Of a stretch of 64,000 bases of DNA, positions 1-64,000 are shown one piece after another. The DNA lies in assembly GCA_031275395.1 (NCBI GenBank), contig JAISOU010000061.1, forward strand, positions 1 to 64,000, given 5' to 3'. Position 1 is the stretch's first letter. Each line of letters starts with the position of its first letter. The notes under the pieces are model-generated. The model was not told the DNA's origin, did not search any database, and was given only the letters and a program-made list of their open reading frames with translations. Position numbers and translations under genes: made by a program. Source of the stretch: Helicobacteraceae bacterium (GTDB taxonomy: Bacteria > Campylobacterota > Campylobacteria > Campylobacterales > SZUA-545).

Positions 1-229
1 GATCGACGCAAAAACAACGGCTATCCGTATCTTTATTGGTAGAAGTAGCCAAAGTTATCGGCTAAGGTTGTCGAAGGTTACTTCGCGCTTATAAAGGCGG
101 ATAGGAAAATCCTATCCGCTCTATTCGTTATTCTAGCGAAGCGGCGGGTTTGCCAAACAAACGAAAAGAACAACGATTGTTGAAAGTACGCTTTAATTTA
201 ATCCGTCGCTAACTCGATAAGCGTTCAAT
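1..229. other. Intergenic left edge; possible 3' end of an upstream gene
   Basis: No complete gene is visible. On the plus strand two frames stay open from base 1 to stops near 78 and 91, so the tail of a plus-strand gene could lie here, but nothing in the residues identifies it. The segment holds a strong hairpin at 97-119, and the OsmC-like gene ends at 230 on the opposite strand, so this may be a convergent gene junction. Confidence 0.4.
97..119. terminator. Perfect 10-bp hairpin, probable bidirectional terminator
   Basis: GCGGATAGGA and TCCTATCCGC form a perfect 10-bp stem around an AAA loop. It lies downstream of the minus-strand osmC-like gene. The U-tracts are weak on both sides (TCTATTCGTT on plus, CTTTATAAG on minus), so termination is inferred from the stem and position and not from a classic U-run. 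Confidence 0.55.
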
Positions 230-709
230 TCAGTTTGGACACGCGTCGATCGATAGGTTTTCAGCCTCCGATCCAAGCGCGGAGGTTTCGCCGCTAACGA
301 CGCTATTTCGATCGGCGATCGATTTGCCGTTGTGGGTTATGGAATAGTAGATTTTTGCGACGCCGCGCAATGTGTTTAGCGTAGTGCAATAACTCTCGAT
401 CGACGAAAGAACCCAACGCGACGCTTCTAAATCGCTTCCGTCGGAATCAAACGAGTAGATAATATGAACCGCGATAAAACGAAAGGGCGCGGTTTTTGCG
501 CGTTCAAAATCGCCGCTTACGGATAGATTTTTAACGCTTTTTCCCTGTTTTTCGGGCAGTAAAATAATATCCGTCGCGGAACACGCGATCGCGCCGATTG
601 TAAAATACTCTTGCGGGCTGATTATTTCTTTGTCTATTTCAAATTTTACGCCCCGATTTGTCGTCGCCTCTAACTTTAATCCTTCTGTTTGCGTTACGCT
701 AACTATCAT
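230..709 (-). CDS. OsmC-like family protein
   Basis: A 159-residue protein resembling the OsmC/Ohr family, small dimeric enzymes that reduce organic hydroperoxides through cysteine thiols. It shows the usual layout of an N-terminal beta region (EATTNRGVKFEID), a central helix with a cysteine (GAIACSATDIILL, about residue 43) and a second cysteine in the C-terminal half (SYCTTLNTLRG, about residue 107). The frame opens at 742, but ATG at 709 is preceded by GGAGAGG at good spacing, so 709 is preferred. It then overlaps the end of argH by 11 bp, which suggests co-transcription after argH. The functional assignment is by family resemblance only. Confidence 0.7.
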   Translation of the reverse strand: MIVSVTQTEGLKLEATTNRGVKFEIDKEIISPQEYFTIGAIACSATDIILLPEKQGKSVKNLSVSGDFERAKTAPFRFIAVHIIYSFDSDGSDLEASRWVLSSIESYCTTLNTLRGVAKIYYSITHNGKSIADRNSVVSGETSALGSEAENLSIDACPN

Positions 710-2102
710 ACACCTCTCCAAAAACCGCAAGCCAATTTTCAACCTTTTGGATCTGCTCTAAAACCGCGCTTTGCGCCGTTCCGCCTTCGCTTTTTCTGGC
801 GTTCATAGAGGCAAACAGATCTAAAGAGGGGGCAAGATCGCTTAAACGCTCGTCTATTTGCGCTAGATCCGCCGCGTTAAGCTCGCTTAAATCTAAACCT
901 TTTTGATCGGCGAGCGCTACGACTTTTCTTGCCAAATGATGCGCCTCTCTAAAGGCAATTCCTTTTCGCGTCGCCGCGTCGGCAAGATCGGTTGCGGTTA
1001 AATGCCCTTTTTGGCAAGCGGCGCGCATATTATTAACGTTAAACTTCGTTTCTTTATCGCCGATCATTTCGATTGTAATTTTAAGGGAATCTTTTAATGT
1101 TTTAACCGCGTCGAAAACGCCCTCTTTATCCTCTTGCAAGTCTTTATTGTAAGCTAACGGCAAACCTTTCATAACCGTTAATAATCCGATCAGATCGCCA
1201 AAAATCCTACCCGTTTTACCGCGTATCAATTCAGCCGCGTCGGGGTTTCGTTTCTGCGGCATAATAGAGCTGCCCGTAGTAAAGCGATCGCTTATTCTGA
1301 TAAAACCAAACTCGCTTGACGACCAGATAATAAGCTCCTCGCACAAACGGCTAAGGTGCGTTTGCGCAACGCTCGCGTTAAATAAAATCTCTAAAGCAAA
1401 ATCGCGATCGCTTACGCTATCCGCCGCGTTCAAAGTAGCGCGTTCAAAGCCAAGAGCTTTTGCTGCCGCCGCGCGATCGATATTATGCGGAGTTCCCGCC
1501 AGCGCCGCGCTGCCTAAAGGCGAAAAATTATTACGAACGTAACTGCTATCGAAACGTTCAAAATCGCGCATAAACATCGCGCAATAAGCTAATAAATGAT
1601 GCGCTAAACTGATCGGTTGCGCGTGTTGTAAATGTGTATAGCCGGGTATTAACGTTTTTGTATGATCTTTTGCGATCGTAAGCGCCGTTTTGACAAGTTT
1701 AATCAAAAGAGCGTTAATCGCCGCGTTTTGCCGCAAAGTCCATAGGCGAAAATCCAGCGCGACCTGATCGTTTCTGCTACGCGCGGTATGAAGCCTTTTT
1801 CCCGCGTCGCCTATAAGCGCCGTTAAGCGCGTTTCGATCGCCATATGAATATCTTCGTCGGCGATCTTAAACTCAAACTCTCCGCGCTCGATCTCGCCTT
1901 TAATTTGCTCTAATCCCGATCGAATCGCTTGTAAATCGTTCGCGTCGATAATTCCCTGTTTTTGCAACATTTCGGCGTGCGCGATCGATCCTTCTATATC
2001 CTCTTTATACAATGCGCGATCAAAGCCGATCGAAGCGTTAAACTCCTCTAAAAGTTTGCTAACGTTCTCTTCGCCGCCGTCGCCCCAAAGTTTTGCGCTC
2101 AT
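699..2102 (-). CDS. argH: Argininosuccinate lyase
   Basis: A 467-residue cytosolic enzyme of the fumarase/aspartase superfamily that splits argininosuccinate into arginine and fumarate, the last step of arginine synthesis. The superfamily signature GSSIMPQKRNPD is present around residue 280. Other conserved pieces are TARSRNDQVALD near 108 and GYTHLQHAQP near 155. Length is typical (about 460). Its ATG overlaps the TGA of rny by 4 bp (ATGA), so it is probably translated by coupling from rny. The downstream osmC-like gene overlaps its 3' end. Confidence 0.97.
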   Translation of the reverse strand: MSAKLWGDGGEENVSKLLEEFNASIGFDRALYKEDIEGSIAHAEMLQKQGIIDANDLQAIRSGLEQIKGEIERGEFEFKIADEDIHMAIETRLTALIGDAGKRLHTARSRNDQVALDFRLWTLRQNAAINALLIKLVKTALTIAKDHTKTLIPGYTHLQHAQPISLAHHLLAYCAMFMRDFERFDSSYVRNNFSPLGSAALAGTPHNIDRAAAAKALGFERATLNAADSVSDRDFALEILFNASVAQTHLSRLCEELIIWSSSEFGFIRISDRFTTGSSIMPQKRNPDAAELIRGKTGRIFGDLIGLLTVMKGLPLAYNKDLQEDKEGVFDAVKTLKDSLKITIEMIGDKETKFNVNNMRAACQKGHLTATDLADAATRKGIAFREAHHLARKVVALADQKGLDLSELNAADLAQIDERLSDLAPSLDLFASMNARKSEGGTAQSAVLEQIQKVENWLAVFGEVYDS

Positions 2103-3637
2103 CTTGCCATCTCTACCGCGCGAAGCTCGCGGATCACATTAACTTTAATTTCGCCCGGATATTGCAGTTTTTGTTCGATTTCATTCGCGATTTCTTTGCT
2201 TAAAAGCGCCGTTTCCCGATCGTCTATATCGCTGGCGTTAACGATCACGCGAAGTTCGCGCCCCGCGGCGATCGCGTAGGTTTGCAAAACGCCCTTTTTG
2301 TTCGCGGCGATATTTTCAAGCTCTTCCACGCGCTTCAAATAACCCTCCAGAACCTCGCGCCGCGCCCCGGGTCTGGCGGCTGAAAGCGCGTCGGCGGCGC
2401 ATACGGCGGCGGCTTCTATACTTAGCGGATCTTCGTGTCCGTGATGTGAATTGATCGCGTTTAACACGACGTCGCCCTCGCCGTAGCGCTTGCATATATC
2501 CATACCGAGCGTTACGTGGCTTCCGTCGCGATCCTGCGTCATCGCTTTGCCAATGTCGTGCAAAAGCCCCGCTCTTTTGGCGAGTTTTTCGTTGCCGTCG
2601 AGTTCGGCGGCGATAATTCCAGCCAAATACGCCACTTCCAGCGAGTGCGAAAGCGCGTTTTGCCCGTAACTTGCGCGGTACTTTAACCGTCCGATAAGCT
2701 TCACGAGTTCGGGGTGTAGATCGCTCACGCCAAGATCAAGCGCCACGTTTTGCCCGTCTTCTAATAGGCTCTCTTCAAACTGCGTTTTAACGCTGTTATG
2801 AATCTCCTCGATCCTCGCGGGTTGGATTCGCCCGTCTTCCAAAAGAAGCTCGATCGTGCGCGTGGCGATCGCGCGGCGGTAGAGATTAAAACTACTAATG
2901 ATGATCGCGCCGGGCGTATCGTCAATCACAATATCTACGCCAAGAAGGTTTTCTAGCGCCTTTATATTGCGCCCCTCTTTGCCGATAATACGCCCCTTAT
3001 ACTCGTCGTTACTGATCGCCACAGTGTTGATCAGCCGTTCGTTGGCAAACTCGCTCGCGTAACGAGTCGTCGCCTGCGCGATGATAAAATTCGCCCGCCT
3101 TCTAGCCTCGTTTTTCGCCTCCGTTTCGGCTCTGCGAACGATATTCGCGGAATCCAAACGCGCCTTTTCCTCTACCTGCGCCAACAATACGCGCTCCGCC
3201 TCTTGCGCGCTCATTCCCGCCGCTTTTTCGATCGCGCTCTGCGCCTCTAAAAATTTCTGTTCGTTACGCTTTTTGTGATCCTCCGCGTCTTTTTGGAGTT
3301 TTGCGGCTTCTTTATGCAATCTGTCGATCGCGCGGCGTTTTTCCTCGATCGCCTCTTCTTTTTGAGAGATAAGACGGGTTTTGCGCTCCTGTTCGCGTAA
3401 AGCCGCGCTAAACTCCTGTTCCACGCGCTTTTTTAGTTCCAGCTCTTTTGCGCCGAGTTCGACTTTGGCGCGTTCCAAGATCATACGCGCTTCGTTCTCG
3501 ATCGCCTTAGCTTTGGCTTTTGCCTGCGACACGCGAACGGCGTGCCGCGCCGCGTTAAGTTTGCTCGTAGCCAACCAAGCGACCACCCCGCAAACAGCTC
3601 CTGAAACTAATCCTACGACAATATATTCGACTATCAT
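2099..3637 (-). CDS. rny: Ribonuclease Y
   Basis: A 512-residue membrane-anchored endoribonuclease that starts decay of many mRNAs. The N-terminus has one membrane segment (residues 3-23), followed by a long charged coiled coil (about 35-165), a KH RNA-binding domain (GRIIGKEGRNIKALE, about 215-230) and an HD domain with the metal-binding pair in LLHDIGKA (about 358). The order and length match RNase Y. The start ATG at 3637 lies inside the 3' end of the cyclo-ligase frame, and the stop overlaps argH by 4 bp. The gene pair rny/cyclo-ligase beside ftsY is a Campylobacter-like arrangement. Confidence 0.96.
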   Translation of the reverse strand: MIVEYIVVGLVSGAVCGVVAWLATSKLNAARHAVRVSQAKAKAKAIENEARMILERAKVELGAKELELKKRVEQEFSAALREQERKTRLISQKEEAIEEKRRAIDRLHKEAAKLQKDAEDHKKRNEQKFLEAQSAIEKAAGMSAQEAERVLLAQVEEKARLDSANIVRRAETEAKNEARRRANFIIAQATTRYASEFANERLINTVAISNDEYKGRIIGKEGRNIKALENLLGVDIVIDDTPGAIIISSFNLYRRAIATRTIELLLEDGRIQPARIEEIHNSVKTQFEESLLEDGQNVALDLGVSDLHPELVKLIGRLKYRASYGQNALSHSLEVAYLAGIIAAELDGNEKLAKRAGLLHDIGKAMTQDRDGSHVTLGMDICKRYGEGDVVLNAINSHHGHEDPLSIEAAAVCAADALSAARPGARREVLEGYLKRVEELENIAANKKGVLQTYAIAAGRELRVIVNASDIDDRETALLSKEIANEIEQKLQYPGEIKVNVIRELRAVEMAR

Positions 3638-4187
3638 ATCTGTTCCCTAAATTGCAAATCACCCTATTGCCGCTCGCCAGATAATCCCCTCGCAAATCCC
3701 AAGCGTCGCTTACTTTCGGCGCGCCTAGAAAAAATGGTTGCACAAAAATCACTATCGGTTTCTTAACTAATCCGCAAACAAAACGATCATACATACCTTT
3801 GCCAAATCCGATGCGAGCAAAACTAGCGTCGACGGCAACGGTAGGCGCGATCAAAACGTCGGTTTTTTTAATCTCCCGCAAACTATTAGCGGGGGCAAAT
3901 ATACCTAATGACTGACGACTCAAAGGCAGTCGATATGGTAGCGCTTTGAAGCTAACGCCTTGCGCGAATGGCGCGTAAAGTTTAGCTTTCCCGCGAAGCG
4001 CCCGAAAAAGCGGGCGTAGATCGGCTTCAAACCAGAGCGGCAAGTAGATAATTACGCTTTTGAAACGTAGCTTTTTAAGTAATTTCGCGAGGTTTTTGCG
4101 CGTTTTTGCGCTTTGCGCCGCGCATTGCGCTTTCGATCGCGACTTTAGTTTTTCCAGCGCTATCGTTCTAATATCGTTTTTGTCCAT
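3555..4187 (-). CDS. 5-formyltetrahydrofolate cyclo-ligase family protein
   Basis: A 210-residue member of the 5-FCL family, which converts 5-formyl-THF to 5,10-methenyl-THF with ATP. Family features are basic and serine residues near the N-terminus, YLPLWFEADLRPLF (about 48-61), the aspartate region VLIAPTVAVDASFARIG and the glycine-rich GFGKGMYDRF (about 128-137). The last 28 residues are read from DNA that also encodes the start of rny (83-bp overlap), are rich in Arg/Cys and do not look like family sequence. The original stop codon was probably lost by mutation or a small frameshift. The catalytic core is intact. Confidence 0.85.
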   Translation of the reverse strand: MDKNDIRTIALEKLKSRSKAQCAAQSAKTRKNLAKLLKKLRFKSVIIYLPLWFEADLRPLFRALRGKAKLYAPFAQGVSFKALPYRLPLSRQSLGIFAPANSLREIKKTDVLIAPTVAVDASFARIGFGKGMYDRFVCGLVKKPIVIFVQPFFLGAPKVSDAWDLRGDYLASGNRVICNLGNRYDSRIYCRRISFRSCLRGGRLVGYEQT

Positions 4188-4232
4188 AGCTTCTAGCCGT
4201 TTTAAGATATAATTTTTCTTTTGGAGCCAACT

Positions 4233-4772
4233 ATGTTAGCACGAACCTTTATTTTTATCTTTACAATCGCCTTTTTTGCGCTTGGTTGCACGGAAAATCG
4301 CGCCTCAATCGCAAGCGCCAAAAACGGCTTCGAGCTTAAGCTATTAAACGGCGAGCTTCTAAACGCGCGGATTGAACCGTCGGAAGGACGCTTTAACAAC
4401 GTGGTTTTAGGCGGCGGCGACAAACCCGTCCTCTACGCTTTTTTCACCACCGTTTGCCCCGAATGCGCCAAAGAGATACCGCATCTTATCGATATTAAAA
4501 GACGCTACGGCGATCAGATCGAGCTAATCGGCGTATTGGTTGAAAATAAAACGGCGGACGAAGTTAGCGATTTTGCCGCGTTTCATCAGATCAACTACTC
4601 TATAGCGCTCGGAGCGGGCGCGTTTCGGCTTGCCGACGCGGTGGGCGGCGTTCGATCGATCCCCGCGGTACATATCTACGACAAAGATGGCAAATATGTT
4701 TCCCATTTTGTCGGGCTTGCGCCGCAAGAGATGCTTGAAACCCGTATAAACGAAGCGTTAAAGATCAATTAA
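4233..4772 (+). CDS. Thioredoxin-like (TlpA/ResA type) lipoprotein
   Basis: A 179-residue periplasmic thiol-disulfide protein. A lipoprotein signal ends in FFALGC (lipidated Cys19). The thioredoxin fold carries a CPEC redox motif at residues 75-78 and the cis-proline in VRSIPAVHIYD. The frame is open from a TTG at 4221, but that TTG is part of TTGGAG, a ribosome site 8 bases before ATG 4233, so 4233 is the start. It is followed after 2 bases by ftsY and is divergent from the cyclo-ligase gene, an order also known in Campylobacter. A likely role is reduction of periplasmic disulfides or cytochrome c maturation; the client is unknown. Confidence 0.88.
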   Translation: MLARTFIFIFTIAFFALGCTENRASIASAKNGFELKLLNGELLNARIEPSEGRFNNVVLGGGDKPVLYAFFTTVCPECAKEIPHLIDIKRRYGDQIELIGVLVENKTADEVSDFAAFHQINYSIALGAGAFRLADAVGGVRSIPAVHIYDKDGKYVSHFVGLAPQEMLETRINEALKIN

Positions 4773-4774
4773 GT

Positions 4775-5623
4775 ATGCTCGGATTTTTAAGAAAAACGGC
4801 GGAGGCGATCCGCTCGATCGTCCCCAAAACGCAAAGCGTTTCGCCTGAGCTTTTAGAAGAGGCGCTACACGAAGCCGATATGGATTACGACGAGATCGAA
4901 GCGCTTATCGATCGGTTGGTTCTGCCAATTACCGCCGATCGGCTGGAGTTCGCGCTTTTAGAGCTTCTGCCCGCGTTCGAGCCTTATGAAATTACGCAAA
5001 AACCGTTTGTGGAGTTGGCGATCGGCGTGAACGGATCTGGCAAAACCACCACGATCGCAAAACTAGCCAAACGCTACAAAAGCGAGGGTCGCGGCGTTAT
5101 GTTAGGCGCGGGCGACACCTTTCGCGCCGCCGCCGTAGAACAGCTAAAATCGTGGGCGGCAAAGCTGGACGTTCCGATCGTTTCAGCCGTTAGCGGCGGC
5201 GATCCTTCCGCGCTCGCTTACGATACGATCAGCTCCGCGCTGGCAAAAGGCGTCGATCACGTTCTGATCGACACTGCGGGCAGGTTGCACACGCAAAAAA
5301 ATCTCGCCGAAGAGCTTAAAAAGATCGTCCGCGTTTGCGACAAAGCCTATAAAGGCGCGCCGCATAGAAAGCTACTTGTTTTGGACGGAACGCAAGGCGG
5401 ATCGGCTATCAACCAAGCAAAAGAGTTTAACGAGATCGTAGGCATAGACGCGATGATCGTTACAAAACTTGACGGCACGGCAAAAGGCGGCGCAATCTAT
5501 TCGATCTCCCGCCAACTACAAAAACCGATTTTATATATCGGCGCGGGAGAAAGCGCCGACGATCTAATCGATTTCAACGCCCGCTCCTTTACGCAAAGTT
5601 TTATCGAACCGTTTTTTAGCTAA
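4775..5623 (+). CDS. ftsY: Signal recognition particle receptor FtsY
   Basis: A 282-residue SRP GTPase that docks ribosome-SRP complexes at the inner membrane. The N domain (1-80) is followed by the G domain with the P-loop GVNGSGKTTT (about 88-97), the DTFRAAAVEQL motif (about 114-124), DTAGR (about 166), TKLDGTAKGG (about 230-239) and the closing GAGESADDL. The acidic A domain of E. coli FtsY is absent, giving the short form usual in this phylum. It starts 2 bases after the thioredoxin lipoprotein and is convergent with the next gene. Confidence 0.97.
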   Translation: MLGFLRKTAEAIRSIVPKTQSVSPELLEEALHEADMDYDEIEALIDRLVLPITADRLEFALLELLPAFEPYEITQKPFVELAIGVNGSGKTTTIAKLAKRYKSEGRGVMLGAGDTFRAAAVEQLKSWAAKLDVPIVSAVSGGDPSALAYDTISSALAKGVDHVLIDTAGRLHTQKNLAEELKKIVRVCDKAYKGAPHRKLLVLDGTQGGSAINQAKEFNEIVGIDAMIVTKLDGTAKGGAIYSISRQLQKPILYIGAGESADDLIDFNARSFTQSFIEPFFS

Positions 5624-5635
5624 AGCCTAAAACGT

Positions 5636-7462
5636 TCATAATCTGCCTTCGTCGAACAGATCGAAGGCGGTTTGATACGTCGCGACGGCTCTGCGTACGC
5701 TTTCGTTTGCCGTATTTGCCGCTTTCATAGGACGCAAAACGATAAAATCTCCGTTTGCGGCGATAAATCCAAGAAACGTTTTAGTCGCGATCCAAGCCCT
5801 GCCCTCTTCTTTGCTCATAGCAAAAATATCGCGTCCGAAAAAGCGCGATTCATAACTCCAGCCAAGCAAACCAAAAAGCGTCGGAGCAATGTCGATCGCG
5901 GAACACAAAATATCGGATTTTCCCGCGCTTATTAACTTTGGCGCGTAAAAGAAAGAAACGATCTTAAAAGAATCGCGCCGCATAGCGTTTTTATCCTCTA
6001 AATCGGGATCGCCCACGACGACAAAAATCGTATTGTTAAACCAAGATTTTGTTTTGGCTTTCTCTATGTAACGTCCAATAGCGTAATCAAAATAACGCAA
6101 AGCGCCCTCTCTCGAGAAGTTCGCGTCGTTTAACCGCCCTGACGGAAAACGATATGGAAAGTCGTTTGAAGAGGTTAATAAAAGCTGATGAAAAGGCTTG
6201 TTTTGCGCGTGGATACGATCGGCGCGCATAATCGCTTCGTTAAATAAATCTTCGTCGGCGAGTTTTTGCTTAACCTCAAAGTTTATATTTTCGGGCGCGA
6301 AGCGATCGCGATCGATACTTTCGTATCCGCTTAACGAAACGAAACGATCGATATGATCGAAAAATCCGTAACCTCCGTAGATAAATAATCTGGCGTAATT
6401 TCGCGCTTCAAACATTCTAGCCCACGAATTGGTTTCGCCGTTTTTTAATCTACGCGCTATAGGTTCGCCCGCAATCGGGGGAATACTTAAAGCGATCGCC
6501 TCGATCGCCCTGCCCTCGCCCGTCGATCGTATATTGGAAAACTCAAACGACTCCTCAAGCAATTTATTGATATACGGCGTGTTTTCTCCTATAGCGCTTG
6601 CATTTAGATTCTTGGCGATAATAACGATCGCATTAAAGGTTTTTTCATCGCCTTTGACGGAAATTGTTTTGCGAAAATCCCGATTTGCTTCGGATAAAAA
6701 AGCGGCGGTTCCGTCTTTCGCCTCGTTGATAGCGATCTTAAACGCCTGTTCTCTAGGTATTTTTGGATAAAAAGATCGATAGTCGATTCTCCCCGATCGC
6801 TTCGCGGAAAGAAGTTCGTAAATACCGTTGCGCTCAAGCGCCTGAAAAAATCTATCTCCGCTTAAAATCGGCGAATAAACAAAAAAGATCAAGACGGCGA
6901 TCGCGACGTGAATCCAAAAGAGCGCCAATCTTAAACGCGCAGTCCATAGAACGCGGCGTATCGATTGGCTAAAAACGCTTGTTTTAACGATCAGAAAGCC
7001 AACGCCGATCGCCGCGATCGCGCTTACATACGCGGCGATCCGATAGTTATTGAAAAGCCCGCCGTTTTCGGCGCTTCGGTTAAAAATATAATCGACCGCG
7101 ATATAGTTAAATCGACTATGAAAACCCCCCCAAAACAAAAACTCCGCGGCAGCCGTAAAAAATACGAAAAATACGAATAAAAAAACGACGATCGACAGAT
7201 ATATTTTTCCGCGCGTTTTCACGTAGAAATAATCGTTAAAATATAGAATAAAAATCGCGGGAATAATCAGCAAGTAACTAAGCGAAAATATATCGTTGAT
7301 CGCGCCCAAAATAAGCGCGCGTAAAAAGGCGAAAAACCGCCAATTAAAATCCTCGCTAAAACTCGCAAAAAGCGCGATTCGCAAAATCGTTCCCGCGATC
7401 AAAGCGAGCGCGGCGAACGCGGCGAGCAGACGAATTTGCAAAAACGAAAAAATCTCTCTCAT
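5636..7462 (-). CDS. LTA synthase/sulfatase-fold membrane protein, probably catalytically degenerate
   Basis: A 608-residue protein with about five N-terminal membrane segments (to about residue 205) and a periplasmic alkaline-phosphatase-fold domain, the layout of LtaS/OpgB/sulfatase-type phosphoglycerol or phosphoethanolamine transferases. The family backbone is recognisable (TPYINKLLEES, EAIALSIPP, GYGFFDHIDRF, DIAPTLFGLLGWSY, FFGRDIF). The usual metal ligands are replaced: the Glu of the VESLS-like strand is Lys (IIAKNLN), the SNHxP histidine is Asp (SNDFPYRFP), and the DH pair is DP (VVVGDPD). The nucleophile region reads STGEGR. This suggests a pseudoenzyme, or a protein using the fold for binding. 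A run of seven C occurs inside the gene at 7135-7141. Confidence 0.8.
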   Translation of the reverse strand: MREIFSFLQIRLLAAFAALALIAGTILRIALFASFSEDFNWRFFAFLRALILGAINDIFSLSYLLIIPAIFILYFNDYFYVKTRGKIYLSIVVFLFVFFVFFTAAAEFLFWGGFHSRFNYIAVDYIFNRSAENGGLFNNYRIAAYVSAIAAIGVGFLIVKTSVFSQSIRRVLWTARLRLALFWIHVAIAVLIFFVYSPILSGDRFFQALERNGIYELLSAKRSGRIDYRSFYPKIPREQAFKIAINEAKDGTAAFLSEANRDFRKTISVKGDEKTFNAIVIIAKNLNASAIGENTPYINKLLEESFEFSNIRSTGEGRAIEAIALSIPPIAGEPIARRLKNGETNSWARMFEARNYARLFIYGGYGFFDHIDRFVSLSGYESIDRDRFAPENINFEVKQKLADEDLFNEAIMRADRIHAQNKPFHQLLLTSSNDFPYRFPSGRLNDANFSREGALRYFDYAIGRYIEKAKTKSWFNNTIFVVVGDPDLEDKNAMRRDSFKIVSFFYAPKLISAGKSDILCSAIDIAPTLFGLLGWSYESRFFGRDIFAMSKEEGRAWIATKTFLGFIAANGDFIVLRPMKAANTANESVRRAVATYQTAFDLFDEGRL

Positions 7463-7534
7463 AAAATCCTAGCCAAAAAAAAGTTTTTATATTTTACCCG
7501 ATCGAGAGCTTCCTAAAATTAAGTAAAATCGGCG

Positions 7535-7540
7535 TATAAT
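7535..7540 (+). promoter_or_regulatory. Sigma70-type -10 element (TATAAT) for the YfaP/TPR gene
   Basis: A perfect TATAAT in AT-rich DNA, 31 bases before the start codon and followed by the ribosome site AAAAAGGA. A clear -35 box is not visible, as is common for Campylobacterota promoters. Confidence 0.55.
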
Positions 7541-7570
7541 TGGCGCGATCTTATCAAAAAGGAACGAACA

Positions 7571-8749
7571 ATGGGCTTAAATCGCTGGCTATTGCTATCG
7601 GCGTTTTCGATCGGCGCGTGGGCGCAAAGCGTTTCGATCGACGTTTTGGACGCGACAATCAAGGATAAAAGAGTTTCCGGCGCGACCGTCATATTGCAAC
7701 AAACGGGCGAAACCAGTCTGCGAGCGACGACGAACGCGCAAGGCAAGGCGACGATAAACTCGCCAAAAAATATCGGCGCGAGCGCGATACTGATCGTTAA
7801 AAAGGAAGGGTTTTCGGATCTTGTGGTCAAATGCCCGTGCGACGGGCTAACCTACGCGCTTAGCCCCGTGATGAAGAGTTTGGACGGATTACGTATCGTG
7901 CTTACGTGGGGCGCCACTCCGTCAGACCTCGATTCGCATTTGCTTTATGCCAATAAACATATTTATTTTGATAAAAAAGGAAGCGGCTTAGCTTATCTTG
8001 ACGTAGACGACATTAGTAGCTACGGGCCTGAAACGATCACCATTCAAAAACTCGAGCCAAACGAAACCTATATCTATACCGTGCATAATTACAGCGGCAA
8101 AAACGCGCATACCGACGCTCTTAGCAAAAGCGGCGCGAAAGTTTTTGTATATGCGGGGCAGTCGCTCGTAAAAACCTATAACGTCCCCCAAAAGATAGCG
8201 GGCAACGTTTGGACGGTATTTAAGATCGACGCTAACGGGCAGATTATCGATCTTAACGCGATTGACGAGCATATATATAATGGTCAGCTCCCTACCGAGT
8301 ATATAAAACGTTTTGCCGAGAAAGCGTCGGGGGCTAATGCCGCCGCAGGCGTTCAAATAGCTAGCGCTCCGATCGCGTCTGAAGCCGTAGAGTTAAATAA
8401 CAAAGGCGAAAGGCTTTACCGCGCCGGTAATTTTCAGGATAGTATCTCTTACTACCAATTGGCGGTTGAAGCCGATCCGCGTTACGCGCAAGCGTATAGC
8501 AATATGGGGCTTTCATATCGCAAGCTAAACCTATTTTCCGAATCGATGTGGGCAAACCGAAACGCCATATCGATCGCAAGCGGCGAAGACGCAAACATAG
8601 TGCGCGCAAACTCCTACTACGAAATCGCAAGGCTTTACGAACAAAACGGAGCTTTCTTAGACGCGCTAAACTATTATCAGTTAGCCAACAGGGAAAATCC
8701 GAAACAGGCTTACGATAAAGCGATTGCGAGAGTAAAAGCCAAACTTTAA
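7571..8749 (+). CDS. Exported YfaP-like (DUF2135) protein with TPR repeats
   Basis: A 392-residue exported protein. A signal peptide (MGLNRWLLLSAFSIGAWA) is followed by a carboxypeptidase-regulatory-like beta domain (about 25-95), a YfaP/DUF2135-type domain with the marker LTWGATPSDLDSHLL (about 112-126, to about 225) and C-terminal TPR helices (about 275-385; AEALN/YYQLA repeats with NMGLSYRKL). The function of YfaP domains is not established; they are often found in periplasmic proteins linked with alpha-2-macroglobulin-like genes. The stop overlaps the start of the deacetylase by 1 base, so the two are a translationally coupled pair. Confidence 0.8.
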   Translation: MGLNRWLLLSAFSIGAWAQSVSIDVLDATIKDKRVSGATVILQQTGETSLRATTNAQGKATINSPKNIGASAILIVKKEGFSDLVVKCPCDGLTYALSPVMKSLDGLRIVLTWGATPSDLDSHLLYANKHIYFDKKGSGLAYLDVDDISSYGPETITIQKLEPNETYIYTVHNYSGKNAHTDALSKSGAKVFVYAGQSLVKTYNVPQKIAGNVWTVFKIDANGQIIDLNAIDEHIYNGQLPTEYIKRFAEKASGANAAAGVQIASAPIASEAVELNNKGERLYRAGNFQDSISYYQLAVEADPRYAQAYSNMGLSYRKLNLFSESMWANRNAISIASGEDANIVRANSYYEIARLYEQNGAFLDALNYYQLANRENPKQAYDKAIARVKAKL

Positions 8750-9795
8750 TGCCCGCGCTTCGCGTATCGGCGATCGCAAGCGCGATCGCCGTCTGTTGTT
8801 TTGCCGTTTTACCGCCCGCGTTAATCGAGCGCGGCGACGATAATCTATCGTTTGACGAAGCCTCTAAAATCGAGATTCTATCGTTTGCCAAAACGATCCT
8901 TTCCGAGCCGTTTTTAACGCGGGAATATTTAGCGCCAAAGCTTGATCTAAAAGCCGATCAGATCAATCTTGAAAGCGTTAATAAAATTCGCTTTAGAACG
9001 CTGAAAAATCTGCTTATCAACTATCAAGCGGCGATCGGCGATCAAAACGGAGAACTTTCGCGTTCTACGCCCGAAGCGCAGTTAAAACGATTAACGCAAA
9101 ACTTTACCGTAGATAGCGCAAAAGAAAAGTTTTATCGCGCCTATTTTTACGAGCAGTCGCGCCTTGCGGCGCTCTTTCCTAAAATTAGCAGCGAGATCGA
9201 TCGTTTTAACGATAGCGAAATCTTGGGAACGGAGTTTAACGATCGCGTTTTTTATCTAACCTACGACGACGGACCAAGCGATCAAAACTCCTCTACGGAT
9301 CGGCTGATAAAAGCGTTAAACGATCGTAATATAAACGCGGTTTTTTTCGCGCTGGGATCGGCGGCGCAAAAACGCGAAAACGATCTAGCCGATCTCTATA
9401 AAAATCAGTGTTTGGCAAGTCATGGCTGGATTCATACTTCGCACGCAAAAAACGCTAAAGAGGCGTTAAAATCGATCGAGCAAAGCGCGAATCTGTTAAA
9501 CGCTTACGCGCATAACTCATATATCGCCGCTTTTCGCCCGCCGTATGGACGACGCGATCCCTCTTTTCACGATAAGGCAAAGATCGTTTTATGGAATATC
9601 GATTCGCAAGATTGGCAAAAAACGGTTAGCGCGAAAGCCGCCGCCGATCGCGTTTTAACGCTTATGCTTGTCTGGCGAAAAGGAATCGTTCTTTTTCACG
9701 ATATTTACGACAAAGCCGAAACCGCTCTGCCGCTCATATACGATCGCGCTAAAAGGTGGAATCTCTCTTTCGCAAACTGCCGCTCTATCATTTGA
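8749..9795 (+). CDS. Polysaccharide deacetylase (NodB domain) family protein
   Basis: A 348-residue exported protein with a hydrophobic N-terminus, an alpha-helical stretch (about 40-150) and a NodB carbohydrate esterase domain (about 165-345). All five family motifs are visible: TYDDGP (catalytic base and metal Asp), HGWIH (HxxxH metal ligands), RPPYG, WNIDSQDW and IVLFHD. It should remove N-acetyl groups from peptidoglycan or another amino-sugar polymer in the periplasm. It starts on the last base of the preceding YfaP/TPR gene, which may supply targeting or substrate binding. It is convergent with hypA. Confidence 0.88.
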   Translation: MPALRVSAIASAIAVCCFAVLPPALIERGDDNLSFDEASKIEILSFAKTILSEPFLTREYLAPKLDLKADQINLESVNKIRFRTLKNLLINYQAAIGDQNGELSRSTPEAQLKRLTQNFTVDSAKEKFYRAYFYEQSRLAALFPKISSEIDRFNDSEILGTEFNDRVFYLTYDDGPSDQNSSTDRLIKALNDRNINAVFFALGSAAQKRENDLADLYKNQCLASHGWIHTSHAKNAKEALKSIEQSANLLNAYAHNSYIAAFRPPYGRRDPSFHDKAKIVLWNIDSQDWQKTVSAKAAADRVLTLMLVWRKGIVLFHDIYDKAETALPLIYDRAKRWNLSFANCRSII

Positions 9796-9815
9796 GAAAA
9801 AGTTTAGATAAAAGA

Positions 9816-10157
9816 TTACTCCATCTCCAAACTCATAAGCGTTAAATCTTCGCCGTCTATAATTGTTATCTCTTCGCTTTTACATTTTGGGCAACAAAAA
9901 TCTAACTCGTCTAGTTCGGATATTTGTCCGCATTTTTTACACTCGATCGCAACCTTCTGCAAAATTAAATTAAGCGCCGCGCCTTTGCAAAAACTATCCT
10001 CGTTGAAAAAATAAAAAGCGCTCTTTAATAGCGCAGGGTCAATACCGCTTAATTTGCCTACCTTAACGACGATATTTATAATCATGTTCGCGCCCGCTTT
10101 TTTCGCTTCGCGTTCGCACTGATCCAACAGCGCCTGAACGACTGAATATTCGTGCAT
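9816..10157 (-). CDS. hypA: Hydrogenase/urease nickel chaperone HypA
   Basis: A 113-residue nickel-incorporation protein. It begins MHEYSVVQALL; His2 is the nickel ligand of the family. The C-terminal half has two zinc-binding Cys pairs (CKKCG and CPKC, about residues 73-93). It delivers Ni to [NiFe]-hydrogenase and, in Helicobacter, urease precursors together with HypB. It is the last gene of a nikR-hypB-hypE-hypA run on the minus strand, 7 bases after hypE. Confidence 0.95.
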   Translation of the reverse strand: MHEYSVVQALLDQCEREAKKAGANMIINIVVKVGKLSGIDPALLKSAFYFFNEDSFCKGAALNLILQKVAIECKKCGQISELDELDFCCPKCKSEEITIIDGEDLTLMSLEME

Positions 10158-10164
10158 AAAAAAC

Positions 10165-11169
10165 CTAACAGATTCTCGGTAATAATTCGCCGCTTGGCAT
10201 ATCTAAAAAGCGCGAAGTTTTATGCGGCGTTTTCAAGACGACGCGAGCTTTATAATCGCCGCCGACATAGCCGATAATCGCCGCGTTTTTTCCCAACTCG
10301 CTCGATCGCATAATCTCGATCGCTTTTTTAGCCGACTCTTCGCCGCGAACCGCGACGATCGCTACTCCTTCGTTTGCCAGCGAGTAAGGCTCGAATCCTA
10401 AAAGCTCGCACGCCCCTTTGACCTCGTTTTTCACAGCGATCGCCGATTCGTTAAGCGTTAGCGTCGCGTTTGCGGCGATCGCCCATTCGTTTGTTACGGC
10501 GGCTAAACCTCCCCGCGTCGCGTCGCGCATACAGACGATCGGCAGTTTCGCGTCGATCAGCGGCGAAACCAAACTCCAAAGCGAAGCGCAATCGCTTTTC
10601 AAACCGCTTTCAAGCTCTATGCCCTCCCGCGCCGCAAAGATCGCCGCGCCGTGATCGCCAATCGATCCGCTTGCGATAATCAAATCGCCGACGCGCAGAT
10701 TTTTCGCCGCCAAACCCTCCAAAATAACCTCGCCAAAAGCCGTCGTGGAGATAAATATACCGCTAACGCCCTGATTTCTGGGAGTTACTTTTGTATCGGC
10801 GGCGATCAGCAAGGCGTTATTAACGCGCAGCTCCGCGCCAAAAGAGGCGACGATCTCCTCCAAAACGTCAAGGCTCAAACCCTCTTCGATAATAAACGAA
10901 GCGGCTAAAAACTTCGGCTTTGCACCGCGCATCGCGACGTCGTTACAGCTGCCCGCTACGGCTAATTTGCCGATATTGCCGCCGTTAAATACGATCGGTT
11001 CTACGGTAAAGCCGTCGATCGACACGGCGTATGCGCCGACGGGTATGATCGCCGCGTCTTCGCTTTCGGCAAGGTAGTCGTTGCCAAGAACGCGGGTAAA
11101 AACGCGATCGATTAGCTCTCTCGTTTCCAGCCCGCCCGCGCCGTGCGCAAGCGATATAACGCCGCTCAC
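10165..11169 (-). CDS. hypE: Hydrogenase maturation protein HypE
   Basis: A 334-residue PurM/SelD-like ATPase that dehydrates the C-terminal thiocarboxamide to a thiocyanate and supplies the CN ligand for the NiFe active site. The C-terminal PRIC motif with the terminal acceptor cysteine is intact (Cys334). Other features are AHGAGG near the N-terminus and DATRGGLAAVTNE (about 215-227). The start overlaps the end of hypB by 4 bp. Its usual partner hypD, and hypC, are not adjacent here. Confidence 0.96.
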   Translation of the reverse strand: MSGVISLAHGAGGLETRELIDRVFTRVLGNDYLAESEDAAIIPVGAYAVSIDGFTVEPIVFNGGNIGKLAVAGSCNDVAMRGAKPKFLAASFIIEEGLSLDVLEEIVASFGAELRVNNALLIAADTKVTPRNQGVSGIFISTTAFGEVILEGLAAKNLRVGDLIIASGSIGDHGAAIFAAREGIELESGLKSDCASLWSLVSPLIDAKLPIVCMRDATRGGLAAVTNEWAIAANATLTLNESAIAVKNEVKGACELLGFEPYSLANEGVAIVAVRGEESAKKAIEIMRSSELGKNAAIIGYVGGDYKARVVLKTPHKTSRFLDMPSGELLPRIC

Positions 11170-11852
11170 CTCAAGCGACTTTTAAGGAAGTTCAGCCAAC
11201 TATCCAGCCCCTCGCCGCTCTTAGCGCTCAAGGCGATCGTTTCGACTTCGGGTTTTAGCCGCCGTATTTCGCTTTCGACCCGATCGGCGCTAAACTCAAA
11301 AAGCGGCGCTAACTCGATCTTTGTAATCAGCGCCAGATCGGCGGCGCGGAACATCACGGGGTATTTCAAAACCTTGTCGTCGCCTTCGGGAGTCGATAGT
11401 AAAACGACGTTAATATGCGCGCCAAGCTCGTAGCTTGCGGGGCAGACAAGATTGCCGACGTTCTCAATAAAAACTACGTCCAAGCCGTCTAAATCCATAT
11501 TATCCATCGCGCCGCGCACCATATCGGCTTCCAGATGACAAGCCGTCCCCGTCGTGATCTGACGCGCTTGAACGCCGAGTTTAATCAGCCGATCCGAATC
11601 GCGGTTGGTCTGCATATCGCCTTCGATCACGGCAAACTTGAAATCCGCCCTCTTTGCCGTAGCCTCTAAAAGCGTCGTTTTGCCGCTACCCGGGCTGCTC
11701 ATAAGGTTGATCGCCAAGATCCCTTTCGCGTCAAACTCGCGCTGATTGGCGATTGCGTTTTGATCGTTTGATTCCAACACCCGTTTCATAATCGCGATCG
11801 TTTTTGGGCTGTTCAGGTTCGGATTGTTTTCGACGTTTTCAAGCGAATCCAT
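11166..11852 (-). CDS. hypB: Hydrogenase nickel incorporation GTPase HypB
   Basis: A 228-residue G3E GTPase that drives nickel insertion with HypA. The P-loop is SSPGSGKTTLLE (about 52-63). Further motifs are EGDMQT (about 77), the metal-binding TGTACHLEADMV (about 101-112, Cys and His), FIENVGNLVCP (about 130-140) and the base-recognition TKIE (about 177-180). The His-rich N-terminal nickel store of some HypB proteins is absent. AAGGA precedes its ATG. It lies 33 bases after nikR on the same strand. Confidence 0.96.
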   Translation of the reverse strand: MDSLENVENNPNLNSPKTIAIMKRVLESNDQNAIANQREFDAKGILAINLMSSPGSGKTTLLEATAKRADFKFAVIEGDMQTNRDSDRLIKLGVQARQITTGTACHLEADMVRGAMDNMDLDGLDVVFIENVGNLVCPASYELGAHINVVLLSTPEGDDKVLKYPVMFRAADLALITKIELAPLFEFSADRVESEIRRLKPEVETIALSAKSGEGLDSWLNFLKSRLR

Positions 11853-11885
11853 AATTTTCCTTAAAAAATAATCGAGATTTTACCT

Positions 11886-12299
11886 TTAACCTTCTAAGCG
11901 GCTAGCGCGGGTAAGTTTGGCGAACAAAACGCCGCGCAAACCGCCGATATGCGCCGCGACGGATTCGATCTCGTTTGGTTTGCCCTTTAATATAATCGAC
12001 TCCATACAATTATTGTGATCGATATGAACGTGCGTAGAACATAACACGATCGCCGCGTTCTGGTGCGCTAGATCGATCATCTTCGCGTTTAGCTCCCGAG
12101 AATGGTGGTCGTAGATAAGCGTCAGATTTCCATAGACCGCTTCCTCGCCGCTCTCCCACCGCTCGGCGGTGATCTGTTCGCGGATTAAATCGCGCACAAA
12201 CTCGCTGCGCGAGTCGTAGCCTTTGTTTATGATCTGCCGATCGAGCGTTTCTAACAGCTCTTTTGGTAGCGATACGCTAAAGCGGATCGATTCTTCCAT
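11886..12299 (-). CDS. nikR: Nickel-responsive transcriptional regulator NikR
   Basis: A 137-residue ribbon-helix-helix/ACT repressor-activator. The N-terminal RHH ([16 protein letters not shown], then [10 protein letters not shown]) binds DNA. The C-terminal domain keeps the Ni-binding His and Cys residues in HVHIDHNNC plus an upstream His (YDHHSRELN). A strong AAGGAG precedes the ATG. As first gene of the nikR-hypB-hypE-hypA run it may autoregulate and so tune nickel maturation. I could not find a convincing NikR box in the 144-bp upstream region. Confidence 0.96.
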
Positions 12300-12500
12300 T
12301 CTTGCTCCTTTTTGTCCCGACGCGATCGCTTCCGTCGTACGGCGAAAACTTTAGCGCGATTTTTATAAGCATATTAGCGAGCCTTTTATTTTACGACGCG
12401 CCCGCCGCAAACAAATACGGCTTAAATCCGCGTAAAAGCCGATTTGCGTTATACGTTAAGCGGTAAAATCAGAGCTTTATTATCGCCGCGAAGGAAAAAC

Positions 12501-13424
12501 GTGTTTGAAAAACTGATAGAAAAACTACAAGACGGTAGCTGGCTCACATTAGAAACCAGTCCGTCTAAGAGCGCGAGTTTTCAACCGATTATCGACAAGA
12601 TCGCCGCGCTTGGGCTGGATAAGAAAGTCGACGGCTGGAGCGTTACGGATAATCCGCTGGCGCAGTTGCGTTACGGTTCGATCTTTGCCGCAATCAGGCT
12701 GCAAGCGGCGTTTAACAAGCCCGCAATCGCCACGATCGGTATGCGCGATCGCAATCTGATCGCCATTCAATCGGATATTCTCGGCTGCAACGAGGCGGGC
12801 GTTCGCGCTTTTCTGGCGGTTACGGGCGATCCCGCGAGTTTGAGCGATCAGCCCCGCGCAAAAGGGGTTTTTGAAGCGAACAGCGTCGAGTTTTTGAAGA
12901 TCGCGCACTTTTTCAATCGCGGGATCGACTACGCGGGCAAGACGATTTTTCCCGCGCCAAAGCCGATCTATCCCTTCGCCGTTTGCAATAGCCGCGCAAA
13001 AAATGCGGCGACGTTAAAGCGAAAGTTCGCGCAAAAGATCGGCGCGGGCGCGATTGGCGTGATTAGTCAGCCCGTTTTTTCGCTCGAGGACGCTAGAGCG
13101 CTTCAACGTTTGTTTAACGAGGTCGCTTGCGAATTTGAAGACGATCGCAAAAACGCTAGGTTAATTTTGGGCGTTTTCCCGCTCTCGCGCTTGAAAACCG
13201 CGCAGTTTTTGCAATCTCGCGTTCCGGGTATTCGCGTGTCGGATCGCTGGATCGACGCGCTTTTTGAGGCGAACCGCAAAGGCGCGCAGGAGGAAGCGAA
13301 GGTTGGTTACGAGATGAGCGCGGAGCTTTTGCGGTCGATTCGCAGGGATAAAACGCCCGTTCATATTATGAGCGCCAACCATTTTGAGTTGGCGGATAGA
13401 CTGATCGACGAAATCAGGCTTTAG
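12501..13424 (+). CDS. Methylenetetrahydrofolate reductase-like protein (MetF family)
   Basis: A 307-residue TIM-barrel protein of the 5,10-methylene-THF reductase family (FAD-dependent one-carbon metabolism). Family-like segments are LTLETSPSKSASF (catalytic Glu region), DGWSVTDNPLA, NLIAIQSDILGC, the GDPASL turn and GAIGVISQPVF. The frame is open from 12444, but GTG at 12501 follows AAGGA at good spacing and the family begins there, so 12501 is chosen. It stands alone between divergent nikR and the flavodoxin; a flavodoxin-linked or Met-synthesis role cannot be separated from sequence. Confidence 0.8.
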   Translation: MFEKLIEKLQDGSWLTLETSPSKSASFQPIIDKIAALGLDKKVDGWSVTDNPLAQLRYGSIFAAIRLQAAFNKPAIATIGMRDRNLIAIQSDILGCNEAGVRAFLAVTGDPASLSDQPRAKGVFEANSVEFLKIAHFFNRGIDYAGKTIFPAPKPIYPFAVCNSRAKNAATLKRKFAQKIGAGAIGVISQPVFSLEDARALQRLFNEVACEFEDDRKNARLILGVFPLSRLKTAQFLQSRVPGIRVSDRWIDALFEANRKGAQEEAKVGYEMSAELLRSIRRDKTPVHIMSANHFELADRLIDEIRL

Positions 13425-13511
13425 CAAAAATTAAGCTAAGCGCCCAAAAATTGTGCGGCATATTTATAAAAAATCGACTACGCTATGCGTGAAATTAACA
13501 AAAGGCAAACA

Positions 13512-14024
13512 ATGGCAAAAATCGGCGTCTTCTACGGAAGCACATCGGGACACACGGCAAAAGCGGCGCAAACAATCGGCGACTTATTGAGCGCCAACCA
13601 CGACGTAACGATCGTCAATATGGAGGACATCTCCTCTTTGGACGATCTGCTCGAATACGACAATCTGATTTTGGGCAGCTCCACGTGGGGGCAAGGCGAT
13701 CTGCAAAACGACTGGCGCGATCCGTTTTCCGAAATGGACGACGCGGACTTTTCGGGCAAAATTGTCGCGCTTTTTGGCGCGGGCGATAGCGAAAAACACG
13801 GCGAACATTTCGCAAGCGCGTTGGGCGTTTTGTACGATAAGATCGTCGAGAAAGGAGGCAAAATTGTCGGCGAAACGAACGCGGAGGGATATAAGTTCAA
13901 ATCCTCTCTGGCGCTAAGAGAGAGCAGATTTGTGGGGCTTGCTTTAGACGAAGTAAACGAGCCGGACAAGACAAAAACGCGGATCGAAACGTGGGTAAAG
14001 ACGATCGACGACGCGTTTAGTTAA
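13512..14024 (+). CDS. fldA: Flavodoxin
   Basis: A 170-residue long-chain flavodoxin, an FMN electron carrier that serves pyruvate and 2-oxoglutarate oxidoreductases in this phylum. The FMN phosphate loop is FYGSTSGHTAK (residues 7-17), with the isoalloxazine-contacting loops GSSTWGQGDL (about 55-64) and FGAGDSEKHGEHF (about 90-102). The frame opens at 13485 but ATG 13512 follows AAAGG and gives the family N-terminus. It is followed after 21 bases by an alcohol dehydrogenase. Confidence 0.93.
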   Translation: MAKIGVFYGSTSGHTAKAAQTIGDLLSANHDVTIVNMEDISSLDDLLEYDNLILGSSTWGQGDLQNDWRDPFSEMDDADFSGKIVALFGAGDSEKHGEHFASALGVLYDKIVEKGGKIVGETNAEGYKFKSSLALRESRFVGLALDEVNEPDKTKTRIETWVKTIDDAFS

Positions 14025-14045
14025 ACGTTAATATAAGGATAGATT

Positions 14046-15191
14046 ATGCAAAACTTTATTTACTGTAATCCAACGCAATTGGTTTTTGGGAAAGGTTCGA
14101 TAGCAAAACTAGGCGATCTGATCGACAAAAAGCGTAAAGTTATGCTTTTATTCGGCGGCGGAAGCGTTAAGAAAAACGGCGTCTATGATCAGGTAAAAGC
14201 CGCGTTAAAAAATCATAATACCGTCGAGTTTTGGGGAATAGAACCAAATCCAAAAGTAGAAACTTTGCGCAGGGCTACCGCGCAGGCTAAGAAATACAAA
14301 ATCGACTTCTTTTTAGCGGTTGGCGGCGGATCGGTTTTAGACGGGGTTAAATTGGTTGCCGCCGCCGCTCGATACGACGGAGATCCGTGGGATATCGTTT
14401 TGGACGGTAAGGCGAAAGATTCGCTTGATTACGCTTGCGTTATTACTATAAGCGCCACCGGATCAGAGATGAATAACGGCGCGGTTATATCCTGCGAGAA
14501 AAGCGGCGAAAAGTTTGCGTTTTTCACAAGCAAATATCCGATTTTTTCTATTCTCGATCCAGAAACTACATATTCGATTCCGCTTGATCAGTTAGCTAAC
14601 GGATTAAGCGATATTTTTGTTCATGTTTTAGAACAGTATATGACGACAATTAACCAATCGCGCATTATGGATCGCTGGGCTGAAGGCATATTGCAAACGC
14701 TGATAGAGATCGCGCCGAAAGTTCTTAATAATAAATGTGATTACGCGATCAGAAGCGATTATATGTTAAGCGCGTCTCTTGCGTTAAACGGTATGATCGC
14801 TATGGGCGTTACTCAAGATTGGGCGACGCATATGATAGGACACGAATTGACCGCTTTTACGGACATAGCGCACGGCGCGACTTTAGCCGTGATCTATCCC
14901 GCGCTCTTAAGGGCTCAAAAGGAACAAAAAAGAGATAAGATTTTGCAGTATGCCGATCGCGTATTGCATATTAGCGGCGAATCGGAAGAGATCGTTATAG
15001 AAAAAGCGATCGCCGCGACGGAATCCTTTTTTAGATCGCTGGGGTTAAAAACGCGACTTTTTGAATATGGAGTCGATGAAAATACAATCGATAAAATCGT
15101 TGATCGATTTTTAGAACGTAAATCTGTTTTCGGAGACAATAATAATATTGACGCTCCGATCGTCAAAAAGATATTGTTATCCTGTAAATAG
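14046..15191 (+). CDS. Iron-containing alcohol dehydrogenase (YqhD/BDH type)
   Basis: A 381-residue group III (iron-dependent) alcohol/aldehyde reductase. The nucleotide-binding GGGSVLDGVK lies about residues 97-106. Metal ligands are in DIFVHVLEQY (Asp and His, about 195-204) and in GHELTAFTDIAHGATLA (His, His, about 266-282). It resembles the NADPH-dependent butanol/YqhD aldehyde reductases. It is likely co-transcribed with the flavodoxin, and RBS AAGGA lies before the ATG. The physiological aldehyde is not evident. Confidence 0.9.
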   Translation: MQNFIYCNPTQLVFGKGSIAKLGDLIDKKRKVMLLFGGGSVKKNGVYDQVKAALKNHNTVEFWGIEPNPKVETLRRATAQAKKYKIDFFLAVGGGSVLDGVKLVAAAARYDGDPWDIVLDGKAKDSLDYACVITISATGSEMNNGAVISCEKSGEKFAFFTSKYPIFSILDPETTYSIPLDQLANGLSDIFVHVLEQYMTTINQSRIMDRWAEGILQTLIEIAPKVLNNKCDYAIRSDYMLSASLALNGMIAMGVTQDWATHMIGHELTAFTDIAHGATLAVIYPALLRAQKEQKRDKILQYADRVLHISGESEEIVIEKAIAATESFFRSLGLKTRLFEYGVDENTIDKIVDRFLERKSVFGDNNNIDAPIVKKILLSCK

Positions 15192-15230
15192 TCGTCCTTC
15201 TAGCCAGACAATCTGTTACGCCGCCCGCGA

Positions 15231-15779
15231 TTAGTTAAGCGGGCGCTTATCGATCGACAGATATTCATTTTTCAGAGCGACGTAGCGTTTTGCGCTTGCG
15301 TAAAGCTCGCTAACCTCGTCGTCGTTTAACGTTCTAACGACTTTCGCGGGCGCGCCTAAAATCAGCGATCGCGGCGGAAAAATCTTGCCTTGCGTTACAA
15401 GCGCGCCCGCCCCTACGATCGACTCCGCGCCGATCTTCGCTCCGTCCAATACGATCGCGCCCATTCCAATCAGGCAGGCGTTATCCACGAAACACCCGTG
15501 CAAAACGGCGCGGTGTCCGATCGTAACGTCGTCGCCTACGATCGAGGCAAATCCGTCGCTTTCGTCCGTTTTTTTGCAGTGGGTTACGTGAATGATCGCG
15601 CCGTCCTGAACGCTCGTTCGCGCTCCAATCTTGACCCAATGCACGTCCGCGCGAATCACCGCGCCAAACCAAACGGAACTATCGTCGCCGATAACGGCGC
15701 GCCCGATCGTATCCGCGCTTGGAGCGATAAAAACCCCTTTGCCGATCAACGGCGACCAGCCGTTAAAAGAGGCGATCAA
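15231..15779 (-). CDS. Gamma-carbonic anhydrase family protein (left-handed beta-helix)
   Basis: A 182-residue hexapeptide-repeat protein of the YrdA/PaaY/gamma-CA family. Left-handed beta-helix repeats run from about 10 to 150 (IGDDSSVWFGAVIRADVHWVKIG and following turns), with zinc-ligand histidines in IIHVTH and IGHRAVLHG. The C-terminal helix follows GAPAKVVR. Members hydrate CO2 or are inactive homologues, so activity is uncertain. Its ATG overlaps the ppk stop region by 4 bp (ppk ends at 15776), so it is a downstream coupled gene of ppk. Confidence 0.9.
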   Translation of the reverse strand: MIASFNGWSPLIGKGVFIAPSADTIGRAVIGDDSSVWFGAVIRADVHWVKIGARTSVQDGAIIHVTHCKKTDESDGFASIVGDDVTIGHRAVLHGCFVDNACLIGMGAIVLDGAKIGAESIVGAGALVTQGKIFPPRSLILGAPAKVVRTLNDDEVSELYASAKRYVALKNEYLSIDKRPLN

Positions 15780-17869
15780 ATTAAACCCCTCGCCTTTTTC
15801 AAAAACTCCTCGATCGCGGGAGCGATTTTGTTGTGCGATTCTCCGTCTTTATGCAAACGATCGACAATCGCTTCCAAAACGCTCTGCGCGTCGTAGCCGT
15901 TTTCGTTTCTCGGCGCGTAAATCCCGTCCGATCTTAGCTCTTTCGCCTGCTTGCCGTCATTCTGTTGCAGGCGCAAAACCGCGATCAAAAGCCTCGCGAT
16001 TTCAGGATCGTCGATAGGCGTCATCATCTCGATCCTGCGCGTAAGGTTGCGCGGCATCCAATCGGCGCTACTGAAAAATACCTGCGGCTCGCTATGCTTA
16101 AAGTATAAAATCCGTCCGTGTTCAAGAAACTTGCCCACAATCGACGCGACGCGGATATTTTCGCTTACGCCCTTCACGTTTGGTAACAGGCAACAAATCC
16201 CGCGAACAATCAGAAAGATTTTTACGCCCGCTTGCGAAGCGCGGTATAAAGCGGCGATCACGTCCTTATCGACAAGCGAATTAACTTTGGCGATTATCTC
16301 GCCCTCGCCTTTCATCTTGGTTTCGGCGGCGATCAGCTCTAAAAGGCGCGGCTTGATCTGCGTGGGCGCCATCGCCAAACTATGCAACTCGGTATTTCTT
16401 GCAAAGCCCGTGATATGATGAAAAAACCGCACCGCGTCTTCGCCGATCTTTTGACTTGCGGTGAAAAAGCTAACGTCCGTATAAATCCTAGCCGTGCCGG
16501 AGTTATAGTTGCCCGTGGCTAGATGAACAAAATGCTTCAGATCGCCGTTTGGCTCGCGGCGTATAATATGCGCGATTTTCGCGTGGATTTTCAGCCCTAC
16601 CACGCCGTAGATCACGTGCGCGCCCGCGTTTTCCAAAGCCCGCGCCCATTTTAGGTTGTTCTCCTCGTCGAAACGCGCCTTTAACTCTACGACCGCCGTT
16701 ACCATTTTGCCCGCTTCGGCGGCTTCGATCAGCGCTCTTACGATCGGGCTATTTGCGCCGACGCGGTAGAGCGTCATTCTGATCGACAGCACATTTGGAT
16801 CGTTCGCCGCTTCCGATATAAACCGCTCGATCGGATTAAAACTTTCGAAAGGTAGCAAAACGACCGCGTCCTGTTTGTCGATCACGCTGGCGATCGGCTC
16901 TTTTGTGTCGAACGGCGGCAGATTGCGCGGCGGTTGGGTATCCAAAAGAAGATGCGTCCAGCGTTTAGAGCCGATCAGCTGCCAATACGCGCCGAGATTT
17001 AGCGGCGTATTTCTGGAGTACGTGTCGTTTGGACTAACTTTAAGGTGCGTCGTCAAAAACGCCAACAGATCGGGATCGCAATTAGAGGCGATCTCAAGGC
17101 GGACAATCTCGCCCTTCTGTCTTAGGCGCAAGCCCTCCTCCAAAACGTCCAGAAAGTCGTCGGCTTCCTCCTCCTCGATCGAAATATCGGCGTTGCGCGT
17201 TACCCTAAACGGCGCGTGGCTAATGGGCGTAAAACCGGAAAACATATCTCCTATATGGTGATAGACGATCGATTCGATAGGAGTAAAGGTTACGGAATCG
17301 ATCTCCACAAAGCGCGGAAGGACGCGGGGCAGACGGATCAGCCCATATCTAATCGGCTCGGTTTCGCCCGCCTCTAACTTGACCGCCATAGCAAAGCTAA
17401 GGTTGTTTAAGTGGGGAAACGGGTGCGTCGCATCGACCGCGATTGGGATCACAACGGGATAAATATGACTCTCAAAATAGGCGTTTGCCTTGCGCTTCTG
17501 CTGTTGGTTAAGATCGCCGTAACCCCTGATTTTGATCCCGCTTTTTTCCAAGATCGCAAATAGCTCCAATACCCTTTTTTCTAGGATTGGCACCTCTTTA
17601 GAAACGTAATCGCGAATCAGCGTTAGCTGTTCGTAAGCGCTTAATCCGTCTGGACTGCCCGGACTGACGCGGGCTTTTTCCATCACCTTCAACCCCGCGA
17701 CGCGAATCATATAAAACTCGTCTAGGTTCGTGCCGTAAATGGCGACGTATTTAAGCTGCTCCAGCGGAGGATTGCGCGGGTTGGAAGCCTCTTCCAAAAC
17801 CCGCGTATTGAAACGAAGCCAGCTAAGCTCGCGATTGATGAAATGTTGCGGTTGTAAATGGCGCGTCAT
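15776..17869 (-). CDS. ppk1: Polyphosphate kinase 1
   Basis: A 697-residue enzyme that makes inorganic polyphosphate from ATP. The N, head, C1 and C2 domains are in order. It begins with the family's FINRELSWLRFN (about residues 9-20). The catalytic histidine region lies in GLKIHAKIAHI (about 429-439), with HLATGNYN (about 451-458) and C2 motifs VFFSSADWMPRNL (about 588-600). Length is typical. It is divergent from the Na/Pi symporter gene, a sensible pairing of phosphate import and storage. Confidence 0.97.
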   Translation of the reverse strand: MTRHLQPQHFINRELSWLRFNTRVLEEASNPRNPPLEQLKYVAIYGTNLDEFYMIRVAGLKVMEKARVSPGSPDGLSAYEQLTLIRDYVSKEVPILEKRVLELFAILEKSGIKIRGYGDLNQQQKRKANAYFESHIYPVVIPIAVDATHPFPHLNNLSFAMAVKLEAGETEPIRYGLIRLPRVLPRFVEIDSVTFTPIESIVYHHIGDMFSGFTPISHAPFRVTRNADISIEEEEADDFLDVLEEGLRLRQKGEIVRLEIASNCDPDLLAFLTTHLKVSPNDTYSRNTPLNLGAYWQLIGSKRWTHLLLDTQPPRNLPPFDTKEPIASVIDKQDAVVLLPFESFNPIERFISEAANDPNVLSIRMTLYRVGANSPIVRALIEAAEAGKMVTAVVELKARFDEENNLKWARALENAGAHVIYGVVGLKIHAKIAHIIRREPNGDLKHFVHLATGNYNSGTARIYTDVSFFTASQKIGEDAVRFFHHITGFARNTELHSLAMAPTQIKPRLLELIAAETKMKGEGEIIAKVNSLVDKDVIAALYRASQAGVKIFLIVRGICCLLPNVKGVSENIRVASIVGKFLEHGRILYFKHSEPQVFFSSADWMPRNLTRRIEMMTPIDDPEIARLLIAVLRLQQNDGKQAKELRSDGIYAPRNENGYDAQSVLEAIVDRLHKDGESHNKIAPAIEEFLKKARGLI

Positions 17870-17936
17870 TGACGTACTTTCTCGCTAAATAGCATATTTG
17901 ATAGTATTCTAGCTTTATTGCCTTGAAATAGGATCA

Positions 17937-19655
17937 TTGTTGGAAATCGACGGCGTTAATTGGCAGCTCGCGCTAGCGGGCTTGGGTATGTTTTTATTTG
18001 GAATGTCGTTGATAGAAAGCGCGATCAAAACGGCGGCGGGCGCGCACTTCAAAACCCTGCTTAAAAAAGCCGTCGTTACCACGCCCAAATCGTTGGCGAC
18101 GGGAGTGATCAGCGCCGCCGTTTTGCAAAGCTCCACTCTTGTTTCGTTGATGACTTTAGCCTTTGTCGGCGCTGGTATGATGAGTCTGATTGGCGGCGTT
18201 GGCGTTATATTTGGCGCTAATTTTGGTAGCGTCGCCACAAGCTGGATCGTCGCTATGCTCGGCTTTAAGTTCAGCGTTTCTAGTATCGCTACGCCTATGA
18301 TCGGCGTTTCTGGCTTGGCTTTGCTTTTAACGGGAAACAAAAAGAAACTTCGCGCTTTTTTTACCTTAACTATGGGTTTCGGGCTTCTATTTTACGGGCT
18401 TGATCTGCTTAAAGATAGTATGGATAGCTTGGCAAACGCCGTGGATATAAGCCAATATCACGGCTACGGCGCGTTTGCCTACGTCGCGATCGGCTTTGTT
18501 CTAACGATCGTTCTTAATTCGAGCGCGGCGAGTATGGCGATCTTTTTGGCGGCGATCGGCGCGGGCGTTATCGATTTTAACATTGCCGCCGCGCTTACGA
18601 TCGGCGCGAACGTCGGCACTACGGGAACGATTCTTTTGCTTGCCGCCGCCGGATCGTCGGATACGAAACGGCTTGCGGCGGCGCACGTAATTTTTAACGT
18701 TGGAACCGCCGCATTGATCTTTTTGCTTTTAACGCCGATCGGTTATCTTATTATGGATATATTCGGGCTTAAAAACGATCTTGTTCTAGCGCTAACTATA
18801 TTCCATACGATCTTTAACGCGACGGGCTTAATTATTTTCGGTTTTCTTACGCGGCGAATCGCCTCGTTTTTATCAAAACGTTTCGCCAAAAACGAAGCGA
18901 AAATCACGCGCCATATCGGGTCGATCTCTCCGCAAATGGCGGAGGTAGGAGCGGAGGCTCTTAAAAACGAAGCGGGACATCTTTTAGAAGAGGCGCTTAA
19001 TTTTTCTCTTAATATGCTCAATCTCCCGCCAAGAGATATTTTTCTGCGCAAACGCAAAATTACCGCCGTCGTCTATTCGCGCCCGCATATTATCGAATAC
19101 GACGTCGATTCCAACTACGAAAAGCTAAAAAAGATCGAAGCGGCGATGTTAGAATATTCGACCAAAATCGGCGAACGATCGCCCGAAGACGAAACGCTGC
19201 TTAACCGATCGCTTGCGGCGGCTAGAGAGGCGACCTACGCGGCGAAGCTTTTCAAGGATATTAAACGCAACTTAGACGAGTTTGCCGCCAGCGACGACGA
19301 TTTTATGCTCGATCACTACAATCAAGCGCGAATAAGAGTGGCGCGGCTCGTTAAATATCTGCATCTGTCTATGCGTTCGGACGGCGAAAACGAAAAGCGT
19401 TTATCCGCTAAACTTTTCGATATATTAACGGAGATTCAAAACGAGGATCGCAACACGTTAAACACAATGACAAAAGCGATCAAAAGCGGCGATATAGAAC
19501 AATCCGTTTCGCCCACTTTTATATCGATCAACCGCGCCGTAGTCAATGCAAGCAAATCGTTAATAGAGTGCGCGCAACTGCTCTATCTATCAATAAAGAT
19601 CGAAGAGGTGGGCGACGAGAAAATCGAAAACGCGGAAGACGATGAAGAAGAGTAA
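17937..19655 (+). CDS. Na+/phosphate symporter family protein with PhoU-like C-terminus
   Basis: A 572-residue inner-membrane transporter of the NptA/YjbB family. The membrane half (about 1-310) contains the two QSS repeats of the family (LQSSTLVSLMTLAFVGAG near 61 and a second repeat near VLNSSAASMAIFLAA about 190) and GANVGTTGT. The C-terminal 240 residues are soluble, helical and PhoU-like. The start is one of two adjacent TTG codons (17937/17940) after GGAT; no ATG is available. It is divergent from ppk and overlaps the next gene by 14 bp. Confidence 0.88.
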   Translation: MLEIDGVNWQLALAGLGMFLFGMSLIESAIKTAAGAHFKTLLKKAVVTTPKSLATGVISAAVLQSSTLVSLMTLAFVGAGMMSLIGGVGVIFGANFGSVATSWIVAMLGFKFSVSSIATPMIGVSGLALLLTGNKKKLRAFFTLTMGFGLLFYGLDLLKDSMDSLANAVDISQYHGYGAFAYVAIGFVLTIVLNSSAASMAIFLAAIGAGVIDFNIAAALTIGANVGTTGTILLLAAAGSSDTKRLAAAHVIFNVGTAALIFLLLTPIGYLIMDIFGLKNDLVLALTIFHTIFNATGLIIFGFLTRRIASFLSKRFAKNEAKITRHIGSISPQMAEVGAEALKNEAGHLLEEALNFSLNMLNLPPRDIFLRKRKITAVVYSRPHIIEYDVDSNYEKLKKIEAAMLEYSTKIGERSPEDETLLNRSLAAAREATYAAKLFKDIKRNLDEFAASDDDFMLDHYNQARIRVARLVKYLHLSMRSDGENEKRLSAKLFDILTEIQNEDRNTLNTMTKAIKSGDIEQSVSPTFISINRAVVNASKSLIECAQLLYLSIKIEEVGDEKIENAEDDEEE

Positions 19656-20646
19656 CTCGCGCAAATACCGCTATCAGATTTTTGCCATCGTTTGGCTTTT
19701 GCGTTTTTTGGCTTTATTATCGCTTAAAAACGCTAGAAGACTTGCCGTTTTTGTCGCCTCAATAGGTTGGTTTTTTCCTACAATCCATAAAAAGATTACG
19801 CTGAAAAATCTTGAAATATGTTTCCCCGATCTAAACGTTAACGAACGCAGAAAATTAGCTAAAAAAAGTTTAATAGAATCAACTAAAACGGCCGCCGAAA
19901 TGGGCGCTTTGGCTCTGTGGGATCACAAGCGCTGTCTGGCTTTAGTAGAAAGCGTGGAAAACGAGGCGCTTTTAGACGAGGCGATCGCCGCTAAAAAAGG
20001 GGTGATCTTGCTTGCGCCGCATCTTGGAAACTGGGAGATGATGAGGCATTTTTTAGCCTCAAAATCAACCTTTATCGCGCTATACGATCCGCCGAAAATC
20101 GCCGAGCTAGAACCGCTAATGATAAAAATGCGCGACAAGGTTGGAATGATCTCCGCGCCGGCGAATCAGCGCGGGATCGCAAAACTTTTCAGAGAGCTTG
20201 GAAAAGGCGCGGTTACCGCGATCTTGCCCGATACGCGACCGTCTAAAAAAGCAGGCGGGATTTTCGCGCCGTTTTTTGGGATCGAAGCGCTTACGCCGAC
20301 ATTTTTGCAAAAGGCGGCGCAAAAAACGGGCGCGATCGTAATATGCGGCGCGGCTATGCGATCGCCAAATGGTTTTAGGCTATGTTTTCTTGAAGCCGAT
20401 CCAAAAATCTACGATCCCGACGAGCGAACCGCCGCAACCACCCTTAATCGCTTGATCGAAACCTGTATTCGCCTCGATTTAGCTCAATATATCTGGGACT
20501 ATAATCGTTTTCGCTCCCGTCCGTCCGCAACCCCCCCCCCCCCCCCCCGCTCTCTTAGATCGTCGCGCCGATTAAACCTTCTAGCTAAAACAAAATCTCG
20601 TCGTTACCGCTTGGAGAGTTTTGAACATCTTTTGGCGGCTTGCTAA
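19642..20646 (+). CDS. Lipid A acyltransferase (LpxL/HtrB family) with poly-C 3' end
   Basis: A 334-residue inner-membrane late acyltransferase that adds a secondary acyl chain to lipid A. An N-terminal membrane helix is followed by the HX4D/E catalytic motif HLGNWE (about 127-132), DTRPSKKAGG and the closing QYIWDYNRFRSRP of the family (about 282-294). Beyond this the gene runs through 18 consecutive C and a 32-residue Arg/Leu-rich tail overlapping the end of the PBP1A gene by 62 bp. With 17 or 20 C the tail would be ALLDRRAD and stop at 20575; with 19 C the frame stops at 20558. The acyltransferase domain itself is intact in all states. Confidence 0.88.
   Translation: MKKSNSRKYRYQIFAIVWLLRFLALLSLKNARRLAVFVASIGWFFPTIHKKITLKNLEICFPDLNVNERRKLAKKSLIESTKTAAEMGALALWDHKRCLALVESVENEALLDEAIAAKKGVILLAPHLGNWEMMRHFLASKSTFIALYDPPKIAELEPLMIKMRDKVGMISAPANQRGIAKLFRELGKGAVTAILPDTRPSKKAGGIFAPFFGIEALTPTFLQKAAQKTGAIVICGAAMRSPNGFRLCFLEADPKIYDPDERTAATTLNRLIETCIRLDLAQYIWDYNRFRSRPSATPPPPPRSLRSSRRLNLLAKTKSRRYRLESFEHLLAAC
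20531..20548. repeat. Homopolymeric C18 tract (candidate phase-variable contingency locus)
   Basis: Eighteen consecutive C on the plus strand, inside the 3' end of the lipid A acyltransferase and 37 bp from the end of convergent PBP1A. Poly-G/C tracts of 8 or more are classic slipped-strand phase-variation sites in Campylobacter and Helicobacter. This is by far the longest homopolymer in the window. Sequencing or assembly length error is also possible. Confidence 0.85.
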
Positions 20647-22750
20647 TTTCGGTAAATATCTCTTTACGTTTGTCGCCTAGAGTCATCTCGCGCACTCCGG
20701 CGGGAATGTCGAAGCGGCGTTTTCGCTCCGGTCGTACGCTGTTTAACTCTTTGTAGTAATCCGCAAAAACCGCCGCGCTAAAACCGCCGCCCGTCGCCGC
20801 CGCGCCCATTGGCGAATCGTCGTCGTTGCCAAACCATATAATAGTTTGCGTATCGGGCGAAATGCCCACAAACCACGCGTCGCGGGAATCGTTGGTAGTC
20901 CCCGTTTTGCCCGCGATCTCAATCCCCGCTACTTTCGCTCTTCTGCCCGTGCCGCGACGAACCACGTCTTGCAAAATGTTGATCATCAGATACGCCTGTT
21001 CGGGTTTTGTAACGACGGTGGAGTTGATCTCAAATTCGCGCTTTTCGCCGAAGCGATCGACGACTTCGCTCGCCGCGCGCGCTTTGATCCGTTCGCCGTA
21101 GTTCGAGATAACCGTGTAGTATTCGGAAAACTCCACAAGATTCAGATCGTGCGCGCCCAAAGCGAACGACATATCGTGCGCTAAAGGTTTTGGCAGATAA
21201 ACATTTACCCGATCAAAAAGCATATTTATGCCAATCGAGTCGATTAGATTGATCGTCGCAAGGTTGCGCGAATTAACGACGGCGTCGCGCGCGGTCATAA
21301 TCCCCACTACGTTATTTTCGTAGTTTGTCGGACGCCAAATCTTATCCTCTTCGTCCTCTCCGCCGGCGTATCTGTAAGTGCGCGAAATATCGGCGATTTT
21401 ACTTGCCGGCGAATAGCCCAGATCGAAAGCGGCTAGATAGATAAAGGGCTTAAAAGCGCTTCCTAGCTGTCTTCTAGCCTGAAAAGCGCGGTTAAAAACG
21501 CTCTTTTGGTAATCGACGCCGCCTACGATCGCCAAAAGATCGCCCGTTTGCGGCTCGATCGTTACCAACGCGCCGTTTAACTGCGCGAGTTTAGCGGCTA
21601 GAGATTCTTCGTTAATATCCCAGTTTGAATAGTTATTTTCCGCGTTGGGCGTTATTTTTGTCATCAGAACCGCTTGGGATTTCCAGATCCCCTCTATTTC
21701 GCTTTTAAGTTTTGCCGTATCTTCCGGCGTTCTGTTCGGATCGCGGACGGAACTAAGTTTAAGCAACTCGTTGTAACGCTTCGTTTCGTTGCGGTAGTAG
21801 CTTTCGATTCGATTGACGTTCGCCTGATAGCCCCGCGCGAGCGCGCTTTCGGCGGCTTTCTGCATTTCAATATCTAGCGTAGAATAAACGACGTAGCCGC
21901 CGCTTTTAAGATCGGGGTAGTCGGTTTTAAGCGCGGCGACAATCGCGTCGATCGCGTATGGGGCGCGGTTTCGCGTTAGCGTGTCGTTATAAATCTTCGG
22001 GACTTCCATAGTCGCCGCTTGATATTCTGCGTCGCTAATCCAGCCAAGATCATACATTCGCCTGATCACCAAATTTGCCCGCGATAATGCCGCGGATAAG
22101 CGTTTTGTCGGATCGAAATTAGTGGGCGACTGCGGAATACCCGCCAAAATGGCGATCTCTTTTAGACTTAATTCGTTAAGCTCTTTGCGAAAATACCCTA
22201 GCGAAGCGGTGCGCGCTCCGTAGTAACCGTGTCCGAAAAAGACCGCATTGACGTAACGCTCCAAAATCTGCTCTTTGTTTAGAGCAAGCTCGATTCTTGT
22301 AGCCACAACGGCTTCTACGATCTTGCGGCTAAACTTTTTTTCGGAAGTCAAGAGGATATTTTTGACAAGCTGCTGCGTGATTGTGCTTGCTCCCTCGACC
22401 GCTTCGCCCGCTTTGATCATCTTATACGCGGCGCGAAAAATCGCCTCGAAATTAACGCCGCGATGCTCAAAAAAAGCGGTATCCTCGATAGCCACGATCG
22501 CCTCTACAAGCCTTGAAGGAATCTTGTCGAACGGAACGTATATGCGGTTTTCGTCGGTAAAAAGATTGGCGATCAACTCGCCGTTGCGATCGAAAACCTG
22601 CGTCGTCAGCTGCGGATTGTAATAGACCAGCGGATCGGTATCTACTTTCAAACCGCGCGCGATATTAACGGCGCCAAACGATATTGCGCTTACTATGCCG
22701 ACCAATATCAAAACGCATAGCGCTAAAAGAATCTTTTTTGTTTTTGTCAT
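20585..22750 (-). CDS. mrcA: Penicillin-binding protein 1A (bifunctional glycosyltransferase/transpeptidase)
   Basis: A 721-residue class A PBP for peptidoglycan synthesis. One N-terminal membrane anchor (8-28) is followed by a GT51 domain with EDTAFFEHRG (about 91-100), GASTITQQLVKN (about 119-130) and RKIVEAVVA. The transpeptidase domain has the nucleophile box GSAFKPF (about 433-439), SRN (about 490-492) and the KTGTT box (about 629-633). The end is convergent with the acyltransferase gene and overlaps it. Its ATG overlaps the ABC ATPase stop by 4 bp. The symbol is by analogy with E. coli PBP1A. Confidence 0.95.
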   Translation of the reverse strand: MTKTKKILLALCVLILVGIVSAISFGAVNIARGLKVDTDPLVYYNPQLTTQVFDRNGELIANLFTDENRIYVPFDKIPSRLVEAIVAIEDTAFFEHRGVNFEAIFRAAYKMIKAGEAVEGASTITQQLVKNILLTSEKKFSRKIVEAVVATRIELALNKEQILERYVNAVFFGHGYYGARTASLGYFRKELNELSLKEIAILAGIPQSPTNFDPTKRLSAALSRANLVIRRMYDLGWISDAEYQAATMEVPKIYNDTLTRNRAPYAIDAIVAALKTDYPDLKSGGYVVYSTLDIEMQKAAESALARGYQANVNRIESYYRNETKRYNELLKLSSVRDPNRTPEDTAKLKSEIEGIWKSQAVLMTKITPNAENNYSNWDINEESLAAKLAQLNGALVTIEPQTGDLLAIVGGVDYQKSVFNRAFQARRQLGSAFKPFIYLAAFDLGYSPASKIADISRTYRYAGGEDEEDKIWRPTNYENNVVGIMTARDAVVNSRNLATINLIDSIGINMLFDRVNVYLPKPLAHDMSFALGAHDLNLVEFSEYYTVISNYGERIKARAASEVVDRFGEKREFEINSTVVTKPEQAYLMINILQDVVRRGTGRRAKVAGIEIAGKTGTTNDSRDAWFVGISPDTQTIIWFGNDDDSPMGAAATGGGFSAAVFADYYKELNSVRPERKRRFDIPAGVREMTLGDKRKEIFTEISKPPKDVQNSPSGNDEILF

Positions 22751-23430
22751 TTTCTAAACTCCCTATTTTCAAAGCCCGATTCCACGAGTTTTTTGGTTTC
22801 TTCGCTCTTTGGAGCGCGTAAAAGTTCGTTTGCCAAACCCGTTTCTATAATTTCGCCCCGATCGATAACCGCAATTTTATCGCAAATCGCCGCTACGCTT
22901 GAAAAGTCGTGCGAAACAAAGAGGATTTGCGCTCCCTCTCGCTTGATTTTATTAAGCAGATCGATAATTTCGCCTTTGCTTTTGTAATCCAGCGCGGTCG
23001 TCGGCTCGTCAAGCAACAATAGTCGCGGCTGACTCGCAAGCGCGATCGCGCAGATAACCCGCTGAAGCTGCCCGCCGCTAAGTTCGGCGGGAAAACGTTC
23101 CAGCGCCCATTCGCCAAGCCCCGTTTTATCCAGATATTCCGCCGCGTTTTTATCTCTAAATTGCGCTTTTATTTTGCTCATAGGGCTAAGCGCGGTAAAA
23201 GGATTTTGCGGGATAAAAGCGACGCTCTTGCCGCGTTCGATCGCATACGGCGCGTCGATCGTTTTTTCGACGCTCATAGTTCGCGGAAGCATATCGATCA
23301 GCGCCTTAAGAGTTAAACTTTTACCGCTACCGCTCCTTCCCACAAGCCCTAAAGAGGATTCTAGCGACAGCGCAATATCTATCAACGTCTTTTCGCCGAG
23401 CGAAACTTTAAGTTTAATTTTAACGCTCAT
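22747..23430 (-). CDS. ABC transporter ATP-binding protein
   Basis: A 227-residue ABC ATPase of the DppD/OppD-like type. Walker A is GRSGSGKS (about 31-38), the Q-loop is PQNPFTALSP (about 74-83), the signature is LSGGQLQR (about 117-124), Walker B is LLLLDEP (about 137-143) and the switch His is in SHD (about 170). No permease or binding protein is adjacent: it lies between DedA and PBP1A, overlapping both by a few bases. It may serve a transporter encoded elsewhere; the substrate is unknown. Confidence 0.88.
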   Translation of the reverse strand: MSVKIKLKVSLGEKTLIDIALSLESSLGLVGRSGSGKSLTLKALIDMLPRTMSVEKTIDAPYAIERGKSVAFIPQNPFTALSPMSKIKAQFRDKNAAEYLDKTGLGEWALERFPAELSGGQLQRVICAIALASQPRLLLLDEPTTALDYKSKGEIIDLLNKIKREGAQILFVSHDFSSVAAICDKIAVIDRGEIIETGLANELLRAPKSEETKKLVESGFENREFRK

Positions 23431-24040
23431 TTAACGCTCTTTTTTTACGTCGTTTATGCCAAGCGAGATAGCAGATCGCAAGAGTCGTAATAAAGATCAG
23501 AGCCAAAGCGATCGCGCCGTTTATATATGGACTGATCGCCTCCTCGTTTGCGCCGATAAAATAGCCCAGAAGCGTCAAAACGATCACCCATATTCCCGCG
23601 CCTAAACCCGTCCAAAAAGCAAAGAGCGCGATCGGCATTCTGGCGAGTCCAGCGGGTAGAGAGATATACTGCCTGACTACGGGGATCAAACGACCGCTAA
23701 AGGTGGAGATATGCCCGTGCGCTTTGAAATAGTTTTCGACCTTTTTCATCGCCTCTTCGGTAAAGAAAACGTAATGTCCGTAGCGAATAAGAGCTTTGCG
23801 CCCTAAGGTAGCGGCTAAATAGTAGTTAAATAACGATCCCAATAAACTACCCAAAACGCCGCACAAAATCGCAATATATATACTCATTTTGCCTTTGCTT
23901 GCAAGATAACCCGCGGGAATCATAACCGCTTCGCTTGGAAAAGGAAAAAAACTGCTTTCAAGAAACATCATAGCGACGATTCCGATATAACCCATATCGG
24001 CGACTAAATCCACGATAAAATTAACGATCTCGCTAAGCAC
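23420..24040 (-). CDS. DedA family membrane protein
   Basis: A 206-residue polytopic inner-membrane protein of the DedA/VTT (SNARE-associated) family, members of which flip undecaprenyl phosphate or phosphatidylethanolamine. Conserved pieces are MFLESSFFPFPSEAVMIPAGYLAS (about 24-47; family ExxxFPxPSE pattern), GSLLGSLFNYYLAATLGR and FSGRLIPVVRQYISLPAGLARM (about 114-135). It overlaps the ABC ATPase start by 11 bp. A lipid-carrier recycling role would fit its PBP1A neighbour. Confidence 0.92.
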   Translation of the reverse strand: MLSEIVNFIVDLVADMGYIGIVAMMFLESSFFPFPSEAVMIPAGYLASKGKMSIYIAILCGVLGSLLGSLFNYYLAATLGRKALIRYGHYVFFTEEAMKKVENYFKAHGHISTFSGRLIPVVRQYISLPAGLARMPIALFAFWTGLGAGIWVIVLTLLGYFIGANEEAISPYINGAIALALIFITTLAICYLAWHKRRKKRALNER

Positions 24041-24165
24041 TTATTTACCAAATCATTTTTGCGGGTATTCGTAACGGTTTTTGTAGCTTAGCGACAATGC
24101 GTCTGAATTCAAGACATATAAGAGCTTTGATCGCAAAGGTTTTGTTTCGTTTTTATCTAAAACAG

Positions 24166-24186
24166 GCGCGCGGTTTTGCGGCGCGC
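24166..24186 (-). terminator. Intrinsic terminator after the AAA ATPase gene
   Basis: GCGCGC arms with a 9-base loop lie 19 bases after the stop of the minus-strand AAA gene and are followed on that strand by CTGTTTTAG, the layout of a Rho-independent terminator. The 125 bp between this and dedA hold no gene. Confidence 0.6.
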
Positions 24187-24204
24187 TATATGTTTTTTTG
24201 TCGA

Positions 24205-25956
24205 TCACGATAAAAAGCCTAGCGTTTTTTCGTCGCCAAACGCGCCGCTTAACTCTTTTTTAATGACCGCCGTAAAAATCTCCGTATTAAATTCGCCGTT
24301 GTTATCCGCCGCCACAAGCATTGCGGCGTTTTTGATCGCAAGCGAAATCTGCGCGCCCGTTAGCTGATATTTAGCCAACGCTTCAAGGCTTAATTCCCGC
24401 GCGATCGGCGCGTTTTTCGGAAAGAGTTTTTTCCATATCTCTAACCTTTCGGATTCGCTTGGTTTTTCAAACTTTATCTTATAGTCGAATCTGCGCGAAA
24501 AAGCCGGATCGATATTGTCGATCAAATTGGTCGTGGCGATCAATATCCCCTCAAAGCGCTCGATCTGTTCTAAAAAGATATTTTGCATTTGATTATGCAT
24601 CTTTTCCGCGCTACCGCTTACGCTTGAAACGCGCCCCGATAAAAACTGATCGGCTTCGTTTAAAAGTAGGATCGGCTCAATTTTCGCTTTAGCGGAAATC
24701 TCTTTATACGCGTCGAAGATATTGCGCGTATTTTTTTCGCTTTCGCCGACATACATCGATAGTATTTTAGAGCAGTCGAAGCTAATCACTCTTTTTTTCA
24801 GCGTTTTGGCGATCGAAAGCGCGGTTAGCGTCTTACCCGTGCCGGGTGCTCCGTGGAAGATAATCTTTGCGTCGATTCCGCGAGATTTACTCTTGATTCC
24901 CCACTCTTTTAACCGCCGCGCCGCCGCGCCGTCCATCTGTCTAACGATATTATCTAATACCGATCGCGTTTCTTTATGTAAAACGACGTCGTCTAACGAA
25001 GTTTTTGGATCGATAAGCTCAAAAATCTCTTGTTCTTTGATCAAAGAATCGAGCTTAACCTTTTGCTTCTTTGTCCTATTAGGGCGTATGATCTCTTTTA
25101 ACGCGTCTTCAACGATATAAAACGATCGGCTAATACCTCCGAATGGAGTTAAAACTTCATTGTAATCGATCACTCCCTTTTCAATCAGCGGCGAGTTTTC
25201 TTCTAACAAACTTCGATTTTTGATCTTATCGTAATCGTCAAAGCTGATAATTTCGATTAAAGCGTTCATATCCCGTAGATTATCGTCGTCCCCGCTATAC
25301 TCCTCTTTTAATAGCGCTAAAAAAATAATTTGCTCCTTTTCGTCAAAACGCCGATCCTTAAAATACTTCACGAGTTTTGGCGCTTCTTTAGAAGCTAAAA
25401 CGCGAGCTTTTATCTGATTTTCCAACAGAGCGATTCGGCTTTTAATATGCCTAAAACTTGGAGTCGCCGGATCGTAACTTCGGCGTATAAGCGCGAGCTT
25501 TTGGTAGAGATCGACGCGCAAAAACTCGTCTTGCAAATATTCGAGATGATCGTTATATGGTTTAACTTCGGGTAGCTGAACTTCAAGGTTTCCGTCCTCT
25601 AGCAGCTTCATAAAAGTCGCCGAAAGGCAAACCGATTGATGCAGCAATTCAAGCGATATAATTTCGTTAGTTCGCCCTTGATGAAAACCGCTTAAAGTGA
25701 TCCAGCCCAGATTGATTAGATTTTGCACTTCGTTGATCCGCGTTATGTAACCCATTTTCTCTTTTTCATAAGCGCTGACAAGCAGGTTAAAAACGCCCAT
25801 TTCGCTTGTGCCTTCCAAATAGGCGCGGGTTACCACTCTAAGCAGTTGCGCCTCCTCTTTAGAACATTTAAGCTGCGGAAAAATCGCGCAATCTTCTACG
25901 TTGCTAGCTTCAATAAAATCCATTAAAGGTTCTAACGTTTTATATCCTTTTTGCAT
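24205..25956 (-). CDS. AAA family ATPase (Cdc48-like single AAA module)
   Basis: A 583-residue protein with a helical N-terminal half of unknown role (about 1-330) and one C-terminal AAA module. Walker A is GAPGTGKT (about 373-380), Walker B is ILLLNEAD (about 431-438; Asn replaces the usual first Asp but the Glu is kept), then sensor TTN and arginine fingers in FSRRFD. Proteins of this build are conserved in Campylobacter as AAA/CDC48-type ATPases without assigned function. The first ATG overlaps the upstream lipoprotein gene by 25 bp and has no clear ribosome site; ATG at 25923 is an alternative start. Confidence 0.85.
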   Translation of the reverse strand: MQKGYKTLEPLMDFIEASNVEDCAIFPQLKCSKEEAQLLRVVTRAYLEGTSEMGVFNLLVSAYEKEKMGYITRINEVQNLINLGWITLSGFHQGRTNEIISLELLHQSVCLSATFMKLLEDGNLEVQLPEVKPYNDHLEYLQDEFLRVDLYQKLALIRRSYDPATPSFRHIKSRIALLENQIKARVLASKEAPKLVKYFKDRRFDEKEQIIFLALLKEEYSGDDDNLRDMNALIEIISFDDYDKIKNRSLLEENSPLIEKGVIDYNEVLTPFGGISRSFYIVEDALKEIIRPNRTKKQKVKLDSLIKEQEIFELIDPKTSLDDVVLHKETRSVLDNIVRQMDGAAARRLKEWGIKSKSRGIDAKIIFHGAPGTGKTLTALSIAKTLKKRVISFDCSKILSMYVGESEKNTRNIFDAYKEISAKAKIEPILLLNEADQFLSGRVSSVSGSAEKMHNQMQNIFLEQIERFEGILIATTNLIDNIDPAFSRRFDYKIKFEKPSESERLEIWKKLFPKNAPIARELSLEALAKYQLTGAQISLAIKNAAMLVAADNNGEFNTEIFTAVIKKELSGAFGDEKTLGFLS

Positions 25957-26351
25957 CTGTTTTCGTCTAATAGTCGATCTAAGGTTTTGCGTCGCTCTTC
26001 TAAATAGTCGTTGCGGTCGATCGCCTCTTTGGGCGCGACAAATCGGTTATAGTAGGCTACCGTGATCGACGGCATAATATAAACCGAGCCGCCGCTAATC
26101 GCTAAAGAGGGAACGAGTACTGGCGCGACGCTAAACATCGCTCCGATTCCGGCAACGAATATGTGCAAAGGCACGTATTCGTCTTTTGCCCTCTCCGCGG
26201 CGGGTCTGCTTTGCGTTAGCTGAAAGTCGATCGAGCCGCTTTCATAAAAAAAAGCGTCGCACGATTTGACTTTATCGACCTCTCTTAACGTCGGGGCGCA
26301 ACCTAGCGTCAGCGCCGCCAAACAAACAAAAAATACGCGCAAAATCGCCAT
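25932..26351 (-). CDS. Small predicted lipoprotein, unknown function
   Basis: A 139-residue protein with a lipoprotein signal ending at LTLGC (Cys18). A hydrophobic segment (about 68-93) follows, then a basic C-terminus. I do not recognise a family. It lies upstream of and overlaps the AAA ATPase gene, so the two are probably one transcription unit. It is divergent from the M23 peptidase gene. Confidence 0.7.
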   Translation of the reverse strand: MAILRVFFVCLAALTLGCAPTLREVDKVKSCDAFFYESGSIDFQLTQSRPAAERAKDEYVPLHIFVAGIGAMFSVAPVLVPSLAISGGSVYIMPSITVAYYNRFVAPKEAIDRNDYLEERRKTLDRLLDENRCKKDIKR

Positions 26352-26470
26352 TTATTCCGTCTTTATACTGCGGATTGTATTGAAAATAGGCTAAAAACGG
26401 CGATCTAAACTTGGCGATTAACCGCTTTTTTTGTAATATCCAACGCCAGAAAGCCGTTGTAAGGGTTACT

Positions 26471-27661
26471 TTGAAACGTATTTTAGTTTTTTTATCCTGC
26501 GCGCTGGCGCTGTTTGCCCACCCCGTAACCGAAAAGGTTTGGGAAGAAAGTCGCGTTTTTTACGACTATCTTGCGGAAAACGGGATCGATCCGCTCATCT
26601 TACACGATCTTGACGACGAAACTTTTGGTTCTTTGAAAACAATCCTTGCGAAAACGCCCTTTTACGAACAGCGCGACAAGGATAGCGGCAGACTTTTGCA
26701 CGCGCTGATTCCAATCGGCGAAGATCGGCAGATTTCGCTTTACGACAAAAAGGGAAGCTACCGCATCGAGATCGTTCCCACGCGCTACGCCGTCGTAACC
26801 GAAAAACTCAACGCCAAGATACAAAACTCCCTTCAGCAAGATCTTTTGCAAATTGTGGGCAATAGCCGCCTATCTATGGAGCTAACCGCGATTTACGAAA
26901 CGCGGGTCGATTTTAGGCGCGATCTGCAAAAAAACGACCGCGTAGCGGCGATCTACGAGCGCAAAATTAGAATGGGCAGAACGTGGGGCGCGATCACCGT
27001 CAAAGCGGCGTTTATCGAAATGAGAAAAAGACGTATATACGCCGTCTATCGCGCCGAAGACGGAAGCTACTACGACGATCGGGGCGAAACTCTTGCCAAC
27101 CTCTTTTTGAAATATCCGTTGCAATTTACAAAAATCACGAGCGATTATCAACCAAACGGACGCGTTCATCCGATATTGGGCGCGTTGCGTCCGCATTTAG
27201 GGGTCGATTTTGGCGCGCCGAAAGGAACGCCCGTCGTTAGCGTCGCCGACGGGACTGTGCGTTTTCGCGGCTGTCAAAAGTCCTGCGATCAAGGTTACGG
27301 AAACATTGTGATTGTCGAACACAGAAACGGTTGGGAAACCCGCTACGCGCACCTAAACGGTTTTGCAAGCGGCGTGTCGTCGGGAAGCCGCGTCAGACAG
27401 GGACAGACGATAGGCTACGTCGGACAGACGGGTATAGCGACGGGAATGCACCTGCATTTCGAGGTGCGAAAAAGCGGCGAAACGACCAATCCTCTCTCCT
27501 TGCGAAACGCCCGCCAAAACGAACTTAGCGGCGAGGAGCTTAAAAAGTTTCTAGCCGACGTGAAAGAGGCGCAAAACCTTCTGGATTATATGGCTGACGT
27601 TTCGGAAAATAGCGTTTCTCGTCTTAGCTCCGTTTCGCGTTCGTCAAATCCGATCAACTAA
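26471..27661 (+). CDS. M23 peptidoglycan peptidase, Csd3/Pgp3-like
   Basis: A 396-residue exported zinc peptidase. After a signal peptide (LVFLSCALALFA) comes a helical/Csd3-like N-terminal domain and then a LytM (M23) domain with zinc motifs HLGVD (HxxxD, about 243) and HLHFE (HxH, about 327). Csd3/Pgp3 trims peptide stems and cross-links to set helical cell shape in Helicobacter and Campylobacter. The frame is open from 26411, but TTG at 26471 follows AAGGG with 5-base spacing and gives a normal signal peptide, so that start is chosen. The stop overlaps rsmE by 1 base. Confidence 0.88.
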   Translation: MKRILVFLSCALALFAHPVTEKVWEESRVFYDYLAENGIDPLILHDLDDETFGSLKTILAKTPFYEQRDKDSGRLLHALIPIGEDRQISLYDKKGSYRIEIVPTRYAVVTEKLNAKIQNSLQQDLLQIVGNSRLSMELTAIYETRVDFRRDLQKNDRVAAIYERKIRMGRTWGAITVKAAFIEMRKRRIYAVYRAEDGSYYDDRGETLANLFLKYPLQFTKITSDYQPNGRVHPILGALRPHLGVDFGAPKGTPVVSVADGTVRFRGCQKSCDQGYGNIVIVEHRNGWETRYAHLNGFASGVSSGSRVRQGQTIGYVGQTGIATGMHLHFEVRKSGETTNPLSLRNARQNELSGEELKKFLADVKEAQNLLDYMADVSENSVSRLSSVSRSSNPIN

Positions 27662-28356
27662 TGCGTTTTTTATTCTGCGAAAACGCCGGCGAACTTAACG
27701 TTATTTTAGAGGCGGAAGCGTTTTTACATCTAAAAGCGCGGCGCGTTCGCGTAGGCGAAACGATCGCTATGCGAAATCTGCGCGACGATCGCCTTTATTT
27801 TTATTCGATCGTAGAGCTTAAAAAAACGCGGGCTACTGCGACGCTGGAAGGCGACGAGATAAAGATCGTTTTATGCGATCGCGCTATCGATCTGGCGTGG
27901 TGCGTCGTCGATCCGAAAACGATCGAAAAAACTTTGCCTTTTCTAAACGAGATTGGAGCGCGAAAATTATATCTGTTATGGAGCGAAAAAAGCCAGCGCG
28001 GTTTTCATTTAAGTCTTAATCGTTTTGATCGGATACTGAACGCCTCCTGCGAGCAGTGCGGACGATCGCAAAAGATGAAAATAGAGATTATGGAGCTTGC
28101 GGAGTTTGTCGCGCAAAACCGTCGTATCGCGTCGCTGGATTTTAACGCGCCTACAATCGAGCAAAACGCCGCGCCCGATCAGATCCTAATCGTAGGACCG
28201 GAAGGCGGCTTTGGCGCGAAAGATTACGAAACGCTTAAAAACTACCCGCGATATAGCCTTTCTACGCCGCTTGTTTTGCGAAGCGAAACCGCGATTATCC
28301 TAACCGCCGCCCGCGCCCTGCCCTCTCAACCGCGTCGCGCCAACGGCGGGCTTTAA
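27661..28356 (+). CDS. rsmE: 16S rRNA m3U1498 methyltransferase RsmE
   Basis: A 231-residue SPOUT methyltransferase that methylates U1498 of 16S rRNA. An N-terminal PUA-like domain (about 1-70) is followed by the knotted SAM domain with ASCEQCGRS (about 123-131), GPEGGF (about 179-184) and LRSETA (about 204-209). The start overlaps the last base of the M23 gene. Confidence 0.95.
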   Translation: MRFLFCENAGELNVILEAEAFLHLKARRVRVGETIAMRNLRDDRLYFYSIVELKKTRATATLEGDEIKIVLCDRAIDLAWCVVDPKTIEKTLPFLNEIGARKLYLLWSEKSQRGFHLSLNRFDRILNASCEQCGRSQKMKIEIMELAEFVAQNRRIASLDFNAPTIEQNAAPDQILIVGPEGGFGAKDYETLKNYPRYSLSTPLVLRSETAIILTAARALPSQPRRANGGL

Positions 28357-28438
28357 GCGCGAAACCAGCGCGATCGCGCGCATTGAGATTTAAGCGCGGC
28401 GGCGATAATATACGGCTATCTAATCAAAAGGATATCGA

Positions 28439-28630
28439 ATGCGACTTAGCGCGCCTTCCAAAATTGTCTTTATCGTTTCGATCGTAGTCGCCGTTTTGGC
28501 GCTTGCAAGCCACCTGATCGGCTTGATAGGCGGGTCGCTAACGATTCCGTTCTTTACGGCAAACTCCTACTGGACGCTTGCCGCCGCCTACATACTGCTC
28601 GCGCTAGGCGTAACGATAAAGGGATTATAA
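28439..28630 (+). CDS. Small two-helix membrane protein
   Basis: A 63-residue protein with two predicted membrane helices (about 9-31 and 43-60) joined by a short polar loop. AAAAGG precedes the ATG at good spacing and TAATAT lies upstream, so expression is likely. No family recognised. It is convergent with the PglD-like gene. Confidence 0.65.
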   Translation: MRLSAPSKIVFIVSIVVAVLALASHLIGLIGGSLTIPFFTANSYWTLAAAYILLALGVTIKGL

Positions 28631-28659
28631 ACCCTACTATTGCGGCGCTACGGTTTGGA

Positions 28660-29328
28660 TTACCTAAAAACTCTGCGATCGTCGTTGTTTTTAACGACTC
28701 TCGCGGGCGATCCCAGCGCAATTACGCCTTCGGGTATGTCGGAATGGACGATAGAACCCATTCCGACGATACTCCAATTTCCAATCGAAGTCTTTTCGCG
28801 GACGGCGGCGTTCATACCGATATAACAGTTATCGCCGATCGAACAAGCGCCCGCAAGCGCCGTAAAAGAGGAGATCACGCAATTTTCGCCGACGATCGTA
28901 TCGTGTCCCACGCAAACGCTCGGTTGAATCAGAGCGGAGCTTTTTATAATAACGGCGTTTGAAATAAAAGCGCCGTAACAGACGATCGAGCCTTTTTCGA
29001 TCGTAGCGTCTTTGGCGACCTTTGCCAAAGGGTGGATTAGCGCGTCTGTAAGAGCGAAGCCCGCGGTCAAAACCTTCTCTTTAAGAGCGGCGCGAACGGC
29101 GGGTTCGCCTATGGCGATTACGATCGTTAGCTCTTTTTGCGCGTTAAAATGATTAGCTTTCAACTCTTCAAAGGTATAGACCTTTGCGCCGTTAATCTGC
29201 GCCGATCGCTTAGAATCGTCGATAAAAATAGCGTCGTCCCATTTGGAATTAACCTCGTTGATATCCCGCGCAAGCTCTAAAATCTCTCTGCCAAGCCCGC
29301 CGCAACCATATATTCCCAAAAGCGCCAC
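28660..29328 (-). CDS. PglD/NeuD-like sugar O/N-acyltransferase
   Basis: A 222-residue protein of the NeuD/PglD family. A Rossmann-like N-terminal domain (GIYGCGGLGREILELA, about 4-19) binds sugar substrate, and a C-terminal left-handed beta-helix (about 95-210) binds acetyl-CoA. The family catalytic histidine lies in SVCVGHDTIVGENC (about 137-150). It probably acetylates a nucleotide amino-sugar for surface glycans or glycoproteins. No other sugar-pathway gene is adjacent. Confidence 0.85.
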   Translation of the reverse strand: MALLGIYGCGGLGREILELARDINEVNSKWDDAIFIDDSKRSAQINGAKVYTFEELKANHFNAQKELTIVIAIGEPAVRAALKEKVLTAGFALTDALIHPLAKVAKDATIEKGSIVCYGAFISNAVIIKSSALIQPSVCVGHDTIVGENCVISSFTALAGACSIGDNCYIGMNAAVREKTSIGNWSIVGMGSIVHSDIPEGVIALGSPARVVKNNDDRRVFR

Positions 29329-29496
29329 AAAACCCCTTTTGCGTTTTTTATCGTCATTATTGTATTTGGTATTCTCTTTTTGACGGCGGAAAATCGGTCA
29401 AATCTCTAAAATACGACTAAATCAGTCAAGATACTAAGGTTTATTTAAGGAACAATGTGGCAGAATGCGCGTTTCAACTCAATAAGGAGGTCGTTA

Positions 29497-30432
29497 ATGA
29501 AGCCTAGTTTTGGTTTCTCAGTCTGGTTAAAAGCCGCGTTTGCCGCTTTAACCCTATTGTCGGTTTCGGCGTTTGCCGCCGGAGAAAGCGCGTTGGTTAC
29601 GACCGATTGGCTAGAAAAGAACCTAAAAGATCCAAACGTTCGGATCATAGAGGTCAGCGTCAATCCGGGCGTTTATGAGCGCGCCCACATACCGGGCGCC
29701 GTCAATTTTTCGTGGCATACCGATCTAAACGATAAAGTTCGCCGCGACATAGTCAGCCGCGCCGATTTTGAAAAGTTACTCTCCAAAGCGGGCGTAACCG
29801 ATAAATCGACGATCGTTCTTTACGGCGATACCAACAACTGGTTTGCCGCTTGGGGCGCGTGGGTATTCGATATTTACGGCGTAAAAAACGTCAAACTTCT
29901 TGACGGCGGGCGCGTTAAATGGGAGGCGGAAAATCGCCCGCAGGATAACCGCGTTCCCGAAATCAAAGCGACAAAGTTCGCGTTAGGAAAAGGCGACGAC
30001 AAGCTTCGCGCTCGTTTAGGCGACGTCGTGGCGATCGCGGAAGGCAAAACGAGCGGCGCGCTTTTGGATATTCGCTCGCCCGACGAGTATAGCGGCAAGG
30101 TTTTCGCCCCCGCAGGTATTCAGGAGCTATCGATCCGCGCCGGTCATATTCCAAGCGCCGTTAATGTCCCTTGGGGCAAAGCGGTTAATGCGGACGGAAC
30201 GTTCAAATCCGCCGCGGAATTAAAAGCGCTCTACGCGGACGTAGGAATCGACGGCAAAAAGCCGATCGTAACCTATTGCAGAATCGGCGAACGCTCTAGC
30301 CACAGCTGGTTCGCGCTCAAAAAGATTTTGGGTTACAACGTTAAAAACTACGACGGTTCTTGGACGGAATACGGCAACGCGGTAGGCGTGCCGATCGTTA
30401 ATCAAACGGGAACAATCTGGTCGGCAAAATAG
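29497..30432 (+). CDS. Exported thiosulfate sulfurtransferase (tandem rhodanese)
   Basis: A 311-residue periplasmic protein. A signal peptide (ending AFA near residue 26) is followed by two rhodanese domains. The C-terminal one has the active-site loop YCRIGERS with catalytic Cys (about 263), and the N-terminal one lacks it, as in classic rhodaneses. The frame opens at 29455, but AAGGAGG sits just before ATG 29497. It lies 61 bp before a YeeE/YedE sulfur transporter, so the pair likely handles periplasmic thiosulfate or sulfane sulfur and its uptake. Confidence 0.92.
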   Translation: MKPSFGFSVWLKAAFAALTLLSVSAFAAGESALVTTDWLEKNLKDPNVRIIEVSVNPGVYERAHIPGAVNFSWHTDLNDKVRRDIVSRADFEKLLSKAGVTDKSTIVLYGDTNNWFAAWGAWVFDIYGVKNVKLLDGGRVKWEAENRPQDNRVPEIKATKFALGKGDDKLRARLGDVVAIAEGKTSGALLDIRSPDEYSGKVFAPAGIQELSIRAGHIPSAVNVPWGKAVNADGTFKSAAELKALYADVGIDGKKPIVTYCRIGERSSHSWFALKKILGYNVKNYDGSWTEYGNAVGVPIVNQTGTIWSAK

Positions 30433-30493
30433 GCTATACTCCCGCCGATATACTCGGCGGGATCTTTCAAAAACGGATTTTAAGAGGTTTGCG

Positions 30494-31687
30494 ATGAAAT
30501 GGCGGCGAATTGCGGCGGCGCTTTTGGCGATCGCCTGTATTATTTTTTTGTTTTTCGCCGCGGATATTCTCGGCTTTTATTCCGCGCCAAAGCCGATCGC
30601 CGCGTCGTTTGCCTTCGCGTGCGGTTTGGCGCTTGGGATCGTTATGCAGCGAAGCCGCTTCTGCTTTTACTGCCACCTGCGCGAATGGTTTGAAGAACGT
30701 AATCCTCGCGGCGCGTTGGCGCTTTTGCTTGCGATCGCGATCGGACTTGTAGGCTATACGATCGTAATCGGCGGCTGGTCGCCTAATCCCTCTACGCTTC
30801 CTCCCGATATTCACGTCGGGACCGTTAGCGAAATCGTCGTTTTGGCGGGCTTGCTTTTTGGCTTTGGAATGGTCTTATCCGAATCGTGTATTAGCGCGCA
30901 CTGGTATCACCTCGCGGGCGGATCGCTCTTTTCTCTCGTCGCGCTATTTGGCGCGGCGATAGGCTTTTTTCTGGGCTTTAATAGTTGGAACGCGCTTTAT
31001 AGCTATCGCCTAGCCGAAGCGCCGACTATCTGGCTACCGGCTTATCTCGGTTACGGCGGCGCCCTACTCGTCCAACTAGGCGTAATCGTTTTGCTCTGCG
31101 CGTTTTTATGGCGCGGTTTTGGCGAATCTAGCGGCGAAGCTACCGCGCCAAGCGCGACGATCTTTGGCGCGTGGCGGCGACTTTGGGAAAAACAGTGGAG
31201 CTATTGGATCGGCGGTTTGCTTGTGGGACTGATCGCTATTGCGGCGATCTCGCGTATAAAACCGCTTGGCGTAACGGCTACGATCGCCTCTTGGACGCGA
31301 GCCGCCGCCAATAAATGGGGTTTGATACCCGATCGACTTAACGGCTTAGACGGCTTTGCGGGGTGCGGAAGCCTACCGCAAAACTTCTGGTTCAACGAGG
31401 ATTCGCTTTTGCTTTTAGGCTTTGTGGGCGGCGCGTTTATCGCTTCGCTGGCAAGCGGACAATTCGCGCTCGAAAAAATCAACCTCAAAGAGGCTTTACG
31501 CGCCCTTTTTGGCGGCGTTTTACTGGGTTTTGGCGCTATGATAGCGCTTGGCTGCACGATCGGGACGCTGCTTTCGGGAACTCAGGCGGGCGCGGTATCG
31601 GGTTGGCTTTTTGGCGCCGCTATGCTATTTGCTATATGGATCGGATTAAAGATAAAAAAGCGACTTATAGAGAATAAATCGCAATAA
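30494..31687 (+). CDS. YeeE/YedE family sulfur (thiosulfate) transporter
   Basis: A 397-residue polytopic inner-membrane protein of the YeeE/YedE (TsuA) family. Conserved cysteines for sulfur relay are in QRSRFCFYC (about 51-59), LSESCISAHW (about 133-142) and ALGCTIG (about 352-358). About ten membrane segments are predicted. With the preceding exported rhodanese it should import thiosulfate-derived sulfur. Confidence 0.92.
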   Translation: MKWRRIAAALLAIACIIFLFFAADILGFYSAPKPIAASFAFACGLALGIVMQRSRFCFYCHLREWFEERNPRGALALLLAIAIGLVGYTIVIGGWSPNPSTLPPDIHVGTVSEIVVLAGLLFGFGMVLSESCISAHWYHLAGGSLFSLVALFGAAIGFFLGFNSWNALYSYRLAEAPTIWLPAYLGYGGALLVQLGVIVLLCAFLWRGFGESSGEATAPSATIFGAWRRLWEKQWSYWIGGLLVGLIAIAAISRIKPLGVTATIASWTRAAANKWGLIPDRLNGLDGFAGCGSLPQNFWFNEDSLLLLGFVGGAFIASLASGQFALEKINLKEALRALFGGVLLGFGAMIALGCTIGTLLSGTQAGAVSGWLFGAAMLFAIWIGLKIKKRLIENKSQ

Positions 31688-31699
31688 TTTTAGAAAGTT

Positions 31700-32527
31700 T
31701 TACGGGCGTTTAGGAACGAGCGCTAAACGAAAGCCGATTGTCGCGCTCGAATAAGATTTTGCATAGCGCTCGCGCTTGGAAACGCGCAGATCGTCAAGAG
31801 AGGCTTCGTAACTTCCGCCGCGAACGACGCGATCGGCTACGGAACATCCAAATATGGGATCGCTAACGGCTTGGGCGCTATACTCGTCGTAGCAATCTTG
31901 CGTCCATTCCGCGACGTTTCCGCTTATATCGAATAGCAAAAAACCGTTAGATTTTTTTGCGCCGACCGTATGCGCCGCGCCGCTGGAATTAAGGCTATAC
32001 CACGCGTATTCGCCGACCGCGCCGCCGTCGCCCCAAAAGTATGGCGCGTTTGTTCCGCCTCGCGCCGCGTATTCCCATTGCGCTTCGCTAGGCAACGCGT
32101 ATTCATATAAAACGCCGCCGATCGTAATCGCGCCGGCGTTTGCGTTTAGCTTCGCTACAAAGCCGTTTGCGTCCGCTATTTTTGCCCAACTAACGCCGCT
32201 AACGGGCGCAGTCGATCGGTTTCCGCCCATAACCGCGCTCCACTGATTTTGCGTAACTTCAAAAACCCCGATATAAAAAGGTTTTGAGATCGTAACGTTA
32301 TGCGCGGGATTTTCGTTTTGCTCGCCGCCGTTTGCGCCCATAACGAAACTGCCGGCGGGTATTAAAACAAGCTCTATATTTGTCGCCCTATTGATACAGA
32401 TCGGCATAAGAGTCGTCAGTTTGTCGCAATTTGGCAAGCCGCCCTCTTCTTCATCGTCCGCATACTTAAAATCATAGGCTTTGCAACCTAATAAAAGCGC
32501 AAGTAAAATCGCTAGCCAGATTTTCAT
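31700..32527 (-). CDS. SUMF1/FGE-fold lipoprotein
   Basis: A 275-residue lipoprotein (LLGC, Cys15) with a formylglycine-generating-enzyme-fold domain (about 50-272). Family signatures are PAGSFVMG, FEVTQNQW, LPSEAQWEYAARGG, DISGNVAEWTQDCY and RVVRGGSY. The paired catalytic cysteines of true FGEs, normally just after RGGS, are missing (YEASLDDLRVSKRER). It is therefore more likely a C-type-lectin-like or structural member than a sulfatase-activating enzyme. Confidence 0.85.
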   Translation of the reverse strand: MKIWLAILLALLLGCKAYDFKYADDEEEGGLPNCDKLTTLMPICINRATNIELVLIPAGSFVMGANGGEQNENPAHNVTISKPFYIGVFEVTQNQWSAVMGGNRSTAPVSGVSWAKIADANGFVAKLNANAGAITIGGVLYEYALPSEAQWEYAARGGTNAPYFWGDGGAVGEYAWYSLNSSGAAHTVGAKKSNGFLLFDISGNVAEWTQDCYDEYSAQAVSDPIFGCSVADRVVRGGSYEASLDDLRVSKRERYAKSYSSATIGFRLALVPKRP

Positions 32528-32536
32528 AAAACAATC

Positions 32537-33127
32537 TTATCGAAAAGGTTTGTAAAAACTCCTGCTTGATAGCGAAAGCATAGGGCGATCGGCTTTGCTA
32601 TCGCCGTATGCGTAGATCTCTTGATATTGGCTTAAATCGTAAATCTCTTTGATCCGCGTTATTTTTTCCGCGCCTTTGCAGTTAGGCGACGCTAAGTTTC
32701 CCGTAAAACGACCGCCGATTATTTCAGGCTTCGTGGCGATCAGGGTTAAACCGAGATTTTCGCTCCATTTTTTTAGCCACAACTCGACGGAAGCGGATAC
32801 GATCGCTACGCTATGCCCTTCGCTTAAATGCCATTTGATCTTTTCAAGCGCTTTTGGACGGATAATACGATCTATTCTTTGCGCGGCGTACCGATCGGCT
32901 ATTTCTAGTAGCCGCGTATATTCGACGCCGCCAAAAAAATACGCTAAAACTTTGCGTTTTGTTTTCACGTCCGATATTAAGCCTAACGCATAGCCGACGA
33001 TAACAAACGACAGACGAAAAACGCCTATTAAAAAACGCCGAGCGCCTACCGAAAAGCGGATAAAATCGATCATCGAATCGCGATCGCTAATCGTCCCGTC
33101 AAAATCAAAAAGCGCCAGCGTTTTCAA
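32537..33127 (-). CDS. HAD-IB family hydrolase (SerB-like phosphatase)
   Basis: A 196-residue haloacid dehalogenase-superfamily phosphatase. Motif I is FDFDGT (nucleophile Asp8), motif II VSASVE (about 115), motif III Lys near CKGAEK and motif IV YGDSKADRPML (about 174-184). A hydrophobic cap helix pair (about 29-52) is typical of the HAD-IB/PSPase-like subclass acting on lipid or phosphoserine substrates. The start overlaps the murD stop by 4 bp. Confidence 0.88.
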   Translation of the reverse strand: MKTLALFDFDGTISDRDSMIDFIRFSVGARRFLIGVFRLSFVIVGYALGLISDVKTKRKVLAYFFGGVEYTRLLEIADRYAAQRIDRIIRPKALEKIKWHLSEGHSVAIVSASVELWLKKWSENLGLTLIATKPEIIGGRFTGNLASPNCKGAEKITRIKEIYDLSQYQEIYAYGDSKADRPMLSLSSRSFYKPFR

Positions 33128-34323
33128 TTTAGAGCGCTAACGTATTTTTTGAAAAGTTCGCCGCGCTCTTTATAGCCGCTAAACTGATCCAAACTTGCGG
33201 CGGCGGGAGAAAGAAGCGCGACGCTATTTTTATCTAATCGATCGGCGATTTTAGCGACGGCTATATCTAAAAAACCGCATAAAATCGCTTCGATCTCGCG
33301 CTCCTGCGCCATTTGTATTATCCGATCGCGGTTTGAGCCGATCGCGTAGATAACGACGCGCATATCTCTTAAGCGATCAAAAAGCGGCGTTAAATCCGCT
33401 CCTTTATCGTCGCCGCCAAGTATCAGATGAATCGGGCGATCTTTATATATATCGATCGCTTGCAAAGTAGCGTCGTAGTTCGTAGCTTTTGAATCGTCTA
33501 TCCAGAACCTGCCGCTCTTATCAAAAAACTCCTCGATCTTATGCTTATCAACGACAAAACTATTTAACAAATTATAATCGGTTTCGTCAAATAACGCCTT
33601 AGATATAGAAAGCGCGATCAGCGCGTCTTGTAAAAAGCAGCCCTGAAACCTTATTCGCGCCGCGTCAATATCGAAAAAATTAGCCAGATCGTCGTTATTT
33701 TCGTAGTAACACGCAAACGCTTTTGTGGGAATATGCCGATATTTTGCGGGGATTATCGCAAGCTCGCCTTCGGCAAGCCATTGCAGAGGTTTTAGCTTTG
33801 CCGCCTCGTAAGCCTCAAAACTTCTATGCCAACTAATATGATCGGGCGCGATCGGCAAAAGCGCGTAGATATTAGGACGCGCCCTCGTCGTGTAATGAAG
33901 CGTAAAACTACTCGTTTCAAGCGCCCATATTTTTGCTTCCATATCCAACTCGGCAAGCGGCGCGCCGATATTTCCTCCGATGATCGCGCCTTTGTTTTTA
34001 AGCAAAAGCCCGACCATTTCCGTCGTCGTCGTTTTGCCGTTTGTTCCGCTAATCCATATCGAAAATGGCGAACATTCGCAAAAGAGATCGTATTCGCTGA
34101 TAAGATTTTTAGCGCGTTTTACCTGCGGGTGGCTTGGCGCTATGCCGGGCGAAACTACTTCCATCGTCGATTTATCCGGATCGAATAGATCCATCGGCAA
34201 AAGTTTATTGTTTTCGCCGAAAGTTTCTACCTGTTTAAATCTGTCGTCGAAAATCTCGCAATTACCAAAGCGTTTTGCGATCGCGGCGTTTGTTTTTCCA
34301 TAGCCAAAAAGAGTGATTTGCAT
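33124..34323 (-). CDS. murD: UDP-N-acetylmuramoylalanine-D-glutamate ligase
   Basis: A 399-residue cytosolic Mur ligase that adds D-Glu to UDP-MurNAc-Ala. It has the ATP loop SGTNGKTTTTE (about 89-99), the central EAYEAAKLKPL region and the C-terminal DDSKATNYDATLQAI (about 272-286). It is slightly short (typical 430-450) but complete, as in Campylobacter. It lies 6 bases after mraY. Confidence 0.95.
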   Translation of the reverse strand: MQITLFGYGKTNAAIAKRFGNCEIFDDRFKQVETFGENNKLLPMDLFDPDKSTMEVVSPGIAPSHPQVKRAKNLISEYDLFCECSPFSIWISGTNGKTTTTEMVGLLLKNKGAIIGGNIGAPLAELDMEAKIWALETSSFTLHYTTRARPNIYALLPIAPDHISWHRSFEAYEAAKLKPLQWLAEGELAIIPAKYRHIPTKAFACYYENNDDLANFFDIDAARIRFQGCFLQDALIALSISKALFDETDYNLLNSFVVDKHKIEEFFDKSGRFWIDDSKATNYDATLQAIDIYKDRPIHLILGGDDKGADLTPLFDRLRDMRVVIYAIGSNRDRIIQMAQEREIEAILCGFLDIAVAKIADRLDKNSVALLSPAAASLDQFSGYKERGELFKKYVSALN

Positions 34324-34329
34324 AAAGTA

Positions 34330-35397
34330 TTACCTAATTTTGATCGTAATTAGAGCAAGGATATTTGACAAAAGCGCTATGATCCAAAAGCGCACGATTA
34401 TTTTATTTTCCGCCCAGCGTTTTAGTTCAAAATGGTGGTGTAGTGGCGCCATTAAAAATATCCGTCTTCTGCGAAACTTATAACTTCCTACCTGCAAAAT
34501 TACCGATATCGTTTCGACTACAAAAATAAAACCGATCAGTAAAAGCAAAGCTTCGGTTTTTGAGATGATCGCAAGATAAGCTATAAACGCGCCAATCGAA
34601 AGACTTCCGCTATCGCCCATAAAGACCTCCGCCGGATTTGCGTTGAACCATAAAAAACCAAGAAGCGCGCCCAACATAGCAGACGCGATCACAACCGCCT
34701 CCCCAACGCCCGAAACGCTAGGCATTAAGAGCGATTGACTCATATTCGCGTGTCCCGTAATATAGACGAATATCGCTAACGTGGCGATCGAAAAAATACT
34801 AGGCGCGGCGGCAAGCCCATCAAGCCCGTCCGTAAGATTTACGGCGTTGCTGGCGCTAACAAATACCAAAGCCCAAAAAAACGCGATATAAACGCCTAAA
34901 TCTTTCAATACAGGTTCTTTAATAAACGGCAAATAAAGATGGGTATTTAGATTTGAAGCGTATATCAGTAAAAGCGAGATTAGCGCCGCCGCGAGCGCCT
35001 GCAATATAAACTTAAATCCCGCTGAAAGTCCCATTTCATTCTGTTTGCCCTTGATTTTTCTTAGATCGTCTATCACGCCGATCGCGCTAAAAAAGGCAAT
35101 AGTCACAATACCAATCCAAGCGAAAGAATTGGTAAGATTAACGCTCAAAAACGCGGCGATCAAAGCGCAGGAGGTAAAAACCGCACCGCCCATCGTCGGC
35201 GTATTTTGCTTGCTTTTGTGTCCGCCCGGGGCGTGAATTAGGATCGGTTGCGTCGCTCCCTGTCGCTTCGCCCACACGATAAAACGCGGAAAAAACCAGA
35301 GCGCGAGGACGAAAGCGACGCAAAAAGCCGCCCCCGCGCGTACGGTAATATAGGTGAAAAGATTGAAGTGTAGCCAGCTTGAAAGAAAGTAAAGCAT
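34330..35397 (-). CDS. mraY: Phospho-N-acetylmuramoyl-pentapeptide transferase
   Basis: A 355-residue polytopic membrane enzyme making lipid I. Signatures are HKSKQNTPTMGG (about 60-71), the catalytic NLTDGLDGLA (about 187-196), FMGDSGSLSIG (about 264-274) and the C-terminal APLHHHFEL (about 318-326). It is the first gene of mraY-murD-HAD on minus and divergent from gpmI, a Campylobacter-like order. TATAAT-like boxes for both directions lie in 35398-35476. Confidence 0.97.
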   Translation of the reverse strand: MLYFLSSWLHFNLFTYITVRAGAAFCVAFVLALWFFPRFIVWAKRQGATQPILIHAPGGHKSKQNTPTMGGAVFTSCALIAAFLSVNLTNSFAWIGIVTIAFFSAIGVIDDLRKIKGKQNEMGLSAGFKFILQALAAALISLLLIYASNLNTHLYLPFIKEPVLKDLGVYIAFFWALVFVSASNAVNLTDGLDGLAAAPSIFSIATLAIFVYITGHANMSQSLLMPSVSGVGEAVVIASAMLGALLGFLWFNANPAEVFMGDSGSLSIGAFIAYLAIISKTEALLLLIGFIFVVETISVILQVGSYKFRRRRIFLMAPLHHHFELKRWAENKIIVRFWIIALLSNILALITIKIR

Positions 35398-35476
35398 AAA
35401 AAACCTAAACCTAATTTTAAGGCGAGGATTATATTATATTGCTCATAATTAGAAATTACGAACTAAGGAAACGATA
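35398..35476. promoter_or_regulatory. Divergent promoter region mraY/gpmI
   Basis: A short, very AT-rich spacer. TATATT (plus) and TATAAT (minus strand reading) occur in the stretch ATTATATTATATTG around 35428-35441, serving opposite genes. GGAA lies 9 bases before the gpmI ATG. No clear -35 boxes. Confidence 0.45.
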
Positions 35477-36970
35477 ATGGCGACTAGAAAAAAGATACAT
35501 AAGACGATCTTGATCGTAACAGACGGAATCGGGCGCAAACCAAAAAGCCCTTACAACGCTTTTGAAAACGCGACAAAACCTACCTACGACAGGCTTTTTG
35601 CAACCCTGCCGCACTCGCTTCTAAAGACTCATTCCGAAGCGGTTGGATTGCCGAGCGGACAGATGGGCAACAGCGAAGTCGGGCATTTGACGCTCGGTTC
35701 GGGGCGCATTTTGTATCAGGACTTGGTAAAGATTTCCAAAGCGATCGACGAGGGAACGTTTGGGCAAAACAAGGTTTTCCACGATCTGCTCGAAAAAAGC
35801 GAGCGGATTCATCTGATAGGACTGATCAGCGACGGAGGCGTTCATTCGCATATCGATCATATTTTAGGCGTGGCGCGAGTCGCGGAAGAAGCGGATAAAA
35901 CGGTCTTTTTGCACCTGCTTACGGACGGACGCGACGTGTCGCCTACCTCGTCGCCGCTCTACCTTAACGACGTTAAGCCAATTTTAAGCGATCGCGTGAT
36001 TTTGGCGAGCGTCGGCGGGCGATACTACGGAATGGATCGCGACAATCGCTGGGAGCGCGTCAAACGCGCCTACGACGCGATCGTGCTAGGAACACCCAAA
36101 GCGACGACGAGCGATCTTGAACAATACTGCTCCGATCGCCACGCGCAAGGGGTTACGGACGAGTTTATCGAGCCGATCGCCGCGCCTACCTACGAAGGCG
36201 TTCAGGACGGCGACGCGGTTCTATTTTTGAACTTTAGAAGCGATCGAATGCGCGAGCTGGCGCAACTGATCGGCGAGGTCGATTTTACGCCGATCGAAGT
36301 CGAAAAACGCGAGGTTTTTGTAGCGACGATGACGGAATACAGCCAAGCGTTTGACTTTCCGATCCTGTTTCCTAAAGACAACCTGAAAAACACGCTTTGC
36401 GAAGTGATCGCCAAATCGCGCTTAAAGCAGTTTCACACCGCAGAAACGGAAAAATACGCCCACGTAACCTTCTTTTTCAACGGCGGCAACGAAACGCCGC
36501 TAAAAGGCGAAACGCGGGTTTTGATCCCCTCGCCCAAAGTCGCCACCTACGACCTTCAGCCCGAAATGAGCGCGGACGAGGTGGGCGACGCGGTAGTTAA
36601 GGCGATTAGCGACGGATTTGACTTTATCGTCGTTAATTTCGCAAACGGCGATATGGTCGGGCATACGGGCAATTACGAAGCGGCGCTAAAAGCGGTCGAA
36701 GCGGTCGATCGCAACTTGGGCAAAATTATCGAGCAGGCGGACAAAAAGAATTACGCCTACGTGATTACCTCCGATCACGGCAACTGCGAAGAGATGAAAG
36801 ACGCTTACGGCAACGCGCTCACAAACCACACGGTCGGCGACGCGTGGTGTTTTGTGAAAGCCGAAGGGGTCAAATCGATCAAAAACGGCGGACTAAGCAA
36901 CGTCGCGGCGACAATTCTAAAAATCATGGGGCTTCAAATCCCCGCGGAAATGGCAAAACCGCTATTTTAA
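35477..36970 (+). CDS. gpmI: 2,3-bisphosphoglycerate-independent phosphoglycerate mutase
   Basis: A 497-residue alkaline-phosphatase-superfamily enzyme interconverting 3- and 2-phosphoglycerate with Mn2+. The phosphorylated serine lies in MGNSEVGHLTLGSGR (about 62-76). Other motifs are HLLTDGRDVSPTS (about 154-166), FLNFRSDRMREL (about 252-263), HTGN and TSDHGNCEEM (about 435-444) with metal ligands. Length is typical. Confidence 0.97.
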   Translation: MATRKKIHKTILIVTDGIGRKPKSPYNAFENATKPTYDRLFATLPHSLLKTHSEAVGLPSGQMGNSEVGHLTLGSGRILYQDLVKISKAIDEGTFGQNKVFHDLLEKSERIHLIGLISDGGVHSHIDHILGVARVAEEADKTVFLHLLTDGRDVSPTSSPLYLNDVKPILSDRVILASVGGRYYGMDRDNRWERVKRAYDAIVLGTPKATTSDLEQYCSDRHAQGVTDEFIEPIAAPTYEGVQDGDAVLFLNFRSDRMRELAQLIGEVDFTPIEVEKREVFVATMTEYSQAFDFPILFPKDNLKNTLCEVIAKSRLKQFHTAETEKYAHVTFFFNGGNETPLKGETRVLIPSPKVATYDLQPEMSADEVGDAVVKAISDGFDFIVVNFANGDMVGHTGNYEAALKAVEAVDRNLGKIIEQADKKNYAYVITSDHGNCEEMKDAYGNALTNHTVGDAWCFVKAEGVKSIKNGGLSNVAATILKIMGLQIPAEMAKPLF

Positions 36971-36971
36971 T

Positions 36972-37026
36972 ACCGCCGGCGCCATCGTTTTACGAAAGGC
37001 GGCGCGCAACGGTTTTTTAATATAAT
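36972..37026 (+). promoter_or_regulatory. gpmI terminator-like hairpin and fabG -10 element
   Basis: CGCC/AGGCG arms around CGTTTTACG are followed by a T6 run (37014-37019), suggesting termination after gpmI. It is directly followed by TATAAT at 37021-37026, a good -10 for fabG whose RBS AAAAGG lies just before the ATG at 37060. A -35 is not obvious. Confidence 0.45.
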
Positions 37027-37059
37027 CTAGCGGTTCAAATCGAGAATAAAAGGAATACG

Positions 37060-37803
37060 ATGGTATTTAGCGGCAAAAACGCGCTGATTACGGGGGCAAG
37101 CAAAGGCATCGGCAAAGAGATTGCAACCGTCTTGGCGGGTTATAAAATCAAGGTTTGGATAAACTACAAAAGCGGCGCGGCGGAAGCGGACAGACTCAAA
37201 GCGCAGATCGAAGAAAACGGCGGAAAAGCCGCTACGATCGGCTTTGACGCGACCGACGAAGCGGCGTTTAGCGACGCGATCAAAACCATTGTCGATTGCG
37301 ACGGCGCGTTAAGCTACTTGGTCAATAACGCGGGCATAACCTGCGATAAACTCGCGCTTCGTATGAAGACCGAAGAGTTTTCGCGGGTGATCGACGCTAA
37401 TTTGACGAGTTGCTTTATCGGCTGCCGCGAGGCGCTAAAGGTAATGAGCAAAGCGCGTTTTGGCGCGGTCGTCAATATCGCTTCGATCGTGGGAGAAACG
37501 GGCAACGCGGGTCAGGCAAATTACGCGGCGAGCAAAGGCGGTATGATCGCCCTGACAAAGAGTTTCGCCAAAGAGGGCGCAAGCCGATCGGCGCGGTTCA
37601 ACGCGGTAACGCCCGGCTTTATAGCGACCAATATGACCGACGCGCTTTCGGACGAAGTGAAGGAAAGCTACTTTAAGGCGATCCCGCTGGGGCGATTCGG
37701 TCTGCCAAGAGAGGTTGCAAACGCCGTTGCGTTCTTGCTTAGCGATTTTGCCTCGTATATCACGGGCGAAACGCTCAAGATAAACGGCGGATTGTATATG
37801 TAA
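37060..37803 (+). CDS. fabG: 3-oxoacyl-ACP reductase FabG
   Basis: A 247-residue short-chain dehydrogenase of fatty acid elongation. NADP-binding TGASKGIGKEIA (about 11-22), NNAG (about 88-91) and the Ser-Tyr-Lys catalytic set in NIASIVGETGNAGQ, NYAASKGG (about 139-160). The C-terminal YITGETLKINGGLYM is typical of FabG. It is the first of the fabG-acpP-fabF-accA row. Confidence 0.96.
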   Translation: MVFSGKNALITGASKGIGKEIATVLAGYKIKVWINYKSGAAEADRLKAQIEENGGKAATIGFDATDEAAFSDAIKTIVDCDGALSYLVNNAGITCDKLALRMKTEEFSRVIDANLTSCFIGCREALKVMSKARFGAVVNIASIVGETGNAGQANYAASKGGMIALTKSFAKEGASRSARFNAVTPGFIATNMTDALSDEVKESYFKAIPLGRFGLPREVANAVAFLLSDFASYITGETLKINGGLYM

Positions 37804-37833
37804 AAAAGCGCTTAAGAGCGCGTTTTGTAGAAT
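37803..37833 (+). terminator. Short hairpin (attenuator) and -10 element between fabG and acpP
   Basis: GCGCT-TAAG-AGCGC flanked by A-run and GTTTTG immediately after the fabG stop forms a weak intrinsic terminator. TAGAAT at 37828-37833 follows and could be an acpP promoter -10. This would allow acpP, needed in large amounts, to be expressed apart from fabG. Confidence 0.4.
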
Positions 37834-37863
37834 GCGACGCAAATTTAAACAAGGAGAATCAAG

Positions 37864-38097
37864 ATGGCGCTGTTTGACGAGGTTAAAACGATTGTAGCGG
37901 AACAGCTCAACGTTAGCGAAGAAGACATTAAGGAAAGCTCAAAGTTCGTAGAGGACTTGGGCGCGGACAGCCTTGACGTGGTCGAGCTTGTAATGGCTCT
38001 CGAAGAGAAGTTTGACGTAGAGATTCCCGACGAAGACACGGAGAAGATTAAGACTGTTGGCGATGTGATCAACTACGTCGAAAACATTAAAAAATAA
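37864..38097 (+). CDS. acpP: Acyl carrier protein
   Basis: A 77-residue acidic four-helix protein that carries acyl chains on phosphopantetheine. The attachment serine is in [10 protein letters not shown] (Ser37 region). AAGGAG precedes the ATG. It is followed after 8 bases by fabF. Confidence 0.97.
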
Positions 38098-38105
38098 GGC
38101 TCGTT

Positions 38106-39344
38106 ATGAAACGGGTTGTGGTTACTGGGCTAGGTATGATCACCGCGCTTGGACGCGATCGCGCTTCGTCGTTCGACGCGATTATCGAAGGCAAAAGCGG
38201 CGTTTCAACAATCACGCTCTTTGATCCTTCGCGTTTAAGCGTTACGATCGCCGCCGAAGTAAAAGGCTTTGATCCAACCGAGATTATGGATCCTAAAGAG
38301 GTCAAAAAAGCCGACCGTTTTATTCAGTTAGGCTTAAAGTGCGCTAAAGAGGCGATAGAAGACTGCGGACTCAAGATCGAGGGCGAATTATCCGATCGCT
38401 TTGGCGTTAGCGCCGCGGCTGGTATAGGCGGTTTGCCTAGAATAGAAGAACAATCGATTGTCTGCGGCGAAAAGGGGCCAAAACGCATATCGCCTTTTTT
38501 TATCCCTAGCGCTTTGGCAAATATGCTTGGCGGTTTTGTCAGCATAGAGCATAAACTAAAAGGGCCGAATCTTGCCTGCGTAACCGCTTGTACGGCGGGT
38601 TTACACGCCGTTAGCGAAGCCTATAAGACGATCGCGCTAGACGGCGCGGACGTTATGCTTGCGATCGCCGCCGAAGCCGCGATCTGCGAAGTAGGCATAG
38701 GCGGTTTTGCCGCTATGCGCGCTCTTTCCACGCGCAACGACGATCCGCAACGAGCTTCGCGTCCGTTCGATCGCGATCGCGACGGCTTTGTTATGGGCGA
38801 AGGCGGCGGCGCGCTTGTGCTGGAAGAATACGAACGCGCCAAAAAACGCGGCGCGAAAATCTACGCCGAGATGATAGGTTTCGGCGAAAGCGGCGACGCA
38901 AACCATATTACCACGCCCGCGCCTGAAGGCGAAGGCGCTTACCGCGCTATGAAAGCGGCGCTAAAAATGGCTGACAAAAACGCGCCCAACGTCAAGATCG
39001 GCTATATCAACGCGCACGGTACAAGCACCGTTTATAACGATTGGTACGAAACGCTGGCGCTTAAAAAGGTCTTTAACGGCGACGTTCCGCAGGTTAGCTC
39101 GACAAAAGGCGCGATCGGGCATTGCCTAGGCGCTGCGGGAGGAATCGAAGCGGTGATCGCCGTTACCGCGTTGGAACGGGGCGTTTTGCCGCCGACAATC
39201 AATTACGAAAACCGCGATACGGAACATAATTTGGATTTGGACTATATTCCAAACGTCGCTAGAAACGCGAAGATCGAAGCCGTTATGAGCAATAATTTTG
39301 GCTTTGGCGGCACGAACGGCGCGATCGTGTTCAAAAAGGTATAG
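38106..39344 (+). CDS. fabF: 3-oxoacyl-ACP synthase II (FabF)
   Basis: A 412-residue condensing enzyme. The active-site cysteine is in TACTAGLHA (about 163), with histidines in NAHGTSTVYND (about 301-311) and GHCLGAAGG (about 338-346) and the C-terminal NNFGFGGTN. It sits directly after acpP. Confidence 0.96.
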   Translation: MKRVVVTGLGMITALGRDRASSFDAIIEGKSGVSTITLFDPSRLSVTIAAEVKGFDPTEIMDPKEVKKADRFIQLGLKCAKEAIEDCGLKIEGELSDRFGVSAAAGIGGLPRIEEQSIVCGEKGPKRISPFFIPSALANMLGGFVSIEHKLKGPNLACVTACTAGLHAVSEAYKTIALDGADVMLAIAAEAAICEVGIGGFAAMRALSTRNDDPQRASRPFDRDRDGFVMGEGGGALVLEEYERAKKRGAKIYAEMIGFGESGDANHITTPAPEGEGAYRAMKAALKMADKNAPNVKIGYINAHGTSTVYNDWYETLALKKVFNGDVPQVSSTKGAIGHCLGAAGGIEAVIAVTALERGVLPPTINYENRDTEHNLDLDYIPNVARNAKIEAVMSNNFGFGGTNGAIVFKKV

Positions 39345-39347
39345 TTT

Positions 39348-40283
39348 TTGCCCTTTTATCTAGATTTTGAAAAACCGCTAAAGTCAATCGAAGAGGAGCT
39401 TGAACTTGCTCAGATTCGTAACGACGAAAAAACGCTTGCAAGCCTTCGCAAAGATTTAGAAAAAGCCATTTCAAAAGCCTACGGCAACCTTAGCGACTAC
39501 CAAAAACTCCAATTAGCGCGACACCAAGACCGCCCATACTCTCTCGATTACGTCAAACTGATCTTAGAAAACGCGTATGAACTTCACGGCGATCGACATT
39601 TTAAGGACGATTCCGCAATCGTCTGTTTTATCGGAGAGATCGAAGGCGTAGCCTGCGTCGTGATCGGCGAAGAAAAAGGGCGCGGCACAAAGACCAAGAT
39701 CGCGCGCAACTTCGGTATGCCGCACCCTGAAGGCTACCGCAAAGCTCTAAGGGCGGCGCGGTTTGCGGAGAAGTTTAACCTGCCGATTTTGATGCTTGTC
39801 GATACGCCCGGGGCTTACCCGGGAATCGGCGCGGAAGAGCGCGGACAGAGCGAGGCGATCGCGCAAAACCTTTATGAACTTAGCGCGATCGACGCTATAA
39901 CGATCAGCGTCGTTATAGGCGAAGGCGGTAGCGGCGGAGCTTTAGCCGTAGGCGTGGCGGATCGCTTAGCTATGCTTAGTTACTCCGTCTTTAGCGTAAT
40001 CTCGCCCGAAGGGTGCGCGGCGATCCTATGGAACGATCCCGAAAAGGTCGAAACGGCTACGAAAGCGCTTAAAATCACGCCCGACGCTCTGCTTAACTAC
40101 GGCTTGATCGACGATATTATCGCCGAGCCGATCGTGGGCGCTCACCGCGACAAAAAAGGCGCCGCCGACGCGATCAAACGCTACTTTCTCGACAACATAG
40201 CGACGCTAAGCGCGCAGGATAGATCCGAACGCTTAACGGCGCGTTACGAAAAGCTAATGAAAATGGGGCGCTTTAGCGAATAA
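39348..40283 (+). CDS. accA: Acetyl-CoA carboxylase carboxyltransferase subunit alpha
   Basis: A 311-residue crotonase-fold subunit that with AccD transfers CO2 from carboxybiotin to acetyl-CoA. Conserved [55 protein letters not shown] and [10 protein letters not shown]. Translation starts at TTG, 3 bases after the fabF stop, with AAAGG inside the fabF end. It closes the fatty-acid row and marks the left edge of the accessory region. Confidence 0.95.
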
Positions 40284-40671
40284 CCGCATATTTTAAGCGT
40301 TTGATTTATTTTTTTTCTTAAAGGTACGATCGCAAAGTATTAAGAAGCGGTTAAAAAAGTTTTTGCGTTATCGTTGTTGCGCGTTTGTTCGCTTTTTGTA
40401 GTCGCAACGATCGCCCCGCGCTTCTTGACTTTTGCGCGAAAGCGCGGCACAATTTCCACATAAGCGTTTGGGTGAAGAAGCGGATTTCCGTCGGGAGCTA
40501 ATCCGTCAAAACGCGCCGAGCGAGCCGACGATTGCGGAGCGCTAGACCTCTAGACGCTTACACTACTTTTCATAGATAAGCCACCCCTTTCTAAGATTAT
40601 TCTCATTGCAAAAAACGCGGATAAAACGCAACTCGCCGAAGCCAATGCCTCGTGCGTTATAGGAGGTCAAA
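40284..40671. other. Gene-poor decayed segment at the left edge of the accessory region
   Basis: No convincing gene. Short open stretches on both strands look like coding remnants: plus 40432-40545 (38 codons from TTG) and, on minus, a 69-codon frame from 40544 to 40338 with no start codon. A 60-codon minus frame (40563-40745) collides with the better-supported small gene at 40672. TTGACT (40425-40430) lies 17 bp from CACAAT (40448-40453), and nested complementary arms GCGTTT/AAACGC and CGGATT/AATCCG follow, then a hairpin at 40540-40558. CGTTTGATTTAT (40298-40309) recurs at 42089-42100. Confidence 0.4.
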
Positions 40672-40911
40672 ATGCTCTTGTCGATAGCCTTAATAGCTTT
40701 AATCCTTAGTCTCGGCGATTGCTCGCAAAAGCGGCAAGCGCTCAAAGAGGCGTTCTACATCGATAAGCCTTGCGAGCGAGCCGCCGATCGCGCGCCCTTG
40801 AAGCGGCTTCCCGTGCGTTGGATAGCGGTTAAAATCAACGGTTCGGATTACGTAGCAACGCCCGACGGCTTGATTTTGCTTGGCAATTTACAGAGAAACC
40901 AAGCGCGGTAA
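40672..40911 (+). CDS. Small exported or membrane-anchored protein, unknown function
   Basis: A 79-residue protein with one N-terminal hydrophobic helix (MLLSIALIALILSLG) followed by a Cys and a hydrophilic domain ending RWIAVKINGSDYVATPDGLILLG. TAGGAGGTCAAA directly before the ATG is one of the strongest ribosome sites in the window. The Cys is preceded by Asp, so the lipobox is poor. No family recognised. Its position in a decayed mobile region would fit a phage lysis accessory or element-encoded protein, but that is inference. Confidence 0.55.
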   Translation: MLLSIALIALILSLGDCSQKRQALKEAFYIDKPCERAADRAPLKRLPVRWIAVKINGSDYVATPDGLILLGNLQRNQAR

Positions 40912-40943
40912 AGCAAGGAATGGCGCGAGAAGGAAGCGGCGCT

Positions 40944-41003
40944 ATGATTAATCTTATCGCTACTGTGCGCGTCGGAGGATTTTCATTAGGTCTCGCCATC
41001 TAG
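40944..41003 (+). CDS. Possible 19-residue peptide gene or truncated remnant
   Basis: ATG at 40944 follows AGAAGGA at reasonable spacing and encodes 19 hydrophobic residues before TAG at 41001. It begins 32 bases after the previous small gene and overlaps the 3' end of the opposite-strand pseudogene. It could be a truncated membrane peptide; support is weak. Confidence 0.2.
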   Translation: MINLIATVRVGGFSLGLAI

Positions 41004-41795
41004 CGGTTCGTCTTGCGGTAGTATGTCTATAAGCCTAGTTATCCTATAGCCTACGATTTTGCCGCTAACGACCAATGTCGTTGCATCGACAATATATACG
41101 TTTTGGTAGATACTGCCTTTTTTCATTTGTCTGTTTATATCTTCGCTCGCCGTAACGGGTAGAGCCTTGTCGAGTAAAATCGCCTCTATCACGCCTTTGT
41201 CTATGCGTTCGGTTTTGTCCGACTTTTTGGTTTGTTTCCAAAAAAAACAGAACATTATCGTATGATTCGCCGTTTTCTTTGATTTCGGGCTTCTCAAGCT
41301 CTTGTCTAGCTCTATTTTGTATGATATTTTGCTGATTGTTGTTTATAAAGTAGTTATTTTCGGTTATGTTGCCGTTTGACTATCAACATCTCTATTGAAC
41401 CATTCTTGTCGCCTATATTAGCGCCTACAAAATCGCTAACGTTTTTTATCGTGTTTTTGCGAGGCGGATCGTCAAGCTTTTCTCTATCGCCCTTGATCCA
41501 ATCCAAAATTTCTATTATGCGCTCAAAAAAAGAGGGGAATAGCCCTCGCCGTCTCCAAGATATTAGGTAGCAGACTATAAGCGATTGGGATCATAGCCGT
41601 CAAATCGCAAACAATACTGCCCTTCTTGATCTCTTGTATATACAGCCTCGTATCTTCGTGCAATCCTATGTTGTTGTTTTTGCAAAAGCTGGAAAACTCG
41701 TTTGCCAACGCGCTTAGGGATTTAGTGTATTCCGTCAAATCCAAAGGTTGAGCGTTTGTGAGGACAATCCTAAGAGACGGTGCGTTTTCGCTCAT
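40986..41795 (-). pseudogene. Frameshifted hypothetical gene (about 265 codons originally)
   Basis: Three frames read in turn give one continuous protein-like sequence. ATG 41795 (RBS AAAGGCG) opens a frame ending at 41523 in a T7 run; dropping one base there continues as ERIIEILDWIKGD... to the VKRQ region near 41376; a further shift there gives NGNITENNYFINNNQQNIIQN; a third in a T8 run near 41247 joins the last frame ending at 40986. The reconstructed protein resembles a widespread uncharacterised family with an N-terminal helical half and the NGNITxNNxxINNN/IQN middle. All breaks are in homopolymers, so mutation or sequencing error is possible. Confidence 0.65.
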
Positions 41796-41808
41796 TTTTC
41801 GCCTTTGG

Positions 41809-42009
41809 CTAAACAGCATTATTTTGTTCTCGCATTTTAGCCCAACGTTCATTACTTTCTCTACATTCGGCATACTCCGCGCTAGTTACGCCGCTCATTA
41901 GCCTGACCTTTGCCGCGCCCATCTCCTCCTGAACGATCGCCTCGATCGCTTTGATCTGTTTGTCGGTGAATGGTTGAACGATCGATTTATTCTCAAGCGG
42001 TTGATCAGT
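41809..42009 (-). pseudogene. Small ORF remnant with in-frame TAG upstream
   Basis: The minus frame ending at TAG 41809-41811 encodes a hydrophilic, helical, coding-like stretch (KQIKAIEAIVQEEMGAAK, then SGVTSAEYAECRESNERW) and is open for 66 codons back to a TAG at 42010-42012. Beyond that stop the same frame again reads plausibly (YNDDLYTLQKSEE). Either a small gene begins at an internal ATG, or a slightly longer gene was broken by the nonsense codon. It lies 13 bases before the start of the frameshifted pseudogene and was probably co-transcribed with it. Confidence 0.35.
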
Positions 42010-42041
42010 CTACTCCTCGCTCTTTTGTAGTGTGTACAAGT

Positions 42042-42107
42042 CGTCATTATAAATCAAACAATAGAACACAATAAAAGAGACTTTGAGCCGTTTGATTTAT
42101 AATGGCG
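42042..42107. repeat. 18-bp inverted repeat, 17/18 match, 30-bp spacer
   Basis: CGTCATTATAAATCAAAC (42042-42059) and GTTTGATTTATAATGGCG (42090-42107) are inverted copies with one mismatch. Each arm contains TATAAT followed by ATG reading outward. The right arm's first 11 bases, with the C before it, recur at 40298-40309. It lies in a 440-bp stretch without an intact gene, just downstream of the five-gene operon, so it may be a mobile-element end, a hairpin terminator or a divergent regulatory site. Confidence 0.6.
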
Positions 42108-42251
42108 ATTTACAGGTTTGTTGTAATCGACCACATAGGCTTTATTCCGTCAATCTAATTTTCTTTGCTACTTTTGCCTTTATCCAAAGAAAAGTCGTTC
42201 GCAAAGCAAATAACTCCGTAGCAAAATCGTAGAAAATGTTTCTGTTAAATC
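42108..42251. other. Non-coding spacer downstream of the five-gene operon
   Basis: AT-rich DNA between the inverted repeat and the end of the radical-SAM gene. Only a weak AGAAA-ATG-TTTCT hairpin (42231-42243) is visible 8 bp after the radical-SAM stop; no gene or strong terminator is seen. Confidence 0.4.
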
Positions 42252-42803
42252 CTATACCTTATCGCCAGTTATAAATAGTCCGTTAGAAACATTTATTTCC
42301 ACGCGCTTTGGGCGCGAAGCGTAAAACCATTGCTCGCGCGAACGATAGCGGTTGGTAATAAATATTAAACGCTGGTTTGTAGAACCTACGAGGTTGCGCT
42401 TATCGTCGAGTTTGTTTTGTTCAAAACCGCCGTCAATTACAAGATCGACCTCGCATTTCAAGTCTGCGGGGACTTCGCATTCTTGTTTTCCAGTGAACAA
42501 TATCACGCCTAAACCAGTTGTCCGAATAACCCTTGATAGCTCCGTAAGTCCTTGCTGAAGCGTTGGTTCGCCGCCTAAATAGGTTACGCCCTCAATGTCG
42601 AATCGCTTCTTTGCCGCTGCAATTATCAAAAGTAATTGGTCGATCGTAAGAATATGCGCGGGCTTTAATTCGAGTAATTTTGGATTGCAACAACCCTTAC
42701 AACGCTTGTAGCAACCTTGAAACCATATTGCGAGCCGCTTTCCTGGACCCTCCGCTTCGGTGCATTTATTTATGCATGCGACGTTAAATTTAGGCGTTTT
42801 CAA
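42252..42803 (-). CDS. Radical SAM activase-like protein (NrdG/4Fe-4S single-cluster type)
   Basis: A small radical SAM protein related to anaerobic ribonucleotide reductase activase. CX3CX2C (GCYKRCKGC) binds the 4Fe-4S cluster, followed by the glycine-rich TYLGGEPTLQQG. It has no extra ferredoxin domain. The frame is open from 42839 (195 aa), overlapping the ClpB-like gene by 50 bp; TTG at 42803 has GGA at suitable spacing and gives 183 aa, so I prefer it. No glycyl-radical enzyme is encoded nearby. As last gene of the five-gene operon it may modify one of the other products by radical chemistry. Confidence 0.8.
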   Translation of the reverse strand: MKTPKFNVACINKCTEAEGPGKRLAIWFQGCYKRCKGCCNPKLLELKPAHILTIDQLLLIIAAAKKRFDIEGVTYLGGEPTLQQGLTELSRVIRTTGLGVILFTGKQECEVPADLKCEVDLVIDGGFEQNKLDDKRNLVGSTNQRLIFITNRYRSREQWFYASRPKRVEINVSNGLFITGDKV

Positions 42804-44622
42804 ATTCAAATTCCAGATCGCCCTTATCCGTTCGCGCAATTATTTTCGCGCCGCGATAGTCCGGAAGGTCGCGCTTATGCTCAAACAGAAAAAGCGCGAG
42901 TCCGTCGAGTAATTTATCGTTTATCGCGTTCAAAATATCGCGTCCGCCTTTGGTAATATCCGCGTCGCTAAGAATGTGTTCAACGAATTTCAACTCGTCC
43001 TTGAACTCCAAGTCAAGGCGGTATTTTTCTTTAATGGCATCCTTTATTGGCTTTAGTTTCGATTTCGCGATTTTAATCATAAACTCTCTATCGCGTATGA
43101 AGTTAAACGGAACAACATTGTTGTAGCCTATTCTGCCGAGTATTTCAGGACGCTTTATTTCCTTGTCAAAGTAGTTCCTGACTATGCGGATAAACTCTGC
43201 CGTCGTTTCCTTATTGCTCCCCGTCGCGATCACTTCACCCGCGCCAAGGTTCGACGTGAATATGATAACGCTCTCAGAAAAATAGACTGTTTCGCCCTTG
43301 CTGTCTGTAAGCCGCCCGTCCTCTAAAATCTGCAAAAAAATATCGAGGATACGCGGATTAGGTTTCGCCGCTTTTTCTATTTCATCAAACAAAATAACGC
43401 TGAATGGCTTCTCTTTTATGGCGTTTGTAAGTTGCCCGCCTTCCTCGTAACCTACATATCCGGGAGGCGCGCCGATTAGCTTTTGATCGCTGTTTTCCTG
43501 CGCGTATTCGCTCATATCAAAGCGTATGCACGCTTGCTCGTCGCCGAACAGAAATTTTGCAAGCGCTTTGCTAAGTTCCGTCTTGCCCACGCCGGTAGGT
43601 CCAACGAAAAACAACACGCCTTTGGGCATTGAACGGCTACTCGTCTTGTGCATTCCCGTCAAACCCATATAGGCTTTAACGACGACCTTTTCTATTTTCT
43701 TGATTGCCTCGTCCTGCCCGACTACGCGCTCGGCGAGCTCTTCCTTTATACGCTCAACCTTTTCGTGGTCGAGTTTTTCCCACGGGTTATCCTTTTCGCC
43801 GTATTTGAAAAGCCAGAATAACTTTTCAAACGTTAGTTTGTCTTCTTTACGCGAAAGCCGCGCCATTTGTATAATCTCGCGATTAGTGAAGTCGTCGAGC
43901 ATATCGACATATTCGCTCTTTTTATCGCAGTTCAAAAGCGTTTCGCCCGATTTTAATTTTACGTCAAAACCGTTTTCTATTCTTTCGAGCAATGTCTCGC
44001 GCTCCTCCCTGTCTGGTCTGCTAAGCGTAATCGTACTAACTTCCGGGTTGCCTTGGTAGAACGAAATCGGGAACATAGCGAGTTTATTCGCAATGATGAT
44101 TACCGTGCTTTCATTTTTATCAGACGAACTGTAATCGACTTTTTTATCCTTTATCGCTTTGCTTAAAAGCGTTAAATGTTGCCGTTCGTCCTCCGTAAAT
44201 CCGTTCGTTCCAAACAGGTAATCAGCCCAATTTAGGACGAACGCAATCTTGCGGTTTTTGTTTGTCAAGTTTTTAAAGACGATATTGAAAATCTCGGCGG
44301 GCGTTTTGAATTGTCCGCTTCCAGTATTTTTTTGCAACGCGGCGGCTTTCGGTTCGTCGTCAATGGAATAATCATCGCCCGATACTTCGTTCGTTTCGGT
44401 TATTTTCAAATGCGTTGTGTCGCCGTCTATGCCGTCCACCCTATCCCAATACAAAACGTCGTCGTAATCCATGCCGCGTAGCGTTTGCATAAGGTATTCC
44501 TTAATACTCACAATATTGTTGTTCTTGCCAAGATAAACGTCGCCGACGTTACCGTCTAGAATGACGCAACGCTTAATTCCGACCTCGCGTTTTAACCTAT
44601 TAAAATTCGATGTAAGCGCCAT
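42790..44622 (-). CDS. ClpB/ClpA-like AAA+ unfoldase with degenerate N-terminal module
   Basis: A 610-residue protein with two AAA-like halves. The N-terminal half (about 1-260) looks AAA-like (IAFVLNWADYLF at a Walker B position, LSRPDREERETLLERI as a lid) but lacks a P-loop (LDGNVGDVYLGKN). The C-terminal half is a Clp D2-type motor: Walker A GPTGVGKTE (about 340), pore loop GYVGYEEGG, Walker B ILFDEIEK (about 411), sensor FTSNLGA and sensor-2 GGRDIL. It should unfold or remodel a protein using ATP. It lacks the ClpP-binding and M-domain signatures I would look for. It is fourth in the operon, 9 bases after the coiled-coil gene. Confidence 0.85.
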   Translation of the reverse strand: MALTSNFNRLKREVGIKRCVILDGNVGDVYLGKNNNIVSIKEYLMQTLRGMDYDDVLYWDRVDGIDGDTTHLKITETNEVSGDDYSIDDEPKAAALQKNTGSGQFKTPAEIFNIVFKNLTNKNRKIAFVLNWADYLFGTNGFTEDERQHLTLLSKAIKDKKVDYSSSDKNESTVIIIANKLAMFPISFYQGNPEVSTITLSRPDREERETLLERIENGFDVKLKSGETLLNCDKKSEYVDMLDDFTNREIIQMARLSRKEDKLTFEKLFWLFKYGEKDNPWEKLDHEKVERIKEELAERVVGQDEAIKKIEKVVVKAYMGLTGMHKTSSRSMPKGVLFFVGPTGVGKTELSKALAKFLFGDEQACIRFDMSEYAQENSDQKLIGAPPGYVGYEEGGQLTNAIKEKPFSVILFDEIEKAAKPNPRILDIFLQILEDGRLTDSKGETVYFSESVIIFTSNLGAGEVIATGSNKETTAEFIRIVRNYFDKEIKRPEILGRIGYNNVVPFNFIRDREFMIKIAKSKLKPIKDAIKEKYRLDLEFKDELKFVEHILSDADITKGGRDILNAINDKLLDGLALFLFEHKRDLPDYRGAKIIARTDKGDLEFEFENA

Positions 44623-44631
44623 AGCCTTTTA

Positions 44632-45756
44632 CTACTCCTTGTTTGTTTTTGTTTTTATTTGTTGATATTTTTGCGTTGAAATCTTGTCGGGGTTAGACCA
44701 TATTTCTTGCGTTGCGGTTACCTTTATGCCGTAGATATCCTCTAGGTCTTGCATAAATGGCTGTATGTCGTTTTGGCAGGCTTGTCCCTCATATCCGTCA
44801 AAGCGGTATATGAATTTTCCGTCTAACATAACGCGAAACTCCGCTCGCTCGCCGCTTGCCTTTTGAGCTATCATAACGACCTCGTTCTTTTCCTTTTGGA
44901 GTTTAATATTTTTTCTGTCAACAATAAATCCTTTACTTTCTATGCATTCCATTACAACTTTCAAGGTCTTTTTTCTGACGGCTTCTCCAATAAGCTCCTC
45001 CGTTGCTTTTTTGCGTATCTCGGCGATTTGGTCTCTTGCGTCCGATGTTTCAGTTGTCATAACGGCGGCTATTGTTCCCTCGTCGAGTTTAGCCGCTCGC
45101 ATTTCCGCCTCAATTCCCGCTACAATTTTCTTACGCTCGACTTTGAAATAGTTGTCCGCGCCCGCTTGCAACTTGCTTTCGGCAATCGCCTTTATTTCCT
45201 CGAACGTTCTTGCGGCGTTCCTATTGTCGAGGTATTCAAGGTAGACAAAGCCCTTTAACGCCTCATCGGCGAGCGCGTTAAGTTTCGCGGCAAAATCTTC
45301 GCTCATAGCGATGGTACCGCTTGCGCGAAGCCTCATATCACGGCTATGCGCGGCTATCTTGTTTTGCAACAACCCGTTAAGCAAAGTCTCGTAACGCGCT
45401 ATTTCGTCGGTTGTAAGCTTGTTTGTCTCGTTTGACAGCGCTTGCGCCGCCAACACGACTGCGCGCTCGTTCGTCAATTCGCCGCGCACAAACTCTGAGT
45501 TAATGCGAACCTTCCCTTTAGTCGCTATTGCGTCCGATTGTTTTACAATTTCGTCAATTTTTGCCCGTAGGGACGCCTGGCGCTTTTTAAGCGCGCGCTT
45601 CATGCCCGCCGTTTCGTCGCCCTGCAAACTTTGCGAGGTTTCGTCGATTCGGCTAAGCAACTCGTCTATTTGGCAAAGTTGCTTAGCCGCAACCTCGCAA
45701 ATGCTACGGCATTCAATGGATATAGCTTCATAATTTATAACGACTTGATGGCTCAT
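44632..45756 (-). CDS. Coiled-coil protein of the five-gene operon, unknown function
   Basis: A 374-residue protein. The first two-thirds is charged and helical with coiled-coil character (about 20-75 and 170-260). The C-terminal 100 residues form a distinct alpha/beta domain (VVMIAQKASGERAEFRVML, FDGYEGQAC, FMQDLEDIYGIKV). I do not recognise the family. The frame opens at 45819, but ATG 45756 overlaps the upstream TGA (ATGA), giving 374 aa, and is preferred. Tight spacing to the HEPN-like gene before and the Clp-like gene after suggests a partner or adaptor of the unfoldase. Confidence 0.75.
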   Translation of the reverse strand: MSHQVVINYEAISIECRSICEVAAKQLCQIDELLSRIDETSQSLQGDETAGMKRALKKRQASLRAKIDEIVKQSDAIATKGKVRINSEFVRGELTNERAVVLAAQALSNETNKLTTDEIARYETLLNGLLQNKIAAHSRDMRLRASGTIAMSEDFAAKLNALADEALKGFVYLEYLDNRNAARTFEEIKAIAESKLQAGADNYFKVERKKIVAGIEAEMRAAKLDEGTIAAVMTTETSDARDQIAEIRKKATEELIGEAVRKKTLKVVMECIESKGFIVDRKNIKLQKEKNEVVMIAQKASGERAEFRVMLDGKFIYRFDGYEGQACQNDIQPFMQDLEDIYGIKVTATQEIWSNPDKISTQKYQQIKTKTNKE

Positions 45757-47999
45757 TTCTGATCCGCCTTTTTGTCGACGGGCGCGCTTTCCGCTATGGA
45801 AAAAACTGTATCCGCCCATTTGCTAATCTTTATTATATCAAACGTGAGTTGAGTTTCGGTCGGGTTTGGGTGTAGCAGTTTATTGCGAAATTTGCGGAGT
45901 TCATATAAGGCGTTCGCCTCGCTTTCCGTAATTATTTTTTCTTTTTTTGCGCTACCTATTTTTTCTGATATTTTCAAATTATCGCCTTTTTCAATCCCTA
46001 AGCGTTTGCCGAGAATGTATTCAAGGCGGACGACCATACCGCTGATTGCCGTGCGCCAATCTCCCGTATTTATCTTAGAGCGAATATATTTTTCATCTAT
46101 TTTTTCGGGACTGTTCGAAGCGTTACGTTCAATTATAAGATAGTCGAATACTGGTTGCATAATCGCTTCATATTTTGCAAGTTCATCATAGCCGCTGGAC
46201 GCAAAGAATGAATATTTTTTTGCGCTATTTTTGAGCCTTGCCTTAAACATTCTATAATCGTCAATAAACTTGTCGATGTTATAGTTTTTACGAAACGCGT
46301 ATTCAATTGTATTACGTATGCCCAAACTGTCTTTTAGATCGTTAAAATTTTTCGACAAGGCCGCAAAATCGTCGGATATTTTACTTTTTTCAAGTTCGGT
46401 TTCACCCGCAAGAATTTTACCGATATAAACCTCAATGACGTTTGCGACCGATAGCGATGCATTCTCAGAATAGCCCGCGTCTGTCAGAAGGTTAAATAGC
46501 TTTATTTTTGGAAGTTTGTCGAGCTTCTTGGCGAACGCGAGTAATAACTCGTTTTCATCTGGTTTTCGTAACCCGTTAAGCCTCTTTGCAAGTCTCGCGG
46601 TATAACTGGCGTTCTCCTCGGTCATATTGGCAATTAACTCGTTATAAATCTCGTTTGCATACTGCTCAGCCGTCGCTTGCCATTGCGGAATGCTTGCGTA
46701 GATGTCGTTTGCCGTAAGCAATATTTCGACCCGTTTTGCTCTATCATCCGTCGCCTTTATTTTCGCGGTAATATATCTCGCGGTAAAATTTGCGTCTTCC
46801 AAAAGCTCATAAACGGTTTTTATTAATTTTGCATATTCGATTAAAAATGCCGCCGCAATGCATTCGCCGAATATTGCTTTAATAACTTTGCTTTTTTCTT
46901 CGTCGCCATAAAGTTGTTCTGTCAATAGGCTAACGCTTACGGGCTTATTTAGAACGCGTTCGGTAAGCGTTATTTTTGTCGCGGCGTAAAACTTCATTTC
47001 CTTTGGATCTATCGTAATAAACGACCAGTCGGGGGATATTGCATCCGCCGCCATATTTATTATCTTTCCGCTTTCAAGCGCAATTTCAGTATTGTCGCGC
47101 TTTATGTTGATTTTATCCTTGCTACGAGTAATAAGTAGCTTTACGGGGCGTTTGATTTGCTTTTCATATTCTTCTGGCAAATATACCGCCGAAAGGTTCT
47201 TGAACTCTGCAAAGCTTTTTACATTTTTTGCGGGAACGCTGAACTTAAATTTATTTTTTGCCGCAAGCTCGCGTTCAAGCATATCGGGCGTAAAATATTT
47301 TTTGTAGAAAGCCTCCGCTCCCGTAGTTTTAATTCTAACCTCCATACCGTCTTCGTCGACGCGCAGTACGAGACTTCCCTCTTCCTTTGTTACAACATCC
47401 TCGCGTTCCACAATATCGTATTCAAGGACTCTTTCCTCTTTTTGCAAACCCGCGCTTCTCGCGTTATCAATCAAATATTCTTGTAGTCCAGTAAAGTCGG
47501 TTTCTACTTGCTGCATAAACCCCGCGGCGTAGCAACTCGACTGTTCTAATGCCATACATTTCGGAGCATTAAATAAAAATTCAAACGTCAAAGGGTTATA
47601 GTAAACCGTCAATTCCTTAGCTTTTTTCTCGCCCGTTAGAATTGCGCCTTCGCGGAACATTCGTTCGCCATTAGACGTAAATTCAAAATTGCCAATTATG
47701 TATTCATCAAACCATTCGCGGTCGAAACGGTTGCGGTCGTCATAGTTGTTGGACGAAAATTGAAGTATTTCGCGAGAGAGCAAAAGCTCTATCTCGTCTA
47801 TGAAAATAAACTGTAAGTCATCGGGAACGCCGAAGAGCTTCAATATACTAGCCAACTTTTCTTTGCGGTCTTGCGCTTCTTTAATTAGAGTGAGAATAAT
47901 ATAGCCCACGCCCGACGGTTTTCGAACTTCTGCGTATTTTAGATTAACCTTCAGCTTTATCAGCGGAAACGGGCATGAAGTAGTTATCGTTTTTTCCAC
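45753..47999 (-). CDS. Large protein with C-terminal HEPN-like RNxxxH motif
   Basis: A 748-residue protein with no recognisable N-terminal domain. The C-terminal 130 residues are helical and carry RNKLLHP (Arg705, His710 from the GTG start), matching the RX4-6H motif with polar residue after Arg that marks HEPN nucleases; the helical run WRTAISGMVVRLEYILGK before it fits a HEPN bundle. HEPN domains are metal-independent RNases in toxin-antitoxin and defence systems. The frame opens at a TTG at 48017; GTG 47999 sits behind GAGGAG in the helicase end and is preferred. It is second in the operon. Confidence 0.7.
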   Translation of the reverse strand: MEKTITTSCPFPLIKLKVNLKYAEVRKPSGVGYIILTLIKEAQDRKEKLASILKLFGVPDDLQFIFIDEIELLLSREILQFSSNNYDDRNRFDREWFDEYIIGNFEFTSNGERMFREGAILTGEKKAKELTVYYNPLTFEFLFNAPKCMALEQSSCYAAGFMQQVETDFTGLQEYLIDNARSAGLQKEERVLEYDIVEREDVVTKEEGSLVLRVDEDGMEVRIKTTGAEAFYKKYFTPDMLERELAAKNKFKFSVPAKNVKSFAEFKNLSAVYLPEEYEKQIKRPVKLLITRSKDKINIKRDNTEIALESGKIINMAADAISPDWSFITIDPKEMKFYAATKITLTERVLNKPVSVSLLTEQLYGDEEKSKVIKAIFGECIAAAFLIEYAKLIKTVYELLEDANFTARYITAKIKATDDRAKRVEILLTANDIYASIPQWQATAEQYANEIYNELIANMTEENASYTARLAKRLNGLRKPDENELLLAFAKKLDKLPKIKLFNLLTDAGYSENASLSVANVIEVYIGKILAGETELEKSKISDDFAALSKNFNDLKDSLGIRNTIEYAFRKNYNIDKFIDDYRMFKARLKNSAKKYSFFASSGYDELAKYEAIMQPVFDYLIIERNASNSPEKIDEKYIRSKINTGDWRTAISGMVVRLEYILGKRLGIEKGDNLKISEKIGSAKKEKIITESEANALYELRKFRNKLLHPNPTETQLTFDIIKISKWADTVFSIAESAPVDKKADQK

Positions 48000-48000
48000 G

Positions 48001-51000
48001 TTATCTGTTCTCCTCAAGAATATCGCTTGTTTTGAGTAATGATCCGTGTGTCAAAATCGTTGTTATTATCTCATGGTAAATCGGGTATGCCTTGCGATCT
48101 AGCGCTTTATTTCCGCTCATATCTGGCAAGTCAATTTTCGCGCTCGATAAAAAGTCTTTTGCTCCGACAATAACGAGCAACCGCCTTGCGCGCGAAAGCG
48201 CGACGTTTATTCGCTCAAACTTTTTCACAAATTCCGCGCGCGTTCCTTGTCTATATTTTGGTGCAGGATTCCTTACCATTGAAACAAAGATAATATCGCG
48301 TTCGTCGCCCTGAAAATCATCAACCGTGCTGACAATAAAACGTTCATCGTGCAATTCGCAAATGTTTTTTAACCTGCCAATTTTCTTGAGTTTTAACTTT
48401 ATAAGCTTTGCTTGCTCGCCATAGGTGCAAATAATACCCATGCTTCTGCGCGTATCCTTGCCGCGAGTTTTGTCTACTTCAAACCCGCCGACGCGTCCGT
48501 AGGCTTCGTCAATTTTCCTTGCAAGCTCGACGACAACTCTTGCTTCCGTTTCATTAGCGGCGGAAGAGCCGTCGCCGAACTTCTCATACGAGTCGCTGCA
48601 ATCGACAAAATAGATATGCTTGTCGATTTCAATTATTGATTTGCCGTTCTTTCCCTTTATATGCAAGCCGTGTTGTTTTTGGTCGTTTTGGTTGGGCGCG
48701 CCGAGTTCCAGACTGTCGCGCCCCGCGCTATCGCCGTAAAAGTGATTGAACACTTTCATAATATCGCCGTGGCAACGATATTGCTTTGTTAGCGTAACGC
48801 GCAATCTATCGGGAACGCTTTCGAACAAAGTTTTGAAAAAGCACTCCTCGTATAAAGCCGTGTATTCTTCGTTCTTGAGCTTATCGATCATATTCGGGTC
48901 TAAATCCTCGAAGTCGTCTTTTTTCATATGGCGAAGGTCATACATGGGCGGCAATTGCCTATGATCGCCCACGAGAATAACTGTTTTGCCATAAAGTATT
49001 GGTATCAATAAATCAATGAAACTTGACTTGCTGACCTCGTCTATTATGACCACATCTATACCTTGCCTCTTTATATCTAAATCGTCGAGAGCGTATTTTT
49101 TGAGCGAGTCCATCGAGGCTGCCCTAAAGTTATCGCGGCTTGTGCAAGTTAAACCAAACACGTTCGCGTTTTCAAATAACTTTTTTGTATATGCCTCGCG
49201 GTCGACTTCAATAGCGTCGTCGCTTTGAAGGTTATGCAGGAATTTCAATATGCGCTCGTACATAGGGATTTTCTTCTTATTTTCCGATTCGCGCGCCGCG
49301 AAATTTTGCTCTAGGTCGCGCCATTTAGTCTCTATTATTTCGAGCGCGGCGGTTATATCCTCATAAGGCTCTACTATGTCGAAATCCTCGAAAAACTTCG
49401 TTATCTTATTTTTCAAGCCGCTTTCTATCGCCTTATAACTCTCGTAATCGCCGTTTTCTTTTTCGGTTTTAGCCTCGTTGTATTTCTCGCGGATTTTAAT
49501 TTTAAGGTTGCTTACTTTCGTTTCCTTTTCGTCATATTCTTTCGCCGCGTTATCGATTAGCTCGCCGATTTGAGTACGCGACTTGTCGATAAAATCTTGT
49601 AATTCGCCTCTGATTTTCAAAAACGTATTTGCAAGCGCGCCGAGCGTTTCAGGGTTTAGCTCGCTCTTATTTACAACTTTGGCAATCGAAAGACGCGATA
49701 TATCAACGCTCGCGCTTTCTTTTGCCGCCTTGATTTCTTTTCCAACGGCGATAAGATCGCCTTGCGCCCGCTCAAAATCCGCCTCTTTGCCCTTGATGAT
49801 TTCATCAGTGTCGGGGTCGCGCAAATCGGCGAGTTGTTTTTTGATTTTTGCGCGTTTTGCTTCCAAAGCCATAAGCGCGGAATTATTGATAAGCGACGCA
49901 ATTTCCTCTTTTACTTTGCCAATGTCCGCCCTCAAAACAAACGACAACGTTTCTACTGCCCGTTCTAACGCGGGATAATTCGCTAAATGGTTGAGAAGCG
50001 TCTCGCGAAACTTTTTTATTTCCTCGTCGTCTTCCTCGTTTAAGGTTAGATTTTCAATATTGCGAAGTCTGCGCGACAACCTTTCCTTTTCATCCCGCAG
50101 GTTGCAAAGCTGTTCGCGCTCCAAATCGTATCTTTCCGCAAGCGACGTTTCTTCGCGTTTTATGCGTTCAAGCGTTCTGTCTACGTCTTGAATGCGCGAT
50201 TTCTCGCGAGTAAGCTTTTGATAGTCTAAGTTTAACTCGTTGAATTTCTCGTGAAACTTTTCCTTGTAATCGCTAAAATGCTTAAATATTTCAACCTCTT
50301 TGCGTAATCGGTCGCTTATGTTTATATAGAAATTATCCACTAAACGCTCAGGCGAATAAAGGTTGGCTTCTTGCTTCGCTTGCGACGGGATAAGCCGTAG
50401 CGGGCGAATTTCTGGAATTTTAGGCAGCCGCTCAAAAACGTTGTCTATCGCCTTGTGCGTTTCGCTCGAAATTAAAATACGCTTGCCGCGTTTTACAAAT
50501 TGAGCCGCAATTTCGGCTATGACCTCCGTTTTGCCCGTGCCTGGAGGTCCTTGCAACAAAAATATACTTTCGCTTGCTATCGCTTTGCTAACAGCTTCCT
50601 TTTGCTTTTCGTTCAGGCGCTGCGAGAAAAAGTCGATTTCAGGGGCCGCCGCGCCCTCTGCGTTTGCGAGTTCATTCGGCGCGAATAGGTATGTTGACAA
50701 AAACGGATTCTTTACATAACCGCCAAAGAAACTCTTTAGTGCATTTTTTTGTCGGAGGATTTTACTTTTTTCTTTTACTTGATTAGGTTTAAGAACTTTC
50801 GGCGTATATTTTTTAATGCATTCATTTATTCCATCGACAGTATCATTTGCTCGCAGTTTGAAATATATGTAATAGCGACGAATTGTATCGTTCTCTTTCA
50901 TATCAGCTTTTTTGGCGGCGAGTTCATCCGCGTTCTTGCGCTTCGCTTCGCTCTTTTCTTTTTCGATTTGCGGCGCTTGGCGCTCGCCGATAATGAGTTC

Positions 51001-52581
51001 TGACTCGCTTATATTGCGGCGTAGCTTTTCCTCGCGCGTTGCTCTAAGGCTCGCTTCCTTTTGCGCGACGAGCTTTTTGTTTCGCGTTTCATATAAAGCG
51101 CGCAAAGAAACCGTTTCCTTCTGGCGCGCCATTTCCGCCGTAAAACTCGCAAGCTCAGAGGCGAGTTCCGCCTCTAACCGTCCAACTTCGACGGCGACCT
51201 CTTTATCTGTTTTCTTGTCTTTATTTTTCTTGACGGCGGCAATTCGCTCGCCGTATTGCCGCTTTACTTTCTCCGCCCGCGCCCTAACCGCATCCTCTTT
51301 TGCTTTAACTTGCGCGGCGTAATCGCTGCGAATCGCGCCGTCCTTATTTTCAGCGACATCGCGATCAAAACTCATCGCAAGATTGTTTGCGTACTCCGTC
51401 AATGCCGCATTATCCGCGCGCGTCAATTCCTCCGCGCGCGTGATTATATATGCGTTTACGCGTTCTTTCAGAGCGGCGGCATAGCGGCTGCTGATTTCTG
51501 CGAGCGTTGCTTTGAGGTTGCCTGCAAAATTTGCTTCGACTTTTGTATAGTCGGGTTCTATGTCTTTTAAGCAAAACTTATAACGCTCGTCTACCGAAAC
51601 GAAATGCGCGGCTTTTTCGTCGGCCTCGTTTACAAGGATTATATCTGAACGCGTGAAGCGTTTTAGCATCTGCTCAAACGCGGGCGTTTTCGCCTCATTG
51701 CCTACCTCTGTAAAAAGCTCTTTTTTATTTTTATCGACCGTAACGCGAACAATATCAAACGGTTCGCTGTTTTCAAACCGCTCTGTAACGACCACTAATT
51801 CGTCTTTTTCGCGGATTTGGTCGATGCCGTCTAAAATATAAGCATCGTATTTTTCAGGTTGGTAATCGAGCCGTGAAACAACATAAACCGTTATCGCTTT
51901 CGCCTCGTCAAATGGAACTACTCCATTACCCTGTTGTTCAAGATAATACATGCGGAAATCTATGTAATCGCGCCACTTATAGTATGTCTTTAATACCGCC
52001 TGTGGGTCGGAAACCGTATAATAACGTTCGCACATTTCAAGCATTAAATCCCGCGTTATCGCTGATGGCTTTTCGTTTGAAACGAAGCCGTAATCTGGAA
52101 CCGTAAACGTACTGCCGTTTGCCGTAATTGACCTATTGCGAAACGCGCAAGCCGCAATCGCGCAAATAGCTTTCTCGCCGCGCTTATAAATCGAGCCGTC
52201 TATAAACTCGAAGCCCTTAACGTTCAATTCGCCGTATTTCATCGAAACGTTGCCTATCAAAATAATTTCAAGTCCATTCGGTAAAATTTGCTCTGATGCG
52301 GCGTTTCTCGTTGCGCGAATAACAATGTTATTAAAAAACTTTGCCTCCGCATCCTCGTTGCCTTCACGGATGAAATCAGGCATCAAGATATAGTAATCTC
52401 TCTGCTCGCCAGCTGGAAAGCATATCTGTATGAAGCGCTCATACTCCTCAAAACGCCTCAACTGCGGATAGCGCGCTGTTAGTTCCCTGTATTGCTCTTT
52501 CAGAGGCTTATTGTAAAAGTCCTGAATGTAATCGCTCCCATTGTCGCCGTTCCTAGTAAAGTTCAATAACAAATATGCCAC
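48001..52581 (-). CDS. Giant SF1 (Upf1/Dna2-like) helicase with coiled-coil insertions
   Basis: A 1526-residue protein. The N-terminal 380 residues are of unknown fold, followed by a long charged coiled coil (about 380-570). The SF1B core starts at LNEKQKEAVSKAI, with Walker A GPPGTGKTE (about 675), a second coiled-coil insertion (about 770-1090), Walker B VVIIDEVSKSS (about 1180), GDHRQLPPM, motif IV/V region KQYRCHGDIM (about 1270), STVDDFQGDERD (about 1430) and VALSRARRLLVIVG (about 1465). All helicase motifs appear intact. GTG start behind AAGGAG; TATAAT lies 30 bp upstream. It is the first gene of the operon. It could act on DNA, RNA or RNP. Confidence 0.88.
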   Translation of the reverse strand: MAYLLLNFTRNGDNGSDYIQDFYNKPLKEQYRELTARYPQLRRFEEYERFIQICFPAGEQRDYYILMPDFIREGNEDAEAKFFNNIVIRATRNAASEQILPNGLEIILIGNVSMKYGELNVKGFEFIDGSIYKRGEKAICAIAACAFRNRSITANGSTFTVPDYGFVSNEKPSAITRDLMLEMCERYYTVSDPQAVLKTYYKWRDYIDFRMYYLEQQGNGVVPFDEAKAITVYVVSRLDYQPEKYDAYILDGIDQIREKDELVVVTERFENSEPFDIVRVTVDKNKKELFTEVGNEAKTPAFEQMLKRFTRSDIILVNEADEKAAHFVSVDERYKFCLKDIEPDYTKVEANFAGNLKATLAEISSRYAAALKERVNAYIITRAEELTRADNAALTEYANNLAMSFDRDVAENKDGAIRSDYAAQVKAKEDAVRARAEKVKRQYGERIAAVKKNKDKKTDKEVAVEVGRLEAELASELASFTAEMARQKETVSLRALYETRNKKLVAQKEASLRATREEKLRRNISESELIIGERQAPQIEKEKSEAKRKNADELAAKKADMKENDTIRRYYIYFKLRANDTVDGINECIKKYTPKVLKPNQVKEKSKILRQKNALKSFFGGYVKNPFLSTYLFAPNELANAEGAAAPEIDFFSQRLNEKQKEAVSKAIASESIFLLQGPPGTGKTEVIAEIAAQFVKRGKRILISSETHKAIDNVFERLPKIPEIRPLRLIPSQAKQEANLYSPERLVDNFYINISDRLRKEVEIFKHFSDYKEKFHEKFNELNLDYQKLTREKSRIQDVDRTLERIKREETSLAERYDLEREQLCNLRDEKERLSRRLRNIENLTLNEEDDEEIKKFRETLLNHLANYPALERAVETLSFVLRADIGKVKEEIASLINNSALMALEAKRAKIKKQLADLRDPDTDEIIKGKEADFERAQGDLIAVGKEIKAAKESASVDISRLSIAKVVNKSELNPETLGALANTFLKIRGELQDFIDKSRTQIGELIDNAAKEYDEKETKVSNLKIKIREKYNEAKTEKENGDYESYKAIESGLKNKITKFFEDFDIVEPYEDITAALEIIETKWRDLEQNFAARESENKKKIPMYERILKFLHNLQSDDAIEVDREAYTKKLFENANVFGLTCTSRDNFRAASMDSLKKYALDDLDIKRQGIDVVIIDEVSKSSFIDLLIPILYGKTVILVGDHRQLPPMYDLRHMKKDDFEDLDPNMIDKLKNEEYTALYEECFFKTLFESVPDRLRVTLTKQYRCHGDIMKVFNHFYGDSAGRDSLELGAPNQNDQKQHGLHIKGKNGKSIIEIDKHIYFVDCSDSYEKFGDGSSAANETEARVVVELARKIDEAYGRVGGFEVDKTRGKDTRRSMGIICTYGEQAKLIKLKLKKIGRLKNICELHDERFIVSTVDDFQGDERDIIFVSMVRNPAPKYRQGTRAEFVKKFERINVALSRARRLLVIVGAKDFLSSAKIDLPDMSGNKALDRKAYPIYHEIITTILTHGSLLKTSDILEENR

Positions 52582-52629
52582 CGATCTATCTCCTTATGCG
52601 TTGCGTGATTATATATTTTATTTCTATAC
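52582..52629 (-). promoter_or_regulatory. Promoter and RBS of the five-gene operon
   Basis: On the minus strand TATAAT (52613-52608) lies in AT-rich DNA 26 bp before the GTG start at 52581; AAGGAG precedes the GTG with 8-base spacing. No other promoter-like site is seen between the five genes, which overlap or nearly touch, so this likely drives the whole unit. Confidence 0.55.
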
Positions 52630-52863
52630 TTAACTGAACGCTTTTTGAAACTTTTCCAAGAAAAGTTTGCAGCGTTCGGATGTGTTTGCTTGAAATACGC
52701 CAAATATCGACGCAAGCAAACAAGCCGCCGTTCTGCCGCTAAAGGCGAGCAAACAGTCTATCTCCTGCGAGATCGACGCGTCGGCGCGCTTAGTGGGTAT
52801 CTGCGCCCTAACAAAATGGCATAAGTAGCGTTTTATGCGCGTTGTTAGCGCACAGCAAGCCAA
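52630..52863 (-). CDS. Possible 77-residue ORF or gene remnant
   Basis: The frame from TTG 52863 to 52630 reads as plausible protein (helical, Cys-containing, ending LFLEKFQKAFS) and is not a shadow of another gene except for 19 bp at the polyvalent gene end. It has no ATG and no ribosome site. It may be a displaced 3' piece of the neighbouring decayed element. Confidence 0.3.
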   Translation of the reverse strand: MACCALTTRIKRYLCHFVRAQIPTKRADASISQEIDCLLAFSGRTAACLLASIFGVFQANTSERCKLFLEKFQKAFS

Positions 52864-55463
52864 AGTCGTTTTTTATTTGCCGTCCTACGCAATCGCTTCG
52901 CCATGTTTTGCGTCTGGAAGGCAAACTCTTTATTCGCGTCGTCCCATAAGCCGCCGTATTTTTCGGCGATTTTCTCTTGCGCGGCGATTACGTCGCGGCG
53001 CAATACGGGCGGTTTAACCCAAGCCGCGCCGTCGTTTTCGGCGATCAGGTTAAAGCCGTCCAACGTCGTTTCGGTCGCTTCGTTAGTTTCGATCGCCGCC
53101 TTCGACGACCTCTCGTAAGACGAGCCGCCCTTGTTTTTTAATTTTATCAGATCGGCTCGCGGCGCGTCGTTTATTTTCGCCGCCGCCTCAAACTCGGCTG
53201 GCGTTACGTCGATCGCTTCGCCCGCCGCGTTTCGTAGTTGCGGTTTCTCGACGGCGTAAAAATCGGGATCGCGATAAATCCCCGCCGCAAGATCGTTTTG
53301 ACGCGCCCGCTCGTCGATAACCCGCGACATAAAAGGCTCGTATCCCTGCTCGATATAGTTGCGCATTCGGGCGCGAGTCGCTAACGCTTGCTTATCTTCG
53401 GGCGTTAGCGCCTCTAACTCTCTGCGGGCGTTGTTTAGATCGGCTCGCGTTGTTTCATAATCGCCTTCCGCGATCAATCGCTCCGTATTGGCGACTTTCG
53501 CTTCGGCGGCTGCGCGTAACGACGGCTCGATCTTTTTTTCAATGTTCGCTATATCGCTTCGGAGGGCGTTAAGTTCCCCTTCAAGCTCTTTTTCGCCGTT
53601 CGCGAGCCGCCGAGAAAGAAACTTTTCGCTCATTTTCGCGTCGTCTAACGCCCGTTTGTAAGCAAACGACGGATCGCGTTTAATCTCGTTAGCTAACTGC
53701 CTATCGACTAACGCGCTATAAAAACTATATCCGTCGACCGTCCTTTTGGTCGAGGGTATTCCGACGGGCGTTTTCGCGTCTTTAACGCCGTTAGCGGCTA
53801 GAAAATCTCTAGCCGCTTCATAATCGCCGTCGCCAAGCGCCGCTCTTTCTTGACTTTTCGCCGCGTCGATCTCTTTGGCGCGTTTAACGGGGTCGATCTT
53901 GCCGCGATTCCACGCTTTTAGCGCGTCAAGGTCGAGATTAGCGAATAGTTTAGCCGTTTGCTCCGTTACGCCCTCGTCTATTAGCCGCTTGTATATCTCA
54001 TTAGACAACGCGGCTTGCTCTTTAGCGTTCTTTAGATAGTCGTCATAACTAGAGGTCAGCGCGTAGTTAAGGCGACCTTCGTTTAGCTTTAACGCCTCCG
54101 CGTACTCCGTCGCTATTTTCTCGCTCGCGCCGTCGGCTATTAGTCTTTGTCTTAAGATTTCGGCTTTGGCTAACGGATTATTTATTTCAATGGCAGGATC
54201 AACCCCCGCCGCTTTTAGTTTCTCGTCGATATTGGTTAGCGCGAATTTATTTTTTGGAACGTAGCCGCCGTTTTCATAAGGAACAAAGAAGCCTTTTTCA
54301 ATCGCCGCTTGCTTATCGAATAACAGCGTCCACTTATAATCTCTTAGCCGTTCTATATCCGCTAGGCTTAGTTTGTCTTTGGCTAACAGGCGATTTAAGC
54401 CGCTAACGGATAGATTGGGATAATATACGATCCTATCGGCTACGCTTCTGCCGTCTGGAAGCGCGGTAAAGCCTTTGGCTTTCGCCCAGCTTGGTATTTG
54501 ACTTTCGGGCGGGCGATCTGGTATAGTTTCGCTCTGGGCAGGTGCGGCAGAACCCTCCCGATTTGACGCGGGAGCAAGAGTTGGCGACCTGTCCTTTCCG
54601 CTGTTAGTCCTATCCTTCATTAGCCTCAACATATCCTCTGTTAGAGAACCGTTGTGTTTATACATATCAAAGAAAGCGATGTTTCCTCTGCCTGTTCTTA
54701 CTTCCTCGACGATAATCGCGTAGCCGTTTATCTGTTTGCCATAGACGATAGCGGGCAGATTGTATCGCCTTGTATGCGAATAAATCTTGAAGTCGTGATC
54801 TTTCACGATTTCGGGATATTTCGCTATATCATCGAGCGTAACGGCAACGCCGCCAAATTGCGCTTCCCTTTTTGGATCGCCGTGTTTGTTTAGCGTATGG
54901 CGTATTTGGTTGCCGTCGATCGCGCGCGTAATTTGCGAAGGCTTAAAGGTTACGCTCTCGCCAAATTGATTCTTGAACGCCGCCGCTATTTCGTTCGCTT
55001 CGTCGGCGGTTACTTCGGCGATATGGATTTTTCCGTCGGCTTGCGATAAACGCTTCACGGCTTCGACGTTTAGCGGCTCGATAGTAATTTCTGGCGCTTG
55101 CGTCGCGATCGCCGCTGGTTCTTTGCCTGCCGTCCTCGCGCTAACGGTTTTAGGAGTCGTCGCTCCGTTCGTTAAAGGGCGCGAAATCTCGCTTGTATCT
55201 AACGCTCTGGGCGCTTGTTCGCCTATCAATCGGAAGTTAGGCTTATATTCGATTTGCGCTCTTGGTTCGTATCCCAGCGTTCTTTGCGCTTCGATAACCG
55301 CCTCGTCTATCGTTTGCTTCGCCTCTTGCGCCGTAGCGTTTGTCGGCAAGCTCGCAATGGCTTCGTCGGTCGATTGAAACATTAAGCGCAAAGCGGCAAT
55401 GTCGCTAGGGCTTATTCCGCCTCCGCCTCCATTAGCTACTTTCGTTTGAAGGCGCTTAAACAA
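52845..55463 (-). pseudogene. 5'-truncated polyvalent mobile-element protein with PBECR-like nuclease domain
   Basis: An 872-codon frame whose only start is a TTG without ribosome site. The same frame stays open and protein-like for 54 more codons to a TAG at 55626-55628, with no start codon, so the true 5' end is missing. Residues about 180-270 (IRHTLNKHGDPKRE, VAVTLDDIAKYPEIV, YAIIVEEVRTGRGN) look like the Barnase/EndoU/ColicinE5-D/RelE-like nuclease domains (DUF3519-like) of phage and conjugative-element polyvalent proteins. The rest is low-complexity, Ala/Arg/Glu-rich and helical with no clear domain. GATC density is closer to the core than to the neighbouring operon. Confidence 0.65.
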
Positions 55464-55712
55464 TCCGTCGTCGGCTAGATTTCCAAATCGCCGCTTTTCG
55501 CTTAGGTCGATTAAAAAGCGGCGATACGCGCTAGAATTAAAGAAATATCGCGCGAATTTATCAAAGGCGATAGATAAAATCGCGTAGGTTTTTCTTAAAA
55601 GTAGCGGTAGAAACGGCGATAAGCGCTAATCAAACTAAGCGACGTACATAGCGTAAAATCGTCGCGTTTTCAAAGCTTAATGTTAGCTACGTCGCAACCT
55701 GATTTATCGCGC

Positions 55713-55740
55713 TTGACTAGCGCGGGCAAAACGTTAGAAT
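55713..55740 (+). promoter_or_regulatory. Sigma70 promoter for alpha-2-macroglobulin/pbpC
   Basis: TTGACT (55713-55718), 16-bp spacer, TAGAAT (55735-55740): 5 of 6 matches at both boxes, the best complete -35/-10 pair I found. It implies a transcript start near 55747 and a leader of about 260 bases. Confidence 0.6.
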
Positions 55741-55771
55741 CAAGCCTATTTTTTTTCAAAGAGAGGTAAAA

Positions 55772-55807
55772 ATGATTAGGATCAAGACAAGATTATGCGT
55801 ACCATAA
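55772..55807 (+). CDS. Leader mini-ORF (11 residues)
   Basis: ATG at 55772 with GAGAGGT 5 bases before it encodes an 11-residue basic peptide ending at TAA 55807. It is overlapped in another frame by a 15-codon ORF (55795-55842) whose stop lies inside the left arm of the hairpin at 55833. The arrangement resembles attenuation leaders; no residue is clearly enriched. Confidence 0.3.
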   Translation: MIRIKTRLCVP

Positions 55808-55832
55808 GCCAATCCGAGCGGGGATCTATCGT

Positions 55833-55861
55833 AAAGCGTTAAAAAGAATCTTTAACGCTTT
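55833..55861 (+). terminator. Leader hairpin, 11-bp perfect stem
   Basis: AAAGCGTTAAA and TTTAACGCTTT form a perfect 11-bp stem with loop AAGAATC, ending in CTTTTA. It can act as a (bidirectional) terminator or an attenuator between the promoter at 55713 and the gene at 56010. Confidence 0.6.
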
Positions 55862-56009
55862 TACAAAGCATTTGTTTTACTTCGGTTACTTCCGTTTGCC
55901 TTTTCGTCGTCCCCGCTTTTCTTCGCGATTAAGCCGCGTTTTCGACGGCGTTTTTAAGGAGTAATAAAGCATAATTGCGTAACTAAAATTATCCGTTTAA
56001 GGGTTAACA

Positions 56010-59000
56010 ATGGGAGTTCTACGATTTTTGGCGAAAATCCCGCTTTTCTTTTGGCGCGGGTTTATGTTGCTTCTGCGAGGCGCTTTTGGAAACGTCCAGT
56101 GGCAAAGCCCCGCTTGGCTTAAAGCGCTCGGCAAGGGCTTTGCTTACGTTGGGCGCGGCGCCGCGTCGCATAAATTGGCAAGCGTAATCGTCGGCGCGGT
56201 CGCGATTATCGCGGCGATCGGTTCTTATGCGGGCTACGTATGGTATGAAAACCGCCCGAAACCAATCGAGATCGCGCCGACCGAAGTAATAACGACGCGA
56301 TCGTATTTCTACGCGCCGTCGCCGACCGATTATTCGAGAGAGGTTATAAACTATTCGTCGCTTATCGTCTCTTTTGGCAGAGATGTCGCGCCGCTTGAAA
56401 ACGCGCGCAAACAGATCTCCGAAGGCATAACGATCACGCCCGCAATCGACGGAAACTGGACATGGACGTCTTCTAGCCGTTTGGAGTTTAAACCCGTCGT
56501 CGATTGGTCGATCGGAGAAACGTATAAAGTCAAAATCGATCAAAAAAAGCTGATCGCCGCGGATTACAATCTTGAAAACGACGAGTTTGAATGGAAAGTT
56601 AAGCCGTTTAATTTTAGTTTTTCTGAAAGGGAGCTTTATCAAAATCCCGAAAATCCGAGCGAAAAGCACGCGATTTTCGGCGTAAGTTTTGATTATCCCG
56701 TCGATCCAGCTAGTTTTGAAAAGGCGATTTCTATGCAGTTGCAAGCGCCCGATAAATATAAAATCGCGCCCAAAACGTATAGATTCGCCGTCAAATACGA
56801 CGATAAAAAACTGCGCGCTTGGGTTAGAAGCGAGCTTGTCAAGTTTCCCGAAGTAGATAGCGCGATGGTTTTGCTTGTGGGAGAAGGCGTGAAATCCTCG
56901 ATCGGCGGCAAACCGACAAACGCGACGAAAAACGTTTCGCAGAACGTTCCTAGCGCCTACCGCCAAATTGTGCAAAACGCGTCTTTGACGCTTGTCGAAG
57001 GCGAAAACGACGAACAAGAGCAGGTTTTGGCGCTTTCGCTTGTCGACGGCGTCGATCCTAAAAAAATAGCCAAAGAGATCAACGCTTGGATTTTGCCTAA
57101 GGACAAGCCTGATTTTAACGGACAGTGGATACGGCAAAACTACAGGTGGAGCGCGGACGATGATATAACCGACGAGATTTTATCGCTCTCGCGCCCGCTT
57201 ACGCTAAAACCCGACGAAACGGACGGCGGCGCGCAAAAGCTAATCAGCTTCAAATATAAAGCGACGCCAAACGAGTATATCTATCTTACTATTGGCAAGA
57301 ATATTGAGACGATCGGCGGCTACAAGGCAAAAGACGCGACGCGATGGGTGCTAAACGTTCCGCAATATCCCAAAACCTTGCGCTTTGCGAGCGACGGCGT
57401 TTTGCTCTCTTTGAAAGGCGAAAAGAAGATCGCCGTAGCGACGCGAAACGCGGCGGGGCTTCAGCTTGATATTCAGCGCGTCGTTCCCTCTCAATTACAC
57501 CATTTTATCAATTTCGGAGGATACGGCTACGATAGCTACAATCAAAAAGGCGACTACCGCTTTCAGGCGTATGGATTTAATAACGCCGATTACTTTACCG
57601 AACGCTTTATTCATCAAAAGCGACTGCCGCAAAACCTTAGCGGAAAGGTGATCTACGACGGGATCGATCTTTCTCCTTATATCGCTCGCGGCGACAAAGA
57701 GACTAGAGGCGTTTTCCTCTTAACGCTTTCCGCGTGGAATCCCGACAAAAATACGACGGAAAGCGCCGATAGCGGCGCGCGGCGGCTCGCGATCATATCC
57801 GATATGGCGATTATCGCGAAACGATCAATCGACGGTTCTAGCGACGTCTTTGTTCAGGCGATCAAAGAGGGCGCGCCGATCGAAGGCGTAAAAGTTTCGG
57901 TTTTGGCGCGAAACGGAACGAGCGTAGCGAGCGCGACTACCAACGCGAACGGACAGGCGCGGTTTCCTAGCCTTAACGGGCTTTCCAACGAAAAAGAGCC
58001 TGTTTTATATCTGGCGCAAAAAGACGACGACGCGACGTTTCTGCCGTTTCGCTCTCATAATTACGATCGCTATTTGGATTACTCGCGTTTCGACGTAGGC
58101 GGCGCGTCATACTCTTCTAGCGAAAGCAAATTAAGCGCGCATTTATTTAGCGATCGCGGATTATATCGCCCGGGCGAAGAGGCGCATATAGGAACAATCG
58201 TTCGCGCGAATAATTGGAATACGCCGATTAGCGGTTTGCCGATCGAAGCGTATATATACGACGCAAGAGGGCAGCTTTACGCGCAAAAAGATTTTAGGCT
58301 AGACGAAACGGGGCTAAACGAGATCAACTTTCAAACTTCCGACGACGCGCCTACGGGCAATTGGCAGATACAACTTTATGTCGCCAGAAACTACGCCGAT
58401 CGGACAAAAGCGGGCGTCTTTTTAGGATCGACGCAGATCGCGTTTAGAGAGTTTGAACCCGATAAAACAAAGGTCAATTTACGTTTGCTTCCTAGCGGTA
58501 AAAAAGGTTGGTTTAAGCCCGACGAATTGCAAGCGTTAGTTAAGGTTGAAAACCTCTTTGGAACGCCCGCAGAAAATCGTAGGATTGCTTCAAGAACCTC
58601 GTTAAATCCGATGGCGTTTAGTTTCAAAGAACATCAGGGTTATAGTTTCTACGATTCTTTTGCGGCGAAAAACAGTTTTGAATTTCCGCTAGAAGAAACA
58701 AAAACCGACGAAAAAGGCGAAGCGACGATTCCGCTAATCAACGAGGAGCATAGTCGCGCAAGCTATCAAATGGCGTTGATCGTGGAGGCTTTCGAACAAG
58801 GCGCGGGCAGAAGCGTAACGGCGAGCGCGAGCGCGATCGTATCTCCCAACGACTATCTTGTGGGCGCGAAAGCCGACGGCGATTTAAGTTTTATTAAGAA
58901 AAATACGGCGCGATCGATAAACTTCGCGGCGATTGATCCAAAACTTGAGAAGATCGCGCTTAACGATTTAAGCCTAGAGATTCTGGAGCAAAAGTATATT

Positions 59001-61988
59001 TCCGTTTTGACGTTGCAAAATAGCGGTGTTTATAAGTATCAATCTAAGCTAGTTGAAAAGTCGCTTGGAGATAAACCTTTCGCAATCGACAAAAACGGCG
59101 TAGATTATAAAATCGACGCCTCTAAACCGGGCGGTTATCAGTTGTTGGTTAAAAATAAAAACGGCGACGTTCTTTATAAAACCTACTATACGATTGCCGG
59201 AGACGCTAATCTCGATCGCTCCAAAGAGAAAAACGCCGAGCTTGATCTAAAACTATCTAAAAATGAGTATAAAAACGGCGAAGAGATTGAAATCTCTATT
59301 GGCGCGCCGTATATTGGAAGCGGGCTAATTACGATCGAAAAAGACAAAGTTTATGCCGCAAAATGGTTCAAAACCTCGACGACAAACGCAATTCAAACGA
59401 TCAGAGTCCCCGCCGATCTCCTCGGCAACGGCTACGTTACCGTGCAATTCGTCCGCGATTACGACAGCGACGAGATTTTTATCAGCCCGCTAAGCTACGC
59501 GGTCGCTCCTTTCAAAGTCTCTTTAAGCGACAAGACGGCGGAAACGAAACTAGAAGCGCCGAAGATCGTTAAGCCCGCGGAGGCGATCACGGTGAAATTA
59601 ACGAGCGACGGCAGACAAAAAGCGATTGTTTTCGGCGTAGACGAAGGCATATTGCAAGCGGCGGGATACAACTTTAACAGCCCGTTAAACTTCTTTTTTC
59701 AAAAGAAAATGTTAGGCGTGGATAGCCTACAAATCCTCGATCTAATCCTGCCGGAGTTCAGCCGCTTCCAAAAACTCGCGGCGCAACCGAGCGGCGACGA
59801 CGATATAAGCCCGGTGGCGGATAGAATCGCAAACAGGCAACTTAATCCCTTTAAGCGCAAGGTAGAAAAACCGGTGGCGTTTTGGAGCGGGATCGTCGAG
59901 ATCGACGGCGAAAAGAGTTTTGAATGGAAAACGCCCGATTACTTTAACGGTAAGTTGCGCGTAATGGCGCTAGTCGTTTCTGCGGGCAAAATCGGCGTCG
60001 CGCAAACGCAAACGATCGTGCGCGACGACTTCGTTCTAACTCCAAACGCTCCTTTTGCGGCGGCTCCGGGCGACGAGTTCGACGTTACGGTCGGGCTATC
60101 GAACAACATTGACGATCTGCCCGAAGGCGAGGCGATCGCTATAAAACTGACCGCGTCTTCTAATAAGAACCTAGAGATCGTCGGCGACAAAGAGATCGTA
60201 ATCAACCTAGCGCCGCAAAGAGAAACTTTCGCTAAGTTCAAAGTCAGAGCGGCGGAGATTTTGGGCGGCGCGGAATTGACTTTCAAAGCTTCCTATACGA
60301 GCGGCGTGAAAACCTATTCGGCGCAGAGAACCGTTACGACTTCCGTGCGCCCGCTTGTCCCTCTTAGATCGGCAAGCGCGATGAAGCGAATGGGATCGGG
60401 CGAAGAGAGCGTGAAAAACGATCGTAATCTTTACGACGCTTTCGCGCAAAGAAACGCCTTTGTTTCACGATCGCCGCTGATCCTTTCAAACGCGCTGACA
60501 AGCTATTTAGACAACTATCCGCACCTATGCTCCGAACAGCTCGTAAGCGCCGCGTTCGCCGCTCTCGTAACCGAACCCTACCAAAACGCTCTAGGCGGCA
60601 AAGCCGACTTGAAACTAGCGCAGGTGGGATCGATTTTGCAATCGCGTCAAAACTCCAAAGGCGCGATCGGCTTGTGGCAAGCGACGTATAGCGGCAATAC
60701 GTTTGTCAGCGTCTATGCGGCAAACTACCTGATCGAAGCCAAAGAGCGCGGCAAAAACGTCCCTGAAAGCCTATTTAGGAGTCTAAACAACTACCTATCG
60801 AAACTTGCGGCGGACAACTCGGTTGAAGATCTATACGGACTGCGGCTACGCGCCTATGCGATCTACCTCTTAACGAGGCAGGGGCAAGTAACGACGAGCC
60901 AGCTTAACTCGACGCTTAACGCGCTGAAACTACACTACGCCGATTCCTATGAAAACGATCCCGCGGCGTTGTATCTTGCTTCTACCTATAAGTTGCTAAA
61001 AATGGACAAAGAGGCCGAAGCGCTGATCAAAAAGCAGTGGAACGAGTTGGCGCGAGCTTACAGCGCGTCGTGGTGGTCGCGGAACTATTACGATCCGCTC
61101 GTGGTTAGCTCGACGGCGATTTACCTATTAAGCAAACACTTTCCCGAGAAAGCGGCGAACATTCCGCCGCAGGCGCTGGAAAATATCGTTTTGGCTATGC
61201 GAAGTAACCGCTATACGACCGTTTCCGCGGCGTATAGCGCGTTGGCGTTGGATAGCTTTGGCGCGTCCGTTTCGGCAAGCGGCGAAGAGTTGTCGATCGC
61301 GGCGAAAACGAAAGCGAACGCGACGCGCAATATTGGTCAAGCGCAAGGCTTGATCGTTTCTGGCGGCTTTACGAACGACGACGCGGAGATCCTCTTCAAA
61401 AACGGCGGGGCAAGCGCGTGGTATGTCGTTACGCAAGACGGATACGAACGAACCCTACCTAAAGAGCCGATCAAAAAAGGGTTGGAGATTTACCGCGAAT
61501 ATACGGACGCGGAGGGTAAGCCCGCCAAAGAGATCACCGTGGGCGACACGATTAACGTAACAATCCGCGTCAAAGCGCTAGGATCGCAGCCGGTAAGCGA
61601 CGCGGCAATCATCGATCTGCTGCCGGGCGGCTTTGAGATCGTTCCGATCGACGCAAATAAACCCGACGAGTCAAACGACGAGGACGACGAATACGACGGC
61701 GAGGACGAAGAAGAGTACGACGACGGCGAAGACAAAGATTACGGCTATGTTTCGCCATTTGCGACAAGCGTAAGCAACTTTTATTTGGTATATTCCGACG
61801 CAAGAGAAGATCGCGCTTTGATCTACGGCTCAATCAGCCGCGAAACCTCTACCTTTACCTATCGGATCAAGGCGACTAATTCGGGCGTTTTTGAAACCGC
61901 GCCGATCTTTGTCGAAGCTATGTATGATCGCGAAATACAAGCGTTGGGGCTAGGCGGCGGCAAAATTAAGGTTAAACCTGCGGAGTGA
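56010..61988 (+). CDS. Bacterial alpha-2-macroglobulin (YfhM-like) with thioester
   Basis: A 1992-residue envelope protein that traps proteases. An N-terminal membrane anchor (about 52-75) replaces the lipobox of E. coli YfhM. MG domains follow, with the conserved RGLYRPGEEAHIG (about 712-724). The thioester motif is CSEQ at Cys1507 in PHLCSEQLVSA, followed by the alpha/alpha TED domain. A very acidic Asp/Glu/Tyr-rich segment (about 1889-1912) sits before the last receptor-like domain. It is longer than E. coli YfhM (about 1650). The stop overlaps the pbpC GTG (GTGA), the classic a2M-PBP1C pairing for protecting and repairing the wall. Confidence 0.95.
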   Translation: MGVLRFLAKIPLFFWRGFMLLLRGAFGNVQWQSPAWLKALGKGFAYVGRGAASHKLASVIVGAVAIIAAIGSYAGYVWYENRPKPIEIAPTEVITTRSYFYAPSPTDYSREVINYSSLIVSFGRDVAPLENARKQISEGITITPAIDGNWTWTSSSRLEFKPVVDWSIGETYKVKIDQKKLIAADYNLENDEFEWKVKPFNFSFSERELYQNPENPSEKHAIFGVSFDYPVDPASFEKAISMQLQAPDKYKIAPKTYRFAVKYDDKKLRAWVRSELVKFPEVDSAMVLLVGEGVKSSIGGKPTNATKNVSQNVPSAYRQIVQNASLTLVEGENDEQEQVLALSLVDGVDPKKIAKEINAWILPKDKPDFNGQWIRQNYRWSADDDITDEILSLSRPLTLKPDETDGGAQKLISFKYKATPNEYIYLTIGKNIETIGGYKAKDATRWVLNVPQYPKTLRFASDGVLLSLKGEKKIAVATRNAAGLQLDIQRVVPSQLHHFINFGGYGYDSYNQKGDYRFQAYGFNNADYFTERFIHQKRLPQNLSGKVIYDGIDLSPYIARGDKETRGVFLLTLSAWNPDKNTTESADSGARRLAIISDMAIIAKRSIDGSSDVFVQAIKEGAPIEGVKVSVLARNGTSVASATTNANGQARFPSLNGLSNEKEPVLYLAQKDDDATFLPFRSHNYDRYLDYSRFDVGGASYSSSESKLSAHLFSDRGLYRPGEEAHIGTIVRANNWNTPISGLPIEAYIYDARGQLYAQKDFRLDETGLNEINFQTSDDAPTGNWQIQLYVARNYADRTKAGVFLGSTQIAFREFEPDKTKVNLRLLPSGKKGWFKPDELQALVKVENLFGTPAENRRIASRTSLNPMAFSFKEHQGYSFYDSFAAKNSFEFPLEETKTDEKGEATIPLINEEHSRASYQMALIVEAFEQGAGRSVTASASAIVSPNDYLVGAKADGDLSFIKKNTARSINFAAIDPKLEKIALNDLSLEILEQKYISVLTLQNSGVYKYQSKLVEKSLGDKPFAIDKNGVDYKIDASKPGGYQLLVKNKNGDVLYKTYYTIAGDANLDRSKEKNAELDLKLSKNEYKNGEEIEISIGAPYIGSGLITIEKDKVYAAKWFKTSTTNAIQTIRVPADLLGNGYVTVQFVRDYDSDEIFISPLSYAVAPFKVSLSDKTAETKLEAPKIVKPAEAITVKLTSDGRQKAIVFGVDEGILQAAGYNFNSPLNFFFQKKMLGVDSLQILDLILPEFSRFQKLAAQPSGDDDISPVADRIANRQLNPFKRKVEKPVAFWSGIVEIDGEKSFEWKTPDYFNGKLRVMALVVSAGKIGVAQTQTIVRDDFVLTPNAPFAAAPGDEFDVTVGLSNNIDDLPEGEAIAIKLTASSNKNLEIVGDKEIVINLAPQRETFAKFKVRAAEILGGAELTFKASYTSGVKTYSAQRTVTTSVRPLVPLRSASAMKRMGSGEESVKNDRNLYDAFAQRNAFVSRSPLILSNALTSYLDNYPHLCSEQLVSAAFAALVTEPYQNALGGKADLKLAQVGSILQSRQNSKGAIGLWQATYSGNTFVSVYAANYLIEAKERGKNVPESLFRSLNNYLSKLAADNSVEDLYGLRLRAYAIYLLTRQGQVTTSQLNSTLNALKLHYADSYENDPAALYLASTYKLLKMDKEAEALIKKQWNELARAYSASWWSRNYYDPLVVSSTAIYLLSKHFPEKAANIPPQALENIVLAMRSNRYTTVSAAYSALALDSFGASVSASGEELSIAAKTKANATRNIGQAQGLIVSGGFTNDDAEILFKNGGASAWYVVTQDGYERTLPKEPIKKGLEIYREYTDAEGKPAKEITVGDTINVTIRVKALGSQPVSDAAIIDLLPGGFEIVPIDANKPDESNDEDDEYDGEDEEEYDDGEDKDYGYVSPFATSVSNFYLVYSDAREDRALIYGSISRETSTFTYRIKATNSGVFETAPIFVEAMYDREIQALGLGGGKIKVKPAE

Positions 61989-64000
61989 GGATCGCGAGGT
62001 TTAAAGCTCTTTTAGAAAATATCGCGGTAATCGTAGCGATCGCAATTGCGATCGTCTATGTTCCGCGACTGTTTCCTAGCCCGCCGTTAAAAGACGATCT
62101 GCTCTTTTCAACCGTCTATTACGATCGAAACGGCGCTCTTTTGCGCCTAAGCCTAGCCAAAGACGATCGTTTTCGCGTTTGGACGACTTTGGATCAGATC
62201 GACGAAAACCTGATCGAAGCGACGTTATTGCGTGAAGATCGCTACTTTTACTATCACTTGGGCTTTAATCCTTTCAGCCTAATTCGCGGCGGTTGGATCA
62301 CTTACGTTTCGCAAGGATCAAGGCAAGGCGGATCGACGCTGAGTATGCAGCTTGTCCGAATGCGCAATAAACTTGACACCCGCACTATCGGCGGCAAACT
62401 CGAACAGATCGCCCGCGCTTTTTGGTTGGAATTAAACTACTCGAAAAAAGAGATTTTAGAAGCCTATCTAAACTACGCGCCTTACGGACGAAACATCGAG
62501 GGCGTAGGCGCGGCAAGCCTGATCTACTTTGACAAACCGCCGAAAAAACTCGCCCTAACCGAAGCGCTGACGTTAGCCGTGCTTCCGCAATCCCCGACGA
62601 TCAGAATCGATAAAAACACGAGCTTCGTAGGCGAAAAACTCTTTGCGGCGAGAAATGAGCTTTTCAATAACTACCGTAAAAAGTTTAATATCGACGACGA
62701 GGAAGCGGCGCTATTCGCCCTGCCTTTCAAACTAAGGCGGATCGAAGATCTTCCCTTTCGCGCTCCGCACTTTATCGAGTTTCTCGCGCAAGAAGATTAC
62801 GCTGCGGGCAGATCGCCCGAGGTCGTTCGCTCGACGATCGATCTAAACCTTCAGACGTTATTAGAAACGCATATTAAAAACCACATTCGCCAAAACGCCT
62901 ATCGGGGCGTCGATAACGCGGCGGCGGTTTTGGTCGATACCGCCGATATGCGCGTCGTCGCGGCTGTAGGATCGGCGGATTATTTTAACGTCGCTATCGG
63001 CGGACAGAACAACGGCTTTGCCGCAAAGCGATCGCCCGGGAGCGCCCTGAAACCTTTTATCTACGCGTTAGCGATCGATCAGGGGCTGATCCACCCGCAA
63101 ACCGTGCTAAAAGACGTCCCCTCCGCTTTCGGCGTTTATGAGCCTGAAAACTTTGACGGCGGTTTCATGGGACCTCTTAGCGCCCAGCAAGCGCTAGTAA
63201 AAAGCCGCAATATTCCCGCCGTCTATCTATCGAGCAAATTAACGTCGCCTAACTTTTACGAGTTTTTGAAGCGCGCTAAAATCAGCAAAATGGCGAGCGA
63301 ACAACACTACGGGCTTGCTTTGACGCTTGGCGGCGGCGAGGTTACGCCTCTTGAAGTAGCTAAACTCTACGCTTTATTGGCAAACGGCGGCGTTTTGAGC
63401 GAAACGCGAAGCCGAATGGATCAGCCTTTGGAGGTCGGCGAGAGGTTGCTTAGCCGCGAGGCGAGTTTTATCGTTCTCGATATGCTATCTTCCGCGCCGC
63501 GAATCGACGGGATCGTCGCCGAATCCGACGCGTTGCCAATCTATTGGAAAACGGGAACGTCGCGGGGTTTTAGAGACGCTTGGTGCGTCGGGCTGATCGG
63601 ACAATACGCGCTTGTCGTATGGCTAGGATCGTTTGATAACAAGCCAAATCCCGCGCTTGTCGGCGCGATAAGCGCCGCGCCGCTTTTTTTTACGATCTCA
63701 AGATCGCTCAAATCGACTAGGACTTTACGCGATCCAAATCGCGTCGTTCCTTCTACGATCAAGCGCGTCGATATCTGTTTGTCCAGCGGCGATCTAGCTA
63801 CGATCTGGTGTAAAAGACGCGCCAAAACGTGGTTTATACCGGGCATTTCGTCGATCAAAGTCGATACGGTCTATCGCCCCGTATGGATCGACAAAACCAC
63901 GAAACAACCGCTATGCGCGGGCGAGAATACCGCAAACGCGCAAATGAAGATTTACGAGTTTTACTCTTCGGATATTCTCGCGTTATTTCGGCGAGCGGGC
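61985..64000 (+). CDS. pbpC: Penicillin-binding protein 1C (partial at window end)
   Basis: 672 codons, open to the end of the window. A GTG start overlaps the a2M stop by 4 bp. An N-terminal membrane anchor (about 11-31) is followed by a GT51 domain (LREDRYFYYHLGFNP; GGSTLSMQLVRM about 117-128), the transpeptidase with SPGSALKPFIY (nucleophile Ser in SALK, about 354), SRN (about 407) and KTGTS (about 522-526), and the beginning of the PBP1C C-terminal domain. It makes or repairs peptidoglycan and is expected to work with the alpha-2-macroglobulin. Confidence 0.95.
   Translation, partial: MRIARFKALLENIAVIVAIAIAIVYVPRLFPSPPLKDDLLFSTVYYDRNGALLRLSLAKDDRFRVWTTLDQIDENLIEATLLREDRYFYYHLGFNPFSLIRGGWITYVSQGSRQGGSTLSMQLVRMRNKLDTRTIGGKLEQIARAFWLELNYSKKEILEAYLNYAPYGRNIEGVGAASLIYFDKPPKKLALTEALTLAVLPQSPTIRIDKNTSFVGEKLFAARNELFNNYRKKFNIDDEEAALFALPFKLRRIEDLPFRAPHFIEFLAQEDYAAGRSPEVVRSTIDLNLQTLLETHIKNHIRQNAYRGVDNAAAVLVDTADMRVVAAVGSADYFNVAIGGQNNGFAAKRSPGSALKPFIYALAIDQGLIHPQTVLKDVPSAFGVYEPENFDGGFMGPLSAQQALVKSRNIPAVYLSSKLTSPNFYEFLKRAKISKMASEQHYGLALTLGGGEVTPLEVAKLYALLANGGVLSETRSRMDQPLEVGERLLSREASFIVLDMLSSAPRIDGIVAESDALPIYWKTGTSRGFRDAWCVGLIGQYALVVWLGSFDNKPNPALVGAISAAPLFFTISRSLKSTRTLRDPNRVVPSTIKRVDICLSSGDLATIWCKRRAKTWFIPGISSIKVDTVYRPVWIDKTTKQPLCAGENTANAQMKIYEFYSSDILALFRRAG

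Follow-up and report, generated by a model that had tools for sequence, protein, structure and literature searches.

What might five closely packed genes do together when they encode a large SF1 helicase, a predicted RNase, a coiled-coil protein, a ClpB-like motor and a small radical-SAM protein? They lie on the minus strand of a 64,000-nucleotide stretch of a Helicobacteraceae genome (contig JAISOU010000061.1, positions 1 to 64,000), referred to here as the window. Because the five travel as a unit and the RNase domain has been exchanged, the system looks undescribed and probably anti-phage, with a replaceable RNA cutter. That the genes form a coherent mobile system with a predicted RNase effector we regard as very likely, and a role in defence as likely; the full reading, in which the five genes are an intracellular conflict system that spreads horizontally and is most likely directed against phage, is a shade less so.

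Layout and surroundings of the operon

An ORF check found all five genes of the original prediction, with overlaps or gaps of about 10 bp at most: gene 1, the helicase (48001-52581, 1526 aa); gene 2, the predicted RNase effector (45753-48017, 754 aa); gene 3, the coiled-coil protein (44632-45819, 395 aa); gene 4, the ClpB-D2-like AAA+ protein (42790-44622, 610 aa); and gene 5, the radical-SAM protein (42252-42839, 195 aa). Alignment with a sister-species copy and an invariant 'MS' start indicate that gene 2 probably begins at a GTG near 47999 and gene 3 at the ATG at 45756. The proposed SF1 helicase, AAA+ ATPase and radical SAM were likewise recognized by Pfam search, and the coiled-coil gene matched no family. 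The single upstream promoter that had been proposed was not recovered: a consensus scan of the gap 52582-52844 found no sigma-70-type -35/-10 pair, and an isolated TATAAT (52608-52613, minus strand), about 26 bases upstream of gene 1, is a candidate -10 element only. Neighbouring mobile-element remnants had also been claimed. What stands of this is an adjacent ORF (52845-55463) with a phage-type PBECR3 nuclease domain and a fall in G+C to 0.40-0.48 over the operon, from roughly 0.50-0.54 across most of the flanking DNA; no integrase was identified adjoining the operon. No tRNA was found in the whole window, and the genome assembly contains no 16S gene.

The five genes recur and move as a block

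Similarity searches recovered 41 loci from at least six phyla in which helicase, nuclease, coiled-coil, ClpB-like AAA+ and radical-SAM genes follow one another in this order; in one of the loci, that of Helicobacter cynogastricus, the AAA+ gene is reduced to a remnant. The radical-SAM alignment served as search bait; AAA+ scans were swamped by ordinary ClpB, and the gene 3 alignment is too divergent to serve as a scanning pattern. Among 397 genomes of the phylum, eight carry the AAA+ gene and eight the coiled-coil gene, with seven common to both, and gene 2 is present in four, every one within the coiled-coil/AAA+ set; the homologues are thus not found mostly apart, and the predicted co-occurrence holds. 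Presence is patchy, at about 2% of the genomes in the phylum, and the operon has decayed in some (L110, L193). A tblastn search of 72,556 plasmid records found gene 3 in 10, nine of which also carry gene 2. A search of 50,697 phage records turned up no relatives of gene 3, and 5,426 E. coli genomes gave no match of operon length; in well-studied hosts the system is therefore rare. A scan of viral contigs for relatives of the HEPN-type protein found none.

Is the block tied to a housekeeping neighbourhood? The sister-species copy (L012) excludes this, since it sits at a different site. It aligns to the window by blastn at 73% over 9.9 kb and 86% over 545 bp, a homology that marks out a transferred block at 42250-52627 (minus strand) spanning exactly the five genes, with unrelated flanks on both sides. 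Identity across the operon block is 73%, compared with 95% for nearby housekeeping DNA. Exactly five genes at another site, and at lower identity than the housekeeping DNA, argue that the five move together.

In three loci (L111, L112 and L130) the trio of genes 3, 4 and 5 lies beside vWA, PP2C, kinase and SF1 helicase genes. The coiled-coil, AAA+ and radical-SAM genes are thus a reusable core that also occurs with other partners. The flanks of the loci contain single matches to DISARM DrmD, CARF/Csx1, Cas6 and MADS models, as well as integrase or transposase families, and this genomic context suggests defence. Viperin (pVip) matches in the flanks were considered as a further sign of co-location with defence genes and discarded, because the model is non-specific, matching 14 of 14 control genomes.

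Gene 2 carries an exchangeable, predicted RNase domain

The N-terminal domain of gene 2 (47523-47990, minus strand) is common to the PIN-type relatives. An HMM built from PIN-type N-termini alone matches the window protein at 1.6e-11, the sister protein at 1.2e-12 and a third relative, L013, at 9.7e-9, with zero unrelated ORFs matched; a profile-profile comparison gives an E value of 7.8e-4. The C-terminus is where the relatives differ. A PIN domain is found in 36 of 42, each of its four acidic residues being kept in 34-36 of the 36 PIN-type proteins; a HEPN motif is found in three, and no nuclease domain was recognized in the gene 2 proteins of L155 and L195.

The window protein, L012 and L013 have no PIN match and carry the HEPN motif instead. 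In the window, a DUF4145/HEPN domain (PF13643) lies at 45831-46007 on the minus strand, with an intact RNxxxH motif, RNKLLH, at R711-H716 (45870-45887, minus strand). The family match is 4.6e-4 and 20.6 bits for the window protein, just under the cut-off of 23.1; the matched stretch scores 24.3 bits and the sister copy 29.7, above that cut-off. The HEPN match in the window alone is therefore borderline, though consistent across copies, and the catalytic motif R-polar-x(3-4)-H appears in all three (RNKLLH, RNNLTH, RNSLIH). C-terminal helices are predicted at residues 642-743; a fold search with the full-length model (mean pLDDT 71) returned helical-repeat noise and no informative match.

From its domains, gene 2 very probably encodes an RNase. 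The original prediction of a HEPN RNase is supported here by motif and family match, although PIN is what relatives usually have and HEPN is a rarity. In the gene tree the HEPN-type proteins form one clade with 100/100 support, nested among PIN types, a topology that indicates a single swap from PIN to HEPN; the HEPN version is carried by the window and the two relatives closest to it. As a PIN RNase has been swapped for a HEPN RNase within one conserved protein, RNA cutting is the likely output, and the replacement is direct evolutionary evidence for it.

The helicase and the AAA+/radical-SAM core

Gene 1 is an SF1 helicase of the Upf1/IGHMBP2/Mokosh-MkoA type (AAA_11, 7e-30; AAA_12, 8e-34; TIGR00376, 164 bits) in which a long insertion separates the two RecA-like halves. 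Its Walker A motif GPPGTGKT (residues 678-685; 50527-50550, minus strand) is at least 93% conserved over the 41 loci, and Walker A, DEVSK and GDHRQLPP are kept in about 40 of 41 homologues. The nearest solved structures are SMUBP-2, DNA2, SEN1 and UPF1. Gene 1 is not a PLuB helicase by the NCBIfam model NF040671, scoring 146 bits against a cut-off of 999 (relatives, 147-162). All complete loci retain the helicase gene, and its product is 1300-1600 aa long.

Gene 3 matched no Pfam family, and its homologues occur in conserved order in about 50 loci. Its AlphaFold2 model (mean pLDDT 73) has long helices followed by an alpha+beta domain, at about residues 278-378 (44686-44988, minus strand), whose invariants are F-x2-Y-x-G-x2-C and W-x-N-P. 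DUF2997 matches this domain weakly, in three of 31 homologues with a best E value of 0.014, and the top Foldseek matches are to the AdoMetDC-like domain of spermine synthase, with a probability of 1.00 but an E value of 3e-3.

The original description of gene 4 as ClpB-like holds for its ATPase and not for the protein as a whole. The sole ATPase (about residues 285-585; AAA_2, 4.5e-49) is nearest to the D2 domain of ClpB and shares with ClpB/Hsp104, and also ClpA/ClpC, the Walker motifs and a pore loop, here GYVG (residues 388-391); pore loop and Walker motifs are present in 40 of 41 homologues. The ClpB model TIGR03346 matches gene 4 at profile positions 552-834 of 853 only, with 253 bits against a cut-off of 1232. 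Unlike ClpB/Hsp104, the protein has no D1 and no middle domain but a single ATPase ring, a family-specific N-terminal region (residues 1-270) unlike that of ClpB, and a place in a mobile operon. With one ClpB-D2-like ATPase, its own N-terminal region and a score under the cut-off, gene 4 is not a ClpB chaperone, and a ClpB chaperone operon was rejected. A motif search found no evident ClpP-docking tripeptide.

Gene 5 is a radical-SAM protein (Fer4_12, 2e-22), as predicted; its designation as an activase did not survive. Like the NrdG/PFL activases it is small, with a CX3CX2C-type motif, and among solved structures it comes closest to PFL activase (4.5e-7). It differs from them in an additional conserved cysteine (CX3CX2CC, residues 43-51), present together with GGEP in 41 of 41 homologues, and it scores below all curated cut-offs (78.6 bits against 126.1 for NrdG TIGR02491; 53.9 against 231.8 for TIGR02493). 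No glycyl-radical enzyme is found among the five encoded proteins, and an NrdG assignment was rejected.

A possible mechanism

How might these proteins work together? The SF1 helicase would be the sensor, binding nucleic acid (RNA or DNA) that is foreign or abnormal and translocating along it. The ClpB-like single-ring motor would then remodel the coiled-coil adaptor or the gene 2 protein and so release or assemble the RNase, whose cleavage of RNA would stop phage production or the host cell. This order, from helicase through the AAA+ core to the RNase, is tentative. The radical-SAM enzyme may modify a core component and thereby make it competent; the gene 3 C-terminal domain or the AAA+ protein is the most likely target. 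We place the target in the core because the core retains the radical-SAM gene even where it lacks the helicase and RNase or has other genes in their place, and consider this, too, plausible rather than probable.

A bolder version, which we hold to be doubtful, would make the radical-SAM-matured AAA+/adaptor core (genes 3-5) a common activation engine for different sensor-effector pairs, the enzyme modifying the adaptor's DUF2997-like domain. The pairs, on the same speculative footing, would be a helicase with either a PIN or a HEPN RNase, and vWA/PP2C/kinase with a helicase. If true, this would define a new modular immune class and the first instance in bacterial immunity of an RNase effector controlled through a protein modification by a radical-SAM enzyme.

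Alternative explanations

Could the operon serve RNA surveillance or stress rather than defence? The helicase and the PIN or HEPN protein would cut aberrant RNA or RNA from stalled translation, much as UPF1 acts with SMG6, and the ClpB-like motor would clear protein aggregates attached to that RNA. The structural neighbours of the helicase, PIN as the commonest nuclease, the ClpB D2 likeness of the ATPase and the signalling-like kinase/PP2C/vWA context all fit such a role. The marked patchiness, plasmid carriage, block transfer and decay described above, together with the exchange of RNase folds, are nevertheless typical of conflict systems rather than of maintenance; we consider the surveillance role unlikely.

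Less likely still is a divergent subtype of Mokosh with a COG1112-type helicase and a changed effector. Mokosh consists of the helicase MkoA with the kinase MkoB, or of the helicase-PLD protein MkoC. MkoA is the best PADLOC defence model for the helicases of the window and its relatives (298-387 bits), and in L111, L112 and L130 a version of the core is accompanied by kinase and SF1 helicase genes. The 298-bit match of gene 1 is partial, however, to a model without a given cut-off, and the similarity lies over the SF1 core common to many helicases. The five window proteins include neither the Ser/Thr kinase of type I nor the phospholipase-D domain of type II, and membership was rejected; no PADLOC model matched genes 2 and 3, and none belonging to Mokosh matched the AAA+ or radical-SAM proteins. 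The window has instead a PIN/HEPN-type RNase protein and a coiled-coil/AAA+/radical-SAM core, which Mokosh lacks.

A toxin-antitoxin-like module that stabilizes a plasmid or island, with the RNase as toxin and the AAA+ core as antidote, would account for the presence on plasmids and islands, the toxin-type RNase domains and the tight linkage. Yet at about 10 kb, with five genes and a helicase of that size, the operon far exceeds the addiction modules known so far, it shows no sign of a small labile antitoxin, and the helicase gene is never lost from complete loci, so that this explanation is very improbable. That unrelated accessory genes came to lie together by chance in this one genome, which the window by itself could not exclude, is refuted by the 41 same-order loci, the co-occurrence in the 397 genomes and on plasmids, and the block transfer, and its probability is negligible.

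Comparison with known systems

The mobile conflict system that we favour is unnamed in PADLOC-DB 2023, NCBIfam 2026 and the literature searched, and the original view that no named system has this gene set has held: none in PADLOC-DB or NCBIfam fits, BREX, DISARM, Zorya, Druantia and Wadjet included. Besides the window genes already mentioned, no PADLOC model matched genes 2 and 3 of L005 or gene 2 of L121, and gene 3 of L121 gave a marginal match to LmuB (E 0.083).

Related radical-SAM genes occur in the DUF2997-DUF1257(Ycf35)-ferredoxin/radical-SAM clusters of cyanobacteria, planctomycetes and actinobacteria. Synechocystis carries such a duf2997-ycf35-fed7 cluster (PMC4284462). Among the loci collected here, related radical-SAM genes adjoin DUF2997 in L175, L014 and L016, and DUF1257 in L016. 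Unlike the window operon, these clusters have no gene 2, and their link to gene 3 is weak. The vWA-PP2C-kinase triads beside the core in other genomes, which we take to be of the TerY-P type, also differ from the window, which has no kinase, phosphatase or vWA genes. The PIN-type relatives have the gene 2 N-terminal domain of the window alongside the four partner genes, in unchanged order.

The operon thus adds a system spanning at least six phyla to those already named. As a reusable core, its adaptor, AAA+ unfoldase and radical-SAM enzyme would link RNase-based with kinase-based conflict systems, and the role of a radical-SAM enzyme and an unfoldase in prokaryotic conflict systems becomes a question that can be tested in a laboratory strain.

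Results

The 2.08 Mb assembly, which has no 16S gene, carries the operon on a contig of 64.6 kb. As the original prediction had described, the operon comprises five tightly packed minus-strand genes (42252-52581): gene 1 encodes a 1526 aa SF1 helicase, gene 2 a 754 aa protein with a C-terminal DUF4145/HEPN domain, gene 3 a 395 aa coiled-coil protein, gene 4 a 610 aa ClpB-D2-like AAA+ protein, and gene 5 a 195 aa radical-SAM protein. The G+C content of the operon is 0.40-0.48, compared with about 0.50-0.54 for most of the flanks, which carry fabF and accA on the left and, on the right, a PBECR3-domain protein and an alpha-2-macroglobulin. A single promoter upstream had also been predicted, but a scan of the gap upstream of the operon for a sigma-70-like pair found none, only a TATAAT. 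The adjoining PBECR3 protein (872 aa, 52845-55463, minus strand) has a phage-type nuclease domain and lies outside the transferred block. It is a mosaic of phage origin, and related pieces are found in further large proteins of this genus.

Scanning genomes with the radical-SAM alignment as query yielded 80 loci, and purpose-built HMMs detected all five genes in 41 of the loci examined, in gamma-, beta- and alphaproteobacteria, Campylobacterota, Bacillota, Actinomycetota, Planctomycetota, Synergistota and one Lentisphaerota assembly, whose copy is nearly identical to that of Zoogloea and may be contamination. Copies in Cloacimonadota and Myxococcota are cut by contig ends. Because the radical-SAM gene had served as bait, co-occurrence was re-tested with other genes. 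Among 397 genomes of the phylum, the coiled-coil profile and the AAA+ family each matched eight, seven of them in common, and in the eighth coiled-coil genome the AAA+ gene is mostly deleted; the gene-2 N-terminal profile matched four, all inside the coiled-coil set. Among 72,556 plasmids, gene 3 matched 10 records and gene 2 matched nine of the same 10. A tblastn search of plasmids with the AAA+ protein as query recovered full-length homologues from 12 records, and the five-gene order is identical in Polaromonas, Photobacterium, Moellerella, Acinetobacter and Leisingera. The predicted grouping thus holds across phyla: the five genes are one unit.

The operon is mobile and moves as a unit. The fabF-accA DNA of the sister species (G005) is 94.7% identical to that of the window, whereas identity over the operon is just 73% (86% in its last 545 bp), and in G005 the operon adjoins pst/pho genes; the homologous block, 42250-52627, holds the five genes and nothing else. 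Among the flanking genes of other loci are those for phage integrases, rve integrases, IstB and IS66 proteins. Decay is seen in several copies: in Helicobacter cynogastricus (L110/L194) most of gene 4 is deleted, with gene 3 joined in frame to its remaining end, and the helicase is broken into two parts, while another genome (G179) has its helicase in four pieces.

Other neighbours recur beside relatives of the operon. In a Pseudoalteromonas/Colwellia pair of loci (L106 and L109) a four-gene minus-strand module (359, 235 and 279 aa, and a 343 aa radical-SAM protein) lies directly beside the operon, at about 10.7-14.4 kb. A thymidylate-kinase-like gene immediately follows the operon on an Acinetobacter plasmid and lies close to it in an assembly from Lachnospiraceae, in both cases (L006, L150) downstream of the radical-SAM gene.

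The RNase domain of gene 2 has been exchanged. A PIN profile built here matched the C-terminus of 36 of 42 gene-2 proteins (Pfam PIN_4 matched 35), and the four catalytic acidic positions are kept in 34-36 of the 36. The proteins of the window, of its sister-species copy (L012) and of an IMG/VR locus (L013) have no PIN but a C-terminal helical domain carrying RNKLLH, RNNLTH or RNSLIH, and Pfam DUF4145 matches the first two. In two further gene-2 proteins (L155, L195) no nuclease domain was recognised. An HMM built from PIN-type N-termini alone matched the HEPN types (1e-12 to 1e-8) and no unrelated ORFs; the N-terminal domain is common to both types. The AAA+ tree places the HEPN type in a single clade (100/100) within the PIN types, so the swap occurred once in this sample, with PIN probably the ancestral domain.

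Genes 3-4-5 also occur with other partners. In three Lentisphaerota and Planctomycetota loci (L111, L112, L130), nested inside the RNase-type tree, they are followed by vWA, PP2C, kinase and SF1 helicase genes, with an additional gene of roughly 440-700 aa (a wHTH-PRTase-associated match in L111); this is a kinase-based version of the core. Three loci from Helicobacter-like genomes (L196, L197, L199) lack both the helicase and the RNase gene; there an uncharacterised 594-741 aa ORF precedes genes 3-4-5, and in L199 large proteins bearing an Hsp70-like GIDFGTTSS stretch lie nearby. Aristaeella and Rhizobium plasmids carry AAA+ and radical-SAM genes alongside kinase and helicase genes.

The gene 3 C-terminus is an alpha+beta domain with invariant Y-x-G-x2-C and W-x-N-P. 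It matches DUF2997 weakly (3 of 31 members), a family adjoining related radical-SAM genes in L175, L014 and L016, and its nearest Foldseek neighbour is the AdoMetDC-like domain of spermine synthase (E 3e-3, low TM); both likenesses are leads. The IMG/VR loci L014 and L016 place a related radical-SAM gene in another arrangement, with an SF1 helicase, a possible PLD-type nuclease (judged by eye, no Pfam hit), a 722 aa protein, DUF2997 and, in L016, DUF1257.

Discussion

How might such an operon work? The AAA+ motor and radical-SAM motifs are conserved in sequence. The helicase would be the sensor, and the AAA+ motor would thread the coiled-coil adaptor or gene 2, so that the RNase is released or assembled. 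The radical-SAM protein would modify the core, and we place its target there rather than in the RNase because the core recurs with other partners. What the unrelated PIN and HEPN folds have in common is RNA cleavage, and their exchange points to RNA cutting as the likely output. A role in defence is suggested by a patchy distribution, by carriage on plasmids and islands, by the Mokosh-like helicase and by flank matches, one each to DrmD, CARF/Csx1, Cas6 and MADS models, in an uncontrolled count of the flanks alone. Viperin (pVip) flank matches were rejected as a defence signal, the model being non-specific and matching all 14 control genomes.

PADLOC and NCBIfam contain no system matching the five-gene set, in agreement with the original prediction, and a literature search found no description, although it scarcely covered subscription papers and preprints and an earlier description elsewhere is possible. 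The operon may represent a new modular class. It resembles Mokosh in its putative helicase-plus-nuclease mode of defence, but it lacks the kinase or PLD domain expected of a Mokosh member.

What the first reader, a model, noticed from the sequence alone, without database searches (positions are those of the whole stretch)
45753..45890. C-terminal HEPN-type RNxxxH motif as candidate effector
RNKLLH near the C-terminus within a helical segment fits the RX4-6H motif, with the polar residue after Arg that is typical of active HEPN ribonucleases. It would make the 748-residue protein the likely toxic effector of the operon.
Basis: partly seen in the sequence, partly recalled or inferred. Interest (0 to 1): 0.6.

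Follow-up and report, generated by a model that had tools for sequence, protein, structure and literature searches.

The report
HEPN ribonuclease tip of five-gene operon

Summary
RNKLLH (Arg705-Asn706...His710) lies at 45870-45887, minus strand, in a 748-aa protein. I collected 39 relatives that still carry this C-terminal domain (20-65% identical to the window protein where aligned). Arg705, Asn706 and His710 are invariant in all of them. The last 154 residues score above Pfam's cut-off for DUF4145, a HEPN family. An AlphaFold2 model (pLDDT 88) is all-helical, with the motif at the end of the third core helix. Its best PDB matches are almost all HEPN proteins, though with weak E-values. The protein is gene 2 of a conserved operon: UPF1-like SF1 helicase, gene 2, unknown gene 3, ClpB-like AAA ATPase, NrdG-like radical SAM. 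The operon is rare, spread over several phyla and on plasmids, and lies in an AT-richer stretch of the window. In five plasmid lineages gene 2 has the same N-terminal domain but ends in a PIN ribonuclease with its acidic residues intact. The best reading is a modular anti-element system whose gene 2 delivers an exchangeable RNase. RNase activity, toxicity and defence are inferred, not tested. Two diverged relatives have a gene 2 without a recognisable nuclease. No held library or paper names the system.

The parts
45870..45887 (-). RNKLLH motif, R705-N706-K-L-L-H710: HEPN Rx4H active site
   Evidence: translation; R, N and H invariant in all HEPN-type relatives
45795..46112 (-). HEPN domain (about residues 630-735) of gene 2, DUF4145-like
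   Evidence: Pfam DUF4145 23.4 bits against a cut-off of 23.1 for the window's C-terminus, 25 of 35 relatives match DUF4145 and 9 match HEPN_RiboL-PSP; AF2 pLDDT 88; Foldseek HEPN matches
45753..47999 (-). gene 2, 748 aa (GTG start): N-terminal domain shared with PIN-type proteins, alpha/beta middle, helical repeat-like region, C-terminal HEPN
48001..52581 (-). gene 1, 1526-aa SF1 (UPF1/IGHMBP2-like) helicase with a long insert between its two helicase domains
   Evidence: AAA_11 and AAA_12 in Pfam; MkoA helicase core in PADLOC
44632..45756 (-). gene 3, 374 aa; C-terminal ~120-aa domain conserved in both HEPN- and PIN-type operons, with invariant Gly-x-x-Cys and W-x-N-P-D
   Evidence: ATGA overlap with the gene 2 stop
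42790..44622 (-). gene 4, 610-aa ClpB-like (AAA_2) ATPase with system-specific N-terminal domain
42252..42839 (-). gene 5, NrdG-like radical SAM protein with CxxxCxxC (listed start is a TTG; the true start is probably further in)
   Evidence: three Cys invariant in the alignment

Best explanation
Gene 2 is the effector-bearing subunit of a mobile five-gene operon that is most likely an anti-phage or anti-plasmid system. Its C-terminal HEPN domain is a metal-independent ribonuclease that uses Arg705, Asn706 and His710. Proposed working: the SF1 helicase surveys foreign or aberrant nucleic acid; gene 2 docks to the rest of the system through its N-terminal domain and holds its RNase inactive; on sensing, the ClpB-like ATPase with genes 3 and 5 remodels or licenses the complex, and the HEPN domain cuts RNA, stopping phage or host growth. 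Shown here: the HEPN domain, invariance of its catalytic residues, conservation and wide distribution of the operon, and replacement of HEPN by PIN in sister operons. Inferred: RNase activity, toxicity, defence role, and the sensing and licensing steps.
For: Invariant R-R-N-H in 39 of 39 alignment rows, with the rest of the protein at 20-65% identity to the window, and RNVYTH in the code-4 Malacoplasma copy. A Planctomycetota copy has the HEPN region duplicated and keeps RNEFQH in the first and in the second motif position. DUF4145 and other HEPN Pfam families match most relatives. AF2 pLDDT 88, with R and N inside the third core helix and H just after it, which is where Anantharaman et al. 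2013 (PMC3710099) place the motif. Nearly all of the top 36 PDB fold matches are HEPN proteins, many of them HepT toxins. Five-gene order conserved in most of L011-L053 and on Acinetobacter, Photobacterium, Polaromonas, Moellerella and Leisingera plasmids. PIN_4 at the C-terminus of the plasmid gene 2s with acidic residues conserved, while the N-terminal domains are homologous (hhalign 93.6%, E 2e-7). Neighbours include BREX and DarT genes, and recombinases, methyltransferases, DrmD-like and restriction-type genes. G+C is 0.43-0.47 in the island against about 0.51-0.53 before it. The gene 4 tree does not follow phyla.
Against: No activity or phage data. Foldseek E-values are 0.05 or worse and most TM-scores under 0.45, so the fold call rests on rank, probability and motif rather than E-value. 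Diverged relatives L054 and L075 keep the operon but have a gene 2 without a recognisable nuclease, so the nuclease is not obligatory in gene 2. Defence genes in the flanks are only moderately frequent, without a random-locus control, and many neighbours are housekeeping genes.
Confidence: 0.75

Rival explanations
1. The HEPN domain is real and catalytic, but the operon is an RNA-processing or stress-response machine of the host or of a mobile element rather than immunity: helicase plus RNase resolve structured or damaged RNA, with the ClpB-like ATPase acting as a disaggregase.
For: UPF1-like helicase with a PIN RNase recalls eukaryotic nonsense-mediated decay (PIN RNases in that pathway: PMC3710099); ClpB homology; several loci lie among housekeeping genes.
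Against: Very patchy distribution: 1 of 397 genomes of the class and one or two clear matches in each of three further samples of about 370-400 genomes. Found on plasmids, once near BREX and DarT genes, spread across phyla, with an exchangeable nuclease tip.
Confidence: 0.15
2. The HEPN fold serves as a non-catalytic binding module, like the HEPN-like domains fused to nucleotidyltransferases, and the real effector is another subunit (helicase or radical SAM).
For: Some HEPN families lost the motif and act as binding domains (PMC3710099). L054 and L075 do without the domain.
Against: Binding-only HEPN domains lose Rx4-6H, whereas here R, N and H are invariant in all copies that carry the domain, and the alternative tip is a PIN domain with its acidic residues intact.
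Confidence: 0.08
3. The motif is a chance hexapeptide in a helical C-terminus with no HEPN relationship.
For: A loose R-x4-6-H occurs by chance in 2.5% of shuffled C-termini.
Against: Invariance in all relatives that carry the domain, Pfam HEPN-family hits, and HEPN-dominated fold matches.
Confidence: 0.02

Closest known systems
DUF4145 (PF13643) HEPN domains
   Same: Pfam match, Rx4H with Asn after Arg; often fused to or encoded with helicases and restriction genes (PMC3710099)
   Different: Here the domain is the C-terminal tip of a 710-750-aa protein in a five-gene operon with ClpB-like and radical SAM partners; score only just reaches the Pfam cut-off
HEPN-MNT (HepT/MntA) toxin-antitoxin systems
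   Same: HEPN RNase fold; these toxins are the best structural matches
   Different: No MNT antitoxin in the operon, and Pro-Asn follows the catalytic His where, from my own knowledge, HepT toxins have x-Tyr (the AMPylated tyrosine)
Mokosh (MkoA/MkoB) defence system
   Same: The gene 1 helicase core matches MkoA models at about 300 bits
   Different: No kinase or phospholipase-D partner (the known Mokosh parts, from my own knowledge) was found; partners are HEPN or PIN protein, ClpB-like ATPase and radical SAM protein
PIN-SF1 helicase pairings among the effectors of NTP-dependent conflict systems (Kaur et al. 2020, PMC7159879)
   Same: PIN RNase accompanied by an SF1 helicase; a radical SAM protein also occurs in that network
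   Different: Those are MoxR-vWA or similar cores; the five-gene order and the HEPN-type gene 2 were not found in the text searched

Membership tests
HEPN superfamily (DUF4145-like) | Rx4-6H motif with polar residue (N, D or H) after Arg | tested here: met
   RNKLLH; R, N and H invariant in all relatives that carry the domain
HEPN superfamily (DUF4145-like) | Sequence profile match above the curated cut-off | tested here: met
   23.4 bits against 23.1 for the C-terminal 154 residues; 20.6, just below, for the whole protein
HEPN superfamily (DUF4145-like) | Alpha-helical bundle with the motif at the end of helix 3 | tested here: met
   AF2 pLDDT 88; PDB best hits HEPN, but E-values 0.05-1
HEPN superfamily (DUF4145-like) | Conserved acidic residue in helix 2 (Ex3[KR]) | tested here: inconclusive
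   Position 660 is E in 17, Q in 14, D in 3 and S in 1 of 35
HEPN superfamily (DUF4145-like) | RNase activity | not testable with these tools
   needs an assay
HEPN-MNT toxin-antitoxin | Adjacent MNT nucleotidyltransferase antitoxin | tested here: not met
   none among the operon genes
Mokosh | MkoA helicase homology | tested here: met
   297.6 bits over the helicase core
Mokosh | Partner phospholipase-D protein or domain | tested here: not met
   no such domain in genes 1-5
Anti-phage defence system | Protection against phages | not testable with these tools
   only indirect: mobility, patchiness, some defence neighbours, nuclease swap

The most novel reading that the evidence does not exclude
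An unnamed five-gene immune system in which a UPF1-like helicase, a ClpB-like ATPase, a radical SAM enzyme and gene 3 form a fixed core, and gene 2 is an adaptor whose C-terminal effector is swapped between HEPN and PIN RNases; the radical SAM enzyme makes a post-translational modification (perhaps on the invariant Gly-x-x-Cys domain of gene 3) that arms or restrains the effector.
Probability: 0.35. Interest if true: 0.8.

Novelty: new variant of a known kind. Interest (0 to 1): 0.57.

Why it matters
Exchange of two unrelated RNase folds on the same adaptor is strong comparative evidence that RNA cleavage is the output of this operon, and it separates effector from core. The core joins a UPF1-like helicase, a ClpB-like ATPase and a glycyl-radical-activase-like enzyme, a combination not named in PADLOC, NCBIfam or the papers searched. 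It offers a compact, testable case for how AAA and radical SAM chemistry could control a toxic RNase.

Tried and rejected
Single-protein searches with gene 2 found nothing in plasmids, genome contigs or viral contigs, and only itself in 397 genomes of its class, because it diverges fast; the conserved N-terminus of gene 4 was the way in. A six-row gene 4 alignment was too diverse to scan genomes with. A sequence search of PDB with the HEPN profile gave no HEPN hit, only chance-level matches. A fold search with the whole 748-aa model gave only weak helical-repeat matches, and the viral fold library only weak ones. An empty-site test failed: the two flanking genes lie on different contigs in the closest relatives. 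PLuB, named by one NCBIfam helicase model, was not found in the literature and scores far below its cut-off. A promoter and terminator scan was at chance level.

Full report
The observation. The minus-strand ORF at 45753-47999 encodes 748 residues from a GTG start that follows directly on the stop of the upstream helicase gene, the same arrangement as in the closest relative L012. RNKLLH occupies residues 705-710, codons 45887 to 45870. It is the only R-x4-6-H match in the protein. In shuffles of the same composition RN-x3-H appears in 0.2% and a loose motif in the last 130 residues in 2.5%, so the letters alone would be a modest signal.

Conservation. Gene 2 was invisible to direct searches, so I moved to its neighbours. 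The plasmid collection showed the same five-gene order in five lineages. The N-terminus of gene 4 then led to a viral-collection contig (L011) and 44 genome loci from Bacillota, Mycoplasmatota, Bacteroidota, Campylobacterota, Spirochaetota, Planctomycetota and others. A script recovered all five genes in most of them; the rest are short contigs or remnants. In the alignment of gene 2, Arg702, Arg705, Asn706 and His710 are invariant in all 39 rows that carry the domain (window plus 38), while identity to the window ranges from 20 to 65%. The Malacoplasma copy, read with code 4, has RNVYTH at the same place. One Planctomycetota copy has the region twice, each with RNEFQH. Only 13 positions of the protein are invariant in the full alignment, four of them in this stretch.

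Fold and family. Scanned alone, the last 154 residues pass the Pfam cut-off for DUF4145 (23.4 against 23.1 bits); 25 of 35 relatives match DUF4145 and some match further HEPN families. DUF4145 is placed in the HEPN superfamily by Anantharaman et al. 2013, who also report that the residue after Arg is usually N, D or H and that the motif sits at the end of helix 3 (PMC3710099). The AlphaFold2 model (35 sequences, mean pLDDT 88.4, pTM 0.79) is all-helical; helix 98-115 of the model ends at the residue before His710 (116 in model numbering). Foldseek against PDB ranks HEPN proteins in nearly all of the first 36 places (HepT-MntA, HEPN-MNT, sacsin, MtlR), with 2hsb at probability 1.00 and TM 0.52/0.61; E-values are weak, 0.05 to 1. 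The acidic residue of helix 2 seen in many HEPN families is only partly kept.

The operon. Gene 1 is an SF1 helicase of the UPF1/IGHMBP2 type, gene 4 a ClpB-like AAA ATPase, gene 5 an NrdG-like radical SAM protein whose three cysteines are conserved throughout; gene 3 matches no family but has a strongly conserved C-terminal domain. Genes 2 and 3 overlap by ATGA. G+C falls to 0.43-0.47 across the operon from about 0.51-0.53 before it. The gene 4 tree mixes phyla, and the operon is rare in every sampled group. Together these suggest horizontal transfer. Flanks contain recombinases, methyltransferases and DrmD-like or restriction-type genes in some loci, but also housekeeping genes; the Acinetobacter copy lies within about 10 kb of BREX and DarT genes.

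Effector exchange. In the five plasmid lineages gene 2 has a homologous N-terminal domain (hhalign probability 93.6%, E 2e-7 without the intermediate L054; 98.3% with it), but its C-terminus is a PIN_4 domain whose acidic residues are conserved in all five. Two unrelated RNase folds in the same position, each with its catalytic residues kept, is the strongest comparative argument that gene 2 delivers RNA cleavage. Exceptions are L054, whose gene 2 lacks both and whose gene 5 lies beside a 612-aa putative membrane protein on the other strand, and L075, with a 470-aa gene 2 without a recognisable nuclease.

Mechanism. Shown: HEPN family, invariant active site, conserved mobile operon, HEPN/PIN exchange. 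Inferred: RNase activity; helicase as sensor; ClpB-like ATPase, gene 3 and radical SAM protein as control layer; growth arrest or phage RNA destruction as outcome. An antitoxin of the MNT type is absent, so restraint must come from the complex itself or from modification.

Known or new. The domain is a new member of a known family. The system as a whole is not named in PADLOC 2023, NCBIfam 2026 or the papers searched: gene 1 matches MkoA mainly through its helicase core, gene 4 matches PDC-M37B and DolB only through its AAA core, and genes 2 and 3 match nothing in PADLOC (literature). Since most subscription journals and all bioRxiv preprints are missing from the library, a prior description cannot be excluded.

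Noticed in passing
window 52845-55463 (-): 872-aa protein with a PBECR3 nuclease-like domain (polyvalent-protein type) directly upstream of the helicase gene; suggests a mobile element.
   Followed up: no
window 24205-25956 (-): AAA ATPase with a winged-helix-like domain and IetA/IteA similarity, far from the operon.
   Followed up: no
L054 11854-14207: Operon relative with gene 2 lacking HEPN/PIN; gene 5 sits on the opposite strand next to a 612-aa protein with apparent membrane helices, possibly another effector type.
   Followed up: partly
L075 127-9220: Operon with a 470-aa gene 2 without nuclease, near a transposase fragment and an integrase.
   Followed up: partly
L025 9197-12362: Apparent operon remnant: genes 1 and 2 missing, gene 3 truncated, genes 4 and 5 intact.
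   Followed up: no
L010 1-16999: Aristaeella plasmid: gene 4/5-like pair in a different cluster with a DUF4011 (Hhe-type) protein, FHA, kinases and a phosphatase, so the ATPase-radical SAM pair may be a wider module.
   Followed up: no
L046 6691-8862: Malacoplasma copy needs code 4 (TGA=Trp); read that way gene 2 is intact.
   Followed up: yes
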